Of a stretch of 64,000 bases of DNA, positions 1-64,000 are shown one piece after another. The stretch is from positions 1 to 64,000 of the forward strand of contig NZ_LRML01000018.1 of assembly GCF_001647285.1 (NCBI RefSeq). The letters are read 5' to 3'. Numbering within the stretch: position 1 is the stretch's first letter; each line of letters opens with the position of its first letter. Made by a program: the position numbers and the translations under genes. Below the pieces are notes generated by a model, which worked only from the letters and a program-made list of their open reading frames with translations, was not told the origin of the DNA and made no database searches. This DNA is from Rufibacter roseus (GTDB lineage: Bacteria > Bacteroidota > Bacteroidia > Cytophagales > Hymenobacteraceae).

Positions 1-39
1 CTCGTTTTAGCTGTTTTCAAAAAACAGGCCTAAAACGAG
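1..39. repeat. Dispersed intergenic palindrome, copy 1
   Basis: Imperfect inverted repeat with outer arms CTCGTTTTAG and CTAAAACGAG around a TGTTTT/AAACA core. It lies about 20 nt beyond the stop codon of the minus-strand lipoprotein gene, so it may end that transcript. It is one of about 14 related sequences in the window (arms GTTTTAG and CTAAAAC, core resembling CTGTTTTC.GAAAACAG). It may extend left of the window. Confidence 0.7.
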
Positions 40-59
40 GGGCTTCTGCTTAAATATAC

Positions 60-341
60 TTACTGTCTGGTGGAGTCTGGGCGCACAACCACATTTTTAG
101 TTGTCTGAGAATTTGAGTTGTTCTCCTCTCCACGAGTTCTTGAGTTCCCAACGTTAGTCTGGGTTTTTTCAATGACATCTGCGTTAGAAGTGTCATTTTC
201 CTGTGGATTCACAATGCCGTACTGGTTGTCAGTTTGTGAGGCATCTTCCGTTTCAACCCCCACCGTACCGGTTTTTTCGGGCTGGCAGGCGTAAAAGCTG
301 GCGGAACCAGCTAATAGCAACATGGCCAATAACTTTTTCAT
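60..341 (-). CDS. Small secreted lipoprotein, unknown function
   Basis: A 93-aa protein whose first 19 residues form a lipoprotein signal peptide (Lys-Lys, Leu/Ala-rich core, lipobox SFYAC with the lipidated Cys at residue 19). The mature part is about 74 residues, rich in Asn, Thr, Gln, Glu and Asp, with no hydrophobic segment or recognisable domain, so it is probably disordered. It probably sits on the periplasmic face of the inner or outer membrane. It starts at ATG 341 and is followed by a palindromic repeat. No function can be assigned. Confidence 0.7.
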   Translation of the reverse strand: MKKLLAMLLLAGSASFYACQPEKTGTVGVETEDASQTDNQYGIVNPQENDTSNADVIEKTQTNVGNSRTRGEENNSNSQTTKNVVVRPDSTRQ

Positions 342-622
342 AGTATATGTCTGCTTTAAGGTCTATCGTTCTATCTTAACTGTCAATTGCAGAAAAAAGT
401 TATCGAAGGCCCATCAGCCATAACTCTATCTTTTAAATGGAGGCGGTAAAACTGAGGCAAAGCCTATGGGCATTTCTCCTTTCCTTTAAGGGAAAAACTG
501 ATTTGTTGGCATGTATGAAAAATACCTAGCTTTACCGTTGGAAGATAGTGCGGTGTAGGGAAAGGCTTTAAATTGGCTCATTCCGTTTTTCTTCCGTTTG
601 CTTAATTGCCTTTCGTTTGTTC

Positions 623-3109
623 ATGATACTATTACGCTCTACTGTAGCCGCTTGGCTTTTAATTATTTTGCTGGGTGCAGCGGCTTTCGCGCAAGCCCCC
701 AAGAAACCTAACGCCGCAGAAATACGGCTGGAGTTGGAAAAGCTGAATGTGCTGGGCAGCGTGCTGTACATGGCAGCCCACCCCGACGATGAGAATACCC
801 GCCTCATTGCTTATCTGGCTAACGAGCGCAAATACCGAACCGGCTATTTATCCTTGACCCGCGGAGACGGTGGGCAGAACTTAATTGGTTCTGAGATAAG
901 AGAAGAGTTGGGTATCATTAGAACACAGGAGTTGTTGCAGGCTCGCCGCATTGACGGGGGCGAGCAGTTTTTCTCTAGAGCCAACGACTTCGGCTTTTCA
1001 AAGAACCCTGCTGAAACGTTCACCATCTGGAACCGAGAGCAGGTGTTGGCCGATGCTGTTTGGGTTATCCGGAAGTTCCGCCCAGATGTTATAATCACGC
1101 GTTTTTCGCCGGAGCCAAGCGGTACCCACGGGCACCACACCGCCTCTGCCATGATTGCCATGGAGGCCTTTGAAGCCGCTGCAGATCCTAAGCGTTTCCC
1201 AGAGCAGCTGAAGGCAGTAGAGCCCTGGCAGGTCAAGAGACTGTATTGGAATACCTCTTCCTTTTTCTACGGCCCTGGTCAAAAGTTTGAAACCTCTGAT
1301 AAGTTAACCCTTGATGCCGGTGTCTATAACCCGCTGCTAGGAAAATCATACAATGAAATTTCAGCTGAGAGCCGCAGCATGCACAAAAGCCAAGGCTTTG
1401 GTAGCAGCAGCAGCCGTGGCGAAGCCATTGAGTATTTCGAATATCTGAAAGGAGACGCCGCCAAAAAAGATATCATGGAAGGCGTGAACACCTCCTGGAG
1501 CCGTGTGAAAGGGGGCGAAGCTGTGGCTAAATTAGTGCAGGAAGCTTTGAAGAAATATAATGCCACTAATCCGGCGCAGGTGGTGCCTCTTTTGCTGCAA
1601 GCCCATACAGCTATTGCCAAGTTGCCCGCTTCTTCTTGGAAGGAAGTAAAGCAACAAGAGGTAAAAGACTTGATCAGAGCGTGTCTGGGGCTGTATCTAG
1701 AAGCCTCAGCCCGTGATTTCTCTGCTACACCAGGGCAAGAAATTCAATTGCTGTTAGAAGCAGTGAATAGATCTACGGTGCCTGTTTCGCTTACCAAAGT
1801 AGAATACATTTTCAACCAGCAAGATTCGGTTTTACAGCAAAAGCTTGAACTGAACCAACCTTTGTTGCTGCGTACGGAGCAGCAGATCTCAGGGTCTACT
1901 CCTTATTCTCAACCCTACTGGCTGCGTATGCCGGGTTCTACCGGAATGTTCAGGGTAGACGACCAGCACTTAGTTGGGCTGGCTGAAAACCCAGCGGCGG
2001 CACAGGTGCGGTTTCACCTGACAATCATGGGGCAGCCGCTATCTTACACGCTGCCCGTGGTCTATAAAAGCACTGATCCGGTGGAGGGGGAAAAGTACCG
2101 TCCGTTTGAAATCACGCCACCAATTTTCGTGAACCTAACCGAGCAGGTGTATATTTTTCCTGATGGTCAGCCTAAGCCGGTAATGGTGCGGGTAAGGGCC
2201 GGAAAGGAAAATCTGGCGGGCGCTGTGACGCTAAGATTACCAACCGGATGGCGCTCGGAGCCGGCGCAGGCCAATTTCCAGTTAAATAGAAAAGGAGAGG
2301 AGCAGAGCATTACTTTTCAGGTGTATCCCAGCAGTGGCCAAACAGAAAGCTTTATTACTGCGGCGGCAACCGTGCAGGGCCGTACCTATACGCAAAGTTT
2401 AAAAACGATAGAGCACCCACACATACCGGCGCAGACTTTGTTCCCAGAAGCGGAGGCTAAGGCGGTCAGGCTGAACATACAGCGCAAAGGCCAGCGTATT
2501 GGCTACGTGATGGGCGCCGGTGATGAAATTCCGGCCAGTCTGGAACAGCTCGGTTACCACGTGGAACTGCTGAGGGTAGAAGATCTCACGGCTCATTCTT
2601 TACAGAAGTATGATGCCGTGGTCATGGGAGTGAGGGCGTATAATACCCTTGACCGTTTGAAGTTTCAGCAGCCCCAGCTTCTGGAGTATGTGAAAAATGG
2701 CGGTACGCTGGTGGTGCAGTACAATGTAAGCCGAGGTTTGGTCACTACAGAAATTGGGCCTTACCCACTGGAGCTATCAAATGAGAGAGTTACGGTAGAA
2801 GATGCGCCCGTTCGTTTCTTAAGGCCTACTCATCCTGTGCTGAATTACCCGAACAAAATCACTGAAGCAGACTTCAAAGGTTGGGTGCAGGAGCGCGGAC
2901 TATACTTCCCGAATAAATGGGCACCAGAGTACGAAGCCGTTATTGCCTCTAACGACCCTGGTGAAAGCTCAAAAGAAGGAGGTTTGCTAGTAGCCAAATT
3001 TGGCAAAGGTCATTTCGTGTACACCGGTTATTCGTTCTTCAGAGAATTGCCAGCCGGGGTGCCGGGTGCTTACCGGCTATTTGTGAACCTGCTTTCGTTA
3101 GGGAAGTAA
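623..3109 (+). CDS. Secreted PIG-L (LmbE-like) family deacetylase with C-terminal GATase-like domain
   Basis: An exported protein of about 828 aa. The signal peptide ends near AAAFAQ. The PIG-L domain follows, with zinc-site motif AHPDDE at about residues 52-57 and HGHH at about 169-172. These are the signatures of zinc-dependent N-acetyl-sugar deacetylases. The middle region is beta-rich. The last ~200 residues (from about 622) resemble a class I glutamine-amidotransferase/ThuA-like fold (RIGYVMGAGDEIP, then YDAVVMGVRAYN and NGGTLVVQYN). The start was taken as ATG 623; an in-frame TTG lies 6 nt upstream. A palindrome begins directly after the stop codon. The small membrane protein and sodium symporter downstream suggest uptake of a released product, which is inference. 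The substrate is unknown. Confidence 0.88.
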   Translation: MILLRSTVAAWLLIILLGAAAFAQAPKKPNAAEIRLELEKLNVLGSVLYMAAHPDDENTRLIAYLANERKYRTGYLSLTRGDGGQNLIGSEIREELGIIRTQELLQARRIDGGEQFFSRANDFGFSKNPAETFTIWNREQVLADAVWVIRKFRPDVIITRFSPEPSGTHGHHTASAMIAMEAFEAAADPKRFPEQLKAVEPWQVKRLYWNTSSFFYGPGQKFETSDKLTLDAGVYNPLLGKSYNEISAESRSMHKSQGFGSSSSRGEAIEYFEYLKGDAAKKDIMEGVNTSWSRVKGGEAVAKLVQEALKKYNATNPAQVVPLLLQAHTAIAKLPASSWKEVKQQEVKDLIRACLGLYLEASARDFSATPGQEIQLLLEAVNRSTVPVSLTKVEYIFNQQDSVLQQKLELNQPLLLRTEQQISGSTPYSQPYWLRMPGSTGMFRVDDQHLVGLAENPAAAQVRFHLTIMGQPLSYTLPVVYKSTDPVEGEKYRPFEITPPIFVNLTEQVYIFPDGQPKPVMVRVRAGKENLAGAVTLRLPTGWRSEPAQANFQLNRKGEEQSITFQVYPSSGQTESFITAAATVQGRTYTQSLKTIEHPHIPAQTLFPEAEAKAVRLNIQRKGQRIGYVMGAGDEIPASLEQLGYHVELLRVEDLTAHSLQKYDAVVMGVRAYNTLDRLKFQQPQLLEYVKNGGTLVVQYNVSRGLVTTEIGPYPLELSNERVTVEDAPVRFLRPTHPVLNYPNKITEADFKGWVQERGLYFPNKWAPEYEAVIASNDPGESSKEGGLLVAKFGKGHFVYTGYSFFRELPAGVPGAYRLFVNLLSLGK

Positions 3110-3149
3110 CGTTTTGGCGCTGTTTTTCAGAAAACAGGGCTAAAACAGG
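3110..3149. repeat. Dispersed intergenic palindrome, copy 2 (possible terminator)
   Basis: Imperfect hairpin with arms CGTTTTGGCGCTGTTTTTC and GAAAACAGGGCTAAAACAG. It starts on the first base after the TAA of the PIG-L gene. This placement suits transcription termination or 3'-end protection. Confidence 0.7.
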
Positions 3150-3377
3150 AGTCATCGAAGCATACATACTTTGTTTTTGCCATTTCGCTTCTTTTTGGCG
3201 CTCATCCAGATTAATATTAACTTCCTCAATATAATAGGAAGAACATGCTTGAGAACAGGGATGATAGATTTTGAAAATATGCAGAAGAATGGTGAAAGGT
3301 AGTTCTCAAAAAAATAGAACGGCTAGTCCATTTATATGACTTACAACAATTAACAATCACCACCAACAATCAAAAAG

Positions 3378-3503
3378 ATGACCAAAGGAGATATAGACCC
3401 GCCGCCGTTCTTTAAGAAATGGAGTTCTATGTACTGGTTGGTGCTGGCTGTGCTGGCAGTGCTGATTGTGGTGTTCTACCTAATAACTGTATCCTATAGA
3501 TGA
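3378..3503 (+). CDS. 41-aa single-span membrane protein coupled to the symporter
   Basis: Short ORF of 41 codons plus stop. Its N-terminus is polar and acidic with three prolines (MTKGDIDPPPFFKKW). One strongly hydrophobic segment follows (about residues 19-38, YWLVLAVLAVLIVVFYLI), then a short SYR tail. Its TGA overlaps the ATG of the symporter (ATGA), the usual sign of translational coupling. An AAAGGAGAT purine run sits just inside the ORF and another poly-A stretch precedes it. Small membrane proteins are known as companions of some symporters. I infer an accessory subunit here but recognise no named family. Confidence 0.6.
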   Translation: MTKGDIDPPPFFKKWSSMYWLVLAVLAVLIVVFYLITVSYR

Positions 3504-5209
3504 GTCAACTGGACTGGGCGGTACTGATAGGCACCATCGCGTTTATTGTGCTGTATGGCGTCTGGAAAACGCGAAAAACCCGCAACATGTCGGGCTATCT
3601 GAAAGCGGATAACACCGAACGTTGGTGGATGATGGGCCTCGCCATCATGGCCACGCAGGCCAGTGCCATTACCTTTCTGTCTACCCCGGGGCAGGCCTTT
3701 GAAGACGGCATGCGCTTCATTCAGTTTTACTTTGGTTTACCACTGGCCATGGTGGTGCTTTCTGCCACGGCTATTCCCATCTATTACCGTCTGAAAGTCT
3801 ACACCGCTTATGAATACCTAGAGAGCAGGTTTGATTTGAAAACCCGATCCTTGGCGGCTATGTTGTTTCTCTTGCAGCGAGGGCTTTCTACGGGGATTAC
3901 CATATATGCTCCGGCTATCATTCTATCCGCCATTCTAGGTTGGAATTTAACAGGCACCATTCTTTTTATTGGGGTGGTGGTGATTTTTTACACCGTTGTG
4001 GGCGGCGCCAAAGCAGTAAGTCAGACTCAGCGTTTGCAAATGGCGGTCATGCTGGGGGGTATGCTAGTGGCGGCAGTGGTGGTGGTGCGGCTGCTGCCTG
4101 AACAGGTGAGCTTTCCGGATGCCATGGTAGTCGCCGGTAAATTAGGGAAGCTGAATTTGGTAGATCTGAGCTTCAACCCCAATGACCGCTACAATTTATG
4201 GTCGGGTTTGATTGGCGGATTCTTTTTGGCGCTTTCTTACTTCGGTACTGACCAAAGCCAGGTAGGTCGTTATCTGGGTGGGGAAACCATTGCCCAAAGC
4301 CGCTTAGGCTTACTCATGAATGGTCTGGTGAAGGTGCCCATGCAGTTCCTGATTCTGATGGTGGGGGTGCTGGTGTTTGTGTTTTACCAGTTTCATCAGC
4401 CTCCGCTGTACTTTAACCAACAACAGGCGGCCAAAGTGATGGCTTCTGAGGCAGCTCCAGCTTGGCGCCAGTTAGAGCAAGAGAGCACTACCGCATTTGA
4501 GCAAAAAAGAGCTGCGGCCTTGGCTATGATTCAGGGCTACAAAGCCGGAGATGACGCAGCTGTAGAAACCGCCGCCCAACAGGCGCAGCAGGCGGAAGTA
4601 GTAAGAAAAGAGGCAAGGCTACAGGCGCAGGAGCTGGTGAAAAGCCAGAACAATGGCGTAAATTTAAAAGACACTGACTATGTGTTCCTGACCTTCGTGA
4701 CGCAACAGCTGCCAACCGGTTTAGTGGGTTTGCTGTTGGCAGTGGTGCTTTGTGCGGCCATGGGCAGTACGGCCTCTGCATTTAACTCGTTGGCTTCTAC
4801 CACCGTAGTAGACGTGTACAAGCGGTCACTAAGACCCAATGCGTCAGATAACCATTATGTACAGGCCTCCAGGTGGTTTACCGTTGGCTGGGGGGCAGTC
4901 TCCATTTTATTTGCCTTGTTTGCCCAGCAGTTGGAGAACCTGATTCAAGCCGTAAATATTCTGGGGTCCTTGTTCTATGGCACCATCTTAGGTGTATTTA
5001 TAGCGGCATTCTATTTCAAAACCCTAAAGGGAAATGCTGTTTTCTGGGCCGCTGTCTTAACGCAGGCTATTATATTCTTGCTCTACTATTTCACACCCAT
5101 AGCCTACCTCTGGTACAATCTTATAGGTTGCGCTTTGGTGGTTGGCCTTGGGTATTTGCTCCAGCCCTTACTGCCGCCAAATAATACTTCTGCGGCCTTA
5201 ACGGATTAG
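3500..5209 (+). CDS. Sodium:solute symporter (SSS family)
   Basis: A 569-aa inner-membrane transporter with many hydrophobic segments. Its early motifs are typical of the SSS family (GRYLGG-like region at about residue 256, ATQASAITFLSTPGQAFEDG near residues 52-71). The family couples sodium entry to uptake of sugars, amino acids or other solutes; the substrate cannot be read from sequence. A hydrophilic Ala/Gln/Glu-rich, probably helical insertion of about 85 residues (about 303-388) interrupts the membrane core, making it longer than the usual ~500 aa. It overlaps the 41-aa membrane protein by 4 nt and follows the PIG-L gene, so the three may form one transport/processing unit. A bidirectional hairpin terminator lies about 140 nt downstream. 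Confidence 0.9.
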   Translation: MSQLDWAVLIGTIAFIVLYGVWKTRKTRNMSGYLKADNTERWWMMGLAIMATQASAITFLSTPGQAFEDGMRFIQFYFGLPLAMVVLSATAIPIYYRLKVYTAYEYLESRFDLKTRSLAAMLFLLQRGLSTGITIYAPAIILSAILGWNLTGTILFIGVVVIFYTVVGGAKAVSQTQRLQMAVMLGGMLVAAVVVVRLLPEQVSFPDAMVVAGKLGKLNLVDLSFNPNDRYNLWSGLIGGFFLALSYFGTDQSQVGRYLGGETIAQSRLGLLMNGLVKVPMQFLILMVGVLVFVFYQFHQPPLYFNQQQAAKVMASEAAPAWRQLEQESTTAFEQKRAAALAMIQGYKAGDDAAVETAAQQAQQAEVVRKEARLQAQELVKSQNNGVNLKDTDYVFLTFVTQQLPTGLVGLLLAVVLCAAMGSTASAFNSLASTTVVDVYKRSLRPNASDNHYVQASRWFTVGWGAVSILFALFAQQLENLIQAVNILGSLFYGTILGVFIAAFYFKTLKGNAVFWAAVLTQAIIFLLYYFTPIAYLWYNLIGCALVVGLGYLLQPLLPPNNTSAALTD

Positions 5210-5345
5210 ACTCGTGCATCGTCTTTTATGATTGTGCTTGAGTTTTGCTCCGTACTCTTTGGTGCGTGGAAACTAGGCAAGCCTTTGGCAAGTCATTCAC
5301 ACTCAAATGATCAGACTGTAGTATTATTTCTAATTCAGTACTCAT

Positions 5346-5388
5346 AAAAAAACAGGAGCCTCTCAAAAATTGAGAGGCTCCTGTTTTT
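5346..5388. terminator. Bidirectional rho-independent terminator
   Basis: A 16-bp perfect stem (AACAGGAGCCTCTCAA / TTGAGAGGCTCCTGTT) with A-run before and T-run after. It lies between the convergent symporter and DUF2911 genes, so it can serve both strands. Confidence 0.9.
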
Positions 5389-5419
5389 AAGCTGTTTTCC
5401 TGAAAACAGGGCTAAAACG
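5383..5419. repeat. Dispersed intergenic palindrome, copy 3
   Basis: The core GCTGTTTTCCTGAAAACAGG and right arm GCTAAAACG match the family. It overlaps the terminator's T-run and ends 2 nt before the DUF2911 stop codon. Confidence 0.65.
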
Positions 5420-5421
5420 AC

Positions 5422-6297
5422 TTACTTCTTGCCTTTTATTTCAGCCAACAGTTTTTCGTTAAGAGCAACATAGTCAGCATTGTTTTCTTTCTTGGCCAGC
5501 TCAATTGATTTCTGGGCAGTAGCGGCCGCGCCTTTGTAATCTTTGGCTTTTGCCTGCATTTTAGCCTGTTGGTGCAGCGTCCAGAACTTAGGGTCTTGCT
5601 CGTTCGCCTTTTTGATCCAGGTCAAGGCTTGTTTCATGTCTTTGCCATTATCTGCGTAATAGTTGGCAGCGGCGGCATATAAGGCTGGGGTTACGTTTGT
5701 GCCATTGATTACTTTTTCTGTAATCTGAGCCATAACTCTGCTGTCTACATCTGAAGTGATGGTGATAGGCACCAAGGTATTTTCCCACATGATTTGTAAG
5801 GTACCGCTGTTGTTCGTCAGGTCGCTAAACGCAATAGTAAAGGTTTCTACTTTGTCATCTAGTTTCTTAGCGTTCACTTTAAAGCGTACCAAGTCTTCAG
5901 ATTGATTGAAGTCTTTGCCGCCGTCTCCCCAGTGCTTCGTATTCTTGTGTAATACCACGGTCCACTCTTTTTCTGCAGGTATGGTATACAGTGCATACTG
6001 ACCAGCTGGTACCTTATTTCCTTCAATGGTTACCTCTTCGTTGAAAGTTATTTTAGTTGAAGCGTTGGCGCCTGTTCTCCATAATTTTCCGTAGGGTACC
6101 AAGTCACCAAAGATCTTACGGCCTTTTGTGCCAGGTCTGGAATAGTCTACTGAAACTTCGGCTAATCCAATAGCTTGTTTAATAGAAGCTGCCGGACTTG
6201 CCGCTGGCATTTTAATCTGAGCCTGAGTTGCCGTGCCGATAAAGAAAAGGGCAAATACAAGGGCGAAAGCTCCCTTTGCTAGCATCGTTTTTTTCAT
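5422..6297 (-). CDS. DUF2911 domain protein with C-terminal TPR-like helices
   Basis: A 291-aa exported protein with a signal peptide of about 26 residues (cleavage after ATQA). The DUF2911 domain spans about residues 28-195 and shows the family hallmarks: VDYSRPGTKGRKIFGDLVPY, WRTGANASTKITF, and GQYALYTIP with a WTVVLHKN strand. The C-terminal ~85 residues are helical and TPR-like (ALYAAAANYYADNGKDMKQA, then KDYKGAAATAQKSIELAKK). The family is common in Bacteroidetes and has no established function. It is monocistronic and convergent with the symporter gene. The upstream region is AT-rich and shared with the divergent SusC gene. Confidence 0.9.
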   Translation of the reverse strand: MKKTMLAKGAFALVFALFFIGTATQAQIKMPAASPAASIKQAIGLAEVSVDYSRPGTKGRKIFGDLVPYGKLWRTGANASTKITFNEEVTIEGNKVPAGQYALYTIPAEKEWTVVLHKNTKHWGDGGKDFNQSEDLVRFKVNAKKLDDKVETFTIAFSDLTNNSGTLQIMWENTLVPITITSDVDSRVMAQITEKVINGTNVTPALYAAAANYYADNGKDMKQALTWIKKANEQDPKFWTLHQQAKMQAKAKDYKGAAATAQKSIELAKKENNADYVALNEKLLAEIKGKK

Positions 6298-6707
6298 AAT
6301 TCTTTTATTGAGTTATTTCTTTTTTCAAGGTGTAATATTAATAAAAAACCCTTATAGTATAATCCCTCTTTTATTCCTATCAAATTAAATATGAAGAAGA
6401 AATTCTACTGTTTTGAATTATTTTAATAACCTTATTTTACTGTTTTACGTATGGCGCCCTTTTGGTTCTATATTAGCATAAAGCTTACTCCTGAATTTTA
6501 ATATTTTTAATAGTTTTTTAGTATAAAAGCAATGAATGTTTGTTAATTAAATATTTGAAAATCAGATAAATATAAATATATTTTAATTGTAGGTAAAAAA
6601 GTGGTTACCAAAAGTATAGTTAGTAATAAATAGCAAAGTTGAATATATGCGAATTATGATTTAAATTAGTTGTTTGTTCTTTCTATCATTCACTTTTTAA
6701 CAAACCA
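6298..6707. promoter_or_regulatory. AT-rich divergent intergenic region upstream of DUF2911 and susC-like genes
   Basis: 410 bp, strongly AT-rich, with no ORF of note and no palindrome of the dispersed family. It must hold the promoters of the two divergent genes. A TACTTTTG on the minus strand (6609-6616) fits the Bacteroidetes -7 consensus, but it lies about 310 nt from the DUF2911 start and may be chance. No clear promoter was found for the SusC gene. Confidence 0.35.
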
Positions 6708-9700
6708 ATGAAGAAAATTTTACTAATGTTCTCCATGTTGCTAAGCGTGCTGAGTTTCAGTGCGATGGCGCAAAGTAGAACTGTCTCTGGGAGGGTTACC
6801 TCTGCTGCTGACGGTAGTCCCCTGCCTGGGGTAAGCGTGGTGGTGAAAGGTACTACTGCGGGTGCCAGCACTGACGTGAATGGCCGTTATGAATTATCGG
6901 TTAATGGAAACCAGACTTTGGTGTTTAGCTACCTAGGGTACAATACCAGAGAAGTGGCCGCAGGTGCTAACACTACCCTTGATGTTCAATTACAGGAATC
7001 TACCAGATCATTAGGTGAAGTAGTTGTAGTAGGGTATGGAACTCAAGAGCGCCGTGAATTAACTGGGGCTACAGCTCAGGTTAAGGCCGCTGCCATTGAA
7101 GATTTACCGGTTGCCGGTGTTGACCAGGCATTGCAAGGTCGTGCTGCTGGGGTGCAAATTTCTCAGAACTCAGGTACTCCTGGCGGTGGCGTAACGGTGC
7201 GGGTGCGTGGTGCCAGCTCACTAAACGCAAACAACCAGCCACTCTACGTAATTGACGGTGTGCCTATGACCACTGGTGACTTCACCCAGCTGGATTATGG
7301 CGGACAGTCAGTAAACGCCTTGTCAGACTTGAGCCCTACAGACATTGAGTCAATTGATATCTTGAAAGATGCCTCTGCCGCTGCTATTTATGGTTCACGT
7401 GCTTCTAATGGCGTGGTGTTGATTACGACCAAACGCGGTAAGGCCAACAAAACCACTATTAACTTGAACGCTTATACTGGTGTTCAGAACATGTGGAAGA
7501 AGCCAGGCTACCTGAACGCTGACCAATACCTCGAGATTCAGCGTGAAGCCTTTATCAACGATGGATATTTCGGCCCGGATGATCTGACCACTCCTGCTGA
7601 ATTCTTAGACTGGTATTATGGTGGTGTTGATTTTGAGCCAGCCAATACCGATTGGATCGGTGAAATTACCAGAGAAAATGCCAGAATCAGCAACTATGAA
7701 TTGTCTGCCAGTGGTGGTGACTTAAAAACACGTTATTATGTATCTGGTAACATGTTCGACCAGGAAGGTATCATCATTGGTAGCAGCTACAAGCGCTATA
7801 CTGGCCGCCTAAACTTAGACCATACCTACTCAGATAAGCTTACTTTCTCAACTGGTGTACAGTTAAGCCGCTCTGAAAATAATCGTATAGTTAGTGATAA
7901 CACCATCATCGGTCCGTTTGCCAACTCCTTGGCTGCTTCTCCGCTGTGGCCTGTTTATTATGAAGAAGGTGGCTACACGTTCCCTAACTACTACTACACT
8001 AACCCAGTGGCCGAGGGTAGGGAAAATGACAACCAGAGCGTTAACCTGAGAGCTCTAGGTAATATTTCTGCCCGCTACACAATTATTCCTAACTTGAATT
8101 TAGGACTTAAAGCAGGTGTTGACTACCTGAACATTGGTGAACGCAGCTATACCGGTGATAACTTCCCGGGCAGTGTGGCCGCCGCTACGCAAGGTTCTGC
8201 CACTAAATCTTCTATCACTGTTTCTAAAAGATTGTTAGAGGCAACATTAGATTACCGCTGGAACTTTAGTGAAAACAGCAGCTTGAGTTTATTGGCAGGT
8301 ACTTCTACCGAGCAGAATGACCGTGATGTTACCTGGGTGACCGGTGAAGGTTTCCCAAGTGAGCGCTTCCGTTACATTGGTAGCGCCACCCGCGTAAACG
8401 CCGGTTCCAACACCTACACCCCTTGGGCGCTGCTTTCCTATTTCGGACGTGCTAACCTCAATATAGCAGATAGATACTTGGTGGGGGTTAACTTCCGGGC
8501 AGATGGTTCTACCCGTTTTGGGGAGAACAACCGCTTCGGTTACTTCCCATCTATCTCAGCCGGTTGGAGAGTTTTAGAAGAAAGCTTTATGCCAGAAATT
8601 GGAGCGTTAAGCGAACTGAAATTACGCGCCAGCTACGGTATAACCGGTAACGCCGAATTTGGAGATTTCAGATACCTTACTTTGTTCTCTGCCGCTAACT
8701 ACGCTGCCAACCCAGGTATTGCCTACAACCAGTTAGGTAACCCTAACCTGAAATGGGAAGAAACAAACCAGCTGAACGTAGGTGTTGATTTAGGTTTGTT
8801 CAATAACAGATTGAACATAGCCGCTGATTACTACATCAAGAAGACAGAAGACCTGTTGTTCACCCGTCCAATCCCTACCCAAAACGGTTTGTCTGCTTAT
8901 TCTGATAACGTTGGTAGCATTGAGAACAAAGGCTTTGAGTTAGCCATCAATACGGTGAACCTTGCGGCTACTGACCGTAATGGCTTTAACTGGACAACGG
9001 ACTTCAATATCTCTTTCAACCGTAACAAGGTGACAGAGCTTTACGAAGGACAGGATATTTTCTACGGTTTTGGTGCCAACTCTTTGGTTTTGCGTGAAGG
9101 CCAGCCAATTGGTACCTTCTATGGTTTCAAGACTAATGGTATCTACGCCACTACCGAAGAGGCAGATGCCTCTGGCTTTGAAGATGTACAGGCCGGTGAT
9201 GTGCGTTTTGTTGACGTGAACGGTGATGGAGCCATCACTGACAGCGATTTAACCATCATTGGTAATGCTCAGCCAGACTATGTAGGTGGCTTAACCAATA
9301 ATTTTTCATACAAAGGGTTTGACCTGAACGTATTCCTTCAGTTCTCTGTAGGTAACGAGATTGCCAACCCAGCCATGCAGTACCAGCAGCACTTAGGTGC
9401 TTGGGATGATAACATGCGTGACTTGGTGTTAAACCGTTGGAGAGAAGAAGGTGACATCACCAACACTCCGCGCGCTACCTATGAGGATGTAAACAGAAAC
9501 AACCGAAGCAACCAAGACCGTTTTGTGTACGATGGTTCTTATGCCCGTATCAAAAACCTAAGCCTGGGCTACACGCTGCCTACGTCTCTGATTTCTCGTG
9601 CTAAACTGCGCACCTTAAGGTTCTATGTGCAGGCTCAGAACTTAGTAACCTGGACCGATTATCCAGGATTTGACCCTGAGGCGAACTTTGCTGGAACTTC

Positions 9701-9779
9701 CAACACCACGCTGGGGGTTGACTTTTACACCTTCCCACAATCCAGAACCTTTACCTTCGGTGTTAACATAGGTTTATAA
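6708..9779 (+). CDS. SusC/RagA-family TonB-linked outer-membrane transporter
   Basis: A 1023-aa outer-membrane protein. A signal peptide (cleaved near AMAQ, residue 22) is followed by a carboxypeptidase-regulatory-like beta domain (about 23-95: SGRVTSAADGSPLPGVSVVVKG). Next come the TonB-box/plug region (GEVVVVGYGTQERRELTGA at about 103-121, then the plug with VRVRGASSLNANNQPLYVIDG and ASAAAIYGSRASNGVVLITT) and a ~22-strand barrel ending in NIGL. It imports oligomers together with a SusD lipoprotein. Its partner starts 10 nt downstream. No glycoside hydrolase, sigma/anti-sigma pair or hybrid regulator is adjacent, so the substrate is open; peptide or glycan are both possible. Confidence 0.95.
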   Translation: MKKILLMFSMLLSVLSFSAMAQSRTVSGRVTSAADGSPLPGVSVVVKGTTAGASTDVNGRYELSVNGNQTLVFSYLGYNTREVAAGANTTLDVQLQESTRSLGEVVVVGYGTQERRELTGATAQVKAAAIEDLPVAGVDQALQGRAAGVQISQNSGTPGGGVTVRVRGASSLNANNQPLYVIDGVPMTTGDFTQLDYGGQSVNALSDLSPTDIESIDILKDASAAAIYGSRASNGVVLITTKRGKANKTTINLNAYTGVQNMWKKPGYLNADQYLEIQREAFINDGYFGPDDLTTPAEFLDWYYGGVDFEPANTDWIGEITRENARISNYELSASGGDLKTRYYVSGNMFDQEGIIIGSSYKRYTGRLNLDHTYSDKLTFSTGVQLSRSENNRIVSDNTIIGPFANSLAASPLWPVYYEEGGYTFPNYYYTNPVAEGRENDNQSVNLRALGNISARYTIIPNLNLGLKAGVDYLNIGERSYTGDNFPGSVAAATQGSATKSSITVSKRLLEATLDYRWNFSENSSLSLLAGTSTEQNDRDVTWVTGEGFPSERFRYIGSATRVNAGSNTYTPWALLSYFGRANLNIADRYLVGVNFRADGSTRFGENNRFGYFPSISAGWRVLEESFMPEIGALSELKLRASYGITGNAEFGDFRYLTLFSAANYAANPGIAYNQLGNPNLKWEETNQLNVGVDLGLFNNRLNIAADYYIKKTEDLLFTRPIPTQNGLSAYSDNVGSIENKGFELAINTVNLAATDRNGFNWTTDFNISFNRNKVTELYEGQDIFYGFGANSLVLREGQPIGTFYGFKTNGIYATTEEADASGFEDVQAGDVRFVDVNGDGAITDSDLTIIGNAQPDYVGGLTNNFSYKGFDLNVFLQFSVGNEIANPAMQYQQHLGAWDDNMRDLVLNRWREEGDITNTPRATYEDVNRNNRSNQDRFVYDGSYARIKNLSLGYTLPTSLISRAKLRTLRFYVQAQNLVTWTDYPGFDPEANFAGTSNTTLGVDFYTFPQSRTFTFGVNIGL

Positions 9780-9789
9780 TTTAGCAATC

Positions 9790-11178
9790 ATGAAAAAACA
9801 GTTTTATATATTATTTCTAAGTGCGGGTTTGAGCGTCTTCTCAAGTTGTAGTGATGTGTTAGATGTAGAGCCTACCACTTCTATTGAGTTTGAGGGAGCT
9901 ATTACTGACGCCCGCTCAGCAGACCGTGCGTTGCAGGGTGTGTACAGTGCCTTTCAGGTGGAAGACTACTACGGTTTGTCTTACTTGTACTACCAGGGTC
10001 TTTACGCTGATAACATTACCTTTGTGGGTACATTCACCACCCACCTTGAAGTAGCAGACCGCAGAATAAATCCTACAAACCTGCAGATAGCCAATACCTG
10101 GGCTGCCATTTACAGCGCCATTGGTCGTGCTAACGTGGTCATTCAGGCGGTAGAAGGTTTAGAGACAATAGACGGTGATGAGAAAAACCGCATTATTGGT
10201 GAGGCCAAATTCTTACGCGCCCTGGCTTACTTTGATTTGGTAAAAGTTTTTGGTGGAGTGCCTATTGTTACTACCCCTACCTTAGTAGCTTCTGAAATCA
10301 ACTATGGTGAGAGAAAGTCAGTGGATGAGGTGTACAGCCAGATTGTTGGTGACTTACAAGATGCAGAGACCAGATTAACTGGTTTTGGTGATGTAAACTA
10401 CCCATTCGGTGCTTCTGAGTATGCCGCTTCTGCTTTACTAGCGCGTGTATATTTACAACGTGGTATGAATGCAGAGGCTCGTAGCAAAGCAAATGATGTC
10501 ATCACTAACGGACCATATGAACTGGCACCGAACTATGCCGATATCTTTACCGGAACCGGTATGTCTGCCCCAACAAATGAGTCAATATTTGAATTGGCGT
10601 TCAACCGCGATGATCCGAATGCCTTGGCCACTTCCTCTAACCCATCTACCCCGGGTCAGAAGTTCTATGTTTCAACGAACCTCTATAACGTGTTTGAAGC
10701 CTCGGGGGCGCAAGGTGATGAGCGTTTTGCCGCCAGTGTACAAATGCAAGGCACCCGCCGCCGCATTGTTAAGTACAGTGATGTAGTGCAGAGTGCAGAT
10801 AACGTACCGGTTATTCGTTTAGCGGAAATGTACCTCATCAGAGCGGAAGCAAACGCCAGATTAGGTAACGCTAATTTGCCAGCCAGCCTTCAGGTAATTT
10901 CTGATATCAACGCAATCAGAGAAAGAGCAGGCTTGAATCGGATAGTAGTAGGAACTATGACCAATGCGCAGGCTTTAGCTGAAATTCTGCAGCAGCGTAG
11001 GTTAGAATTTGCGTTCGAAGGGCTGCGTTTCATGGACCTGAAGCGTTACAATGCTACCTGTCAGGCGCCTTTGAACTTCTGCGCTCCAGACAATAATTTC
11101 CGTAACTTATGGCCAATTCCGTACCAGCAGTTTGTCACAAACCCAACGCTAGGTATGCAGAACACAGGCTACAACTAA
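9790..11178 (+). CDS. RagB/SusD-family nutrient-binding outer-membrane lipoprotein
   Basis: A 462-aa surface lipoprotein with lipobox VFSSC (lipidated Cys at residue 20). The SusD-like N-terminal region and TPR-type helices (ANVVIQAVEGL, EAKFLRALAYFDLVKVFGGVP) are followed by the C-terminal RagB domain with RLAEMYLIRAEA and ILQQRRLEFAFEGLRFMDLK. It caps the SusC barrel and binds the ligand before import. It is co-transcribed with the SusC gene (10-nt gap), and a strong terminator follows. The family tolerates wide sequence change, so the ligand cannot be inferred. Confidence 0.95.
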   Translation: MKKQFYILFLSAGLSVFSSCSDVLDVEPTTSIEFEGAITDARSADRALQGVYSAFQVEDYYGLSYLYYQGLYADNITFVGTFTTHLEVADRRINPTNLQIANTWAAIYSAIGRANVVIQAVEGLETIDGDEKNRIIGEAKFLRALAYFDLVKVFGGVPIVTTPTLVASEINYGERKSVDEVYSQIVGDLQDAETRLTGFGDVNYPFGASEYAASALLARVYLQRGMNAEARSKANDVITNGPYELAPNYADIFTGTGMSAPTNESIFELAFNRDDPNALATSSNPSTPGQKFYVSTNLYNVFEASGAQGDERFAASVQMQGTRRRIVKYSDVVQSADNVPVIRLAEMYLIRAEANARLGNANLPASLQVISDINAIRERAGLNRIVVGTMTNAQALAEILQQRRLEFAFEGLRFMDLKRYNATCQAPLNFCAPDNNFRNLWPIPYQQFVTNPTLGMQNTGYN

Positions 11179-11199
11179 GATCATAACTACTTTACATTG

Positions 11200-11231
11200 A
11201 AAAAGGGAAGGCAATTTGCCTTCCCTTTTTG
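11200..11231 (+). terminator. Rho-independent terminator of the SusC/SusD operon
   Basis: Hairpin AAAAGGGAAGGCAA / TTGCCTTCCCTTTTT followed by more T residues, 22 nt after the SusD stop codon. Confidence 0.9.
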
Positions 11232-11355
11232 TTTTTGTAGATAATCAGAAGCTGTAGGAAAAGTAAAAGCGAACTATCTATACACCATCAATATCAAAGT
11301 TTACTCCTCCTCCAGCACAGTCAATTCAGCAAAGTCTTTCACCATACGAGAGGCA

Positions 11356-12453
11356 TCACTTGTCCTGACGGGCTACCAGAACATAACCCCACGCTCTCTG
11401 TATGGCTGAGTTTGGCTGTATAGCATAAGGCTGCTCTTGTATGAGGTCTTGCAGGTGGGCAAGCCGTTCAGAGGTGAGCGGATGGGTGCTTAGCAGTGCA
11501 GGGGTTTGTGCTTCAGCTGTAGAGGAGGCTTGCAACCGCTGAAATAACTGTTGCATTCCATTAGGGTCTAATTTATTTTCCTGTAAAACCTGAAAACCAG
11601 CGGTGTCGGCTTCTTTTTCTAGTGACCTGCTGTACCTTAAAGACTCCAGTTTGTCTGCGTTTTCCAGAACAACTGCTGCCAATCCACTTACATCGTTGAA
11701 AAGCAAAGTCACCAAAAGGTAAGTAGACATACTACGGGCAAGGCCTCTGAGGGAATGCCTGTTCTGGGCGTGAGCAAACTCATGGCCCAGCAAAGCGGCC
11801 AATTCTGCAGGCGATTGCAGTGAATCTAAAAGCCCAGTATAAATCACCATGTGTCCGCCCGGGAGAGCAAAGGCATTGACTGATTCTTTACGAACCACCG
11901 TTACCTGCAAAGGGTAGTTTGATTGTAGCTCTAGTTGCTGCAAAAACTGATTTACGGCTACACTGCTAGCTGAATCTATGTCTTCGTCAGACAACAGCTG
12001 CGCATACAGTTTTTCACCAATTTTTACTTCTGCCTGCGGAGGCAGCTGGTCAATAAGCCAATCTGAGAGCAGGGGTAAAAGTAAAAAATAAGCTGCCACC
12101 AAACCACCAAGCATCAATAAAACCAGAAAGTACAGTGATCCTTTTTGTGATTTGGGGGCTGGTAAGGCATTACGGTGGAAAACTGCGTCAGGGTAGGTGG
12201 CCTTGATTAAATCGGCAAAAGTTGGAGAAACTACTTCCAGCGTTTGAGTGGGCGTAGAACCAAATGAAAGAATGGTTTGGTCACCTTTCCGGAATGCATG
12301 GGGGTGTATTTGGTGGGCAGGCCAAAAGTAAACGGTATGTTTATCTATTTGTATCTGCAAGCCTTCCGGCTCTACTAAAACTTTAACTACTTGTTCACTA
12401 GCGTCAGGTGCATTCTTATAGTTGCCTGTAAAAGAAGGTAGGTTCTCGTGCAT
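11356..12453 (-). CDS. M48-family metallopeptidase with one membrane span
   Basis: A 365-aa protein. The N-terminal ~100 residues form a cytoplasmic beta-rich domain, followed by a membrane span (about 106-128) and an M48 zinc-peptidase domain. The zinc motif HEFAH is at 224-228 and the third ligand lies in EKEADTAGF (281-289). Such proteins (YggG/LoiP, BepA and HtpX relatives) act in envelope protein quality control. The catalytic part is predicted to be periplasmic. TAACTTTG, 6 nt before the ATG, matches the -7 promoter element, so the transcript would be almost leaderless. Downstream of the stop, another frame continues with a coding-like tail; see findings. Confidence 0.9.
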   Translation of the reverse strand: MHENLPSFTGNYKNAPDASEQVVKVLVEPEGLQIQIDKHTVYFWPAHQIHPHAFRKGDQTILSFGSTPTQTLEVVSPTFADLIKATYPDAVFHRNALPAPKSQKGSLYFLVLLMLGGLVAAYFLLLPLLSDWLIDQLPPQAEVKIGEKLYAQLLSDEDIDSASSVAVNQFLQQLELQSNYPLQVTVVRKESVNAFALPGGHMVIYTGLLDSLQSPAELAALLGHEFAHAQNRHSLRGLARSMSTYLLVTLLFNDVSGLAAVVLENADKLESLRYSRSLEKEADTAGFQVLQENKLDPNGMQQLFQRLQASSTAEAQTPALLSTHPLTSERLAHLQDLIQEQPYAIQPNSAIQRAWGYVLVARQDK

Positions 12454-12458
12454 CTTTC

Positions 12459-12466
12459 CAAAGTTA
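12459..12466 (-). promoter_or_regulatory. Candidate -7 promoter element for the M48 gene
   Basis: TAACTTTG on the minus strand matches the Bacteroidetes TAnnTTTG element, but no TTTG was seen at the expected -33 distance. Its closeness to the ATG predicts a leaderless or near-leaderless mRNA. Confidence 0.35.
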
Positions 12467-12495
12467 GCAGGTGAGACTTTTGCTAATAAAAAATA

Positions 12496-12545
12496 TCCTG
12501 CTGTTTTGAAGCTAATTTCTGAAAAACAGCCTCAAAACAACAGGA
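12496..12545. repeat. Dispersed intergenic palindrome, copy 4
   Basis: Imperfect palindrome TCCTGCTGTTTTGAAGCT ... AGCCTCAAAACAACAGGA, longer than most copies. It lies about 44 nt after the queA stop codon and before the M48 promoter, so it may separate the two minus-strand genes. Confidence 0.7.
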
Positions 12546-12588
12546 TGTTCAATTTCAATTCTTCACGCAACAGCTATTGAACCAAAAG

Positions 12589-13821
12589 TTAGGGCAGCAG
12601 AAGAGAACTGTCTCCGTAGCTCAAAAAGCGGTAGTTGTTGGCCACGGCATGTTTGTAGACCTTCTGCCAGCTGGAACCAATCATGGCAGAAACCAAGAGC
12701 AGTAGCGTACTCTGAGGCTGGTGAAAATTGGTGACAATTCCATTGCAAAGTCTGAATTTATAGCCAGGGGCAATGAGAATGCGCGTGTTTGCCTGCAGGT
12801 GCGATATCCGGTGGCGGTCCATGTGCTGAAGCACGCTTTCTAACGACTCTTGCGCAGACAGATTGGTTTTGACATCATAGGGAAACCACTGGGGCACATG
12901 CTGTTCTTCCTCGTCCTGCGGCAGCAGCCCCAATGATAATCCTGCTCCAAGCCAGTAAAGGCTTTCCAGGGTGCGCATGGAGGTAGTGCCAACTGGTATG
13001 ATAGGGTGCTGTAGGCGGTGCAAAAGCTGCTCTACAAATGCACGGCTCACCGACATTTGCTCCCCGTGCATGTAGTGATACTCCATCAGCTCTGCTTTTA
13101 CAGGTTTAAAGGTGCCGGCGCCCACGTGCAGCGTTACAAAAGCCTGCTGATGTCCTTGTTTTTGCAATTGCTCCAGCACCTGCGGGGTAAAGTGCAAACC
13201 AGCAGTGGGGGCAGCCACTGCACCTTGCTCAGAAGCATACACGGTTTGGTAACGTTCCTGATCCTCAGGCTGGGCATCACGGTTCATGTACGGGGGCAAT
13301 GGCAGCAGACCTACCAATTCAAGTACCTCCGCAAATGTTTTATGGCCGGGGCTCCACGTGAAATGAATGGCAAAGCCTTCTTCAGCCGGAGCCAAGCGCT
13401 CTGCCCATAAAGTGCCGTCTTGCGGTTGGGAGCCCAAGGGTAATTCTAACCGTCCTTCGCGCCAGCGCTTGTTGTTGCCTACCAAGCACTTCCAAACCAC
13501 AGACTGGGTTTGTTGCATGGCTCCCTGTAGTTCCCGTACGGGCTCTAAAGGCTCAAGGCAGAAGAGCTCAATGGTGCCACCGGTAGGCTTCTGAAACCGG
13601 AGCCTGGCCTGCACTACTTTGGTGTCATTGAACACCAACAGAGACTGCGGGGGCAGCACCGAAGGTAAATCTTTAAACTGATGGTCCGCAATGCGGCCGT
13701 TCTTGTAAAGCAGTAGCCGCGACTGATCACGTGCTTCTAGCGGATATTGGGCAATCAGCTCATCCGGTAAGTCGTAGGTGAAGTCTGAAATGGCTATTTG
13801 CCGTGGGTTGTGGTTTGTCAT
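12589..13821 (-). CDS. queA: S-adenosylmethionine:tRNA ribosyltransferase-isomerase QueA
   Basis: A 410-aa cytoplasmic enzyme. It transfers and isomerises the ribose of S-adenosylmethionine onto 7-aminomethyl-7-deazaguanine in tRNA, giving epoxyqueuosine at the wobble position. Family motifs are clear: the N-terminus (FTYDLPDELIAQYPLEARDQSRLL), GAVAAPTAGLHFT (about residues 197-209), FVTLHVGAGTFKPV, and a C-terminal FHQPQSTLLLLVSAMIG. It is a little longer than the usual ~350 aa because of insertions around residues 95-160 and 290-310. It starts at ATG 13821 with a TACCTTTG promoter element 24 nt upstream. No other queuosine genes are nearby. Confidence 0.96.
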   Translation of the reverse strand: MTNHNPRQIAISDFTYDLPDELIAQYPLEARDQSRLLLYKNGRIADHQFKDLPSVLPPQSLLVFNDTKVVQARLRFQKPTGGTIELFCLEPLEPVRELQGAMQQTQSVVWKCLVGNNKRWREGRLELPLGSQPQDGTLWAERLAPAEEGFAIHFTWSPGHKTFAEVLELVGLLPLPPYMNRDAQPEDQERYQTVYASEQGAVAAPTAGLHFTPQVLEQLQKQGHQQAFVTLHVGAGTFKPVKAELMEYHYMHGEQMSVSRAFVEQLLHRLQHPIIPVGTTSMRTLESLYWLGAGLSLGLLPQDEEEQHVPQWFPYDVKTNLSAQESLESVLQHMDRHRISHLQANTRILIAPGYKFRLCNGIVTNFHQPQSTLLLLVSAMIGSSWQKVYKHAVANNYRFLSYGDSSLLLP

Positions 13822-13844
13822 GTAGGTTTAAAACGAAAGAAAAG

Positions 13845-13852
13845 CAAAGGTA
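13845..13852 (-). promoter_or_regulatory. Candidate -7 promoter element of queA
   Basis: TACCTTTG on the minus strand is a full match to TAnnTTTG and is correctly placed for a leader of about 17 nt. No good -33 TTTG was seen. Confidence 0.45.
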
Positions 13853-13907
13853 GAAATCAGAAATAAGCCAATACTACCTGCTTCTCAGATATTTAATTGA
13901 TACAGGC

Positions 13908-14324
13908 TCAGGTAATCGGTTTTTCGCCTATTTCTTCTTGTTCCAGGTCGCTTAACTCCAGTTCCAGTGCTTTAACAGATATCTGAATTTCCCACAGTGA
14001 AAGCACCATAGACACCATGAGCAGCACAAGCGCCAGACCAAAAATGATTTTACCGGCTGTTTGCCACCCCTGATATAAGGTGAACATGCAAAAGGCGCAG
14101 CAAAACATACTGGCAATGCCAAAGGCCTGCATGTTCCGGATAAGGTTTAGCCGGATGCGTAGGTTTTGAATTTGCCCAAAAATGAGGTGGTTGTGCGTAG
14201 ATTTGTAAATGTTCTTTAAGTTCCGAATTAGACTGGCCAAAGCCATGAAACGGTTCGTGAAGGCAAGCAACAGCAGAGAAAGAGCAGGGAATAAAAGGGC
14301 AGGGGTGTTGATTGTGATATCCAT
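13908..14324 (-). CDS. DUF2721 family membrane protein
   Basis: A 138-aa protein with three hydrophobic segments (about residues 8-30, 69-84 and 90-112) and a short acidic C-terminal tail. The pattern (N-terminal TPALLFPALSLLLLAFTNRFMALASLIR, then NLRIRLNLIRNMQAFGIASM) is that of the DUF2721 family, inner-membrane proteins of unknown function. It lies 35 nt downstream of the 164-aa gene on the same strand and may be co-transcribed with it. Confidence 0.8.
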   Translation of the reverse strand: MDITINTPALLFPALSLLLLAFTNRFMALASLIRNLKNIYKSTHNHLIFGQIQNLRIRLNLIRNMQAFGIASMFCCAFCMFTLYQGWQTAGKIIFGLALVLLMVSMVLSLWEIQISVKALELELSDLEQEEIGEKPIT

Positions 14325-14359
14325 AAGCCGGGCAGCGAAAAAGGGCTTGGCGCTAGAGA

Positions 14360-14854
14360 TTACTCTTCTGAGTCTTCATCTTGCGAAGGAAATTCAAGGT
14401 TTTGTGCCAGTTCAAAGCCGCTGGCTATAATACTGTCCGCCTCTTCTTTAGAGGAAGCGCCTAAGGTAGACTCAAACAAAGCCAGTACTTCTTCTGCCTC
14501 AGTGTTCACGTACAAGTCAGTATACAGCTCTTCAAAGAGAAAACTTTTCTTTTGAATAGTGGCATCAATTTCTGCTACGTTTTGAGCAGCAAGAGCATCT
14601 TCCAATAAATCACGAACCATAGCGCTGTCTTCATCACCGCCCAAATCAGTGAGGAGTTGCATGAGGGAGATACCTATCCCCAGACGTAACCGCTCAAATC
14701 TGAAACTCACTTCCTCCTGACTTTTACGACCTGGTCTGGCTTCTGTGAGGGCTTTCTCCAGGTCTTTGTACAAAGGAGTTATTTTTTGAAGAACAGTGTC
14801 TTGCTCGGCAACAAATGCCTGCTGTATAAAGCCTTGATAAGTAGATGCACTCAT
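14360..14854 (-). CDS. Hypothetical acidic helical protein
   Basis: A 164-aa protein with no signal peptide or membrane span, predicted to be mostly alpha-helical. It is acidic, with a charged C-terminus (PSQDEDSEE). I recognise no domain. It is probably cytoplasmic. It precedes the DUF2721 gene by 35 nt on the same strand, so the two may form a small operon. Codon use looks like the neighbours, so it is probably a real gene despite the absence of a known family. Confidence 0.7.
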   Translation of the reverse strand: MSASTYQGFIQQAFVAEQDTVLQKITPLYKDLEKALTEARPGRKSQEEVSFRFERLRLGIGISLMQLLTDLGGDEDSAMVRDLLEDALAAQNVAEIDATIQKKSFLFEELYTDLYVNTEAEEVLALFESTLGASSKEEADSIIASGFELAQNLEFPSQDEDSEE

Positions 14855-14953
14855 GTATAAGGTATTAGGCGTGTGTATAAGCTCGGGTAATTGTAGAATA
14901 CGAACTTAAGCGCTGCAAGGTACGCAGCATCTCAAGATAGAAAAAGAGCAACA

Positions 14954-14992
14954 GTGTTTTTAGCTTGTTTTTGCAAAAACAGGTAAAAAAAC
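14954..14992. repeat. Dispersed intergenic palindrome, copy 5 (degenerate)
   Basis: GTTTTTAGCTTGTTTTTGC and CAAAAACAGG with a trailing A-run resemble the family, with a degenerate right arm. It abuts the terminator of the M14 gene. Confidence 0.45.
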
Positions 14993-15028
14993 AGGCCTAG
15001 CGCACTTAGTGAGAATGAGCTAGGCCTG
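14984..15028 (-). terminator. Rho-independent terminator of the M14 gene
   Basis: On the minus strand, a perfect 10-bp stem CAGGCCTAGC / GCTAGGCCTG with a 17-nt loop is followed by seven T residues. It lies about 30 nt beyond the stop codon. Confidence 0.85.
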
Positions 15029-15057
15029 TAAGAATGTTTTGGCTGCCAATACTGGTT

Positions 15058-17616
15058 TTATCTTGCCGATGCCCCACTGATGATTTGCCCAAAGAACAAG
15101 CTGTTCAGGAAGAGCTTGTTGGTGCCGTACCAGAACGCCCGGAAGTTAGGGTTGTCTACAATGCCAATGACTCTGCCACTGCCAATAGCGGATACTCCAA
15201 TGGCTGCCGAGCTTTTCAGGTTGGCGTAGTTATGATTACTAATGTAACCAGCCTGTAACGGATCTGCCGTGTACATTAACGGATTGGCATACGGGTTCTG
15301 GCTCCGCTCCAGAAACAAAGTAGAGTTACGGAAGATGGGCAGCTGCGATTTGGTGTAGCCGTACCCCAGCGGGTGGCTAAGGTCCAGTCTGGTGTCAAAG
15401 ATGGCTCCGCCAATCTGCTGCGCTCCACGTGCGTTTTCAAGATCTGCATACAATCCCTGAACAGTTTTTGCACCTGTGCCAGTGGTGGTTCTGAAGTTGA
15501 ATTCACCTAAATTATTACTGGCTAGCCATCTTAAAGAGTTGCCAGTGGCTACTAGGGTGCCGCCGCCTTGAACCCAACTCCGTAATTTCTCTCTGCCAGA
15601 AGTGCTGATGTCGTTGAAAGAGCCATCGGGCAGAATGATGGTGTTGTAGCGGCTAAGGTTGGCGCGGTTAAGTCTGTCTTGGGTCAGCAAAGTAACCTGC
15701 ATGCCAAAACGGTCGTCCAGCAAATGCCAGATTTCGCCGGCATCTAAATAACTTACTCCACCCTCTACCACCATGACCACTTTCGGCTGCTTCAGATTCA
15801 ACATGGTTGGGCTGCCCAAAGAAACACCTTCGCTGTTAAGACCGGTGCTAAGGCTATAAATGGTAATTCCGTTGCTTTGAGCAATGTTTTGCAAGTGGGT
15901 GTACAAGGAATCTGGGGGAAGTGATTGGCCAGTTACCGGAATTAGAATGGAGCCGTAATCGAAAGATTGACCATTAACCGTACTGAAGCGGTTTGTAGCC
16001 ACTCTTGTTTGAATGCCTAACTCCTGCAGTTGGTACAGGGCCCGAGGTGCATAATAGCCATGCCACTCAAAAGCGTATGCATAGTGGTTTTGCCCTCCTT
16101 CAAGAGTGCCAGTGGGCTTTACAATTTGATCAAGACGTGGTCCGGCGTCTTTCGTGTTTTTAAGGGTGGCACAGTCTAGGTTAAACGCCAGCGGAAAGGT
16201 CCAGGCAGAAATATCATAAAAGAGGCTGTCCTGAAACTTGGTTCTCTTTTCAAACATGGCCTCAATGAGGCGGTACTGTGGTTGGGCCAGAGGCACAATG
16301 TAGGCGTTCTCTGGCGTATAAGTCATGTTGCCCACCGTAATATTTTGTTTTGGTCGATGCAGCTGAATCTGGTGCTGCTGCATGATCTCCGCTAAATGAT
16401 AAGCACGCATGGCGTCTTTCTCTGTTCCGAATATATAGGCCGCCGCCCCAGCCTTGGCGCCTTCCTTCACCGATTGCTGATAGAACGTTCTCTGGTGCTC
16501 CAGCATTTCCTGCCGCATGTTCTGCACAGCCTCTAAAGAAGAAAGGGTAGTAGTGAATTGGTTCCGGATGGTAAACGGGAAGGTAAGTACACCGTTCACG
16601 CTTTCCTGCGCGTGCCCTCTTGAACTAGCCTGCTCAAAAAGAATACCAACTGCCCCGTTCACATCTGGATAGGTAGAGCCTTTGCCGTAGTAAAAATCAT
16701 CGTAGCTTTCTTCTGTGTAATAAAAAGAACCAATCTTGTCTAGCGCTTTAGCGTGGTAGGTGCTAATTTTTTTAGTGATTTCAAACGCCTTCGCCGGAGA
16801 AAGTGGGTGGTTGCGGCTAGGTATGCCCGGCTGGAAAAAGAAGGTGGAGTTGGTGCCCATCTCGTGGTGGTCGGTGAGCAGGTTAGGCTTCCACTCGTGG
16901 AACTTAGCAAGTCTACCCCTTGACTCGGGGTGCTGTAGCGGTAGCCAGTCGCGGTTCAGGTCAAACCAGTAATGGTTGGTGCGGCCGCCAGGCCAGGTTT
17001 CAGAGAATTCCCGGTTATTAGGGTCAGTCACCAAATTCTTGCCTCGGTTCGAATTTACCCAGGTAGAAAATCTATGTAAGCCATCTGGATTGATGCTGGG
17101 GTCTACCAGAATCACCGTTTCCCGCAGCAGTCTCTCTATTTCGGGACCTTGGGCTGCGGCTAAATGATACACGGCCAGCAAAGATGCGTTTGAGCCACTC
17201 GGTTCATTGCCATGCACGCTATAGCCCATCCAGATAACGGCGGGCATGTTGCTGATGTCTAATTTACCTGACACATTTGGATCTGTGAGTTGCTGGTGCT
17301 TTTGTTTGATGCCTTCTATCTGCCGGTGGTTATCTGGGCTACTGATGGTGAGCAGCAGCAAGGGGCGGTTTTCATGGGTGCGGGCGTACTCTACCAGGGT
17401 AATGCGGTCAGATGCGGCATCCATGGCCTTCATATAACTCACCAGTTGGTCATGCGATACGTGCCAGTCACCTATCTCATATCCTAGCAGTTCCTTGGGC
17501 GTGGGTATGCTTTCGTTGTAGGTAACGTGGGCGGGCAGGTAATATGACAAAGATGTTTGGGCAAGGCTCATATAGGTTGGTAAACCCAAAAGAAAACAGA
17601 GTAGAAATAAACGCAT
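15058..17616 (-). CDS. Secreted M14-family zinc carboxypeptidase with C-terminal GATase-like domain
   Basis: An 852-aa exported peptidase with a signal peptide of about 19 residues (to SLAQ). The M14 domain shows the zinc motif HGNE (His135, Glu138) and the third-ligand region TDHHEMG (about 248-254). A candidate catalytic Glu lies in LFEQASSRG (about residue 328). From about residue 612 (KVVMVVEGGVSYLDAGEIW) the protein switches to a flavodoxin/GATase-like domain with NTIILPDGSF and WVQGGGTLVATGN. It is a paralogue of the M14 protein at 30847-33426, with the same layout and shared ENRPLLLLTISSP / EGRPLLLATISSP motifs. The predicted role is trimming of extracellular peptides in the periplasm or at the surface. 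It diverges from the aspartic-protease-like gene at 17799. Confidence 0.92.
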   Translation of the reverse strand: MRLFLLCFLLGLPTYMSLAQTSLSYYLPAHVTYNESIPTPKELLGYEIGDWHVSHDQLVSYMKAMDAASDRITLVEYARTHENRPLLLLTISSPDNHRQIEGIKQKHQQLTDPNVSGKLDISNMPAVIWMGYSVHGNEPSGSNASLLAVYHLAAAQGPEIERLLRETVILVDPSINPDGLHRFSTWVNSNRGKNLVTDPNNREFSETWPGGRTNHYWFDLNRDWLPLQHPESRGRLAKFHEWKPNLLTDHHEMGTNSTFFFQPGIPSRNHPLSPAKAFEITKKISTYHAKALDKIGSFYYTEESYDDFYYGKGSTYPDVNGAVGILFEQASSRGHAQESVNGVLTFPFTIRNQFTTTLSSLEAVQNMRQEMLEHQRTFYQQSVKEGAKAGAAAYIFGTEKDAMRAYHLAEIMQQHQIQLHRPKQNITVGNMTYTPENAYIVPLAQPQYRLIEAMFEKRTKFQDSLFYDISAWTFPLAFNLDCATLKNTKDAGPRLDQIVKPTGTLEGGQNHYAYAFEWHGYYAPRALYQLQELGIQTRVATNRFSTVNGQSFDYGSILIPVTGQSLPPDSLYTHLQNIAQSNGITIYSLSTGLNSEGVSLGSPTMLNLKQPKVVMVVEGGVSYLDAGEIWHLLDDRFGMQVTLLTQDRLNRANLSRYNTIILPDGSFNDISTSGREKLRSWVQGGGTLVATGNSLRWLASNNLGEFNFRTTTGTGAKTVQGLYADLENARGAQQIGGAIFDTRLDLSHPLGYGYTKSQLPIFRNSTLFLERSQNPYANPLMYTADPLQAGYISNHNYANLKSSAAIGVSAIGSGRVIGIVDNPNFRAFWYGTNKLFLNSLFFGQIISGASAR

Positions 17617-17798
17617 AGGGTGTGGTTAGAGGGCACTGATACAGAAGCTACTTAGTTGCAATATGTCCTTTATTTACCCTTTTTGCAAGCTGGTTTCCCC
17701 TGCTGCTTAATGGCAACATAGTCAGTTACTTTTATCTGATTTATTACTTATCTTACTAAGAAAAACCGGAGGCAGAATACCCATCTCTACTACTTCAC

Positions 17799-19058
17799 AT
17801 GGCAAAGGTCAGGTCATTATTCTGGGGGATATTCATTTGCAGTAGCCTGGTAATAGCTACTGCCGCCGGACAATCTTTGCGGGTAGAGTCAGGGGCGTTT
17901 CAATTTCCTAATGGCAAGAACCGAGTTCGTGTTCCGTTTAAATTCATCCATAACCTGGTGATCATACCAGTTCAAATAAATAATTCAAAACCATTCCATT
18001 TTGTATTAGATACTGGGGTAGACCGCACGCTGTTGGTAGAAGTAGGTTTGTATGATTCAATTGCGCTGCATGATGTGGAATACCTATACCTGAGAGGCCT
18101 AGGTAAAGGTGCGGGCATAGAGGCTATACTCTCAAACGGAAACACTTTGAAGGTGGCAGGGGTAGAGGCGCGGCAGCAACAGTTATTGGTACTAGAGCAG
18201 AATATTTTCAATATATCGGCAAAGGTGGGTATGGAAGTGAACGGTATAATTGGGTACCCTCTGTTCAAAGAGTTTGTGGTGGAAATAGATTATGCCAACA
18301 AGATGCTGAGTCTATACAAACCGGGCTTTTACCCAATGAAAAGAGCTCAAAAAGCAGTGAAAGTACCCCTTACAATTGAAGATAAGAAGCCTTACCTGAA
18401 GGCCAGAGCAGTTGCGGAAGATGGCAAGGCAACAGACGTGAAATTGATAGTAGACAGTGGCATGAGCTCTACCATGCTGCTATACCCTACTACCTTGCCA
18501 CCGTCTTTTGTTCCTCATAAAACCATTGAGTCTTTTTTAGGGAATGGTCTGAACGGAGAGATTCATGGTGAGATTGGTAGAATAAAAGCAATCAGCATTG
18601 GGGGCTTTGAATTAGAAAATCCAACGGCTTCTTTCCCTGATTCGCTTTCGGTGAGGCATGCGTTAACACTGAACAACCGCAACGGAAACCTGGGAGCGGA
18701 CATTTTACACCGGTTTAGGGTGGTGTTTGATTATGCCAATTCTCAAATGCTGTTAACTCCTAACTACTATTTTAAAAAGCCCTTTTACTTTAACCTTTCA
18801 GGTATGGAAGTAATGTGTCCACTTCCGGGGCACAACTTTTATGCAATTGCGAATGTGTTTCCAGATTCACCGGCAGATAAGGCCGGTTTAAAAAAAGGAG
18901 ACAATATTGTAAGTATCAACGGGGAAAAGTGTTTTGAAAAATCTTTTACCGAAGTGTTGGACGCCTTAAAGAGCAGACCCGGCCGTAAAATCAAATTGAA
19001 AATAACCCGTGATTTAAAAGTTATTGAAACCATTCTGCATTTGGAAGATGTGATTTAA
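17799..19058 (+). CDS. Exported retropepsin-like aspartic protease with PDZ domain
   Basis: A 419-aa protein with a signal peptide (cleavage near AAGQ, residue 25). Two aspartyl-protease half-domains carry the active-site triads DTG (residue 71) and DSG (residue 219), each in a hydrophobic-DTG/DSG-T setting typical of pepsin/retropepsin-like single-chain forms. A PDZ domain occupies about residues 335-415 (NVFPDSPADKAGLKKGDNIV). It is probably a periplasmic or envelope protease; substrates are unknown. It is divergent from the M14 gene, and a 54-nt perfect hairpin follows its stop codon. Confidence 0.88.
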   Translation: MAKVRSLFWGIFICSSLVIATAAGQSLRVESGAFQFPNGKNRVRVPFKFIHNLVIIPVQINNSKPFHFVLDTGVDRTLLVEVGLYDSIALHDVEYLYLRGLGKGAGIEAILSNGNTLKVAGVEARQQQLLVLEQNIFNISAKVGMEVNGIIGYPLFKEFVVEIDYANKMLSLYKPGFYPMKRAQKAVKVPLTIEDKKPYLKARAVAEDGKATDVKLIVDSGMSSTMLLYPTTLPPSFVPHKTIESFLGNGLNGEIHGEIGRIKAISIGGFELENPTASFPDSLSVRHALTLNNRNGNLGADILHRFRVVFDYANSQMLLTPNYYFKKPFYFNLSGMEVMCPLPGHNFYAIANVFPDSPADKAGLKKGDNIVSINGEKCFEKSFTEVLDALKSRPGRKIKLKITRDLKVIETILHLEDVI

Positions 19059-19076
19059 TATTACTCTGTTTAAGCA

Positions 19077-19130
19077 GCGGAGCCTGTTTTGGGGCTGTTT
19101 TTACGAAAACAGCCCCAAAACAGGCTCCGC
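19077..19130. repeat. Perfect 25-bp-stem palindrome, copy 6 (bidirectional terminator candidate)
   Basis: Two 25-nt arms (19077-19101 and 19106-19130) are exactly complementary around the loop TACG. Both arms contain the family units CCTGTTTTGGGGCTGTTTT and AAAACAGCCCCAAAACAGG, plus GCGGAG/CTCCGC extensions. It sits between two convergent genes, so it can end transcription from both sides. It is the best-preserved member of the dispersed family in this window. Confidence 0.85.
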
Positions 19131-19151
19131 CTAGTATTTCAGTAGGTTATT

Positions 19152-20024
19152 CTATTTTGAGTTTTTAGGATTAATAAACTCATATACCGCAGAGAAGTCT
19201 TGCTCCGATAAGCCTGCAGTTTTGGCCATGGCGAAGAGTTCTTTTGCCGCCTGAAGCGCCGGTAAAGCAACTTCTTTTTCATAAGCCGTTACACTGGCCA
19301 GATGCAGGTCTTTGTGCATCCACTCCAGCGGGAATTCAGGGGAGAAGTCGCGGGTGAGCAGCTTTTGTTCTTTCACTTTCAGGAATGGGGCACCACCGGG
19401 GCTGTTCATTAGGGTCTGGCACAGCGTTTCTTCTGAAATCCCCAAAGAGGTACCCAAACGTAGGGCTTCGGCAAACGCCACCATTACCTGGCCAAATAAC
19501 ATGTTGTTTACCATTTTCATGCTGGCACCTTGCCCGTGCGGTCCCACGTGATTTACTGCTTTACCCATGGCATCTAAAAAAGGACGTACTTCATCTACGT
19601 CTTTTGCTTCGCCGCCAATTAAAAAGATGAGTTCACCGTTTTGGGCAGGCTTAAGAGAGCCAGAAACAGGGGCGTCTAAAAAGCGATGCCCCATTTTAAG
19701 GGCCACCTGCGCCATGCGTTGACTAAACGAAGGATTTACGGTACTGCAATCTACCCATAGCGAGTTGCCGGGCAGTTCTTTCAAAAAACCATCTCGCCCA
19801 AGAGCCACTTCTTCCACAGCCTCAGGGGTAGAGAGCATGGTAAAGACTACCCGGCACTGTTTTCCAACTTCTTCAGGTGAGTTGGCTAACGTAGCTCCTC
19901 CTTTTACTAATTCTTCCGCCTTTTCCTTGGTGCGGTTGTACACCACTAAATCAAAACCTGCCTTTTGCAAGTTGGCTGCCATACGGCTGCCCATTATTCC
20001 TAAACCTATGAATCCTGCTTTCAT
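19152..20024 (-). CDS. NAD(P)-dependent beta-hydroxyacid dehydrogenase family oxidoreductase
   Basis: A 290-aa cytoplasmic enzyme of the 3-hydroxyisobutyrate dehydrogenase/glyoxylate-succinic-semialdehyde reductase family. It has the Rossmann motif GLGIMG (residues 7-12), VVYNRT with an Arg after the second strand (suggesting NADPH preference, inference), the substrate-binding DAPVSGS (117-123) and the catalytic Lys in GASMKMVNN (Lys170). The closest family pattern is GLYR1/glyoxylate reductase, but the substrate cannot be fixed from sequence. It is transcribed away from the histidine-kinase gene in the same direction (about 100-nt gap). Confidence 0.9.
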   Translation of the reverse strand: MKAGFIGLGIMGSRMAANLQKAGFDLVVYNRTKEKAEELVKGGATLANSPEEVGKQCRVVFTMLSTPEAVEEVALGRDGFLKELPGNSLWVDCSTVNPSFSQRMAQVALKMGHRFLDAPVSGSLKPAQNGELIFLIGGEAKDVDEVRPFLDAMGKAVNHVGPHGQGASMKMVNNMLFGQVMVAFAEALRLGTSLGISEETLCQTLMNSPGGAPFLKVKEQKLLTRDFSPEFPLEWMHKDLHLASVTAYEKEVALPALQAAKELFAMAKTAGLSEQDFSAVYEFINPKNSK

Positions 20025-20122
20025 GTTGCTGTTTTAAGTGAACCACGAAGTAAGGGTTTACGGGGCGGGTCTGCAAATAGCTGCGGTTAATGGTATTTAT
20101 GACAGAACAGCAGCACCTAGAA

Positions 20123-21442
20123 TTAACGTTGTTTAGGGAATTGAAAGCAAAAGGTGGTGCCTTGCCCTTCAGTGGACTTAACGGTAAGATGAATACCATG
20201 AAAACGGGCAATGGTCTGCACAATGGGCAAGCCTAAGCCGTGGCTCTCGCCATCAGCGGCATGCAGGCGCTTAAAGCGGCTGAAGATGTGGGGCAATTGG
20301 TCCTCTGGTATGCCCACGCCGGTGTCAGTTATGCACAACTCATAGCCTTTTGCTAAAGGTTTACCGGCTAATAAAATAGAGCCTTCTGGTTTGTTATATT
20401 TGATGGCATTGTTCACCACGTTAAACAACATGGTGAAAAGAAGGGAGTGATTTACGTGAGTTAAATGATATACACCAGATAAATCCGTTTGAATTTCCAC
20501 CTGCTTTACCTCTGCCCGTTCTTTTATTTCCTCTACCACTTCGTTTACCAGCGCCGGTAATTCCACCGAATCATTCTTAATATACTGCTCATTTTCAATG
20601 CGGGAGATAAGCAAGAGGGCCTGAATAATGCTTTTAAGCCGGTGCAGGGTACGTAAATTGTCTACCAACTTTTCAAGAAGTGGTTCAGGCGTGTCTGGGT
20701 CTGAAAGAAGGTTCTCTAGCCGGGTCTGCAGTATGGAAATAGGAGTGAGCAACTCATGAGACACATTGCCAATAAACTCTTTCTCTTGCTGGAAGACATC
20801 CTGAATCTGGCCCATCATGTGGTTGATGGTGTTGTTCAGGTACAGGAAATCATCCGTAGAGGTGTTGAGTGGCTTAGGGGTGAACGTGCTGGGGTGCTCT
20901 ATTTTTTGCAGTCTTTTTACAATAAGGGTAAGCGGGCGCAGTAAAATCTTACTGAAAGCCAAATCAACAAAAACCGTCAGCAGCACCACTGCCACCAAAA
21001 AGAGAAGGGCATAACGCTGCAGGGTTTGGCTGTTGTCTCCAATGGTAGCTAGTGAACGGCCAATTTCTAAGAGGTACCGTTTGTCGCCCAAATCAAAAGT
21101 AGAGGACAAAACGCGGTACTCTACCACTTCACCGTCTACTTTGCGCAGGCTGTTTTCTATGGAATTGATAACCCGCCCAGAAGATATTTCCTCCAGTGAG
21201 ATAAAATCTTCTTTCAACAGGTTATAGGAACCATAGGCATTACCGGTTTCTTCAGTAATGAATGATTCTATCCCCTCTTCCTCTATAATATCATACATCC
21301 GCACTTCCTTCTCCATCAGGCGAACATCGGCGTTATGGAGCGCGACTGTATTCACCAGTGTAGGCAGTACAAGAATGAGTACCAGCAGAATAATTATTTT
21401 AGAAACCGCACTAAAGAGGGTTAGCTTAGATTGAAGCCGCAT
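20123..21442 (-). CDS. Membrane sensor histidine kinase
   Basis: A 439-aa two-component kinase. TM1 lies at about 15-33, a periplasmic sensor of ~110 residues follows, then TM2 at about 145-164 and a HAMP-like linker. The HisKA domain has the phospho-acceptor His229 (FIGNVSHELLTPIS). The HATPase domain shows the N box (NVVNNAIKYNKPEG), G1 (DTGVGIPEDQLPHIFSRF) and G2 (GLGLPIVQTIA). It phosphorylates the OmpR-type regulator encoded just upstream (143-nt gap, same strand). The signal is unknown. The location next to an outer-membrane barrel gene hints at an envelope cue. Confidence 0.94.
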   Translation of the reverse strand: MRLQSKLTLFSAVSKIIILLVLILVLPTLVNTVALHNADVRLMEKEVRMYDIIEEEGIESFITEETGNAYGSYNLLKEDFISLEEISSGRVINSIENSLRKVDGEVVEYRVLSSTFDLGDKRYLLEIGRSLATIGDNSQTLQRYALLFLVAVVLLTVFVDLAFSKILLRPLTLIVKRLQKIEHPSTFTPKPLNTSTDDFLYLNNTINHMMGQIQDVFQQEKEFIGNVSHELLTPISILQTRLENLLSDPDTPEPLLEKLVDNLRTLHRLKSIIQALLLISRIENEQYIKNDSVELPALVNEVVEEIKERAEVKQVEIQTDLSGVYHLTHVNHSLLFTMLFNVVNNAIKYNKPEGSILLAGKPLAKGYELCITDTGVGIPEDQLPHIFSRFKRLHAADGESHGLGLPIVQTIARFHGIHLTVKSTEGQGTTFCFQFPKQR

Positions 21443-21585
21443 AACGGATGATAAGGTGGAGTGATACTAATGTAGTCAACAGGTACAAAAGCAACGGGTG
21501 CTTTCATCAAGGCAGCTATCCTGTTTTTTTAATTGGAGCTTTGTTTCCTATGCACATAAAAAGAACACTGTACAGGTCCAATAAA

Positions 21586-22260
21586 TTAAGCTGTCAGTCT
21601 ATAACCTACGCCCCGCACTGTCTCAATCCAGTCGGTGGGACCATAAGCAGAGAGTTTTTTGCGGAGGTTTTTGATATGGACATCAATATAATTTGAGTCA
21701 TAATCATCTTCAAGCACGTTGCCCCAGATATGTTCTGTCAACTGCAGACGCGTGAGAATCCGGTTTTTGTGCAGCACCAGGTAATGCAGTAAATCGAACT
21801 CTTTTTTGGTGAGCATGATTTCATTGCCTTCATATTGCACTCGCCGGGTGTTGGTGTCTAGGTCATAGCCATTGAACGAAACCGTAGACGACTTTAATTT
21901 AAATTTGCGGCGTAAAACGGCCTGCATGCGGGCCTGCAGTTCTAGCAATGAAAATGGCTTGGGTAAATAGTCATCGGCACCTAAGCCCAAACCTTTAATA
22001 CGGTCTTCCAGTGAGCCGCGAGCGGTGAGCACAATGACAGCGGGGTCATGCTCCAGCGCCCTGGTTTCGGCTAAGAGATCTAGGCCGTCATAATCGGGCA
22101 GACCCAGATCCAACAAAATAAAATCATACAGGTTGACGGCTATTTTTTCTGAGGCTTCTCGCCCGTCAGAGGCCCAGTCGCACTTGTAATGCTCTTTAGA
22201 AAGAAAGTGCACCAGCTCATTGGCCAAACTGGCCTCGTCTTCCACTATCAATACGTGCAT
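21586..22260 (-). CDS. OmpR/PhoB-family response regulator
   Basis: A 224-aa regulator. The receiver domain has the acidic pair in VEDE, phospho-acceptor Asp51 (FILLDLGLPDYDGL), Thr79 in VLTA, and Lys101 (YLPKPF). The C-terminal winged helix has ILTRLQLTEHIWG and NYIDVHIKNLRKKL ending GVGYRLTA. The ATG at 22260 is chosen because MHVLIVEDE is the canonical start. A longer reading frame exists but its extra 53 residues overlap the upstream gene and look non-coding. It is only 22 nt after the barrel gene, so it is likely co-transcribed with it and with the kinase. Confidence 0.95.
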   Translation of the reverse strand: MHVLIVEDEASLANELVHFLSKEHYKCDWASDGREASEKIAVNLYDFILLDLGLPDYDGLDLLAETRALEHDPAVIVLTARGSLEDRIKGLGLGADDYLPKPFSLLELQARMQAVLRRKFKLKSSTVSFNGYDLDTNTRRVQYEGNEIMLTKKEFDLLHYLVLHKNRILTRLQLTEHIWGNVLEDDYDSNYIDVHIKNLRKKLSAYGPTDWIETVRGVGYRLTA

Positions 22261-22282
22261 AACTGTTTTTATAAAGTGTGAT

Positions 22283-23179
22283 TTAGAAAGTGTAGCTAAC
22301 GTTGAAGGTATAGAAAGACTGCGCTTTAGATTCGTCACCTTCCAGTTTATTAACCGGAATAGAATAGCGGTAGGTAGGCTCAAAATCGAAATTCCCCAGA
22401 CTGAATACCACCGGTACACTTAAAGAGTAGTTGATGACCTTAAACCTCCGCTTGGTTGTGGTAGTGGTAGTGGTGGTAGTGTTATTGTTCCCGTTTCCGT
22501 TGTTTCCGCCAATGGGTAGTGGGTCTAAAACACTGCCCAGACCATTGTTCTTCTTGTTTTCTGTTACTTGTGTGTAAGTCTCGGAAAACTGCTGTGTACC
22601 AGCAATGATACTGATTTTAGGGTCAAGGCCAACGGCGTTTTTGCCTTTCCAGAGTGGCTCTAAAGGAATGTAACGAGAGTTGTCCAGCACTGTGAAGAAA
22701 TCATTGCTGCCACCAAATGTGTAGCTGGCAGAAAGCCCGGAATAAAGAATTTTCCAGTCATACATTCCCGAAGCTGAAACAGCGTTAGAGGTAACAGACT
22801 GAATTAACGGGGTGTTGGGGCCGAAGAAAAATCTGGTGTAGCTCAGGGTGCCGTCAAATCTTTCGCCAACATTAAAGCTGTAGCCCGCCGAAACATCTGT
22901 TTCGTCTATCTCATCCTGGGTATTGAACAAGTGGTAAGACATAGCAGACAACCATAAGCCAGAGCGGTGGGTGTAGGTAAGAGACCCAGCCACATATGGA
23001 TATTGGGTGGCAGTGTTGCGGCCGTAGAAAGAAGCGTTATTGGCTGTTTCCAAGCCAATGGTCCACCAGCCTTTTTTTGTTTCAGTTACTGTGTCTGCTG
23101 CATCAGTTTGCGCAAGCGCTGGCAAAGTAGCCAGGCTGCTCATTAGCAAACAGAATCCAATTATCTTTTTCATCTGCAT
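22283..23179 (-). CDS. Putative outer-membrane beta-barrel protein with a poly-Thr loop
   Basis: A 298-aa exported protein (signal peptide to LALAQ, about residue 24) made of repeated amphipathic strands with aromatic ends, ending in FYTFNVSYTF. A C-terminal aromatic residue is typical of outer-membrane barrels. A low-complexity loop at about residues 220-245 contains Gly/Asn runs and nine consecutive Thr codons. No named family is recognised. Its 22-nt spacing to the response regulator makes an operon with the two-component pair likely, so it could be a target or a signal source. The start could be MQMKK (23179) or MKK (23173). Confidence 0.72.
   Translation of the reverse strand: MQMKKIIGFCLLMSSLATLPALAQTDAADTVTETKKGWWTIGLETANNASFYGRNTATQYPYVAGSLTYTHRSGLWLSAMSYHLFNTQDEIDETDVSAGYSFNVGERFDGTLSYTRFFFGPNTPLIQSVTSNAVSASGMYDWKILYSGLSASYTFGGSNDFFTVLDNSRYIPLEPLWKGKNAVGLDPKISIIAGTQQFSETYTQVTENKKNNGLGSVLDPLPIGGNNGNGNNNTTTTTTTTTKRRFKVINYSLSVPVVFSLGNFDFEPTYRYSIPVNKLEGDESKAQSFYTFNVSYTF
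22454..22480 (-). repeat. Codon-length simple repeat (nine Thr codons)
   Basis: Nine consecutive ACN codons (mostly ACT/ACC) form a near-perfect trinucleotide tract, followed by an Asn/Gly-rich stretch. Changes in copy number would keep the frame but alter the length of an exposed loop. Confidence 0.8.
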
Positions 23180-23197
23180 AGATTAAAATGAAATGGA

Positions 23198-23237
23198 GAA
23201 AAATCCCTCCGCTTCTTATAATGAAGAAGCGGAGGGA
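23198..23237 (-). terminator. Rho-independent terminator
   Basis: A 14-bp stem (TCCCTCCGCTTCTT / AAGAAGCGGAGGGA, loop 6 nt) followed on the minus strand by TTTTTCTCC. It ends the Lys/Ala-rich gene and separates it from the barrel/two-component operon, which must then start in the ~75-nt gap or by read-through. Confidence 0.88.
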
Positions 23238-23253
23238 GAATGGGGGAAGGTTA

Positions 23254-24207
23254 TTAGTTTTTGCCTACTTTGATAACAGCGCCTCCGCCAACAGTTCCAC
23301 CAACTTTAACTGGTTTCACTACTTTATTCACGGTATTACCAGTGGTTTTAGTGACAGTAGTTACTGTTCCTTTGGCGGTACGGGCAGCACCTCTGCCTGG
23401 TCTGGCAGCAGATTTGGGTGCTTTGGCAGAGGCATCTACCTCTACATTAGCTGAGGCTTCCACTTTTTCAGGCTTGGCTTGGCGTTTAGCTGTAGCAACC
23501 TCTTTCACTACCTGTCCTTTTTCAGCTCCGGCTTCTACTGTTTCTTTAGCAGTTGTGCTTACAGTGCTGCCGTGGTTCTCAATCTCTTTTTTAGCTTTCT
23601 CCTTTTTGTCGTCTTTTTCCTGGCGGGCAGGTTTGTCTTTCTGCTCTTTCTCAGTTTTGTCTTTCTGGCCTTTCTTAGGTTTGTCTTGGAAGGCAGGTAA
23701 TTCAACTTCAGGAGTTTCTGCCTGTGCATAGGCGGCTCCGGTTAAAGCTGCTTCTGTCACCAGGTTGGCCTGCTCATTGGCAGTTTCCTGAGCTACGCGT
23801 CCATTTGCTTTTACATTGGCAGATGCTTGTGCTTCAGTGTCTTCTACTGTGTTCACCAGTGCTTTGCCTTGGGCTTTAGCGGCATCTTTCTTTTGGCGAA
23901 GCGCTTCTTTCTGCTCTTTTTTCAGCTGTTTGGCTTGCTCTTTCTTTTCTTTGGCCAAAGCTTTGGTAGCTTCTTTGGTTTGGTTAGCTTCTTCTTTTTT
24001 CTCTCTGGCAACCTCGCGCACATATTCACCATTGCTTTCTGCATCTACATTGGCGGTGGTAGAAGATTGGGCCGTGGCACTAACCTTTTTGCCGTGTTGG
24101 CTGGCGGTGGCACCGTTGTTTGAGGTGGTGTTAGAAGTAACTGATGTTTGGGCGAAAGAAGTAGCGGCGGCGAAAAGTGCGGCGGCTACAAGGGTTAATT
24201 TTTTCAT
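23254..24207 (-). CDS. Exported Lys/Ala/Glu-rich protein, probably coiled-coil
   Basis: A 317-aa protein with a signal peptide (to ATSFAQ, residue 20). Most of the mature chain is Lys, Ala, Glu, Gln and Thr, with long KEKKEQAKQLKKEQKEALRQ-type helices around residues 70-115 and charged stretches near 180-215. The last ~60 residues are Gly/Thr/Val-rich. The pattern suggests an extended coiled coil or disordered envelope protein. No domain is recognised. It has its own TAGTTTTG promoter element and terminator, so it is a single-gene unit. The skewed composition produces long false ORFs on the opposite strand. Confidence 0.72.
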   Translation of the reverse strand: MKKLTLVAAALFAAATSFAQTSVTSNTTSNNGATASQHGKKVSATAQSSTTANVDAESNGEYVREVAREKKEEANQTKEATKALAKEKKEQAKQLKKEQKEALRQKKDAAKAQGKALVNTVEDTEAQASANVKANGRVAQETANEQANLVTEAALTGAAYAQAETPEVELPAFQDKPKKGQKDKTEKEQKDKPARQEKDDKKEKAKKEIENHGSTVSTTAKETVEAGAEKGQVVKEVATAKRQAKPEKVEASANVEVDASAKAPKSAARPGRGAARTAKGTVTTVTKTTGNTVNKVVKPVKVGGTVGGGAVIKVGKN

Positions 24208-24239
24208 GTCAGTAATTGGTTATTGATTGATTACTGTGC

Positions 24240-24247
24240 CAAAACTA
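24240..24247 (-). promoter_or_regulatory. Candidate -7 promoter element
   Basis: TAGTTTTG on the minus strand fits TAnnTTTG and lies 33 nt before the start of the Lys/Ala-rich gene, giving a leader of about 27 nt. The -33 element is weak. Confidence 0.45.
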
Positions 24248-24330
24248 TAATGTCAAGATGAAGAGAAGATGAAGAAACGATTTCAATGAAAATTTTTGCA
24301 AATTTTTTTCTGAGGTGGGTGGAAATCGTG

Positions 24331-24368
24331 CGTTTTCGGCCTTGTTTCCTGAAAACAGCTGGAAAACG
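24331..24368. repeat. Dispersed intergenic palindrome, copy 7
   Basis: CGTTTTCGGCCTTGTTTCC and GAAAACAGCTGGAAAACG form an imperfect hairpin of the family, in the 540-bp gap upstream of the Lys/Ala-rich gene. Confidence 0.65.
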
Positions 24369-24448
24369 TGATAAGGTTCCAATTGGTTGTGCCTCTTTAG
24401 GTGAGGGGAAAATGTGAAAGATGAAGAGAGGTTTTGGCTAGGGTTGAT

Positions 24449-24625
24449 GGCGCAAGTGTCCGCTTGTGTGAGAACGCATTGCAAAAGAGTAGAGACTGCA
24501 CCAGCTTTGTCCTCCGCCGTTGTAGTGTGTTCTCACCAACAACTAAAACTGCGGTTACCTAAACAAGAGTAGCTTCAAAGTTTTAATTTCAGATCAGCGT
24601 GCGGACACAAGCAGACGCTTGCGCC
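24449..24625. repeat. Inverted repeats bounding a 177-bp segment
   Basis: GGCGCAAGTGTCCGCTTGTG (from 24449) and the reverse complement of 24601-24625 share 19 of 21 positions. The two differences are transitions that would still pair as G-U in RNA. The inside is 120-odd bp of mixed composition with no ORF. The arrangement fits a miniature inverted-repeat element or a long-range hairpin. I do not recognise a named element. Confidence 0.55.
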
Positions 24626-24660
24626 AGCGGTAGTCTTAGAAAAAGAACTGGCTGTTCCTC

Positions 24661-24697
24661 TTTTAGACGTCTTTTCAGAAAAACAGCCCTAAAACAG
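24661..24697. repeat. Dispersed intergenic palindrome, copy 8
   Basis: TTTTAGACGTCTTTTCAG and GAAAAACAGCCCTAAAACAG belong to the family. It overlaps the start of the next terminator hairpin. Confidence 0.6.
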
Positions 24698-24732
24698 AAA
24701 AGCCGCTCATCAATTATAAGCGGCTTTTCTGT
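24694..24732 (-). terminator. Rho-independent terminator of the CocE-type gene
   Basis: A 14-bp stem ACAGAAAAGCCGCT / AGCGGCTTTTCTGT with an 11-nt loop, followed on the minus strand by TTTTAGGG. It lies 15 nt beyond the stop codon. Confidence 0.82.
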
Positions 24733-24746
24733 GGATGAATACTTAT

Positions 24747-26621
24747 TTACAGCACCTTCACTTTTATGTATGATGGCTGCTGCGGTGAAAAATACACCCG
24801 GTGCGTAGCCTTTTGGAAGTCTTCGGGCTTGGCTTCGAAAATATTAGGCACATATTTCTGCGGGTTGCGGTCTACCAGCGGGAACCACGTGCTCTGTACC
24901 TGCACCATGATGCGGTGGCCTTTTTTAAATGTATGCAGCACGTCCTGAAGGGGCACATTCACGGCCGTCACCTGATTTGGTGTAAAGGGCTCTGGGGTTG
25001 AATAGTTGTTCCGGAACCTCCCTCTCAATACCTCACTTCGTACCATTTGCTGGTAGCCACCCATTTTCACTGAGGCCGGGTTGTGTGGGTTTTGGGCGGC
25101 GGTGTCTGGGTAAACATCAATTAGTTTCACTACCCAATCTGCATCAGAACCGGTAGTGGAAACCTGAAGCGCCGATAGCAGCGGACCCGCCAAGGTGATG
25201 TCCTCGGTGAGCACATCGGTTTGGTACACCAACACGTCAGGTCTTCGGCTGGCGAAGCGCTGGTCATCGGTCATGTACTCGCGGGTCATGCCTACGGTAA
25301 TTTCCTCAGAAAACGGTACTGGCTTGGCTGGGTCACTGATGAACTCGTCAAAGGCCTGACCTCCAGCCGATGGTTTCTCGAAACTTAATTTCCCGTTGGC
25401 ATTAAAGTAAAGCAGACGTTCCTGCGTAGCTTTTGGCGGCCAGGCGGCAAATTCACGCCACTGGTTGGCGCCGGTGTTATACATATAGGCTTCAGGAAGG
25501 TTAGGCGTTCCTTTGGCATTTTCTTTCAGGTAATGACGGAAAAACTTGGCCTCAATGTTTGGCCGGTAAAATTCAGAAGTCTTCTGGCTGAAGGAAACGT
25601 TGCCAAGGGTTTGGCCGCTTGAACGTGACCAGCCCCCGTGAAACCACGGTCCCATCACAACAGTGTTGTACGTCTTCGGGTTGTTCTTCTCAATGGTTTT
25701 GTAGGTTTCCAAGGCCCCGAAAAGGTTTTCAGCATCAAACCATCCGCCTACGGTCATTACCGCGGGCTTAATGTTGTTCAGGTGGGGCCTTATGTTCATG
25801 GCTTGCCAGAAAGAGTCATAGTTGGGGTGCTCGGTCATCTGGTTCCAGAACGCTACGTTGTTGTGTAGGTACAACTTATTGGCATTGCTCAGCGGACCCA
25901 TGCGCAGGAAGAACTCATATCCGTCTGGCGTGCCGTGGTTGAAACGTGGAGCGCCGGTAGGGGAGGGCTGGGGGCGTGGCTGCCCAAAGCTGGCCAGAAA
26001 GTTAAACGCGTGCGGTAAAAAGAAAGCGCCATGGTGGTGGAAATCGTCCCAGAACCAATCGGTGACCGGAGCTTGGGGCGAGGAAGCTTTCAGAGCAGGA
26101 TGATTGCTTAATAAGCCAACGGTGGTGTAGTAGCCCGGATAGGAGATGCCCCACTGCCCGACACGGCCGTTGTTGTTGGGCACATTTTTCACGAGCCATG
26201 CAATGGCATCATACGTATCAGTGCTTTCGTCAATGTCTTTTTTACCTTTCTTGGCTATTTGCGGGCGCATGTTCACAAATTCTCCTTCGCTCATGTACTT
26301 CCCGCGCACATCTTGGTAGGCAAAAATGTAGCCTTCGCGCATCATGTCTGAAGATGGTCCAAGGCTGGTTTTGTATTTCCCTTCGCCGTAAGGCCCTACC
26401 GAGTAAGGGGTGCGGCTAAGCATGATGGGGTATTTCTGGCTTTTATCTTTAGGCGCATACACCACCGTGAAGAGTTTCACCCCGTCGCGCATGGTAATCT
26501 GGTGCTCACTCTTAGTATAATTCTGCCTAATGTATGCTGAGTCAGACAATGTTTGGGCAGAGGCTGCAAGCGAAGGCCATAGAATAACCAGCAAGAGCCA
26601 TTGCCAGAGGTTTGTTTTCAT
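24747..26621 (-). CDS. Secreted CocE/NonD-type alpha/beta hydrolase (X-Pro dipeptidyl-peptidase S15-like)
   Basis: A 624-aa exported serine hydrolase with a signal peptide of about 22 residues. The S15-type alpha/beta-hydrolase domain includes the nucleophile motif GISYPG (Ser160) and QDVRGKYMSEGEF (about 103-115). A C-terminal jelly-roll (X-Pro peptidase C-terminal-like) holds GPLLSALQVSTTGSDADWVVK and HRIMVQVQSTWFPLVDRNP. The family includes cocaine esterase, glutaryl-7-ACA acylase-like enzymes and X-Pro dipeptidases. In Bacteroidetes such secreted proteins are usually called CocE/NonD family hydrolases; the substrate is unknown. TAGATTTG, 56 nt upstream, is a good promoter element. Confidence 0.93.
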   Translation of the reverse strand: MKTNLWQWLLLVILWPSLAASAQTLSDSAYIRQNYTKSEHQITMRDGVKLFTVVYAPKDKSQKYPIMLSRTPYSVGPYGEGKYKTSLGPSSDMMREGYIFAYQDVRGKYMSEGEFVNMRPQIAKKGKKDIDESTDTYDAIAWLVKNVPNNNGRVGQWGISYPGYYTTVGLLSNHPALKASSPQAPVTDWFWDDFHHHGAFFLPHAFNFLASFGQPRPQPSPTGAPRFNHGTPDGYEFFLRMGPLSNANKLYLHNNVAFWNQMTEHPNYDSFWQAMNIRPHLNNIKPAVMTVGGWFDAENLFGALETYKTIEKNNPKTYNTVVMGPWFHGGWSRSSGQTLGNVSFSQKTSEFYRPNIEAKFFRHYLKENAKGTPNLPEAYMYNTGANQWREFAAWPPKATQERLLYFNANGKLSFEKPSAGGQAFDEFISDPAKPVPFSEEITVGMTREYMTDDQRFASRRPDVLVYQTDVLTEDITLAGPLLSALQVSTTGSDADWVVKLIDVYPDTAAQNPHNPASVKMGGYQQMVRSEVLRGRFRNNYSTPEPFTPNQVTAVNVPLQDVLHTFKKGHRIMVQVQSTWFPLVDRNPQKYVPNIFEAKPEDFQKATHRVYFSPQQPSYIKVKVL

Positions 26622-26676
26622 AAGTGTTAGTATGGTGAGATTGGAACGGGAAATTATAAAATTCCCGCCCAGAGGC

Positions 26677-26684
26677 CAAATCTA
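26677..26684 (-). promoter_or_regulatory. Candidate -7 promoter element of the CocE-type gene
   Basis: TAGATTTG on the minus strand matches TAnnTTTG exactly. The leader would be about 50 nt and contains a small hairpin (CGGGAA / TTCCCG). No clear -33 TTTG. Confidence 0.45.
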
Positions 26685-26710
26685 CAGGTGAAGGAGAGAA
26701 GATCGCTGTT

Positions 26711-27886
26711 TTACCTTGCGCTGTATTGTTCAGTTGAAAGTAAAGGTAAAACAGAACTGGCGTTCTTTTTGGGAGCCAGGCCAAAAGGCGTGCGTAGCCA
26801 ATTTACCGGCATGATCACATATTGAACAATTATAAAACATAGCAGAAATGTACCAGTGGAGATTATGCCGAATTTTGCTGAAATACTCCAATCCTCATTT
26901 CTGAGGTAAAAGCCCAGCATTACAATCACGGTTTGGTGCAAGATGTAAAACGGGTATACCATTTCATTAGCCCGCCTTAAGTACTTGCTTTTGATGTTGA
27001 GATGCTTCATGGCTAAACCAAGAATAGCTAAAAGCCATAACCAGCGATTAATTGATTTGAGAAGATAATACACCGCTTGTTGACCTTGCATCAACTCTTG
27101 ATATTCTCTGCCTTTCATAAAAAAGGTTAGAGCAGTAAAAGTAAGGGCAGCCAGTCCCAAACTATAATAGCGTACCTGCCTTATCTTTTGCTGTAATGCA
27201 GGCATTTTCATCAGCAGAAATCCGAAGAGAAATACGCTGATGTACAGGAAGTGATTGGCCCAGTCATCCACCAAAGCATTGGTTGCCGGAAACTGGTGGT
27301 TAAGAAAAACTGCTCCCACTCCAAGCCACAGGGCGGGTGCCACTATAAGCATACAGGTTGTAAAGGCATTTTCCTTGATCTGCAAATGACGCAGATAGAT
27401 CAACAAAGGCAGCAGCAGGAGACTGTAGCAGAAAATGTAGGTCAAGTACCAGAGGTGGTGCCAGCTAAAGTTTCCTTTAGGATAAGGTTCCATAGCAAAA
27501 ATGGAGGGATAAAACTGAAAGTAGTTGCCCTGAAAGCCTTGGATTAGCCTTTCAATATAAATTTGTGGCGGCACTACTAAGAGCATTCCAATGAACAATG
27601 GCAACAGAATTCTTTTGAGGCGATCTTTGGCAAACGTACCGGCAGTGCGGTACCCCAGCGCATAATAAACACCAACCCCAGATACCAAAAAGATAAGTGA
27701 CATACGCCATTGGCTCAGAAACTGCATGGGCAGCAGAATAGCGTCGCTGAGGAGATTATTCTTGAGGTGCCACTCCCAAGGCACGAAAAACATTCCTGTA
27801 TGGTAGAAAATCAGCAGGCCAAACGCGAGTACCCGTAGCCAGTCAAATTCATAGCGTCTTGATTTTATTTGGTTTTCCATGGTCAT
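26711..27886 (-). CDS. Membrane acyltransferase (acyltransferase family 3)
   Basis: About 391 aa with roughly ten hydrophobic spans. The start resembles the acyltransferase-3/OafA group (FDWLRVLAFGLLIFYHTGMFF, with the conserved His near residue 29). LVSGVGVYYALGYR and YPFYILHQTVIVMLGFYLR are further family motifs. Such enzymes move acyl groups onto sugars or lipids at the inner membrane. The ATG at 27886 (MTMENQ) is preferred. An upstream alternative (27922) lies beyond a CACCTTTG promoter-like element at 27897-27904 and is unlikely. It lies 70 nt after the AraC-type gene, possibly in one unit with it. Confidence 0.85.
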   Translation of the reverse strand: MTMENQIKSRRYEFDWLRVLAFGLLIFYHTGMFFVPWEWHLKNNLLSDAILLPMQFLSQWRMSLIFLVSGVGVYYALGYRTAGTFAKDRLKRILLPLFIGMLLVVPPQIYIERLIQGFQGNYFQFYPSIFAMEPYPKGNFSWHHLWYLTYIFCYSLLLLPLLIYLRHLQIKENAFTTCMLIVAPALWLGVGAVFLNHQFPATNALVDDWANHFLYISVFLFGFLLMKMPALQQKIRQVRYYSLGLAALTFTALTFFMKGREYQELMQGQQAVYYLLKSINRWLWLLAILGLAMKHLNIKSKYLRRANEMVYPFYILHQTVIVMLGFYLRNEDWSISAKFGIISTGTFLLCFIIVQYVIMPVNWLRTPFGLAPKKNASSVLPLLSTEQYSAR

Positions 27887-27955
27887 TGTTTTTGTACAAA
27901 GGTGACCAGGAAAGGCACCCAATGAAGAATTTGCCTATAAGTACGGAGTGCTTCT

Positions 27956-29110
27956 TTATAAAGTAGTACTCAAAGGCTGCTCGTTTTTACGGTATTGACC
28001 TGGCGTTTGACCGGTGGTTTTCTTAAAAGCAGCAGTAAACGCAGATTTAGATAAATAGCCACTTAATTCGGCCACTTCTTCTACTTTAAGGTTGGGCTGT
28101 TGTATAAGAATAGCCTTAGCTTCTTCCACGCGTAGCTCAGCCAGATATTCAAAAAAGCTTTTGCCCAGGCACTCATTCAGAAGTTGGGAAAGATAGTGTG
28201 GGGAAGTATGCAGTTGTTTGGCCAGTGTTGGCAGTGATGCCGAAGGTTGGGTGTGAAATTTCTGTGTTTCAATTAGCTTTAATTTGGTAAGCAAAGCGTT
28301 TTTGGTTTCCTGCGTCATGCTGGACTTTTCATACTTCACCAGCGGCAAGGCTTTTTCTGGTACTGCAGGCTGAAAGAAAGCAGAGCCGCTCAGCAGCTTA
28401 TAAGTGAAAAAGAAGAGCTGTGCTGATATGAAAACAGCCATGAAATGGTCTCCTAAATCTTCTTGGAACACGAGTTTGACCAATAAAAAGAGTGCCGTTA
28501 TGGCAACATAGAAGTAGAGGAGGAGCTTTGCCCATGTCTCATAAGCAGAAAAAGCCTGCCTTTGCCGCCGCATGTACAAAACAGAAAGTGCTACATATAG
28601 TGCAATATGTGCCAATGTGAGCTCATTTACCCATTCTGTCAGGTAAAGTGGATCAGTATTGAAGGTGGTATGGTATTGGGTAATTTGTGAAGATTGAGGA
28701 AAGTAAGCATGCAGGTACGCCTGGTATTTTACAGTGTCTGGCTGCAGCAGAAATGGAATATGGTATACAAAGTAAAAGGCGAAAGGAGCCAGGTGCCACC
28801 ACTGTCGCTTGCTCCAGGAACAACCTGAAAAACTTCTGAGAAGCAAATAAGTGAGGGGGCCTAAAGCAAAATTACAAGGTTCAGCAAAGTCTACCAGCGC
28901 CAAAGAGTGAAACATAAGGCCAGTGTAGCACAGAAAAATTTCTAACAAGGCACAAGACAGCACAAAAGACCAGGCAGAAAGTAGTACCTGCAGGTAAGGT
29001 TGCCGGTGCGGCTTTTTAGAAAGGAAAAAAAAGGACAAAAAGAAGCCTTGCACGGTACCAGCCAGCAGGAGCGCCGCGTACAAATCAAAGCGTATAAACT
29101 CGTTTGCCAT
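27956..29110 (-). CDS. AraC-family regulator with N-terminal multi-span membrane domain
   Basis: About 384 aa. The N-terminal ~230 residues form about seven membrane spans (FDLYAALLLAGTVQGFFLSFFF onward). The C-terminal ~100 residues are an AraC/XylS DNA-binding domain with two helix-turn-helix units (LPTLAKQLHTSPHYLSQLLN and LKVEEVAELSGYLSKSAFTAAFKKTTGQTPGQYRK). This membrane-tethered architecture is common in Bacteroidetes, where the signal is usually unknown. Start chosen at MANEF (29110); MPWVH (29140) is possible. It may regulate the acyltransferase gene just downstream. Confidence 0.88.
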   Translation of the reverse strand: MANEFIRFDLYAALLLAGTVQGFFLSFFFLSKKPHRQPYLQVLLSAWSFVLSCALLEIFLCYTGLMFHSLALVDFAEPCNFALGPLTYLLLRSFSGCSWSKRQWWHLAPFAFYFVYHIPFLLQPDTVKYQAYLHAYFPQSSQITQYHTTFNTDPLYLTEWVNELTLAHIALYVALSVLYMRRQRQAFSAYETWAKLLLYFYVAITALFLLVKLVFQEDLGDHFMAVFISAQLFFFTYKLLSGSAFFQPAVPEKALPLVKYEKSSMTQETKNALLTKLKLIETQKFHTQPSASLPTLAKQLHTSPHYLSQLLNECLGKSFFEYLAELRVEEAKAILIQQPNLKVEEVAELSGYLSKSAFTAAFKKTTGQTPGQYRKNEQPLSTTL

Positions 29111-29340
29111 GGCTAAAAGTAATAAATGTACCCATGGCATTCAACTGCTAAGATCACAGGCAATAATCATGAAGAAAGTTATGAAGAAAAGTATTAGGTC
29201 AATGTTTCAAAGCAATTTAGAGCTTTTACTCTGGTACCTAAAAGATGTGAACTAATGTGAATGGGCGGAGTATATTTTTTTATGGAATCAGGACATACCC
29301 AACCCGGTGACCAGGTGGGGGGAGTGTAAGAGTGCCGTAG

Positions 29341-29475
29341 TTAATCTTTGTGTTCTTCGTCTAGGTCGCCCCAGCTAAAATATAAACCGCCTGTGGATTA
29401 GCCTAGTAATTGGAAACCGGCTAAAATGCCAATATACAGGTGCCAACGGCGAATTTGGTAGTGAAAGGTAGGCGC
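29341..29475 (-). pseudogene. Decayed fragment of a membrane-protein gene (PepSY-type N-terminus)
   Basis: In one minus-strand frame the sequence reads HYQIRRWHLYIGILAGFQLL, G, stop, STGGLYFSWGDLDEEHKD, stop. The spacing of RRWHLYIG, a hydrophobic span, GLYFSW and a DLDE motif strongly recalls the first helix of Bacteroidetes PepSY-associated membrane proteins. There is an in-frame stop where a Trp would be expected, no start codon in frame, and nothing recognisable on either side. I read it as a relic of a deleted gene. The rest of 29111-29549 holds no other feature I can support. Confidence 0.45.
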
Positions 29476-29549
29476 ATTAAAAATTAAATAATGCACATAC
29501 ACAAAGCAGAAATTTCCTGAACTGCCAGATATGACGGATTTTGTTGAAC

Positions 29550-29582
29550 AAAAAAAAGCCCGCTTACAAGCGGGCTTTTTTC
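29550..29582. terminator. Rho-independent terminator (works on either strand)
   Basis: AAAAAAAGCCCGCTT / AAGCGGGCTTTTTT, an 8-10-bp GC-rich stem with A/T runs on both sides, 17 nt from the stop of the YD-repeat lipoprotein gene. Confidence 0.88.
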
Positions 29583-29598
29583 AGTAGGTGGGAATGTC

Positions 29599-30402
29599 TT
29601 ATTTACAGGAGTAGGTTATGTTAGATACAGAAGCGCTACCACTTTTAGTAGTTTCAGTGGCTTTGGTAGGCAAGCCAGAAGCATTGTACACGTAGGCTAC
29701 AGAGTAAGAAAGGGTTTCGTCTTCCTCTCCATCGGCATATTTATGAGAGGCAGTTTTAACGTTGTTAGGGGTACTGTAACCGGTAAGTAGTATTTCTGCC
29801 TTGGCACCAGGGTTAGGTGCGTTATCATAGGTGTAGTCAACTGTATAGCTTAAGGTAGCTTCTTCTTCTGTCTCTCCTTCATAGACGCTCTTTTTGGTGA
29901 TGTTACCCTTGGCATCATAGGTGAAGGTGGTGTATTGGCTGAAGATTTCCATAGGTTCTTCTTCACCATCTAGGTTGAAGTAAGAGTATTCAACAGCTTT
30001 GCCTATTTTGTTCTGGGCATTATACTCAAAGGTCGTTTCAAGTTTTAAACTCATTACTGCTATTTCAGTGGTGAGCTTAGTTAGCCTATTTTGGGTATCA
30101 TAGTCATACGTAAAGCTACCAAAAGTAAAACTTCCGCTTTTAAGGTCAGCGCTGGTGGGCAAGTTGTTGGTGTACTGAACAAACACATCGCCTTCCATTT
30201 CACCACCAGACAAGCTAGCTTTTGTGATTCTGCCTTGGGCATCATAGGTTAAGGTTGATTCTTCGGTTTCGCCGTCGGTGGTATTAACTATTTTGGTTGG
30301 GAGGCAGTTAGCCGCATCTGGGGTTGGGTCTTGGTCGTCATCAGAGCACGACGCTAACAAAAGAAGGCCCATCAGGTACGGAAGTAATTTGTAAGATTTC
30401 AT
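29599..30402 (-). CDS. Lipoprotein with YD (RHS-like) repeats
   Basis: A 267-aa lipoprotein with lipobox LLASC (Cys at residue 19) followed by SDDDQDP. An Asp-rich stretch after the lipid Cys is often linked to surface export in Bacteroidetes. The mature part holds at least five YD-type repeats (LTYDAQGRITKAS, YDTQNRLTKL, FEYNAQNKIGKA, FTYDAKGNITKKS, YVYNASGLPTKA) spaced 25-45 residues apart, forming a beta-rich carbohydrate-binding or scaffold-like domain. It lacks the RHS core and toxin tip, so it is not a polymorphic toxin. It is monocistronic. Confidence 0.85.
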   Translation of the reverse strand: MKSYKLLPYLMGLLLLASCSDDDQDPTPDAANCLPTKIVNTTDGETEESTLTYDAQGRITKASLSGGEMEGDVFVQYTNNLPTSADLKSGSFTFGSFTYDYDTQNRLTKLTTEIAVMSLKLETTFEYNAQNKIGKAVEYSYFNLDGEEEPMEIFSQYTTFTYDAKGNITKKSVYEGETEEEATLSYTVDYTYDNAPNPGAKAEILLTGYSTPNNVKTASHKYADGEEDETLSYSVAYVYNASGLPTKATETTKSGSASVSNITYSCK

Positions 30403-30846
30403 TTAATTTTTGAATTTAAAAGGTTTAAGATTTCTGTTATCATTGACACAGAGAAAGCTTTTTACCCCCATTACGTTTTTAATAATTTTTCAAAAGATTT
30501 GTAGAACGCTGACAATCAAATGATTTAAAGACTGAATTCTTTTGTGTGTACATTATAGCTTTAATACTAGGTTTCTGTTTTTGACCTCTTTTATAAAAAA
30601 GTAGTTTTAAAATAAACTAAGCCAGATGGAGAAGCTTGGTTGGTTTTATTCCTACACTGGCGCATGGAAGCGTATGGCTTTCAGCGTAATATTCTATAAA
30701 AGAAGGTGCTTCCTATTTGGAACAATCAGCAGGTGCTTCAAATAGTATTACTTTAGGCTACTTCCTTATTTATTCAAGTGCATATTTGAATTATAGGTCA
30801 TTCCTGCGCATTTTGCTTTGTATTTTCATTTTATAACTTCTTCACC
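30403..30846. other. AT-rich intergenic region without a clear gene
   Basis: 445 bp between divergent genes (lipoprotein on minus, M14 peptidase on plus). It should hold both promoters, but only TTGCTTTG (30813-30820), one base from consensus, was found, 27 nt before the M14 start. A 39-codon ATG frame at 30626-30745 shows no features and was not called. Confidence 0.4.
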
Positions 30847-33426
30847 TTGAAAAATATTTTCTTCACTCTGTTGCTGCTCCTTTGCTTTGCAATGAGCCGA
30901 GCCACTTGGGCACAGCAGCAACCGGTTCAGACGCCCTCTCAATTCTTAGGCTATCAGTTAGGTGACCAGTTTACTTATCATGCTCGTTTAGTGGATTATG
31001 TGCAGTATCTGGCGGCCCAGAATCCTGCTAAAATGAAGCTACAGACTTACGGGCACACCTATGAGGGCAGACCATTATTGTTAGCCACCATTTCTTCCCC
31101 TGAGAATTTACAACGCCTGGAGGAAATCAGATCCAATAACTTAAAGAATGCCGGGCTATTGAGCGGCCAGACCACGGGCGGGAAACAGCCTGCCATCGTG
31201 TGGCTGAGCTATAACATTCACGGGAATGAATCGGTGAGTTCTGAGGCAGTGCTACAGGTGCTGTATGACCTGTTAGACCCCACCAATGCCCAAACTCAGA
31301 AATGGCTGGAGAATACGGTGGTATTGATTGACCCCTGTGTGAATCCGGATGGCCGTGAGCGCTATACCCAGTGGTACAACCGCGTACGTAACCGGCAACC
31401 AAACGCCTCACCGTGGGCATGGGAGCACCATGAACCTTGGCCAGGCGGACGTCCTAACCATTATTATTTTGACCTGAACCGCGATTGGGCTTGGCAGACG
31501 CAGATTGAATCTAAACAGCGCGCGGTGGTGTACAACCAGTGGCTCCCTCAGTTGCACGCCGATTTCCATGAGCAGGCTGTTGACAACCCCTATTACTTCG
31601 CACCTTCGGCTAAGCCGTACCATGATGCCATCACGCCATGGCAGCGCGAGGCTCAGAATTTCATTGGCGAATACAACCGCAAATACTTTGACAAAAACAA
31701 TTGGCTCTACTTCACCCGTGAGAGCTTTGACCTTTTTTACCCCAGCTACGGCGACACCTGGCCTACTTATCAAGGCGCCATTGCCATGACATACGAGCAG
31801 GGAGGCTCGGGACGGGCCGGTATAGTCATTGAGAAAGCCGACGGGGACAGCCTGACTTTAAGCCAGCGCATAGCCCACCACCATGCCGCCAGTTTGGCTA
31901 CCGTAGAAGCCATGGCAGACAAGCATGAGCAAGTGGTAAGAGAGTTCAAAAAGTTCTACTCTGATGCGCAAACCAAACCATTTGGAACCTACCGTAGCTA
32001 TGTATTTAATGTGCAGGGCGATGAGGGCAAAATAAACGACCTGACTAACTATTTAGACCGTCAGCAGATTAAGTATGGCTACGCCAACAGCGGTGGCAGC
32101 GCCAAAGGCTTTAACTACCAGACCGGCAAAACTGAAAGTGTGCGGTACAACCGCGGAGATTTGGTCATTAGCTCTTACCAACCCAAGTCTACGCTGCTCA
32201 ATGTACTTTTTGAGCCAAACGCTCGACTGGAAGACTCAGTAACGTATGACATTACCGCATGGTCTTTGCCATATGCCTATGATTTGCGGGGCGCTGCTTT
32301 TACCTCACGAGTGGCAATGACTGAAAAAGCAGCAGCCCCTACTAAAGAAGTAGGTTCTTCTGCGGTAAAAAGTTATTCAGTTGCTTCTTCTGCAGCAACG
32401 AATACCTATGCTTATATCGCCAAATGGAATGGAGTGCAAGATCTTCGGTTTATGGCGGCTTTGCTAAAAGCCAAGGTACGGGTGCGTTATTCAGAGGTGC
32501 CGTTTGAACAAGTTAAGCAGAAGTTTTCTCCGGGCACGCTCATCATTACCCGCACGGGCAACGAAAGCCTGGGAGCCAAGTTTGACGAAATAGTTACCCG
32601 TGCCGCAGATTCTTTAGGAATTGAGTTGACAACCTCTTCCACCGGTTTCGTGACCACCGGCTCTGATTTCGGTTCAAGAAACGTACGGTATGTGAAAGCG
32701 CCCAAAGTAGCCGTTTTGACGGGCGAGGGTGTTTCTCCGTACGGGTTTGGCGAAATTTGGCATTACTTTGAGCAGCAGATTGGCTATCCGGTTACGGTGT
32801 TGGGCTCTGATTATTTCTCCAGAGTGCCTTTGGCTGAGTTTGATGTATTGATTTTGCCAACCGGTTCTTATGGTAGTATTTTAAATGAAAAGACTCTGAG
32901 CAAAGTAAAAGACTGGGTTAGGGCTGGAGGTCGTTTAGTTGCGTTAGAAAATGCGGTTACTTTTCTTTCAGATAAGCCAGACTTTGCCGTTAAAAAGAAA
33001 TTAGTAGACAGCACCAGCACTAAGAAATCAAGCCCTGCTACTGCCGCTGACCTAAAACGCTATGCTGACCGTGAACGCACTTCTATTTCAGAAGAAGTAC
33101 AAGGCAGTGTGTTCAGAGTAACATTAGACAACAGCCACCCTTTGGCCTTCGGTTACGGAAATACCTACGCCGCCCTTATTAGGACCAGCACGTTGCCGCA
33201 GTTCCTGAAAGATGGCTGGAATGTGGGTGTCGTGAAGAACGAAGGACCAGCCACCGGGTTTGTGGGAGCCAAAGTAGGGGACAAACTACAAAATGGTTTG
33301 GTGCTGGGCGTTCAGGAAATGGGCCTCGGACAAGTGGTTTATCTGGTTGATAACCCGCTGTTCAGAGGTTTCTGGCAAGGCGGAAAGCTATTGTTCGGTA
33401 ATGCCGTATTTATGGTAGGACAGTAA
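30847..33426 (+). CDS. Secreted M14-family zinc carboxypeptidase, second paralogue
   Basis: An 859-aa exported peptidase starting at a TTG that precedes a normal signal peptide (KNIFFTLLLLLCFAMS, cleavage near TWAQ). The M14 domain has the zinc pair in HGNE (His125, Glu128), IDPCVNPDGRERY, and third ligand His241 in ADFHEQ. A candidate catalytic Glu lies in MTYEQGG. From residue 619 (KVAVLTGEGVSPYGFGEIW) a GATase/flavodoxin-like C-terminal domain follows, as in the 15058-17616 paralogue. Their shared order suggests duplication and divergence. It probably degrades peptides outside the cytoplasm. A terminator follows after 28 nt. Confidence 0.92.
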   Translation: MKNIFFTLLLLLCFAMSRATWAQQQPVQTPSQFLGYQLGDQFTYHARLVDYVQYLAAQNPAKMKLQTYGHTYEGRPLLLATISSPENLQRLEEIRSNNLKNAGLLSGQTTGGKQPAIVWLSYNIHGNESVSSEAVLQVLYDLLDPTNAQTQKWLENTVVLIDPCVNPDGRERYTQWYNRVRNRQPNASPWAWEHHEPWPGGRPNHYYFDLNRDWAWQTQIESKQRAVVYNQWLPQLHADFHEQAVDNPYYFAPSAKPYHDAITPWQREAQNFIGEYNRKYFDKNNWLYFTRESFDLFYPSYGDTWPTYQGAIAMTYEQGGSGRAGIVIEKADGDSLTLSQRIAHHHAASLATVEAMADKHEQVVREFKKFYSDAQTKPFGTYRSYVFNVQGDEGKINDLTNYLDRQQIKYGYANSGGSAKGFNYQTGKTESVRYNRGDLVISSYQPKSTLLNVLFEPNARLEDSVTYDITAWSLPYAYDLRGAAFTSRVAMTEKAAAPTKEVGSSAVKSYSVASSAATNTYAYIAKWNGVQDLRFMAALLKAKVRVRYSEVPFEQVKQKFSPGTLIITRTGNESLGAKFDEIVTRAADSLGIELTTSSTGFVTTGSDFGSRNVRYVKAPKVAVLTGEGVSPYGFGEIWHYFEQQIGYPVTVLGSDYFSRVPLAEFDVLILPTGSYGSILNEKTLSKVKDWVRAGGRLVALENAVTFLSDKPDFAVKKKLVDSTSTKKSSPATAADLKRYADRERTSISEEVQGSVFRVTLDNSHPLAFGYGNTYAALIRTSTLPQFLKDGWNVGVVKNEGPATGFVGAKVGDKLQNGLVLGVQEMGLGQVVYLVDNPLFRGFWQGGKLLFGNAVFMVGQ

Positions 33427-33454
33427 GTTGAATGAATGATTGAAGGGCTGAATG

Positions 33455-33493
33455 AGTGGATGAGTGATTTTTTTGCTCATCCACTTTGTTTTT
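33455..33493 (+). terminator. Rho-independent terminator of the M14 gene
   Basis: A 10-bp stem AGTGGATGAG / CTCATCCACT with an 11-nt loop and TTTGTTTTT tail, 28 nt after the stop codon. Confidence 0.85.
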
Positions 33494-33897
33494 AGGCGAT
33501 CACTATCTTGCCCAGCTTGGTTCTGTATACCTATAGGTTATCTAAGGTAGTGGCGCTTACTGTGAAATCAAATCCTCACCTAGGAGGAGCGGTTTTTTTA
33601 TATGCTGAACTAATTGAAGTGGAACGGAGTGAAATTACTGGCTTAGCTTCCGCAAGTCAGTAAAACGTACTTCCTCTATAACATTGCTGTGAGATAAAAC
33701 AGCTATCTAAAAAGAGAAGCTGAAGTGGCGTTTTCAAGCAGTTTTACTAAAAATATGTCTAAAACATACAACGTACACTTCAGTACTGATTACAGAACGC
33801 GAAGCACAAAGATCCTATACTAGGGTGCGGCGCTGGGCTTGTGATATCTTATGAGGTGCTTTTTCAGTAATATGCAGAAGCAAACGAAAATTACGCT
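33494..33897. other. Intergenic region upstream of the cytochrome/sugar-dehydrogenase gene
   Basis: About 400 bp without a convincing gene. It contains a modest inverted repeat TTACTGGCTT / AAGTCAGTAA (33634-33662) and a short open stretch ending at 33663 whose translation (YAELIEVERSEITGLASASQ) I do not recognise and which has no start codon nearby. No full promoter match was seen. Confidence 0.35.
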
Positions 33898-35346
33898 ATG
33901 GTGAAGTTTAAACAAATAACAGCTGCCCTACTTTTTTCTGCCATGGGTCTTTACAGCTGCATTAATTCCAACGGATCTAAAACTGCCCCCGTTGTGGCAG
34001 ACGAGGAGGTGCTTTCTGAGGAAGAGGCAGCCATTGCTAAAAACAACTACATTAACTACTGCGGTGGGTGTCATGGGCGGGAGCTGCAGACTTTCATTAA
34101 CCGCAACTGGCAGCACGGGAGCTCCAGAGAAAACTTATTTGAAGGCATCAAACACGGATATCCTAACCAGGGCATGCCGGCTTTCGCCAGCACCCTTTCT
34201 GATAAGGAAATAATTCAGCTGGTAACGTATATTCGCCAGGGCATTAAAAACCAAGAGAACAATGGCGCAGGCCAAGAGCAAAACAGTGGCAAAGTTTACC
34301 AGTCAGATGAGCTAAGCTTTAGGCTAGACACTGTAGTGACAGGCCTAAATATTGTTTGGGGAATGGCTTTCTTGCCTAACGGAGACATGCTGCTGACCGA
34401 GAAAAGTGGAAAACTGTACCGCTTCACCCAAAACAAGCAACTACAGCAAATAGAAGGCGCACCCGAAGTGCTGGACCAAGGACAGGGCGGAATGTTAGAT
34501 GTAGAGTTACATCCAGCATTTGCACAAAACAATGTGATTTACTTGTCTTATTCAGCAGTGAAAAGAGATGGAGGAACAACTCTTTCTACCACGGCCGTTA
34601 TGCGGGCGCGGCTGGAGGGAAATGCGCTGAAAGATCAAAAAGTAATCTTCGAAGGGCAGCCGTGGGAACGTACCCGACACCACTACGGCAGCCGCTTAGA
34701 ATTTGGCCCAGATGGATTTCTTTACGTGACCATGGGTGATAGAGGAGGCACCAAAACGAATCCACAGAACTTGGGCGTGTCAGCTGGTAAGGTTCACCGT
34801 ATCAAAGAAGACGGAAGCATTCCGGCAGACAATCCGTTTGTAAATCAGAGAGATGCCTTACCATCTATTTTTACCTATGGCAACCGCAATCCGCAGGGAA
34901 TGGCCCTGAACCCTGACACGAAAGAAATCTGGATAAACGAACACGGGCCTAAAGGGGGCGACGAAATCAATATTATCCAGAAAGGGCATAATTACGGGTG
35001 GGCTATTGTGACCCATGGCATAGACTACAATGGTTCTATCATTTCTGATCTAAAGCAGAAAGAAGGCGTAACCGATCCTGTAAAAATCTGGACACCGTCC
35101 ATAGCTCCCTCCGGAACGGCGTTTGTGACAGGTAACCGCTACAAGGGCTGGCAAGGAGACGCGTTGGTGGGCTCCTTAAGCTTCAGGTTTCTGAGCCGGG
35201 TAAAAGTAGACGGAAACAAAGTGACAGGGGAGGAAAGGCTGTTGCAAGACATAGGCCGTGTCCGTGACGTCAAAATGAGCCCTGATGGCTATATCTACAT
35301 CTCCGTAGAAAAAGTAGGCGTGCTGCGGCTGGTACCAGTTAATTAA
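33898..35346 (+). CDS. Cytochrome c - PQQ-type glucose/sorbosone dehydrogenase fusion lipoprotein
   Basis: A 482-aa lipoprotein (lipobox LYSC, Cys21). A class I cytochrome c domain spans about residues 42-112: heme site CGGCH at 55-59, probable axial Met in QGMPAF near 94. It is joined to a six-bladed beta-propeller of the soluble glucose/sorbosone dehydrogenase family (about 125-480; ITGLNIVWGMAFLPNGDMLLTEK-like start, FGPDGFLYVTMGDRGG, YGNRNPQGMALNPDTKEIW, WINEHGPKGGDEINI). Known members oxidise aldose sugars with PQQ. The fused heme would take the electrons in the periplasm. The substrate is unproven and no PQQ synthesis genes are in the window. Confidence 0.9.
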   Translation: MVKFKQITAALLFSAMGLYSCINSNGSKTAPVVADEEVLSEEEAAIAKNNYINYCGGCHGRELQTFINRNWQHGSSRENLFEGIKHGYPNQGMPAFASTLSDKEIIQLVTYIRQGIKNQENNGAGQEQNSGKVYQSDELSFRLDTVVTGLNIVWGMAFLPNGDMLLTEKSGKLYRFTQNKQLQQIEGAPEVLDQGQGGMLDVELHPAFAQNNVIYLSYSAVKRDGGTTLSTTAVMRARLEGNALKDQKVIFEGQPWERTRHHYGSRLEFGPDGFLYVTMGDRGGTKTNPQNLGVSAGKVHRIKEDGSIPADNPFVNQRDALPSIFTYGNRNPQGMALNPDTKEIWINEHGPKGGDEINIIQKGHNYGWAIVTHGIDYNGSIISDLKQKEGVTDPVKIWTPSIAPSGTAFVTGNRYKGWQGDALVGSLSFRFLSRVKVDGNKVTGEERLLQDIGRVRDVKMSPDGYIYISVEKVGVLRLVPVN

Positions 35347-35417
35347 TGAGTAATGATCAATGAGTAATGATTAATAACAAATACTTTAATCATTGTTCAT
35401 TACTCATTGGTCATTAA
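35343..35417. terminator. Long AT-rich inverted repeat between convergent genes
   Basis: AATGAGTAATGATCAATGAG repeats on the left pair with CATTGTTCATTACTCATTGG on the right. The left arm starts in the stop codon of the dehydrogenase gene. The right arm overlaps the last codons of the Rieske gene, so it probably ends both transcripts. Confidence 0.6.
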
Positions 35418-35726
35418 AAAGAGTCCGTCTTCTCTGGCTTCTAGGGGGTAGCGTTGGAGGGGCTTAGTTCTACCTTGGCATTCTTCACCGGTGGCTAAAT
35501 GGAAACGGTAGCTGTGCCAGGGGCAAACAATTTCGTTCAGGTAATTGGTGGTGCCGCGGCTCAGGGAATCACCTAAATGCGGACAGGCATTTTTTACGGC
35601 AAAGAGACCGGCGCTGGTGTGCGCAATACATATTTCCTGCCCGTTTACAACTAGGGCTGTTGCCTTGGTAAGAGGAATCTGCTGCTTGGCTGCCGCTTCA
35701 CTTTCAAAAATCTTGATCCACCCCAT
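35400..35726 (-). CDS. Rieske 2Fe-2S ferredoxin-type protein
   Basis: A 108-aa soluble Rieske protein with ligand pairs CPH (Cys48, His50) and CPWH (Cys68, His71), 17 residues between the two Cys-x-His motifs. Lack of a signal peptide or membrane span indicates a cytoplasmic ferredoxin, as in non-heme oxygenase or nitrite-reductase small-subunit relatives, rather than a bc1 component. The partner oxygenase is not in the window. It is convergent with the sugar-dehydrogenase gene. Confidence 0.92.
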   Translation of the reverse strand: MGWIKIFESEAAAKQQIPLTKATALVVNGQEICIAHTSAGLFAVKNACPHLGDSLSRGTTNYLNEIVCPWHSYRFHLATGEECQGRTKPLQRYPLEAREDGLFLMTNE

Positions 35727-35734
35727 AGTTTGGT

Positions 35735-35774
35735 CTGTTTTAGCTTCAATTTCTGAAAAACAGCGCTAAAACGG
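35735..35774. repeat. Dispersed intergenic palindrome, copy 9
   Basis: CTGTTTTAGCTTCAATTTCT and GAAAAACAGCGCTAAAACGG. It lies between the Rieske gene start and the terminator of the first tandem small-RNA copy. Confidence 0.7.
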
Positions 35775-35786
35775 AAACTCTTATAA

Positions 35787-35946
35787 ATGAAAAAGCCCGG
35801 AATCTTCCGGGCCCCTTACACCAAACTAACAAACAAAATTTTTATTAAACCTAAATTCTATGAAGAGCCGGTTTACCAGGCCAGCTAATCTGTCTTCAGG
35901 GAACAATCGCTCGAAGAGGGATTCGGGCGGCTGCTGTCCTGATTGC
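35787..35946 (-). ncRNA. Candidate structured small RNA or micro-gene, tandem copy 1
   Basis: On the minus strand a promoter-like CATCTTTG (35951-35958; TTG about 20 nt further upstream) precedes about 155 nt that end in a strong terminator (GCCCGGAAGATTCCGGGC then TTTTT, 35790-35812). Two hairpins occur: AATCCCTC/GAGCGATT (35905-35923) and AGCTGG/CCGGCT (35866-35886). A second copy 440 nt away conserves them with compensatory changes, and a U-G pair fits only this strand. A 74-codon frame (35826-36050) also overlaps the region; its ACIFVSQ and QPPESLFERL segments are conserved in copy 2 with synonymous-type changes, so a peptide cannot be excluded. Family not recognised. Confidence 0.5.
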
Positions 35947-36226
35947 GATACAAAGATGCAGGCCTTTCTTCCGGAAGCCAACAACAATAAGATTAAGCAG
36001 GCCTTTTTCTGACTGAACTGAGAAAAAGCCGGAGTGAACCGGTACACCAAGTACCTTAACTTTACTTTTACGCGACCGAATCGGGTTATGATGTACTGGT
36101 GCTCGTCTCTTCAGACATAAACTCTTTTGGTATGCATTGTTCTACAGTAGGTACAGAGCAATGCCTACCAATTCAAAAAGTAAGTAAGGTTCAAAGCGGT
36201 TGAGGGAAGTACAGAAAAGACTGAAA

Positions 36227-36379
36227 ATGAAAAAGCCCGGAATCTTCCGGGCCCCTTACACCAAACTAACAAACAAAACTTTTATTAAACCTTAATGAAG
36301 TGCTGGGTTACCAAGCCAGCATTTCTGCTTTTACAGCAATCGCTCAAAGAGTGATTCAGGCGGCTGCCGTTGTAATTGC
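36227..36379 (-). ncRNA. Candidate structured small RNA or micro-gene, tandem copy 2
   Basis: Second unit of the tandem locus. It has the same promoter-like CATCTTTG (36384-36391), hairpins AATCACTC/GAGCGATT (36338-36356) and TGCTGG/CCAGCA (36301-36321), and an identical terminator (36230-36252). The last 66 nt match copy 1 at 65 positions, while the middle has diverged. In copy 2 the conserved peptide frame has no ATG upstream and stops after ESLFERLL, which favours an RNA or a non-ATG start. A conserved block CAGTCAGAAAAAGGCCTGCT lies upstream of the promoter in both copies. Confidence 0.5.
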
Positions 36380-36543
36380 GATACAAAGATGCAGGCATTC
36401 TTTTCTAGGCTCAACCTGATTAAGACTAAGCAGGCCTTTTTCTGACTGAAGTGAGATTTTGAGGGAGTGAAGCGGATTGTAAATACCTGTGTTGCCTTAT
36501 TTATGGCTGAAGTAGGTAAGGACGATCATCAGCTCAACAGGCA

Positions 36544-36608
36544 AAAAAATAGCTTAAAAGTAATCAGATGCCAGAGCGCAAGCGGATAGCTAAGATTACT
36601 TTTAAGCT
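36544..36608 (-). terminator. Inverted repeat downstream of the cupin gene
   Basis: A perfect 15-bp repeat AGCTTAAAAGTAATC / GATTACTTTTAAGCT with a 28-nt loop that itself holds a small GC hairpin. A T-run (TTTTTTT) follows on the minus strand, about 80 nt beyond the cupin stop codon. Confidence 0.7.
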
Positions 36609-36686
36609 TAAGTAGAGTGTGAATGTTTCTGTTTTTACGGGGGTAAAACCCTAAGGTTTAAGCTTCTCCGAAAAAAAATCAAAAAA

Positions 36687-37073
36687 TTAGTTTTTGGCAA
36701 CTGAGGGCTCTAAAACTACAATTTTGAATGTTTTGTCACCGGTGTTCCAGTTTTTGAAATGGGTAAGGTCCATCCAAAGTCTGTCGCCGGTTTTCACACT
36801 CACTTCTTTCACGCTACCGTCCGGAGTTACCATTTTCAAGGTTCCGTCAGAGGCGGCGTAGGCTTCTTGCTCTGGGTTAGAGTGGTAATCCAAGAATTCA
36901 CCTGGGGCTAACTCTAAAGACAGAATACGCACATTTTCAGTTTTCACAACCTGATGAAATACTTTGGTAGTGCGGGTGGTTGGTCCGTTTGCTGCACCGT
37001 TAGAAGCAAAAGAGGGGGCCACGTTCAACATGAAACAGATGGCAACTAAAGCGGAGGTAAAACGAGTTTTCAT
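36687..37073 (-). CDS. Exported single-domain cupin protein
   Basis: A 128-aa protein with a signal peptide of about 23 residues (to SFAS). The mature part is a small cupin barrel (VRILSLELAPGEFLDYHSNPEQEAYAASDGTLK, then GSVKEVSVKTGDRLWMDLTHFKNW). A His in the first motif and His in the second could bind a metal, though the metal set is incomplete compared with classic cupins. No enzymatic role is evident. It has its own terminator. Confidence 0.82.
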   Translation of the reverse strand: MKTRFTSALVAICFMLNVAPSFASNGAANGPTTRTTKVFHQVVKTENVRILSLELAPGEFLDYHSNPEQEAYAASDGTLKMVTPDGSVKEVSVKTGDRLWMDLTHFKNWNTGDKTFKIVVLEPSVAKN

Positions 37074-37644
37074 AGTAATGTATAGTATGTTTTAATTTTT
37101 GATTTTAGAAGCCTGACTCACACCGTTGGAGTAGCGCTTTTGATTATATAGATGCAAATGTCGGGAAAACGTTGCTTTCCAAATAGTTAAAAAAAAGTTA
37201 ACGGCCTTAATTGAGGATGAAGCCGTACAAAGTGATGATGAGACGGACTTTTTTAAGGATGAAGAGGACACTGTTTTTCTGCTGTTTTTCAGAAAACAGG
37301 CCCAAACCACAAAAAGGCAGAGCGAAAGAGGTGATTCTTTGAAAATGAGAAACTTACTCAGGCAAGGGTGGAAGTATAGGCATGTTGGGCAAAGACGGTC
37401 GTAGGGACAGGTCGTGACCTATTCGTTATGGTTGCCAACGGTAATAAAATAAATCGTAGATCGGCTAGCGGAACCATTCCTTTTCATCCCATGGAAGGAG
37501 TTTGTCTTTTGCGAGAAATAGGATGCACAGAGGCTAGCTGCTTTCCTCTGGCTTCAGATTGAGGAAGAAGCAAGTAAGTCATGAAAGCCTAAGATTTCAG
37601 AACTGAAAGGTTTATTGAAATGAGCGTACATAAACAAGCTAAGT
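37074..37644. other. Intergenic region between cupin gene and priA
   Basis: About 570 bp without a convincing gene. It contains one dispersed palindrome (37271-37308) and, further on, the short palindrome AGGTCGTGACCT (37409-37420) inside GTAGGGACAGGTCGTGACCT, which looks like a degenerate repeat unit. A 72-codon minus-strand frame (37092-37310) is Ser/Lys-rich with no features and was not called. Confidence 0.4.
37271..37308. repeat. Dispersed intergenic palindrome, copy 10
   Basis: TGTTTTTCTGCTGTTTTTC and AGAAAACAGGCCCAAACC; the core is well kept and the outer arms are degenerate. Confidence 0.6.
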
Positions 37645-40179
37645 TTACGCTGGGTCAACATCAATGGCTACGCGCAGGTTCTTGAAATCTTTGCTTTGGA
37701 GGAGATGGAATACGGCTTCCTGTATCTGATTTTTTGAGAAGCGAAGGCGGCCTCCGTCTCGGTCAAGTTTTACGTGTACTTCCTGCAGGAAAAGATTCCT
37801 GATTTTGAAAATATGCGGCGGTTCGGGGCCAAGAATACCAGTGCGGCCCAGGCGGTCGGTTAGGTCTTTGGCTAAGGCAATGGCGGCTGCCTCACAAGGC
37901 TTGGCCTCTGGGTGCTTAACTGTAATTTTAATGATGCGCACAAACGGAGGGTAACGGAACTTCTGCCGTTCAGCAATTTCCTGCTCGTACAGCCCCAGAT
38001 AGTTATTCTCTATCACGCGCTCAAAAATAGTTTGGTTAGGGTTGGCAGTCTGTATAATTACTTTGCCCGGCTTTCCTTTTCGGCCGGCCCGGCCACTGAC
38101 TTGTACAAACAGCTGGTACGCCCGCTCATGGGCCCTGTAGTCCGGGAAGTGAATAATGCTGTCGGCGCTTAAGATGCCTACCAGACTCACATGTTCAAAA
38201 TCAAGTCCTTTGGTCACCATTTGGGTACCCACCAAAATATTAGTGCGCTGTTGCTCAAAGTCCTCAATAATCTGCTGATGGCTGTTCTTGCGTTTAGTGG
38301 TGTCCAGATCCATGCGCTGTATGCGGGCCTCCGGCAAGAGCAGTTTTAATTCATCTTCAATTTTTTCAGTGCCGAAGCCCACCGTTTTAAGCATGGTAGA
38401 ACCACAGGCAGGGCATTCATTGGGCTTGCGCTCATGGTAGCCGCAATAGTGACACCTTAATTCATTAGAGAACTTGTGGTAAGAAAGGCTCACGGCACAG
38501 TTACGGCACTTAGGAATCCAGGCGCAGTCGTTGCAGTCAATAAAAGGGGAGTAGCCACGGCGGTTCTGGAACAGAATGACCTGTTCTTTGCGGTGCAGGG
38601 TGTCTTCCATGTCATGCACCAGTTTCTGCGAGAAGTGGCTGAGCATGTTTTTGCGGAGGCTTTCGCGGCGTATGTCTACCAGTTCAATTTCAGGCAAAAC
38701 AGCTTCTCCGTAGCGCACGTGCAAATTAACCAGACCCCATCGGCCGGTTTGGCAGTGGTAATATGTCTCTACTGAGGGCGTGGCGGAACCTAATAGTGTT
38801 TTTGCCCCATGAAAATGAGCCATCATGAGCGCAACTTCTCGGGCGTTGTAGCGGGGGGCGGGCTCGTGTTGCTTGTAAGAGGGCTCGTGTTCTTCGTCTA
38901 CTACAAGAAGGGAGAGCGAATGAAATGGCAGAAACACGGAAGAGCGCACCCCAACGATCACCTGAAACCTACCAGATAGAATCCCATTCCAGACTTCTAC
39001 CCGCTCATTGTCGGAGAATTTGGAGTGGTATACCCCCAAACGGTCTTGGAAAACCCGTTTCAGGCGGGTCACTATTTGAGCGGTAAGGGCAATTTCTGGC
39101 AAAAGGTACAATACCTGACCACCTGCGTCTACAGCTTTCTGAATTAGGTCAATATACACCTCTGTTTTACCGCTGCCGGTAATACCGTGCAACAGCACCG
39201 TGTCTTTGCTGTTAAAGTGATCTAAAACTTCATCTCGGGCGCTTGCCTGGTCAGGTGAAAGTTCCGAGGCAAGATAGGGGCCACGGCCTTCCGCTACCGG
39301 AAAGCGGCTCACCACCACATCAAACTGCTCCAGTACGCCGTTTTTGATAAGCGTATTAATGGCCGAAAGTGACAGGTGGGGGTTAGAGGTGAGCAGGTTC
39401 TTTTCTACGCCATGCTCGTTCAACGCCATATCTTGCAGCAAGGGGTTTAGCTGCACGTATTTCAGGAGTACATCTAACTGCTTGGCTTTAGTGGCCAGTT
39501 GATTAAACAATTCCTCTAGAGTCGCTTCGTCGGTGGTGAAGGCAGGGGCTAAGCGCACCTTCTTCACTACTTTAGGGGCATATTTCTCTGCTATTTCCTC
39601 ATATATAATGATAACTTCCTTGAGGAGTAGGGATTTGATGATTTTATGGAAGCTGGTGAGCTGCAGCAGCTGACCAGCTTCGGTAAATGTTAGGTGGGGC
39701 TTTTGCCGCAGCGCGAACAGAATCTTCTCCTCGTGAGCGGTAAGTGGCCACTCATTCGTTTCTTCGCTAAACTGAGGGTGGAGCTGAATTTTAGACTCGC
39801 TGCTGAGCTTTAAGGCGGCAGGCAGGGCAGCGTTAATCACCTCGCCCAAGGTGCACATATAGTACTCGGCTATCCAACTGAATAGTTTTAGCTGAGGTCC
39901 GGTGACAACGGGTTTCTCATCTATTACCTCCAGAATGTATTTCGCTTGGTAATCAGTAGGCGCTTGCTCGTGTACACGCGCCACCACACAACTCAATACT
40001 TTCTTCGTTCCGAACTGTACCAGTACCCGAGCCCCTACCAGTACGTCGTCGCTCATTTCAAGCGGAATGCGGTACGTGAAAAGCTTGGGTAGGGGCAAAG
40101 GCAAAATGACGTCCGCGAACAGGGTTACCCGTTCAGGGACGTCATCAGCGGGGATATGAAATTCTAGTTCGGGTGTCAA
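37645..40179 (-). CDS. priA: Primosomal protein N' (PriA), replication-restart helicase
   Basis: An 844-aa cytoplasmic DNA helicase that reloads the replisome at stalled forks. An N-terminal 3'-DNA-binding and winged-helix region is followed by helicase motif I GITGSGKT (332-339), the DEEH box (about 428-431), GSATPS (464-469), eight zinc Cys (549, 552, 558, 561, 576, 579, 589, 592), motifs V-VI (GTQMVTKGLDFEHV, QVSGRAGRKGKPG) and a C-terminal domain. The start is a TTG at 40179, with no in-frame ATG until residue 42, so it is the most upstream plausible start. A palindrome of the dispersed family lies 8 nt upstream. Confidence 0.96.
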   Translation of the reverse strand: MTPELEFHIPADDVPERVTLFADVILPLPLPKLFTYRIPLEMSDDVLVGARVLVQFGTKKVLSCVVARVHEQAPTDYQAKYILEVIDEKPVVTGPQLKLFSWIAEYYMCTLGEVINAALPAALKLSSESKIQLHPQFSEETNEWPLTAHEEKILFALRQKPHLTFTEAGQLLQLTSFHKIIKSLLLKEVIIIYEEIAEKYAPKVVKKVRLAPAFTTDEATLEELFNQLATKAKQLDVLLKYVQLNPLLQDMALNEHGVEKNLLTSNPHLSLSAINTLIKNGVLEQFDVVVSRFPVAEGRGPYLASELSPDQASARDEVLDHFNSKDTVLLHGITGSGKTEVYIDLIQKAVDAGGQVLYLLPEIALTAQIVTRLKRVFQDRLGVYHSKFSDNERVEVWNGILSGRFQVIVGVRSSVFLPFHSLSLLVVDEEHEPSYKQHEPAPRYNAREVALMMAHFHGAKTLLGSATPSVETYYHCQTGRWGLVNLHVRYGEAVLPEIELVDIRRESLRKNMLSHFSQKLVHDMEDTLHRKEQVILFQNRRGYSPFIDCNDCAWIPKCRNCAVSLSYHKFSNELRCHYCGYHERKPNECPACGSTMLKTVGFGTEKIEDELKLLLPEARIQRMDLDTTKRKNSHQQIIEDFEQQRTNILVGTQMVTKGLDFEHVSLVGILSADSIIHFPDYRAHERAYQLFVQVSGRAGRKGKPGKVIIQTANPNQTIFERVIENNYLGLYEQEIAERQKFRYPPFVRIIKITVKHPEAKPCEAAAIALAKDLTDRLGRTGILGPEPPHIFKIRNLFLQEVHVKLDRDGGRLRFSKNQIQEAVFHLLQSKDFKNLRVAIDVDPA

Positions 40180-40187
40180 AGCGGGTA

Positions 40188-40222
40188 GTTTAGGCCAAAG
40201 TTCGGAAAAACAGGCCGTAAAC
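40188..40222. repeat. Dispersed intergenic palindrome, copy 11
   Basis: GTTTAGGCCAAAGTTCGG and GAAAAACAGGCCGTAAAC. It is squeezed between the stop codon of the 152-aa gene (11 nt away) and the priA start. Confidence 0.65.
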
Positions 40223-40233
40223 GGAAGCTTTGC

Positions 40234-40692
40234 TTAGTCCACTTTGAAATCTTCTACCAGAAGGGCCTTCTTGGCTTTGTCTTGTTGTGTTGGAGTTTGA
40301 AGCACCGTGGTGTAAAGCAATACAGGCTCATTTTTGCGAAGCTCTAACTGAAGCTGCTCAATAAGGTCTGTCTGCACCGGTAACCAAAACTCCTGGCTGT
40401 TGTATTTAAACAGAAGCTCATATTTATAAGCTTTCAAATCTTTCTTCTCCATTCCTATAGCTTGCATCAGCTCCAGGTTTTCAGAGGATAGCTTACGGAA
40501 CTGGCCATCATAGACCATTGATAACCGGAAGCCTTCGGCGCTAGGGGCAGAGGGCGTAGCGTTTACAATTGATTCAACGGTAGTTACGGGGTGAGTTTTG
40601 TCTAAACGTTCCCAATAGTTACTTCCGTTCTGAGCGAAGCTGGTTGCAGCAAAGGCTAACCATACTACACTTGCCAAAAAAATCTTTTTCAC
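40234..40692 (-). CDS. Exported protein of unknown function
   Basis: A 152-aa protein with a clear signal peptide (KKIFLASVVWLAFAATSFAQ, start codon GTG). The mature ~131 residues are mixed alpha/beta with no Cys, no repeats and no recognised domain. It is probably periplasmic. It is followed by priA on the same strand 54 nt later, separated by a palindrome that could end the transcript. It is probably real because the signal peptide and codon use are normal. Confidence 0.75.
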   Translation of the reverse strand: MKKIFLASVVWLAFAATSFAQNGSNYWERLDKTHPVTTVESIVNATPSAPSAEGFRLSMVYDGQFRKLSSENLELMQAIGMEKKDLKAYKYELLFKYNSQEFWLPVQTDLIEQLQLELRKNEPVLLYTTVLQTPTQQDKAKKALLVEDFKVD

Positions 40693-40900
40693 TTTCTAAA
40701 GGGTTTAGTTGATATGTTTAACAGGTAAAGCCGCTTTTCTAGCGAGTAGTTCCTATTATTCGTCGAATATCCGAACTATAATTTTAAAGTGCAATAGCTT
40801 AATTTTGAGCTTTTTTTATAAAACCCTTTATATAAGCGTTTAGTAAGGATTCTTTTTTAAAAGTGATATCAGATTCTTTTTATAATTATAAACTTTTTTT

Positions 40901-42937
40901 TTACAAGTTCTGTAGCTGAGCTATCGCCTCTGAAACAGAATGCACCGGAAGCTGACAGGTTTTATTCTGACAAACATAAATAGTGGTTTGTCCGGCGGTG
41001 GTAGAACGCTCTTCTAACAAAGGAATAACAGGGTCTTCAGGTGATTCTTTGCTACCAGCTAACAAGACGTTAGGTAGGTAGTGCTGCTGTAACAGTTCTC
41101 TAAACTCATGCACCCGCGGACCAACTATCACCACTTCAGCAGAAGACTTTAGTTTCAGGTAGTAAAGTGAAGCCCAGTTGCCTAAATGAGAAGGTTGCTG
41201 CACCACCAGATCTCTTACCTTTGAAAGCATTTTCTCTGACAGCTGGGTGTAGTCCGCTTTGTCGAAATACAAGCCTAGGTAATGCAGGTTGTGGGCCATG
41301 ACAGAATTAGAAGCTGGCAGCACGTTATCCAGGATTTCCTTTTTGCGGGTTATGAGCTGCTCACCGCGGGCACTGGTGAAGAAGAAAAGATCCTCGGCAG
41401 GGTCAAAGAAATGTTGGAGCGTATGGTGTGTCAGTCTCTTAGCCACCGTAAGCCATTTCTCATCAAAGTTGGCTTGGTACATGCCAATGAAAGCTTGTAT
41501 GAGCAAGGCATAATCTTCCAGAAAAGCGTCAATGGTTGCTTTGCCCTCTTTAAAATTGCGGTACAGCTGATCATTGACGTAAAGGTTCTTCAGCAAGAAC
41601 TCAGCATTGGTGCAGGCCAGCTTCAGTAAATTAGGATCTCCGAAAGCACTGTAGGCGTCAGTAAGTCCCTTTAACAGAAGGGCATTCCAGGACGTAAGGA
41701 TTTTGTCGTCTAAACCAGGACGGTTACGTTGGCCTCGGGCTAAAAGTAAGGTGTCTTTCCAGTTTTGCACGTGCTCCTGTAGCTCTTCTAAGCTAAGTCC
41801 TTGGTCAGCGGCAAAAGCTATGTCTGTCTGGCGGCGGTGCAAAATGTTTAAGCCATGCTCCCAGTTTCCCTCTGTTGAGGTGTTGTAATACTTACTGGCC
41901 AAACTAGCTTCTTTGCCTAAGTGCTGCTCTATTTCAGCTTGGGTCCAAACGTAAAATTTGCCTTCTACACCTTCACTATCTGCGTCTAGGGCAGAATAGA
42001 AGCCACCTTCGGGGCTGGTGAGTTCACGCTCTACAAAAGCTACAGTTTCCAGCACCACTTGCTTGTACAGCTCATTGCGAGTGACTTGGTAGGCTTCAGA
42101 GTACAGGCTGATCAGTTGACCGTTGTCATACAGCATCTTCTCAAAGTGGGGCACAAGCCAAGCTTCATCAGTTGAGTAGCGGGCAAAGCCTCCGCCTACC
42201 TGGTCATAAATGCCGCCCAAAGCCATTTCTTGCAGGGTAAGATTCAGTTGTTCTAGTGCCGATGGTTTTTGGCTGTGGTGGTAATATTTGAGCAGAAAAG
42301 ACCAGATGCTGGGCATGGGGAACTTTGGAGCATGGGCTGTGCCGCCGCGTTCAGTGTCAAATTTCGTTTGCAGGGCTTGAAACATCTGCTCAAAAGCCAC
42401 TGAGTTAAAATCTGCATTGGCTTGCGTTAGACCATATTTAGCCAATTCGCTCTGGTTGAGGTGCGCCAGGAATTGGTCAGCAGATTGATCTAGCTCCTGC
42501 CGGTTGGTTTGGTATGCGTTGGCAATGCTTTGCAGTAGTTGAATCCAGTTTTGAGGCGGGAAGTACGTGCCACCATAAAATGGTTTGGCGTCAGAATTCA
42601 GAAAAACATTAAGTGGCCACCCGCCTTGCAAACCCATGGCATGGAGGGCATCCATGTAAATCTGATCTACATCGGGCCGCTCTTCACGGTCTACCTTGAT
42701 GCAGACAAAGTGCTCATTCATTATCTGGGCAATCTCTTCCTGTTCAAAACACTGATGCTCCATTACGTGGCACCAATGGCAGGCCGCATACCCAATGCTT
42801 ACCAGAATAGGCTTCTGTTCTTGCTTTGCCTTTTGCAGCGCCTCTTGCCCCCACGGATACCAATCTACCGGGTTGTAGGCATGTTGCAACAGATAAGGAC
42901 TAGACTCTTGCAGTAAGCGGTTGGGCTTTTTTTCCAT
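40901..42937 (-). CDS. Thioredoxin-like DUF255 (YyaL/SPATA20) family protein
   Basis: A 678-aa cytoplasmic protein. The N-terminal DUF255 thioredoxin-like domain carries the hallmark [19 protein letters not shown] and CHWCHVM (Cys53, Cys56), followed by [13 protein letters not shown]. An (alpha/alpha)6 barrel related to glycoside-hydrolase/epimerase folds fills about 190-560. The length matches the family (about 670-700 aa). The biochemical role is not established. The two Cys suggest redox or metal function. Confidence 0.93.
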
Positions 42938-42963
42938 GTTTTGTTTAGTAAGGCGGTAGCGGT

Positions 42964-42999
42964 GTTTTGGGCCTGTTTTTTAGAAATTAGCCTGAAAAC
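42964..42999. repeat. Dispersed intergenic palindrome, copy 12
   Basis: GTTTTGGGCCTGTTTTTTAG and AATTAGCCTGAAAAC. It begins 5 nt beyond the GSCFA stop codon on the minus strand, in a position fit for termination. Confidence 0.65.
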
Positions 43000-43004
43000 G
43001 AGCT

Positions 43005-43985
43005 TCAGGTGTGCAGTTGACGTTGTACCATGGCAATCTCTTCCTGTACATCTGCTTCTAGCGCCATTTGTTGGAGACGCTCCAGGAGCTTGCGAAGAAA
43101 GCTTTGGTGGGAGGCGCTGTCAGGGTTAAACGGATGGTGATTTAAATCACGCTGTACTTCACTCCAGCGTTGCAGAAATGAGGCAAAGGCTTTGTCTGCG
43201 TATGCGCCTATAAATTTCTCCCAGATATACTGTTCCGCCATTTCCGACGGATGAATCAAATCTGAACCATAGTACCGGTAGTCCCTTAAATCATCTAACA
43301 GCAATTCATACGCCGGGAAATAGGATATCATGGGGTGAAACTCCTGAGCCAGATGGGCAGCCACCCGTAAAATGCTCTTACTTACGCTGTTCAGGGGTAG
43401 GGTGTCTTTGATATGCCGCACCGGGCTCACCGTAAGAATTATCTGTAGAGTTGGGCAGTGGCTGCGTAACAATTCAAGGGTCTGTCTGGTGTCTTCAGAT
43501 ATTTCTTCTATTGTCAGCAGCCGCTTGGTGAAAGATTTTTGGGGCACCTTATGGCAATTGGCTACAAATGCACCCGTATCAATTCTTTCGTACAAAAATG
43601 CGGTGCCCCAGGTCAGCATGATAGCTTGTGCATGCATCAGAAATTCATGTGCCTGCTGTATCGTTTCCCTCAGTTGCTCAATTAGTTTTTCAGGTTGTGC
43701 ATGGTGGAAAGAGGAATGGAAGTCATAGTGAAACCATAAGTCCTGCCTTTGCACTAAGCCTTCTTCTAATTGCGAGGTGTCATTTAAGACCACTGTTCTT
43801 ATAAGCTTATTCGCCGATAAAGGATTGAATATAGTGCCGAAGGGGTTTACCAACGTGTTTGCTTTCACGCTCTGCAATTTGCGGCCCACCACCTCTGCAA
43901 AGCAGGAGCCAATGGTGATAATACCTTTAGTGCGGGAGAAGCGGGTACCAGAGTTAGGAATGTTGATTTCGGTTCTAAACTGCAT
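43005..43985 (-). CDS. GSCFA-domain protein
   Basis: A 326-aa protein of the GSCFA family, named for its motif GSCFAE (residues 26-31). Other family segments are visible: NTLVNPFGTIFNP, TWGTAFLYE, and LTVSPVRHIKDT with HPSEMAEQYIWEKF near the end. These resemble SGNH/GDSL-type hydrolase blocks (Ser in GSCFA, His in DLIHPS), so an esterase or acyl-hydrolase activity is possible but unproven. The ATG at 43985 is preferred over an upstream TTG (43991). It follows the HAD phosphatase gene on the same strand. Confidence 0.88.
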   Translation of the reverse strand: MQFRTEINIPNSGTRFSRTKGIITIGSCFAEVVGRKLQSVKANTLVNPFGTIFNPLSANKLIRTVVLNDTSQLEEGLVQRQDLWFHYDFHSSFHHAQPEKLIEQLRETIQQAHEFLMHAQAIMLTWGTAFLYERIDTGAFVANCHKVPQKSFTKRLLTIEEISEDTRQTLELLRSHCPTLQIILTVSPVRHIKDTLPLNSVSKSILRVAAHLAQEFHPMISYFPAYELLLDDLRDYRYYGSDLIHPSEMAEQYIWEKFIGAYADKAFASFLQRWSEVQRDLNHHPFNPDSASHQSFLRKLLERLQQMALEADVQEEIAMVQRQLHT

Positions 43986-44027
43986 GCGCAAAAAGTTCTG
44001 TTGGCTAAGATACGTAAAACAGGTCTA

Positions 44028-44714
44028 TTAGGCGGAATTCAATAGCTGGCTTAGTTCGGAGAGGCTATGAATAGTATGAGTGGGCGCAGCGGCTAAGCAT
44101 AAATCAATTGCCCCATAGCCAAAAACTGCCCAACAGGAGGGTATACCAGCGTTGTTGGCAAACTGTAGGTCAGCGTGAGTATCACCAATCATTAGGAACT
44201 GGTTAAGGCTAAACTGAGGGTAGCGGGGTAAAATAACCTGCTGGAAAGCCACTGGGTCAGGCTTCTTAGCCATCGGAAGATTCGGATTGTCTCCAATGAC
44301 CAGATCAAAATATTTGTTCAAGTTAAAATGCTCCAGAGCCTGTTCTATGGCTTGCTGACCTTTGTTACTAATGACTACACAGCTAAGCCCCTGTTGCTGA
44401 ATTTGCTCAAAAAGAGCTTCGGCTCCGTCAAATAAGGTGGTGAGGGCACCGCCCTCTGTATGGTAAAGCTGGCGGTATTTCAGCACCCATTCCTGGAGCA
44501 GTTGACCAGAAGAGTCATCTGACAGCGCAGGATGCAGAAAAGGCAGCATGGTGTTCAAATTGCCGCCGGTACTTATGCCTTCTTTTACTTTTTCATCTGA
44601 AGGAGGGGTAGTCCCTTCCTGCTCAAAAGTTCTTCGAAATGTGTGTAAGATAGCTTCTTCAGTTGCGCACAGAGTGCCATCAAAGTCAAATATAAGAACG
44701 CGGTAGGGAGACAT
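44028..44714 (-). CDS. HAD-superfamily phosphatase (phosphoglycolate phosphatase-like)
   Basis: A 228-aa cytoplasmic hydrolase with motif I DFDGT (nucleophile Asp10, acid Asp12), motif II SNKG (about 124-127), motif III Lys in AKKPDP and motif IV GDTHAD. A helical C1 cap lies between motifs I and II. The pattern fits Gph-type phosphoglycolate phosphatases, but related small-molecule phosphatases share it. The ATG at 44714 (MSPYRVLIFDFDGT) is the canonical start. A longer frame to 44918 runs into non-coding sequence and a palindrome. Confidence 0.93.
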   Translation of the reverse strand: MSPYRVLIFDFDGTLCATEEAILHTFRRTFEQEGTTPPSDEKVKEGISTGGNLNTMLPFLHPALSDDSSGQLLQEWVLKYRQLYHTEGGALTTLFDGAEALFEQIQQQGLSCVVISNKGQQAIEQALEHFNLNKYFDLVIGDNPNLPMAKKPDPVAFQQVILPRYPQFSLNQFLMIGDTHADLQFANNAGIPSCWAVFGYGAIDLCLAAAPTHTIHSLSELSQLLNSA

Positions 44715-44763
44715 GCTTAAATAAAAGGTTAATGCAAATAGGTGAAAGACCAACGGTAATATC

Positions 44764-44800
44764 CGTTTTGAACCTGGTTTAAGAAAAGCAGGGCTAAAAC
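44764..44800. repeat. Dispersed intergenic palindrome, copy 13
   Basis: CGTTTTGAACCTGGTTTAAG and AAAAGCAGGGCTAAAAC, a diverged family member upstream of the HAD gene. Confidence 0.6.
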
Positions 44801-44948
44801 ACCCTTTTGTGCTGTAGTAAATAACCGGCAAATAGGGGGTTTTGTTACGCTTGCTGAAGATAAGAGAAGTTGCCTGAAAAGTCAGGTTGCCGATCCTGCT
44901 TTTAAGAAGAAGGAGCAAGTATGGGCTTTATTTGAAATAGTTAAAGGT

Positions 44949-44986
44949 GCTTTAGAGCTCTTTTTCTAAAATCAGCCCAAAAACAG
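44949..44986. repeat. Dispersed intergenic palindrome, copy 14 (degenerate)
   Basis: CTTTAGAGCTCTTTTTCT and AAAATCAGCCCAAAAACA, the most diverged member listed. It lies between the HAD gene and the rplI terminator. Confidence 0.45.
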
Positions 44987-45035
44987 GAAGATGTACAATT
45001 CCTGCTGTATTACAAAAATTAAAAGGGTCTAAAAC

Positions 45036-45068
45036 AAAAACATCCTGCCGTACTCCGGCAGGATGTTT
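45036..45068 (-). terminator. Rho-independent terminator of the rpsF-rpsR-rplI operon
   Basis: A 13-bp stem AAACATCCTGCCG / CGGCAGGATGTTT with a 4-5-nt loop. On the minus strand it is followed by TTTTGTTTT, 25 nt beyond the rplI stop. Confidence 0.9.
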
Positions 45069-45092
45069 CTAATATTTGAGTAAGCTTATTGA

Positions 45093-45536
45093 CTACTCAC
45101 CAACTACGTTAAAGCGAACTTGGTGCTTCACTTCTTTGTGCAGGTTAAGTGTAGCAGTGTACTCGCCAAGGGTTTTCACCTCCTGGTCAAAGTCAACACG
45201 CTTACGGTCTACATCATAACCAAGAGCCTTAAGGGCCTCAGAAATCTGCAGTGTAGTTACGGCTCCAAAAATTTTGCCGCTCTCGCCTGCCTTAGCCGGA
45301 ATAGTTAATACAGTGTCACCAATACGGTCAGCTATATCTTGAGCGTCTTTTTGTACTTTCTCTGCTTTGTGGGCAGCTTGGCGAACGTTCTCAGCCACTA
45401 CTTTTTTAGCAGAAGGAGTAGCCATTTCAGCTAAGCCTTGCGGGATCAAATAGTTACGGCCAAAACCTGGCTTTACTTCAACGATATCGTTTTTATAGCC
45501 AACGCCTTTTACGTCGTCTTTCAGAATTACTTCCAT
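45093..45536 (-). CDS. rplI: 50S ribosomal protein L9
   Basis: A 147-aa ribosomal protein. The N-terminal rRNA-binding domain begins MEVILKDDVKGVGYKNDIVE and contains the L9 signature GFGRNYLIPQGLA. A connecting helix and C-terminal domain follow (KIFGAVTTLQISEALK). Normal length. Last gene of the rpsF-rpsR-rplI operon (14-nt gap), ended by a terminator. Confidence 0.98.
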   Translation of the reverse strand: MEVILKDDVKGVGYKNDIVEVKPGFGRNYLIPQGLAEMATPSAKKVVAENVRQAAHKAEKVQKDAQDIADRIGDTVLTIPAKAGESGKIFGAVTTLQISEALKALGYDVDRKRVDFDQEVKTLGEYTATLNLHKEVKHQVRFNVVGE

Positions 45537-45550
45537 CGTGCTTTACCTCC

Positions 45551-45802
45551 TTATTTTAAAGAATCCGTTACGTAAGGCAAAATAGCCAAGTGGCGAGCTC
45601 TGGCAACAGCCTGAGCCACGCGGCGCTGGAATTTCAGGCTGGTTCCAGTTAAACGACGAGGCAACAGTTTGCCTTGCTCGTTCACGAACTTCAATAAGAA
45701 GTTACCATCTTTGTAATCGATGTACTGGATTCCGTTTTTCTTGAAACGGCAGTATTTCTTGCGCGTGTCTTGCTTGTGGATTTTTTCGTTTACTAAACTC
45801 AT
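45551..45802 (-). CDS. rpsR: 30S ribosomal protein S18
   Basis: An 83-aa small-subunit protein. The core RRLTGTSLKFQRRVAQAVARARHLAILPY is the S18 signature; S18 binds 16S rRNA next to S6. Its ATG overlaps the stop of rpsF (ATGA), so the two are translationally coupled. Normal length. Confidence 0.98.
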   Translation of the reverse strand: MSLVNEKIHKQDTRKKYCRFKKNGIQYIDYKDGNFLLKFVNEQGKLLPRRLTGTSLKFQRRVAQAVARARHLAILPYVTDSLK

Positions 45803-46170
45803 GATGCTTGTGCCTCCTTCTCTTTTTTACCTGATTTGAACTCACCGTTTCTGCGACGCTCGTTGTAAGCAACGGCGTGCTTATCAAGGGCAGTGGTTAA
45901 GAAACGGATGATTTTCTCATCTCTGCGGAAAGCAAGTTCCAATGCGTCTACCACAGTAGATGGACCTTGGAACTCGATGAGGTGATAGAAGCCTGTGTTC
46001 TTCTTCTGAATTGGGTAAGCCAGTTTTTTTAAGCCCCAGTTCTCCTCATGAATAATGTCGGCGCTATTTTCCTTAAGCACCTGTCTGAACTTCTCGACCG
46101 TCTCTTGCATCTGCACCTCGTTCAGCAACGGGGTCATAATGAAGAGAACTTCGTAATTTTTTAAAGTCAT
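45799..46170 (-). CDS. rpsF: 30S ribosomal protein S6
   Basis: A 123-aa small-subunit protein starting MTLKNYEVLFIMTPLLNE, with GLKKLAYPIQKKNTGFYHL and a Lys/Glu-rich tail that is usual for S6. It pairs with S18 on the ribosome platform, matching the overlap with rpsR. The transcript starts from a TACCTTTG promoter about 33 nt upstream. The short leader shows no S6:S18-type regulatory hairpin that I can see. Confidence 0.97.
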   Translation of the reverse strand: MTLKNYEVLFIMTPLLNEVQMQETVEKFRQVLKENSADIIHEENWGLKKLAYPIQKKNTGFYHLIEFQGPSTVVDALELAFRRDEKIIRFLTTALDKHAVAYNERRRNGEFKSGKKEKEAQAS

Positions 46171-46202
46171 TTGTGTTTAAATGATTTTTTGGTTCGAAGG
46201 GG

Positions 46203-46234
46203 CAAAGGTACGGTAGATTCTGACATAAAACAAT
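46203..46234 (-). promoter_or_regulatory. Promoter of the rpsF-rpsR-rplI operon
   Basis: On the minus strand, TACCTTTG (46203-46210) is an exact -7 match. ATTG at 20 nt upstream is one base from the -33 TTTG. The predicted leader is about 27 nt. Confidence 0.55.
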
Positions 46235-46807
46235 AAAGTGAATAAAATATAACTAATTGAAATGGAGGGTCAAAATACACTATATATAATAGGAGTTACT
46301 TGATCTAAAAGCTGGCTCTTAAAAGGAAGGTTATATAGGACGAAGTGGAATAATGTAGAGTTATATAAAATAGAGTAGATGCTACAGATGGGAAGAGAGA
46401 AGATCAAATAGGGAGGAAGTGGTAAAGGAAATGGAAATAAGGTAAGCAACAGAAGCAAAAATATGGCGGAGGCACTTAACACAATTGGAGCCCAAAGGTT
46501 AAAACGGTAGATAAGAACTGTATAAAATAAAACCAATATGCAATATAATAAATCTAAGTTAGGTAAGAAATAGACTTAATAAAGGGCTTGATATAAACAC
46601 CTAAAAAAAAAGAGCACTTATAGTAAAACAATAAAAAGTGAAATTATGAAGGTTAAAAGCATCGGGGCAAAAGGGGGTACAGGGGTTCTGAGGAGTAATT
46701 TATAAAAATTCTAAATAATAGTTAAATGGGCTGTATAGAAGGATTTAAGGCTAATTTTTGATATAAATACGGAGCCTTCAGACCCCTCAAAAATAAGTTA
46801 TATTGTG
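46235..46807. other. AT-rich intergenic region between the ribosomal operon and actA
   Basis: About 570 bp of purine-skewed, AT-rich sequence. An 88-codon minus-strand frame (46270-46536) is Leu/Phe/Pro-rich, as expected from the skew, and lacks a credible start context, so it was not called. No palindrome of the dispersed family and no RNA structure stood out. Confidence 0.4.
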
Positions 46808-46838
46808 TTTGATTAATGATGATCGGGTAGTAGATTTG
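46808..46838 (+). promoter_or_regulatory. Consensus promoter of the ACIII/cytochrome oxidase operon
   Basis: TTTG (46808-46811), exactly 19 nt, then TAGATTTG (46831-46838). This is a full match to the Bacteroidetes sigma-ABfr-type promoter (TTTG / TAnnTTTG). The start of transcription should be near 46844, about 40 nt before the actA ATG. Confidence 0.75.
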
Positions 46839-46882
46839 TGCCCATAATGTACTTTCACTATTCTTAACACTACATTTAAGCT

Positions 46883-48190
46883 ATGATTAGCTGTAAAAAG
46901 AGAGCAAAATACGCCTTCCTACTCCCTTTTGTCTTTGCCTTCTTGTTTGTTACCAGTGCTTTTGCTCAGGAACAGGCAAACGTGAGCGAGACAGGGGTAA
47001 CATCCGGCGCTGAAGCTCCAGCTGCTGCTGGTGCCGGTGGGGCAGACGCAGGTGTGATTGACGCTGGAGCAACCCTATTCAAAAACAACTGTGTGCAATG
47101 CCACTCGGTAGGTACAGATGTAGTTGTAGGGCCAGGTCTGCAGGATGTTCATAAGAGAAGATCAGAAGGCTGGTTGATTAAATGGATCAGAAACTCAAGT
47201 GCTCTGATCCAGAGTGGAGATAAGGATGCTGTAGCGGTGTATGAGCAGTACTCAAAGCAGCAAATGCCGTCTTTTGCGTTGTCTGATGATGAGCTAAAGG
47301 CAATCATTGCTTATATAAAGGATGCAAGTGAAGCTCCTACTACTGGCCCTGCCCCAGACGGAAACCCAGGGCAAGCAGGTCAAAACGTAGGAACTGATGC
47401 CATTGGTGCCGTTTCAGGTTACATGGATCTGTTGTTAATAGCCCTTGTGTTGGTACTGATTGTGTTGGTGATTACCCTGTTAATCATTGCTTCAGTACTG
47501 AAAGGTTACCTGAAGAACAAAGGTGATTTAACCGGATCAGAGCAAGAGATTCTGGAGCAACGTACCAATTTTGCCAATATTTATAAGTCTAAAGCAGTAA
47601 GAGTTATAGTAGGGCTGATCTTTGTAGTGGTATTGGTAGACCTTACCATTGACAAAGTAATGGGGATTGGTATTCAGCAGGGATATGCCCCAAGACAACC
47701 AATCGCTTTCTCTCACAAGTTGCACGCTGGTGACCACCAGATCAACTGTAACTACTGCCACACTTCTGTATATAAGAGTGAAAAGGCTAATATACCTTCC
47801 GCTAACATCTGTATGAATTGCCATAGCCAGATACAGAAGGAGTCTCCTGAAATCAAGAAAATTTACCGTGCAATTGAGAAAAACCAACCTATTGAATGGG
47901 TTCGGGTGCACAACCTGCCTGAATTGGCTTATTTCAACCACTCTCAGCACACTAAAGTAGGAGGCGTAGAATGCCAGACATGCCACGGTCCTATAGAGAC
48001 CATGGAAGTGGTGGCCCAGTACTCTCCTTTAACTATGGGCTGGTGTATTGACTGCCATAGAAATACTCCATTGAACACACAAGGCAATGAGTACTATGAC
48101 AACTTGGTGAAGTTGCATGAGAAGCAGTCAAAAGGCGCCTTTGTGGTAGCGTCAAATGGTGGTACCGAGTGTTCAAAGTGCCACTTTTAA
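46883..48190 (+). CDS. actA: ACIII subunit ActA: multiheme c-type cytochrome
   Basis: A 435-aa exported, membrane-anchored cytochrome of alternative complex III, which oxidises menaquinol and reduces the terminal oxidase. After a signal peptide (to AFAQ, residue 29) comes a monoheme cytochrome c domain (CVQCH at 70-74, Met128 as likely ligand). Next are two membrane spans (about 181-206 and 239-256) and a C-terminal five-heme domain (CxxCH at 289-293, 310-314, 364-368, 388-392, 430-434). Characterised ActA proteins are described as pentaheme, so the N-terminal monoheme domain is an extra. First gene of a 17-gene operon with a consensus promoter. Confidence 0.95.
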   Translation: MISCKKRAKYAFLLPFVFAFLFVTSAFAQEQANVSETGVTSGAEAPAAAGAGGADAGVIDAGATLFKNNCVQCHSVGTDVVVGPGLQDVHKRRSEGWLIKWIRNSSALIQSGDKDAVAVYEQYSKQQMPSFALSDDELKAIIAYIKDASEAPTTGPAPDGNPGQAGQNVGTDAIGAVSGYMDLLLIALVLVLIVLVITLLIIASVLKGYLKNKGDLTGSEQEILEQRTNFANIYKSKAVRVIVGLIFVVVLVDLTIDKVMGIGIQQGYAPRQPIAFSHKLHAGDHQINCNYCHTSVYKSEKANIPSANICMNCHSQIQKESPEIKKIYRAIEKNQPIEWVRVHNLPELAYFNHSQHTKVGGVECQTCHGPIETMEVVAQYSPLTMGWCIDCHRNTPLNTQGNEYYDNLVKLHEKQSKGAFVVASNGGTECSKCHF

Positions 48191-48226
48191 TCAATTCCAT
48201 ATCCTGAATTTGAGTTTTTGAGATAT

Positions 48227-51200
48227 ATGCAAGAAACAATTAAGTACTGGAGAGGAGTAGAGGAGTTGAACAATACTCCGGAATTCCAGAAGCATGCTCA
48301 TAATGAGTTTCCTGAGTTCCTGCCAGTAAGTGAAGCCCACGGAGAAGATAAATCTTCAACCGTGGCTCCAAGACGTGATTTCTTAAAGCTATTGGGCTTT
48401 GGAGTGGCAGCAGCAACGTTGGCCTCTTGTGAGTCTCCGGTACGCAAAGCAATCCCTTACCTGCACAAGCCGGAAGAAGTAGAGCCAGGTGTTCCTAACT
48501 GGTATGCCTCTACGTATTACATGGGCGATTTTTACAATTCAGTTCTTGTAAAAACACGCGAAGGCCGTCCGATCAAGATAGAGGGTAACACCCTTTCTCC
48601 GATCACAAAAGGCGGTACTCACGCTCGTTCGCAAGCCTCATTATTAAACTTATATGATAACAGCCGCCTGAAAACACCGGTTGTTAGAGATAAGGATAAT
48701 AAATTTGCAGACACTACCTGGGATAAGATTGACCAGGAGGTGCGCACTCGTTTGACTGGTGTTCAGGGTAAGGTAGTGTTGGTTTCTAACACCATCATTA
48801 GCCCAAGCACTAAAACTGTTATCCGTGATTTCGGTGCACAGTTTCCATCTTTTGAGCATGTAACCTATGACCCTAAGTCAGCCTATGCTTTATTAAGAGC
48901 AAACGGTGGCGTAGTGCCAGGGTATGACTTTAGCAAAGCGAAGGTAATTGTATCTATCGGTGCCGATTTCTTAGGCTCATGGATTTCACCTGTTGAGTAT
49001 TCAGCACAATATGTGATCAACCGTAAGGTTACTGCTGAAAATCCAATTATGTCTCGTCACTTCCAGTTTGAGACTTTCTTGACAATGACTGGTGCAAACG
49101 CAGACGTAAGGGTTCCGATCAAACCTTCTGAATATGCTGCCGTTGCGGCCGCTCTGTATAATGGAGTTGCTGGCGGAACTGGCGGAACGGCCATTCAGGC
49201 GCCAAATGCAGCTGCTGCAAAACAAGTTGAAGCTGCTGCAAAAGAACTGTTGAGCAACAGAGGAGCTGCGTTAGTAGTATCAGATTCCAATGATCCTGCG
49301 GTACAAGCCTTGGTTACTGCCATGAACAGTGCTTTAGGTGCAGAAGGATCAACCATTAATTCAGGTGCTCCTTCTTTTGTACGTCAAGGAGATGATGCCA
49401 GAATGTTGCGTTTCATCCAAGAGATGAATAGTGGTGCAGTAGGCGCAGTTATCTTCTATGGCGCTAACCCAGTGTACGATCATCCGCAAAGCCAGCAAGT
49501 AGTAAACGGCTTGAAAAAAGTAGGGGTGAAAATCTCATTCTCTGACAGAGTGGATGAGACCGCTGCTTTGGTTGATTATGTATGCCCAGATAGCCACTTC
49601 TTAGAGTCTTGGAACGATTATGAACCAAAAAGAGGGTATTTGAGCTTAGCTCAGCCTGCTATCTCACCTATTTTCCAGACAAGACAGGCGCAGGATACCT
49701 TATTGAAATGGACTGGTTCCACTTCAGATTATTACACTGTTATTCAACGTAACTGGGCTGGTATTGTAGGTACTGCCGAAGGATGGGATAAAGCGGTACA
49801 TGATGGTGTGGCTTCTGGCACAACAGGAGTTCATCAACCTGTATCAGTAACCCCAATCACATTGGCTGCTGCAGGCGTAAGCGTGAATAAAGCGCGTCCG
49901 GCTGCCGGAAACAATGCTGTTGAATTAGTTATTTATGAAAAAGTAGCCATTGGTACTGGTCAGCACACCAACAACCCATGGTTACAGGAAATGTCTGACC
50001 CTACTACAAAAGCAGTTTGGGATAACTACGTAACCATATCAAGCGCTTTAGCCAAAGAATTGGAAATTGAGCAGAATGATGTGGTGAGAGTAGAGGCCAA
50101 AGGTACTTCTTTAGAGTTGCCAGCCCTAATCCAGCCAGGTCAGACATATAAGACAATTGGTATTGCTGTTGGTTACGGACGTACTAACGCAGGACAGGCT
50201 GCCAATAATATTGGTGCCAATGTGTACCCTTTTGTAACAGTATCTGACAATGCGTTGCAATACAACAATGTTGTGACTATTACTAAGGTTGGAGCTGAAA
50301 AACCAATTGCACAAACACAGACGCACCATACCGTAATGGGACGTATTGTAGTGCAGGAGTCAACCCTTGCCAAATACAAGCAAGATCCGAAAAGTGTAAC
50401 AGAGTACATTAAAATTGCTACACCAGATGGACCAAAGAACCCACAGAGCGTATCGCTTTGGCAAGATTACGAGTACAAGAACCACCACTGGGGTATGGTC
50501 ATTGACTTGAACTCATGTATTGGTTGTGGTACTTGTACTATCAGCTGCCAGGTTGAGAACAACGTGCCAGTGGTAGGAAAGCAAGAGGTGTTGAACCGTC
50601 GTGAAATGCACTGGTTGCGTATTGACCGCTACTATAGCAGTGATGCTACCCGTGAAGACGGAGGGTTTGAGAAAATGGAGAATCCAGCAGATAACCCTGC
50701 GGTTATTTTCCAGCCAATGCTATGCCAGCATTGTAACCATGCTCCGTGTGAGACAGTTTGTCCGGTAGCTGCTACCATGCACAGTACAGAAGGACTTAAC
50801 CAAATGGTTTATAACCGTTGTGTAGGTACCCGTTACTGCGCAAACAACTGTCCGTACAAAGTACGCCGCTTTAACTGGTTCAACTACGCGAACAACGAGA
50901 AGTTCGATTACAACATGAACGATGATTTAGGTAAGATGGTGTTAAACCCAGATGTTACCGTTCGTTCACGTGGTGTAATGGAGAAATGCAGTTTCTGCGT
51001 TCAGCGTATCCAGCAAGGTAAGTTAGAGGCTAAAAAAGAAAGCCGCCGCCCAGTAGACGGAGAAATTGTAACTGCTTGTGCTCAATCTTGTCCAACCAAC
51101 GCGATAATCTTTGGTGACATGCTAGATCCAAACAGCCAGATTTCACAAGTTTTGCAGCGTGAAAAAGGTGAACGTGCATTCCACGTGTTAGAAGAATTGA

Positions 51201-51250
51201 ACACGCAGCCAAACGTGACTTACTTAACTAAAATCAGAAATCAAGCTTAA
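48227..51250 (+). CDS. actB: ACIII subunit ActB: molybdopterin-oxidoreductase-like and Fe-S protein
   Basis: A 1007-aa periplasmic subunit with a twin-arginine leader (RRDFLKLLGFG at about residues 49-59). A large molybdopterin-oxidoreductase-like domain, known not to hold Mo cofactor in ACIII, is followed by a ferredoxin-type part. Four Cys clusters lie between residues 764 and about 960 (CIGCGTCTISC, CQHCNHAPCETVC, CVGTRYCANNC, CSFC and CAQSC), for one 3Fe-4S and three 4Fe-4S-type sites in the family. The ATG at 48227 is used; a TTG lies 9 nt upstream. It follows actA by 36 nt. Confidence 0.96.
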   Translation: MQETIKYWRGVEELNNTPEFQKHAHNEFPEFLPVSEAHGEDKSSTVAPRRDFLKLLGFGVAAATLASCESPVRKAIPYLHKPEEVEPGVPNWYASTYYMGDFYNSVLVKTREGRPIKIEGNTLSPITKGGTHARSQASLLNLYDNSRLKTPVVRDKDNKFADTTWDKIDQEVRTRLTGVQGKVVLVSNTIISPSTKTVIRDFGAQFPSFEHVTYDPKSAYALLRANGGVVPGYDFSKAKVIVSIGADFLGSWISPVEYSAQYVINRKVTAENPIMSRHFQFETFLTMTGANADVRVPIKPSEYAAVAAALYNGVAGGTGGTAIQAPNAAAAKQVEAAAKELLSNRGAALVVSDSNDPAVQALVTAMNSALGAEGSTINSGAPSFVRQGDDARMLRFIQEMNSGAVGAVIFYGANPVYDHPQSQQVVNGLKKVGVKISFSDRVDETAALVDYVCPDSHFLESWNDYEPKRGYLSLAQPAISPIFQTRQAQDTLLKWTGSTSDYYTVIQRNWAGIVGTAEGWDKAVHDGVASGTTGVHQPVSVTPITLAAAGVSVNKARPAAGNNAVELVIYEKVAIGTGQHTNNPWLQEMSDPTTKAVWDNYVTISSALAKELEIEQNDVVRVEAKGTSLELPALIQPGQTYKTIGIAVGYGRTNAGQAANNIGANVYPFVTVSDNALQYNNVVTITKVGAEKPIAQTQTHHTVMGRIVVQESTLAKYKQDPKSVTEYIKIATPDGPKNPQSVSLWQDYEYKNHHWGMVIDLNSCIGCGTCTISCQVENNVPVVGKQEVLNRREMHWLRIDRYYSSDATREDGGFEKMENPADNPAVIFQPMLCQHCNHAPCETVCPVAATMHSTEGLNQMVYNRCVGTRYCANNCPYKVRRFNWFNYANNEKFDYNMNDDLGKMVLNPDVTVRSRGVMEKCSFCVQRIQQGKLEAKKESRRPVDGEIVTACAQSCPTNAIIFGDMLDPNSQISQVLQREKGERAFHVLEELNTQPNVTYLTKIRNQA

Positions 51251-51268
51251 TTTAACTCATAAAGATAT

Positions 51269-52690
51269 ATGCAGCACGTATCTCCGATAAGAGAGCCTCT
51301 AGTAACTGGGGGTAAAACTTATGCAGACATTACGGAGGACGTTTGTCGGCAGGTGGAAGCCAAGCCGAACGTCCGCTGGATGATTGCGATGGGAGTTTCT
51401 TTGGTCTTCCTTGGTATCTTCCTTTATTCAGTATACCGCACCTTGTGGTTTGGTATAGGTGAGTGGGGCTTGAATAAAACAGTTGGTTGGGCATGGGATA
51501 TCACCAACTTCGTATGGTGGGTAGGTATTGGTCACGCCGGTACTCTAATATCAGCCATCTTGTTGTTGTTCCGTCAGAAATGGAGAACATCTATCAACCG
51601 TGCGGCTGAGGCGATGACGATTTTCGCAGTAATCTGTGCGGCTATGTTCCCTGTATTGCACATGGGCCGTCCGTGGTTAGCTTACTGGGTGTTGCCTTTA
51701 CCAAATACATTTGGTTCTCTTTGGGTGAACTTCAACTCACCACTTCTTTGGGACGTATTCGCGATCAGTACCTATTTCTCAGTTTCACTTGTATTCTGGT
51801 ACATAGGTCTGATTCCAGACTTCGCTACTATCAGAGATAGAGCCACTGGACCCATTGCCCGCAGAGCTTACGCTCTGTTGAGCATGAACTGGACAGGTTC
51901 TGCGAAGCACTGGTCACGCTATGAGACTGTTTCATTGATTTTAGCTGGTTTAGCAACTCCTCTGGTACTTTCAGTTCACACTATTGTATCAATGGACTTT
52001 GCAACCTCGGTTATTCCAGGTTGGCACACGACTATCTTCCCTCCATACTTTGTGGCTGGTGCAATATTCTCAGGTTTTGCAATGGTATTAACCCTAATGA
52101 TTATTACCAGAAAAGTTTTCAAACTGGAAGATTACATCACGCTGGAGCACGTAGAGTCCATGAACAAGGTAATTACCTTAACCGGATCTATTGTAGGGGT
52201 GGCATATATCACAGAATTCTTTATTGCCTGGTATTCAGGTGTGGAATATGAGCAGTATGCGTTTATTAACCGTGCTACCGGACCTTACTGGTGGGCTTAC
52301 TGGTCAATGATGACTTGTAACGTAATTACGCCTCAGCTTTTCTGGTTCCGTGGAATTCGCCGCAGCTTAACTGCCACGTTCATTATTTCAATTTTTGTGA
52401 ACATTGGTATGTGGTTTGAGCGCTTTGTAATTATCGTGACGTCATTGCACCGCGACTTCTTACCATCTAGCTGGGTAATGTTCTCTCCAACTGCCATTGA
52501 TGTTGGGGTATATGTAGGTACTATGGGCTTGTTCTTTACCCTGTTCCTGCTGTTCGCTAAATTCTTCCCAGTAGTAAACATGGCTGAGGTTAAATCAATT
52601 TTGAAATCGTCTTCTGGAATCAGCCACACTACGCACCCAGGAGCATCAATGCATGGCACAGCACCTAACAACTCTCACAAACATGACTAG
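51269..52690 (+). CDS. actC: ACIII subunit ActC: NrfD-like quinol-binding membrane protein
   Basis: A 473-aa polytopic inner-membrane protein with about ten spans, of the NrfD/PsrC family. In ACIII it holds a menaquinol site beside the Fe-S subunit ActB and may take part in proton movement. Family segments include [31 protein letters not shown] and [22 protein letters not shown]. It starts 18 nt after actB, and its stop codon overlaps the start of actD (ATGACTAG). Confidence 0.95.
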
Positions 52691-53207
52691 TAAGAAATAT
52701 ATACTCGGTGTATTTGACGACGAGGATGTGCTGCTGAACGCCATTGAAAAGACACGCGCGGCAGGCACTAAAATTTATGATGTGTTTTCTCCGTACCCTA
52801 TTCACGGAATAGATGATGTACTGGGGATACAGCGTTCAAGATTGCCTATCGTTGCTTTCTTCTGCGGACTTTGCGGTACTTCATTTGCCCTTTGGATGCA
52901 GATATGGATGCTAGGTTTTGACTGGCCAATGATCATTGGTGGTAAACCACACGTAGCGTTGCCAGCTTTCATTCCGGTAACGTTTGAATTAACTGTACTT
53001 TGTGCAGCTTTTGGTATGGTGATCACCTTCTTTGTCATTAGTGGTCTTCGCCCAACCTTAAAGGTGCCGGTGATGGATCTTCGTTCAACAGATGACAAAT
53101 ACGTAATGGCCATTGAACTGAAAGAAGGCATCGATATCCAAAAATTAAATGATCTTCTCCGTTCTAACGGGGCTATTGAAGTTAACGAGAAGGAGGTAGT
53201 TAAATAA
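52683..53207 (+). CDS. actD: ACIII subunit ActD (DUF3341)
   Basis: A 174-aa membrane protein with a cytoplasmic N-terminal domain ([31 protein letters not shown]) and two spans (about 58-78 and 96-120), as in DUF3341/ActD. It is a peripheral-to-membrane subunit of ACIII without cofactors. The ATG at 52683 is preferred because it gives the usual N-terminus and overlaps the actC stop; an upstream ATG at 52653 exists. Its TAA overlaps the ATG of actE. Confidence 0.93.
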
Positions 53208-53929
53208 TGAACAGTTTGATGAAAATAGGAGCTAAAGCCTCCTTTGTACTTCTCTCTTCAGCATTCCTTTTCTCTTGCGGAAATGATCCGCAAGATCCAG
53301 GATTGGAATATGCTCCAGACATGTACAATCACGTTGGGTATGAGCCTTTGAAGCAGATAGAAGGAAATAAAAACGCCATCAATCCACACGGAATGAACAT
53401 GCGTGTTCCTGCTTCAAACACCATAGCCAGAGGAAATTTAGGATTCTACACGCATATTTCTAAAGATAGTGCGGAAGTAGCAGGCCGGGAATTGAAGAAT
53501 CCATTGGCAGCCAATTCGGCTAACCTTGGAGAAGGCAAAGTTTTATTCCAGCGTTTTTGCTCTCCTTGCCATGGACAAGAAGGAGCGGGAGACGGACTAG
53601 TCGGAGCAAAATTCAAAGGCGTTCCTAACTTTACCCAAGGCCGCTACGCTTCTTTACCAGACGGACACATCTATCACGTGATCCAGAACGGAAGAGGTAG
53701 AATGATGCCACACGGCACACAAGTAAACCCTGAAGAGCGCTGGAAAATAGCCATGTATGTGCGCCAGTTGCAAAAAGGAATAGTTGATGTGGCGGAGGAT
53801 GAGGCAACTGAAAAGCAAGGCTCATTAGTGACAGATGCACCAGCAGGCGCAAGCACTAATTCTCAGGCAGACGGTTCCAATCCTGTTACTGGTACTCTAA
53901 CCCATCCTACAAAGGATATTCGTGATTAA
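53207..53929 (+). CDS. actE: ACIII subunit ActE: monoheme cytochrome c lipoprotein
   Basis: A 240-aa periplasmic lipoprotein (lipobox FLFSC, Cys24) with one class I cytochrome c domain. The heme site is CSPCH at 118-122 and a likely axial Met lies in GRGRMMPHG. It relays electrons from ActA toward the oxidase. The C-terminus is a flexible, polar tail of about 40 residues. Translationally coupled to actD (TAATG). Confidence 0.94.
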   Translation: MNSLMKIGAKASFVLLSSAFLFSCGNDPQDPGLEYAPDMYNHVGYEPLKQIEGNKNAINPHGMNMRVPASNTIARGNLGFYTHISKDSAEVAGRELKNPLAANSANLGEGKVLFQRFCSPCHGQEGAGDGLVGAKFKGVPNFTQGRYASLPDGHIYHVIQNGRGRMMPHGTQVNPEERWKIAMYVRQLQKGIVDVAEDEATEKQGSLVTDAPAGASTNSQADGSNPVTGTLTHPTKDIRD

Positions 53930-53947
53930 CCTTAAAAGGTAATTTAA

Positions 53948-55225
53948 ATGATAACTGAAGAAAGATTTAGTATTTCTAAAAGAAGCACCAACAGGTTCTT
54001 CTTCATGATAGCTATTGGGTTGGTACTGTTAGTAGCCGGTCTCATTATTGCTGCTACCTCTGGCGGTGGTCATGGAGAAGAACACGGTGCCGAAGCTGGA
54101 CATCATGCGGCAGGATGGGGACAGCGTTTGCTTGCTAACCTTTGGATGAACAATGTTTATTTTACAGGTATAGCAGTTGTAGGTGTTTTGTTTATCGCTA
54201 TTCAATATGTGGCATATGCAGGTTGGTCTGTAGCAATAAAAAGGGTACCTGAAGCGATAGGTGCTTATTTACCTGTAGGCGGTATCATCATGGTGTTGGT
54301 GTTTTTACTTCCAATCATCTTTACCGGGCATAACACCTTGTTTCACTGGACTGACCATGCCGTTACAGATCCCACTAATGATCAATATGACCCTGTTATA
54401 GCAGGCAAATCAGGATACTTGAACGTAATTTTCTACACCATTAGAATGGTAGCCTATTTTGTTCTGTGGTTCCTGTTTTACAAGTGGTTGAGAAGAGAAT
54501 CATTGGCTGAAGATTTGAATGGTGGTTTAAATCATTATAACAAAAGCATTACTCTAGGTGCTGCTTTCCTTGTAATATTTGGAGTAACTTCTTCAATGGC
54601 AGCCTGGGATTGGGTAATGTCTATCGATACACACTGGTTTAGTACCATGTTTGGTTGGTATGTATTTGCTAGTTGGTGGGTTTCTGGCTTAGCAGCTATT
54701 ACATTAACCATTATCTTCTTAAAGCAGATGGGTTACCTTAAAATGGTAACATCTAATCACCTGCATGACTTAGGAAAATTCCTGTTCGGGTTCAGTATTT
54801 TCTGGACATATATCTGGTTCTCTCAATTCATGCTTTATTGGTATGCTAACATACCGGAAGAAGCTATCTATTTTATAGAGCGTTTAGGGGGTAACAATAA
54901 CCACTATACCTGGATATTCTTTTTCAACCTGCTCATAAACTTTGCTTTCCCTTTCCTTGTTCTAATGACAAGAGATGCGAAGCGTCAGATGCTTATGCTG
55001 AAGATAGTTTGTATCGCTATCTTGATCGGTCACTGGTTTGACTTTTATATGATGATTATGCCAGGAGCCATGCGCGAAGAGGGAGGATTTGGTTTGATAG
55101 AATTAGGTACAGCTTTGACTTTCTTAGGACTATTCTTGTGGAGATATACCTCAGAATTGACAAAGGCTAATTTGGTTCCTCTGAACCACCCTTTCCTGGA
55201 TGAAAGTGTTCATCACCACGTTTAA
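53948..55225 (+). CDS. actF: ACIII subunit ActF: NrfD-like membrane protein
   Basis: A 425-aa polytopic membrane protein, the second quinone-handling NrfD-like subunit of ACIII, related to ActC but lacking one Fe-S contact in the known complex. About ten spans, an early His-rich loop (GGGHGEEHGAEAGHHAAG, residues 38-55), and motifs FWTYIWFSQFMLYWYANIPEE and AWDWVMSIDTHWFSTMFGWYV. It starts 18 nt after actE. Confidence 0.95.
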   Translation: MITEERFSISKRSTNRFFFMIAIGLVLLVAGLIIAATSGGGHGEEHGAEAGHHAAGWGQRLLANLWMNNVYFTGIAVVGVLFIAIQYVAYAGWSVAIKRVPEAIGAYLPVGGIIMVLVFLLPIIFTGHNTLFHWTDHAVTDPTNDQYDPVIAGKSGYLNVIFYTIRMVAYFVLWFLFYKWLRRESLAEDLNGGLNHYNKSITLGAAFLVIFGVTSSMAAWDWVMSIDTHWFSTMFGWYVFASWWVSGLAAITLTIIFLKQMGYLKMVTSNHLHDLGKFLFGFSIFWTYIWFSQFMLYWYANIPEEAIYFIERLGGNNNHYTWIFFFNLLINFAFPFLVLMTRDAKRQMLMLKIVCIAILIGHWFDFYMMIMPGAMREEGGFGLIELGTALTFLGLFLWRYTSELTKANLVPLNHPFLDESVHHHV

Positions 55226-55249
55226 GATTTCATTTAAAAGACTCGGATA

Positions 55250-56296
55250 ATGATTACGATTGCTGTAGCACTATCAATCATCCTTTTATTAGTCATCCTC
55301 TATCTTTTGTTTAGAATCCAGGTATTGGCTTCTATTTTCAAAGGAAGTTACCGGCGTGACGTTGGCAAGAGCAACAAGGTAAATGCCATTCTTTTGCTCG
55401 CTTTCTTTATAGTAATGGGTGGCCTGTTTGTATGGTCATTTGTAGCTGCTAAAGAAGATATGATTTTGCCTTTGGCTTCGGCCCATGGTGATGAACTGGA
55501 TAGTATGTTCTGGTTAACCATGGCGGTTATTGGAATTGTGTTTGTTATTACCCATATACTTTTGTTCGTGTATTCTTACAAATACCAACATCAGGATGGC
55601 AAAAGAGCTTACTATTACCCACATAACAACAAGATTGAAATTATCTGGACGGTAATTCCGGCTGTTGTAATGGCGCTATTGGTATTCTCTGGATGGAAAA
55701 CCTGGGCCAAAATTACTAGCCCAGCCCCAGCTGAGTCTGTGATGGTTGAGGTGATGGGTAAGCAGTTTAACTGGATGGTGCGTTACCCAGGTAATGATAA
55801 CAAGTTAGGCTTGGTAAAGCACACCCTGATTAATGCAAACAATGAGTTTGGTATAGATTACTCTGATCAAAACGCACAGGATGACTTTATGGCTGATCCT
55901 ACTGCCTTCAGAGTACCAAAGGGTAAACCAGTATTATTGAAGATTAGATCACGTGATGTAATTCACAGTGTTTTCCTTCCTCACTTCAGAGTGAAAATGG
56001 ATGCGGTGCCAGGTATGCCTACTACTTTCTGGTTTATCCCAACCAAAACTACAGCAGAAATGCAGACGGAAACAGGTAACCCTAATTTCCAATATGAATT
56101 AGCCTGTACTGAGGTCTGTGGTAGAGGACACTTCGCTATGAAGATGATCATGGTGGTAGAAGAGCCTGAAGACTACGATGCTTGGATTGCTGAACAAAGC
56201 AAGAAAACCTTTGTATCACAACAGGCAGCTCCTGCTGCAGGTGAGGAACAGGCAGTAGCCACGAATGGGGCAGGTTCAACCGAACCAGCTCAATAA
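55250..56296 (+). CDS. coxB: Cytochrome c oxidase subunit II (CuA)
   Basis: A 348-aa membrane-anchored copper subunit. Four N-terminal hydrophobic segments (two is usual) are followed by the periplasmic cupredoxin. CuA ligands are Cys286, Cys290, His294 and Met297 (CTEVCGRGHFAM), and the upstream His lies in DVIHSVFLPHFRVKMDAVPG. There is no C-terminal heme domain, so the oxidase is aa3-type and must get its electrons from ActA/ActE. A variable Ala/Gly tail ends the protein. Follows actF by 24 nt. Confidence 0.96.
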   Translation: MITIAVALSIILLLVILYLLFRIQVLASIFKGSYRRDVGKSNKVNAILLLAFFIVMGGLFVWSFVAAKEDMILPLASAHGDELDSMFWLTMAVIGIVFVITHILLFVYSYKYQHQDGKRAYYYPHNNKIEIIWTVIPAVVMALLVFSGWKTWAKITSPAPAESVMVEVMGKQFNWMVRYPGNDNKLGLVKHTLINANNEFGIDYSDQNAQDDFMADPTAFRVPKGKPVLLKIRSRDVIHSVFLPHFRVKMDAVPGMPTTFWFIPTKTTAEMQTETGNPNFQYELACTEVCGRGHFAMKMIMVVEEPEDYDAWIAEQSKKTFVSQQAAPAAGEEQAVATNGAGSTEPAQ

Positions 56297-56325
56297 GAAT
56301 AGTTATAATCTTTTAAAAGTATTGT

Positions 56326-58155
56326 ATGTCTAGCACGGATATTTCATTACATAATGATGTGCACTCAGGGCACGATGAGCATCATGATGACCATCATGAC
56401 CAAAGCTTTATCGAGAAGTACATCTTTAGTCAAGACCATAAGGTAATTGCGAAGCAATTCTTATTTGCTGGTATTTTCTGGGCTATTATCGGAGGTACTC
56501 TATCAAGTTTGTTCCGTATGCAGCTCGGTTTTCCTGAGGCAACCTTTACTTTTCTGGAGCCTCTCTTAGGTAAGTGGGTTGAAGGAGGAAAGCTTGATCC
56601 GAACTTTTACCTTGCCTTAGTAACTATGCACGGTACCATCATGGTATTCTTTGTGTTGACGGCTGGGTTGAGTGGTACCTTCAGTAACTTTTTGATTCCA
56701 TTACAATTAGGAGCCCGTGATATGGCTTCTGGTTTTATGAACATGTTATCTTTCTGGTTTTTCTTTATTGCCAGCATTATCATGTTCTACTCTCTATTCT
56801 TAGAAACAGGACCAGCTGCGGGTGGTTGGACTGTTTACCCACCATTGAGTGCTTTGCCACAGGCTATACCAGGTTCTGGCGCGGGTATGACTTTGTGGTT
56901 GGTGAGCATGGCCATTTTCATTGTGTCACAGTTATTGGGTGGTGTCAACTATATTACAACTGTAATCAACCTGCGGACGCGTGGTATGTCAATGGCTAAA
57001 ATGCCCCTTACTATCTGGGCGTTTTTCTTGACTGCAGTACTTGGACTTTTAGCTTTCCCTGTTCTGTTTTCTGCTGCTTTGTTGTTGATATTTGACCGTA
57101 GCTTTGGCACTAGTTTCTTCTTGTCAGATATTTATGTAGCTGGTGAAGCTCTTACCCACACAGGTGGTAGCCCCATCTTGTTCCAGCACTTATTCTGGTT
57201 CCTTGGTCACCCCGAGGTATACATCGTTATTCTACCAACCTTTGGTATTGTATCAGAAGTAATCTCTACCTGTGCTCGTAAGCCAATTTTCGGTTACCGT
57301 GCTATGATCGGTTCAATGTTGGGTATCGCCTTACTTTCCTTCGTAGTATGGGCTCACCACATGTTCGTTTCAGGTATGAATCCTTTCCTTGGGTCTGTGT
57401 TCATGTTCCTGACCTTGATTATTGCTGTGCCATCAGCTGTGAAAGTGTTTAACTGGATCGCTACTATCTGGAGAGGTAATATCAACTTCACTCCAGCTAT
57501 GTTGTATTCCATAGCATTCGTTTCACTCTTCATTTCTGGTGGTGTAACTGGTATTATCTTAGGTAACTCTGCGTTAGATATTCAGTTACATGATACCTAC
57601 TTCGTAGTAGCTCACTTCCACTTGGTTATGGGTAGTGCGGCTTTCTTCGGAATGTTTGCAGGTGTTTATCACTGGTTCCCTAAAATGTTTGGCCGCATGA
57701 TGGATGAAAAGCTTGGCTACGTGCACTTCTGGATTACTTTCATCTGTGCGTACCTGATCTTCATGCCGATGCACTACATGGGTATTGCTGGTTTCCCTAG
57801 AAGATACTATACCTGGACTGGCTTTGACACGTTCAGTACCTTCCTTGATATGAACTCTTTCATCACCATAGCGGCGATTGTAGTGTTTGTAGGTCAATTT
57901 ATCTTCTTATTTAACTTCTTCTATAGCATCTTCAGAGGAAGACGTGCTACTGAGAACCCTTGGAAGTCGAATACTTTAGAATGGACTACTCCTGTTAATC
58001 CAGGACATGGTAACTGGCCAGGTCCGCTTCCTGTAGTATACAGATGGCCCTATGACTATAGCAAGCCAGGTGCTCAGGAAGATTTTATTCCGCAGAACGT
58101 ACCTTTCTCTCAAACGGCATCCTCTAATTTGCCGCATGAGAGAGATTTCGAATAA
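56326..58155 (+). CDS. coxA: Cytochrome c oxidase subunit I
   Basis: A 609-aa catalytic subunit with 12 or more spans. Heme a ligands are His102 (TMHGTIM) and His432. CuB ligands are His295 (GHPEVY) and His344/His345 (WAHHMF); the heme a3 ligand is His430 (HFH), preceded by HDTYFVVA. GHPEV marks an A1-type heme-copper oxidase. It reduces oxygen and pumps protons. Its His-rich N-terminus (HDEHHDDHHD) is an unusual but harmless-looking extension. It lies 30 nt after coxB. Confidence 0.97.
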   Translation: MSSTDISLHNDVHSGHDEHHDDHHDQSFIEKYIFSQDHKVIAKQFLFAGIFWAIIGGTLSSLFRMQLGFPEATFTFLEPLLGKWVEGGKLDPNFYLALVTMHGTIMVFFVLTAGLSGTFSNFLIPLQLGARDMASGFMNMLSFWFFFIASIIMFYSLFLETGPAAGGWTVYPPLSALPQAIPGSGAGMTLWLVSMAIFIVSQLLGGVNYITTVINLRTRGMSMAKMPLTIWAFFLTAVLGLLAFPVLFSAALLLIFDRSFGTSFFLSDIYVAGEALTHTGGSPILFQHLFWFLGHPEVYIVILPTFGIVSEVISTCARKPIFGYRAMIGSMLGIALLSFVVWAHHMFVSGMNPFLGSVFMFLTLIIAVPSAVKVFNWIATIWRGNINFTPAMLYSIAFVSLFISGGVTGIILGNSALDIQLHDTYFVVAHFHLVMGSAAFFGMFAGVYHWFPKMFGRMMDEKLGYVHFWITFICAYLIFMPMHYMGIAGFPRRYYTWTGFDTFSTFLDMNSFITIAAIVVFVGQFIFLFNFFYSIFRGRRATENPWKSNTLEWTTPVNPGHGNWPGPLPVVYRWPYDYSKPGAQEDFIPQNVPFSQTASSNLPHERDFE

Positions 58156-58158
58156 CGA

Positions 58159-59238
58159 ATGAAGAATAAATCTTTTAGTAGTAAAAGGTTTAGAAATATA
58201 GGAGTACTTACTGTTGCTTCTGTATATTTTTTAATCTTAGTAGGGGGGATCGTCCGCAGCACAGGTTCAGGTATGGGATGTCCAGACTGGCCGAAGTGTT
58301 TCGGGTCGTGGGTCCCCCCCACTAGTTTAGAAGAGTTACCATCTGATTATTTAGAGGCATATAAGGAAAAGCGGTTACAGAAGAATGAGCGCATAGCTAA
58401 GCTGCTTCACTCTTTGGGTTTTTCTGAAACTTCTCAACAAATTCTGTCTCATCCCTACCAGTTTTTAGAAACGGAATTTAACGTTACTAAAACATGGATT
58501 GAGTATGTGAACAGACTGGTAGGAGCTGTTATTGGTCTTCTGATTCTGCTTACAGTAGTATATGCTTTACCGTATAGGGTAACAGACCCTAAGATCTTCT
58601 GGGGTTCAGTGGTATCTTTAATTCTTGTTGGTTTCCAAGGCTGGCTGGGTTCTTTGGTGGTTTCTACCAATCTTTTGCCAGAAATGGTGACCATTCATAT
58701 GGCCTTGGCTTTAGTTCTGTTAGCACTTCTGATTTATGTGGTGTTAAGATCACAACGAGAGCAAGTAGTTCAATTAAGTTTAACAGGCTCTGCAACAATC
58801 AAAGGTATTATCATACTGACATTGATCTTGTCTTTTGTGCAGATCATCATAGGCACTCAAGTAAGAGAACAAGTAGACATAGTAGCTTTTGATCTGAATA
58901 ATCAGGGTCGTGAATTATGGATTGACAGACTGGGGAGATCTTTTTATGTGCACCGTTCTCTTTCTATACTTGTAGTGCTGCTTAATGTGGCTCTTTATTT
59001 ATTAGTAAAGAAACTGAAGCATAAGGTACTGCTGAATATAGCGGCCTGGGTGTTGATAGTGATAGGAATGGAAATTGTTTTGGGGATAGTACTAGCTTAT
59101 TTTGCTTTGCCTGCATTTGCTCAGCCTCTGCATTTGCTGTTAGGTACTCTGTTATTTGGGTTGCAGTTTTTGTTGCTGGTCTACTATTACTATGCCCAAA
59201 AAAGGATGTATAACCCAAAGCCTGAATTGGTGGCGTAA
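58159..59238 (+). CDS. ctaA: Heme A synthase
   Basis: A 359-aa inner-membrane enzyme that oxidises heme O to heme A for the oxidase. It has about eight spans with conserved His in HMALAL, HRSLS and HLLLGT, plus the N-terminal VRSTGSGMGCPDWPKCFG Cys motif. It follows coxA by 3 nt, so translation is probably coupled. Length agrees with the family. Confidence 0.96.
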   Translation: MKNKSFSSKRFRNIGVLTVASVYFLILVGGIVRSTGSGMGCPDWPKCFGSWVPPTSLEELPSDYLEAYKEKRLQKNERIAKLLHSLGFSETSQQILSHPYQFLETEFNVTKTWIEYVNRLVGAVIGLLILLTVVYALPYRVTDPKIFWGSVVSLILVGFQGWLGSLVVSTNLLPEMVTIHMALALVLLALLIYVVLRSQREQVVQLSLTGSATIKGIIILTLILSFVQIIIGTQVREQVDIVAFDLNNQGRELWIDRLGRSFYVHRSLSILVVLLNVALYLLVKKLKHKVLLNIAAWVLIVIGMEIVLGIVLAYFALPAFAQPLHLLLGTLLFGLQFLLLVYYYYAQKRMYNPKPELVA

Positions 59239-59246
59239 AAACAATT

Positions 59247-60143
59247 ATGTACGTACAAGACGTTACAGCTAGTGCCCAGACATCATCGGCCATGAGTAAA
59301 GCAAGCGCATATTTTCAACTTATCAAGTTTAGGCTTTCGGCTACGGTTGCTTTTTCTAGTGCTATTGGTTTTTTACTTGGTAGACCAGATGCTAACTGGG
59401 TAAACACAGCTTTAATAATGTTAGGTGGCTTGTTGGTTACTGGTTCCGCTAATATCATTAATCAGATTCTAGAGAAAGACCTGGATAAAATGATGAAGCG
59501 TACAGCTAAGCGCCCGTTGCCGAAAGATATACTTACAGTAAGAGAAGCTACTATTTATTGTGTTCTATTAGGTATAGCAGGAGTTAGTTTACTTGGGCTA
59601 TATTTCAATTGGTTAGCGGCTGCTCTTTCTTTTCTGTCTTTGTTGCTGTATGGTTTCTTCTATACACCCCTAAAGCGGATTTCTCCAATTTGTGTTTTCG
59701 TTGGAGCTATACCTGGCGCATTGCCTCCATTGATTGGTTGGGTAGCAGGTACAGGGTATATAGGAGTAGAAGCCTGGATTTTGTTTGGAATACAATTTAT
59801 CTGGCAGTTTCCACACTTTTGGGCTATTGCCTGGGTTTTAGATGAAGATTATAAAAAGGCGGGCTTCAAGATGCTACCTATGGCTGGTGGCAAAAATCTG
59901 AAGACTGCTGTTCAGATAATGATTTACACGCTATTGCTTATTCCATTGGGGCTATTGCCTCTGCAGTTTGGGATGGCGGGTAAAACATCTGCATTTATTG
60001 CTGTTGTATGTGGGGTTCTTTTTTTAATGCAGACGTTCTATCTAATGCTTACCTGTTCTAAACGGGCGGCTATGAACATTATGTTTGGTTCCTTTTTGTA
60101 CCTGCCAATTGTTCAAATAGCCTTTGTAGTAGATAGACTTTAA
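59247..60143 (+). CDS. ctaB: Protoheme IX farnesyltransferase (heme O synthase)
   Basis: A 298-aa UbiA-family prenyltransferase that adds a farnesyl group to heme B. Spans alternate with the prenyl-diphosphate motif NQILEKDLDKMMKRTAKRPLP (the D-x-x-x-D type) and WQFPHFWAIAWVLDEDYKKAG. It starts 8 nt after ctaA. Acts directly before CtaA in the heme A pathway. Confidence 0.96.
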   Translation: MYVQDVTASAQTSSAMSKASAYFQLIKFRLSATVAFSSAIGFLLGRPDANWVNTALIMLGGLLVTGSANIINQILEKDLDKMMKRTAKRPLPKDILTVREATIYCVLLGIAGVSLLGLYFNWLAAALSFLSLLLYGFFYTPLKRISPICVFVGAIPGALPPLIGWVAGTGYIGVEAWILFGIQFIWQFPHFWAIAWVLDEDYKKAGFKMLPMAGGKNLKTAVQIMIYTLLLIPLGLLPLQFGMAGKTSAFIAVVCGVLFLMQTFYLMLTCSKRAAMNIMFGSFLYLPIVQIAFVVDRL

Positions 60144-60152
60144 TAGAGTAAT

Positions 60153-60734
60153 ATGGTTGATAATATAAACTTTGAATCAAGCCAACGTCGCGTCAATCCG
60201 CTAAAGTTCATGCTTTGGCTGTTGATTGTCAGCATTGTAATGATGTTTGCGGCTTTTACCAGTGCCTATATCGTCCGTCGGGAAGAAGGAAACTGGTTAG
60301 AATTTGATCTGCCATCTGTTCTGATCATCAACACAGTGGTGTTGTTACTGAGCAGTATTTTTTTACACTGGGCCTATGTATCTGCCAAACGTGATAACGT
60401 AGGTAGCGTAAAAGTAGGTTTATGCCTTACGATTGCTGCCGGAGTTGCCTTCTTGATTGGTCAATGGATAGGATGGGGCGAATTAGTGGATAATCAGGTA
60501 TTCTTTGGTGGCCATACCGCCAACCCTTCTGGTTCTTTTCTGTATGTCTTAACAGGGGTACACGCTTTTCATTTAATCACGGGGTTAATTTTTTTAATTA
60601 TTGTCGTAATTTCGGCCTTTAAGTATAAAGTACATTCACGTAATTTGGTGCGCATAGAGCTTTGCGCCATTTACTGGCACTTTTTAGGGGCTCTTTGGAT
60701 TTACTTGTACTTATTCTTAACGTTGAACCATTAA
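60153..60734 (+). CDS. Cytochrome c oxidase subunit III-type protein (short form)
   Basis: A 193-aa membrane protein with five spans, of the heme-copper oxidase subunit III family (AFTSAYIVRREEGNWLEF, LTGVHAFHLITGLIFL, RIELCAIYWHFLGALWIYLYLFL). It is the shorter of two adjacent subunit III paralogues, an arrangement common in Bacteroidetes. Nine nt after ctaB. Confidence 0.93.
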   Translation: MVDNINFESSQRRVNPLKFMLWLLIVSIVMMFAAFTSAYIVRREEGNWLEFDLPSVLIINTVVLLLSSIFLHWAYVSAKRDNVGSVKVGLCLTIAAGVAFLIGQWIGWGELVDNQVFFGGHTANPSGSFLYVLTGVHAFHLITGLIFLIIVVISAFKYKVHSRNLVRIELCAIYWHFLGALWIYLYLFLTLNH

Positions 60735-60750
60735 TTATTCACTAACACAT

Positions 60751-61524
60751 ATGTCGCAAACAACTACATTTGAGCAGCCTAAAACAGGCACTTGGGATGG
60801 AGGTAACGAGCCGTTTAAGGCAAGTTATGGTAAACTGATGATGTGGTTTTTTCTACTGTCAGATGCCTTTACTTTTGGAGCCTTTTTAACTACTTACGGT
60901 CTTGCCCGCCATCGTCACCGCTCTTTTGAAGAAGCTCAGGCTTTGTTACCGGAAGCTCAAAGATTGCAGGAGTTTGAATTCTCTACGCAATGGTGGCCAA
61001 TACCTGAAAAGGTATTCAATGCATTTCCTGGTTTCCATGGTGTAGACTGGCCATTGGCATTTGTGGCTTTAATGACCATGATTCTTATTCTTAGCTCTGT
61101 TACCATGGTATTGGCAGTGGAAGCTGGGCATAGAATGGATAAGAAGGATGTGCAGAAATGGTTGTTATGGACTATTTTATTTGGTTCTATGTTCTTAGGT
61201 TGCCAGGCTTGGGAGTGGACTCACTTTATAGCAGGTGATGAAACTGGGATGACCTTGGCAGATGGAAGTAAAATCTACGGAGCCAATTTGATCGTAAACC
61301 AATATGGTCCTCCGTTGTTTGCCGACCTGTTCTTCTTTATTACAGGTTTCCACGGAACCCACGTTTTAAGTGGGGTGGTGTTACTGATCCTGATTTTCAT
61401 TAATACCGTGAACGGGGTTTACCACCGCAGGGGACACTATGAAATGGTAGAGAAAGTAGGTCTTTACTGGCACTTTGTAGACTTAGTGTGGGTGTTCGTG
61501 TTTACCTTCTTCTACCTGGTGTAA
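60751..61524 (+). CDS. Cytochrome c oxidase subunit III (long form)
   Basis: A 257-aa membrane protein with seven predicted spans and the subunit III motifs GFHGTHVLSGVVLL and VGLYWHFVDLVWVFVFTFFYL. The two paralogues together may replace one canonical subunit III, or stack as separate subunits. It starts 16 nt after the short form. Confidence 0.95.
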   Translation: MSQTTTFEQPKTGTWDGGNEPFKASYGKLMMWFFLLSDAFTFGAFLTTYGLARHRHRSFEEAQALLPEAQRLQEFEFSTQWWPIPEKVFNAFPGFHGVDWPLAFVALMTMILILSSVTMVLAVEAGHRMDKKDVQKWLLWTILFGSMFLGCQAWEWTHFIAGDETGMTLADGSKIYGANLIVNQYGPPLFADLFFFITGFHGTHVLSGVVLLILIFINTVNGVYHRRGHYEMVEKVGLYWHFVDLVWVFVFTFFYLV

Positions 61525-61557
61525 TTGTTGTTTTACTAGATTTAATCTTTAAGAAAT

Positions 61558-61902
61558 ATGGCATCGCACTCACATCATAACGAGTTTGAGCATACCGGAG
61601 AAATTCCAAAACCACAGACCAAGATCATCTGGAAAACCTTCGTGATCCTTTGTGTGGTTACTGCAATTGAATTTGCGTTCGCATTTATGATGGACGCCGG
61701 TACGCTTAGAAATACCATCTTTATTTTGCTTACCATAGTTAAGGCTTTCTACATAGTAGCAGAATTCATGCACTTAAAGCATGAGGTGAAAGGTCTTATT
61801 TGGTCAATCTTGATTCCTTCGGTACTATTAATTTGGCTGTTGGTAGCTTTGTTGGTTGAAGGTACTTTTTACGGAGAATCAGTCTTCAACTACTTTCAGT
61901 AA
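61558..61902 (+). CDS. Cytochrome c oxidase subunit IV (CtaF-type)
   Basis: A 114-aa protein with three spans and the family pattern IIWKTFVILCVVTAIEFAFA and KAFYIVAEFMHLKHEVKGL. Small stabilising subunit of the oxidase. Its TAA overlaps the ATG of the SCO gene (TAATG). Confidence 0.92.
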   Translation: MASHSHHNEFEHTGEIPKPQTKIIWKTFVILCVVTAIEFAFAFMMDAGTLRNTIFILLTIVKAFYIVAEFMHLKHEVKGLIWSILIPSVLLIWLLVALLVEGTFYGESVFNYFQ

Positions 61903-62582
61903 TGAGTCCAAAAAAAGCTCTGGTATTGGGCACTATATTATTGGTGCCCGTACTGGCGTTTTTATTCCTTAAAATGTTCGGAGTGAATAGATATTCACTC
62001 CGAACTTATTTTCCAGTATCGGTAGATTCTACTTTGGTAGAGGGACGATGGCAATATGATACTGTTTTTCACCGGGTGCCTTCTTTTCCTCTCATTTCCC
62101 AAACAGGAGATACACTTACCTCTCAAGCTTTACAGGATAAAATTTACGTCGCTAATTTTTTTTACACTACCTGCCAAGGTGTTTGTAAACAAACCAGCAC
62201 ACAGTTAGCACGTGTGCAAGATGCTTTTCGGTTTCAGCCAGACGTAAAAATCCTATCCTATTCCATTCATTACACCCACGACAGTGTTCCTGTTCTTAGG
62301 CAGTATGCTAAAAGCTTCAGAGCAGACGCTAGTAAATGGTTTTTTTTAACCGGATCGAAAGACCAGGTTGAACAACTAATGATGGGCTACTACGTGAATG
62401 CCCGTTACGCTCCAGATGGCTTTCCTACCCTTGAAAACGGGGAACAACTTTACCTGCTTGACAAGCAGGGGCATGTGCGCGGCATATACGATGGTACTGA
62501 TGCCACTGAAATTGATAAACTTATCACTGAAATAAATGTACTCCTTTCGGAGTATGAAGTATCCCATGAAAAACCAAGTTGA
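61902..62582 (+). CDS. SCO1/SenC-family copper chaperone, one ligand altered
   Basis: A 226-aa membrane-anchored thioredoxin-fold protein (span about 8-24) that delivers copper to CuA. The CxxxC copper pair is present (Cys91, Cys95 in CQGVC). The third ligand is usually a His five residues before a conserved Tyr in a DHS-x3-YL-type motif. Here that place reads ENGEQLYLLD, with Asn179 instead of His. The role may be redox or altered metal binding. Overlaps the oxidase subunit IV stop by 1 nt. Confidence 0.9.
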   Translation: MSPKKALVLGTILLVPVLAFLFLKMFGVNRYSLRTYFPVSVDSTLVEGRWQYDTVFHRVPSFPLISQTGDTLTSQALQDKIYVANFFYTTCQGVCKQTSTQLARVQDAFRFQPDVKILSYSIHYTHDSVPVLRQYAKSFRADASKWFFLTGSKDQVEQLMMGYYVNARYAPDGFPTLENGEQLYLLDKQGHVRGIYDGTDATEIDKLITEINVLLSEYEVSHEKPS

Positions 62583-63111
62583 GAATCGGAACGATTCACG
62601 ATATCTTATTCTTATAGCCATCCTTTCAGTAGTGGTGCCACTACTGGTGGCATTTTTGTTGTTTATGCCCCAGACTGGAAAGCTAGGCGATCTTGATGTT
62701 TCTTTCTTGCCAAAGCTGCATGCTGTGCTTAATTCTTTAACAGCAATTGCGCTTGTTGTTGGTTATTACCAAATCAAGCGGAATAACCGCAGGTACCATC
62801 GGTTTGCCATGACAACGGCTTTCGTATTGTCTGCATTCTTCCTTATTTCTTACGTGACCTACCACTATCAAGCAGCGCCCACTCAATTTGGCGGTGAGGG
62901 AACTATCAAAGCTATTTATTATTTTATCTTGATAACGCATATTATTCTGGCAGCTGTTATTGTGCCGCTTGTATTGTTATCAGTGTATTTTGCGTTATCT
63001 GAACAGTATGCCCGGCACCGCCGCGTTTCAAGGTGGACTTTTCCGCTTTGGTTGTATGTGGCTGTAACCGGTGTGGTTGTGTATCTTATGATATCACCCT
63101 ACTATACTTAA
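62566..63111 (+). CDS. DUF420 membrane protein
   Basis: A 181-aa protein with four spans, of the DUF420/CtaM-like family often found with heme-copper oxidases (LPKLHAVLNSLTAIALVVGYY, then THIILAAVIVPLVLLSVYFALS with conserved His). It may aid oxidase assembly or heme handling. The ATG at 62566 is preferred; starts at 62554 and 62536 lie further inside the SCO gene. It overlaps SCO by 17 nt. Confidence 0.88.
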   Translation: MKNQVENRNDSRYLILIAILSVVVPLLVAFLLFMPQTGKLGDLDVSFLPKLHAVLNSLTAIALVVGYYQIKRNNRRYHRFAMTTAFVLSAFFLISYVTYHYQAAPTQFGGEGTIKAIYYFILITHIILAAVIVPLVLLSVYFALSEQYARHRRVSRWTFPLWLYVAVTGVVVYLMISPYYT

Positions 63112-63215
63112 ATTTTTTGCTTCAGGTGTTCTGAAATAGCGGTTTAACGTACTATAGTAGAAGTGTTATTCTAGGCTTAGCAGTCAGAAAATTTATGATT
63201 ACCTATTGAGTTAAA

Positions 63216-63464
63216 ATGATGAAAAGGAAATATAGCGTTTGGTTGGCAAGTTTAGGGCTATTGCTGTTGTTCTGCTTCATCTCTACCTCTGCCGATGCAC
63301 AGTGTGCTATGTGTAGAGCTTCGGTAGAGGCATCTAGCGGGGAAGACGGAGACACTATAGCCAATGGATTGAATAAAGGTATTTTGTATCTGATGGCTAT
63401 TCCGTATATCATAGCTGGTACTGTCGGTTTTTTCTGGTACCGTTACAGTAAAAAACAGAAATAA
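63216..63464 (+). CDS. Small exported CxxC membrane protein of the oxidase operon
   Basis: An 82-aa protein with a signal peptide (to SADA, about residue 26), then QCAMCRASVEASSGEDG and one span (about 56-72, YLMAIPYIIAGTVGFFWY) with a basic tail. The CxxC pair just after the signal peptide would face the periplasm. Similar short CPMCR/CAMCR proteins follow oxidase genes in other Bacteroidetes as far as I recall. No function is established. The GTG of the DUF983 gene follows its stop codon directly. Confidence 0.75.
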   Translation: MMKRKYSVWLASLGLLLLFCFISTSADAQCAMCRASVEASSGEDGDTIANGLNKGILYLMAIPYIIAGTVGFFWYRYSKKQK

Positions 63465-63860
63465 GTGGCCGCTGCCTGGGAGCATTTAAAGGCAGGACTT
63501 GCTCTAAAATGCCCGCGTTGCCATCAGGGAGAAATGTTTAGCCATGCGGCATATAACCTCCGTAAATTTGATCAAATGCCAGAGCAATGCTCTGTTTGTG
63601 GGTTCAGGTATGAGATTGAACTAGGTTTTTATTGGGGAGCCATGTACATGAGTTACGGCCTTTCAGTATTAATTGTAGTGATAGTTGGGCTCTCCCTTTA
63701 TCATTTTGCTGGTGATCCTCCAACATGGGTGTACTTAACCGTAGTGGCATCAATTGTGGTGCTGTTTACTTCTGTTTTATTCAGGTATGCCAGAGTTATG
63801 ATGCTGTATTTCTTTGGGAGCGTCAGGTATGATGCTAAATACCAGCAAGGGAATAAGTAA
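63465..63860 (+). CDS. DUF983 membrane protein with two CxxC pairs
   Basis: A 131-aa protein starting at a GTG that directly follows the preceding stop codon. A zinc-ribbon-like N-terminus has CPRC and CSVC (residues about 16-19 and 43-46), followed by FYWGAMYMSYGLSVLIVV and a second span. This is the DUF983 family, often found with cytochrome oxidase assembly genes. Function unknown. Last gene of the operon visible here. Confidence 0.88.
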   Translation: MAAAWEHLKAGLALKCPRCHQGEMFSHAAYNLRKFDQMPEQCSVCGFRYEIELGFYWGAMYMSYGLSVLIVVIVGLSLYHFAGDPPTWVYLTVVASIVVLFTSVLFRYARVMMLYFFGSVRYDAKYQQGNK

Positions 63861-63893
63861 ATAAATAGGGATTTCGCCCGTTATAAGCCATAT

Positions 63894-64000
63894 TTAGGTA
63901 TTGTTTCGTAAGCAGGGAAGACTGCAGATACTTCTAGGCTTTTGCTTGTAGGGTTGTACGTGAACATAAGCCTTGTTCAGAATATGTCTTAGGTCTTCAC
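63894..64000 (-). CDS. Possible 3' end of a minus-strand gene, truncated by the window
   Basis: One minus-strand frame stays open from the window edge for 34 codons and ends in TAA (63894-63896). Its translation, DLRHILNKAYVHVQPYKQKP and onward, looks protein-like but I do not recognise it. It would be convergent with the DUF983 gene, with a 33-nt gap and no clear terminator. Confidence 0.3.
   Translation of the reverse strand, partial: EDLRHILNKAYVHVQPYKQKPRSICSLPCLRNNT

Follow-up and report, generated by a model that had tools for sequence, protein, structure and literature searches.

A tandem duplication on the minus strand of the window (the whole 64,000-nt stretch of DNA analysed here) probably encodes a pair of trans-acting, base-pairing small RNAs of about 150-160 nt each, which would repress the translation start of acetate-use and uptake genes independently of Hfq. 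Judged from sequence, the locus has the features of this class: an own promoter, an intrinsic terminator, no conserved reading frame, and a conserved seed complementary to start regions beyond chance, an excess that is modest in a one-genome scan. Of the dual-function RNA proposed by a previous sequence-only reading, the structured RNA stands and the peptide does not; the complementarity of the tail to message starts, which best explains the locus, was not part of that proposal.

Layout, conservation and structure of the RNA units

The two units (36225-36480 and 35785-36042) are 81% identical over the unit and sit between a gene for a cupin-like protein and a Rieske gene (Table 1). Identity reaches 97% over the 72 nt of the terminator-side block (35785-35856 and 36225-36296, offset 440 nt) and is 78% over the promoter-side 139 nt (offset 433 nt); within the last 68 nt of the terminator-side block, in the RNA sense, the copies differ by a single base. 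We thereby recovered what the sequence-only reading had described, namely a tandem 440-bp duplication of minus-strand units (the offset being that of the terminator side) with nearly identical ends, CATCTTTG promoter-like sites in both units, and a stem base change between the copies (AGCTGG..CCGGCT against TGCTGG..CCAGCA). The extent given there stops short of the far end of the operator upstream of copy 1 (to ~36512). The duplication is beyond chance, because the unit recurs in 16/16 genomes of the genus.

Table 1. Features of the tandem RNA locus, in positions of the window.
Feature	Position	Strand	Remarks
Predicted small RNA, upstream copy (copy 1)	36227..36379	-	153 nt, predicted to begin with the base that follows GTATC and to end at the terminator; both boundaries (promoter, terminator) are conserved across 29 copies
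Predicted small RNA, downstream copy (copy 2)	35787..35946	-	160 nt; boundaries conserved in 29 copies
Invariant G/U-rich tail, copy 1 (proposed seed)	36254..36278	-	25 nt; complement found at start codons
Invariant G/U-rich tail, copy 2 (proposed seed)	35814..35838	-	As for copy 1
Intrinsic terminator, copy 1	36229..36253	-	GCCCGG..CCGGGC and T-run
Intrinsic terminator, copy 2	35789..35813	-	GCCCGG..CCGGGC and T-run
Promoter, copy 1	36384..36416	-	-7-type CATCTTTG (reverse complement of 36384-36391) and -33-type GGTTG (36412-36416)
Promoter, copy 2	35951..35983	-	CATCTTTG (reverse complement of 35951-35958) and TGTTG (35979-35983)
Operator region, copy 1	36427..36512	-	-92 and -71 cores clearly kept
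Operator region, copy 2	35994..36038	-	-71 and -92 cores clear, -50 partial
Downstream neighbour, Rieske ferredoxin-type gene	35400..35726	-	Pfam PF00355; synteny
Upstream neighbour, cupin-like secreted protein gene	36687..37073	-	Synteny; name is our own reading; product without match in Pfam search

BLAST with one unit recovered it from all 16 Rufibacter-genus genomes, the window genome included, and from 0/43 other genomes of the set. From these loci 29 copies were taken by an exact 14-mer of the tail, which every RNA-unit BLAST match has; 13 genomes carry two copies (about 3.9 kb apart in four genomes) and G007, G012 and G013 carry one. Exact tail matches in a named genome collection, which may exclude the window's own record, came only from records of Rufibacter and Sabulibacter ruber, in 13 stretches from 10 named strains. 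A viral origin of the unit was considered and set aside, viral contigs giving 0 exact tail matches.

As far as each examined locus extends, the gene order is priA, the cupin-like gene, a conserved hairpin block, one or two RNA units, the Rieske gene and glucose/sorbosone dehydrogenase. The hairpin block is a conserved non-coding element of its own on the minus strand, between the cupin-like gene and copy 1 (36551-36608, within a wider block of ~36551-36670), with a 15-bp perfect inverted repeat as stem, the loop CTATCCGCTTGCGCTCTGG and then a T-run. It recurs with at most one mismatch in 16/16 genus genomes and in 0/188 other genomes of the family, with extra copies elsewhere in five genomes, and may be a small RNA in its own right or a terminator with a functional loop. 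Directly after the glucose/sorbosone dehydrogenase gene, at 35343-35417, lies a 32-nt imperfect inverted repeat (81%) of ATGAGTAATGATTAAT-like units.

An Infernal model, R1, built from 12 downstream-type copies, matched each of the 16 genus genomes with a best E of 1.6e-11 or better; in the window it scored 77.8 bits for copy 1 (36227-36325) and 71.6 bits for copy 2 (35787-35866). Beyond the genus only weak matches appeared, 21 rows with an E of 6e-4 or worse from 17/188 other family genomes, in a search whose filters lose some weak matches. The invariant tail is absent from all 18 of these 21 rows that were examined, and several of the 18 are terminators that follow reading frames, in some cases with a G/T-rich run. 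These matches may be distant kin of the RNA units. Four loci in four genomes of another genus (L136, L137, L139 and L140) share a conserved G/T-rich, TTTAATGTTTGTTATTGATTGTTTGTTTGGAGCAA-like stretch after an apparent coding frame and before a terminator, possibly a 3'-UTR-derived RNA.

In a maximum-likelihood tree the downstream copies of 12 genomes cluster together (support 81), as do the upstream copies of 11 genomes (support 89). The two copies of the window genome pair with each other (99), next to the G001 upstream copy (74), which suggests that the window pair arose on its own and more recently, by duplication or conversion.

In each unit a strongly conserved promoter is accompanied by operator cores at ~21-bp intervals, and the 5' domain, which is variable, is followed by a near-invariant tail and a terminator. 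A gapless alignment of the 29 promoters shows CA..TTTGTA.C in 29/29 copies (the same motif being the alignment anchor) and TTG at -33 in 28/29. Upstream of these, operator cores TTC(A) stand at -50, -71, -92, -112 and -133, in steps of 21, 21, 20 and 21 bp, the outer two being weaker. A two-core operator pattern allowing up to 3 mismatches is present in 16/16 genomes, with 26 of its 29 matches at the RNA locus and the other three each at 3 mismatches; window copy 1 is not among these 29 matches.

Taking the purine after GTATC as the predicted start, the RNAs would be 131-163 nt long. The 25-nt tail, TTTTGTTTGTTAGTTTGGTGTAAGG, is identical in 27/29 copies, G007 and G013 having one A to G change, unlike the 5' domain, which diverges among the 29. 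The tail can also be read as TTG TTT GTT AGT TTG GTG TAA, for example at 36254-36278 on the minus strand, the G007/G013 variant turning TAA into TGA; this codon-like reading is probably a coincidence.

Stem covariation among homologues, named beforehand as a check on the predicted structured minus-strand RNA, was found. P1, a closing helix, and P2, a hairpin, are 88.6% paired in the 12 downstream-type copies, and in 9 of the pairs both partners have changed; 0/500 shuffles reach their covariation score, and slid versions are only 24-44% paired. The 11 upstream-type copies have a GCTG..CAGC hairpin in common, in which three pairs have changes in both bases. Across the 29 copies the P1 partner is better than shuffled arms in many and weak in several, window copy 1 being not above chance (75/200 shuffles as good). 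Single-sequence folds leave the tail partly free, with a mean unpaired fraction of 0.41 and 0.20 in the window copies and 0.20-0.80 over the 29. Masking of the tail by the RNA's own 5' end, which RNAalifold prefers for the downstream type, was rejected, since 11/100 arm shuffles and 117/500 tail shuffles did as well and no both-sided changes were found.

Complementarity of the tail to start regions

We searched the 16 genomes for the complement of the 18-nt tail core, allowing up to 2 mismatches, and obtained 29 self matches plus 21 elsewhere; the reversed pattern gave 6. The 21 and the 6 were each inspected in their sequence context. A match was counted as lying at a start when the same strand had an ATG, followed by a frame of 75 aa or more, between 20 nt before and 34 nt after the site's 3' end. 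By this measure 19 of the 21 non-self matches lie at starts, in the sense direction, one of them (L049; 75 aa, no Pfam match) being a doubtful member; L055, inside a gene by our reading, and L068 have no such start codon. The controls gave 2/6 for the reversed pattern (paralogues in one genome) and, in a 464-kb sample of the window genome, 84/537 for A/C-rich 18-mers and 649/4000 for random positions. At the A/C-rich rate the binomial P for 19/21 is ~7e-14, treating the matches as independent, which three orthologous pairs (three protein types in two genomes each) are not; L065 and L067 also look related.

With names from Pfam and NCBIfam, the complement sites of the window genome include those of a TRAP DctP protein and of a NagP/FucP-like MFS transporter (below the NCBIfam cut-offs, but a partial frame). 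Another MFS gene, in G012, follows a KDPG-aldolase-like frame, as dctP does in the window genome (our reading). Further sites belong to an SSF symporter, an ammonium transporter (G005 and G010), acetyl-CoA synthetase (acs), a DUF485 protein, an amidase and TldD, and to a DUF2147 and a PD40/DPPIV_N protein, each in G002 and, by sequence likeness, G011. The proteins at L057, L060 and L065 have no Pfam match, and that at L067 has none either, with only weak NCBIfam matches. Single best sites such as that of dctP do not recur across the genus.

The one-genome scan is less marked. In the 464-kb sample, which includes three stretches picked because of their matches (L121, L122 and L123), the ten best complementary sites score no higher than those of shuffled tails, and of the 40 best sites 7 lie at starts, where 12 shuffles place 0-6 and the reversed tail 2. 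Under Watson-Crick scoring, 10/651 start windows, representing 7 genes, reach a score of 10, against 1-7 for 25 shuffles.

Pairing with acs is seen throughout the genus. Over -45 to +12 the acs leaders of the 16 genomes have a mean ungapped tail pairing of 29.75, compared with 18.4 (sd 1.9) for shuffled tails, 0/300 of which do as well; leaving out the discovery genome (15 genomes), the values are 29.4 and 18.2, with 0/5000 as good. By duplex energies, 1/300 shuffled tails equals the acs mean. Six neighbouring gene sets, used as a control, gave z from -2.0 to 1.2. A DUF485 gene lies within about 4 kb upstream of acs in 13/16 genomes, and for its leaders 0/3000 shuffles are as good (3/3000 without the discovery genome); 5 of the 13 score 32 or more, the aligned start in two not being at an ATG. 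An Amt gene is found in 13/16 genomes, with the ATG placed in 6, and 3 of these 6 amtB leaders pair well, two of the three being discovery matches. In all these statistics orthologous leaders are not independent of one another. For the window genome, the predicted duplexes are -25.6 kcal/mol for dctP (0/300 shuffles as good), -22.4 for a dctM-like start, so named by our reading (4/300), -21.0 for the acs leader (3/300), -19.3 for the MFS gene (13/300) and -16.7 for DUF2147 (20/300).

The acs leaders are 72-96% A/C over -25 to -1, and G/T-rich runs also precede terminators at several loci of other genera. These two observations would suit a different role for the RNAs, in which the tail is conserved for binding a protein (an RNA chaperone, or a factor for processing or termination) and its complementarity to leaders is a by-product of A/C-rich starts. 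We consider this unlikely: shuffled tails of the same composition match the acs and DUF485 leaders less well, A/C-rich 18-mers are not enriched at starts relative to random positions, and the reversed tail finds fewer than a third of the matches.

Proposed mechanism and remaining alternatives

In the base-pairing mechanism that we favour, each RNA would be transcribed from the minus strand under an activator bound to the repeats spaced about 21 bp apart, for which a LytTR-type response regulator is the candidate that fits best. The tail would target a set of messages at their A/C-rich leader and start codon, mainly those of acs, the DUF485 gene near it, and carbon- and ammonium-uptake genes, and its pairing there would block ribosome entry. 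Having two copies would increase the dosage or allow two sets of signals to act on one regulon. The pair would work without Hfq, which was found in 0/16 genus genomes by a search whose control matched in 5/14; another RNA-binding protein, or none, would thus be involved.

We infer that the sign of control is repression. Sites in leaders could serve either sign, and the RNAs might pair with the same start regions to activate or stabilise their targets; this is improbable, as many sites cover or abut the start codon (the ATG falling within the limits set above), the usual place for repression, and FopS and GcvB repress from such sites, according to the available portions of their reports (PMC11697453, PMC3879156).

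That the RNA also encodes a peptide, with the frame KKACL / ACIFVSQ / QPPESLFERL, is very hard to maintain. The frame is indeed present in both window copies, open in copy 2 (74 aa) and similar in copy 1 up to a stop, but the predicted RNA would begin only after nearly half of it. Both KKACL and the greater part of ACIFVSQ are promoter DNA conserved across the 29 copies; the word CIFVS is the -7 promoter element, after which the residues vary. In the relatives this frame meets stops and frameshifts, such as a 1-nt insertion in G014, and the invariant tail follows CIFVS in any of the three frames. A Pfam search gave no match, and we rejected a peptide-coding small RNA for want of a conserved open frame inside the predicted transcript. 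A repeated DNA element (mobile or terminator unit) without RNA function, as a tandem repeat with hairpins might suggest, is scarcely credible for a unit held at one locus in 16/16 genomes, with no further match in the window genome at E 0.001, promoter-grade conservation, compensatory helices and no exact tail match in viral contigs.

Returning to the repressing RNA pair, a wider reading is a tentative one, which we rate as possible. The locus may be a genus-specific, Hfq-independent hub that arrived independently at the solution of GcvB, with a G/U-rich tail silencing the A/C-rich starts of acetate-use and uptake genes, a LytTR-type regulator acting through the 21-bp repeat array, and a pair of paralogues that dates back to early in the genus and was renewed in the window genome by a new duplication or conversion.

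Comparison with known systems

LytTR operators are 9-bp direct repeats with mostly 12-bp spacers, hence a 21-bp period, just upstream of -35, in the portion of the source available (PMC6193735). The RNA promoters resemble them in having direct repeats of 21-bp period upstream of -33; they differ in having up to five cores, and the likeness drawn here is in the repeat period.

Rfam covariance models, a check advised by the sequence-only reading, gave 0 matches at gathering score in the whole 64,000-nt window. The best weak match at 35700-36700, BTnc231, reached 21.6 bits against a cut-off of 80.4 and was taken as chance. Spot 42 and other carbon sRNAs of E. coli show how one sRNA acts on many carbon-uptake genes, as the RNA pair would on its candidate targets; Spot 42 is Hfq-dependent, and its sequence is unrelated to the pair (no Rfam match).

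GcvB, which has Hfq as its partner, offers another likeness. It has a conserved, unstructured GU-rich region that pairs with CA-rich elements located within or adjacent to ribosome-binding sites in the messages of uptake genes, and these elements act as translation enhancers (PMC3879156). Common to both systems are a conserved G/U-rich pairing region, multiple targets and A/C-rich starts, the pairing being predicted in the RNA pair. The pair differs in that its G/U-rich region adjoins the terminator, its genes are tandem, and no Hfq was found in its 16 genomes. Uptake of acetate, sugar and ammonium is represented among its candidate targets, along with other proteins, whereas those of GcvB are in amino-acid transport. 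GcvB gave no Rfam match at gathering score in the window and is absent from the weak matches at 35700-36700.

Within the same phylum, FopS and GibS of Bacteroides thetaiotaomicron are paralogous sRNAs with a common seed that pair near the SusC start codon and repress translation, the FopS seed lying in a 5' single-stranded stretch and the family having 14 members, as far as the source text available goes (PMC11697453). The RNA pair is alike in being predicted paralogous sRNAs with a common seed that would pair near the start codons of uptake messages. It is set apart by seed position, its common stretch being 3', next to the terminator, and also by its one or two copies and by the lack of SusC among the named proteins at the 21 sites. 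Neither FopS nor GibS gave an Rfam match at 35700-36700, the presence of a FopS model in the Rfam release being unconfirmed. A further report, in the portion available, deals with SdhX and acetate kinase (PMC6393394).

In the literature library searched, no publication dealt with a Rufibacter small RNA or a Hymenobacteraceae sRNA, and for small RNAs in Cytophagales or Hymenobacter no sRNA study of the group appeared by title among the matches listed; within that library, this would therefore be the first sRNA regulon mapped in Hymenobacteraceae. The analysis yields a list of targets with predicted duplexes, and makes two questions testable: how base-pairing RNAs repress A/C-rich starts in bacteria in which a search found no Hfq, and whether G/U-rich seeds have arisen more than once to match such starts. 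Set beside these systems, the RNA pair appears to be a new case of a known type of RNA switch, one that arose independently.
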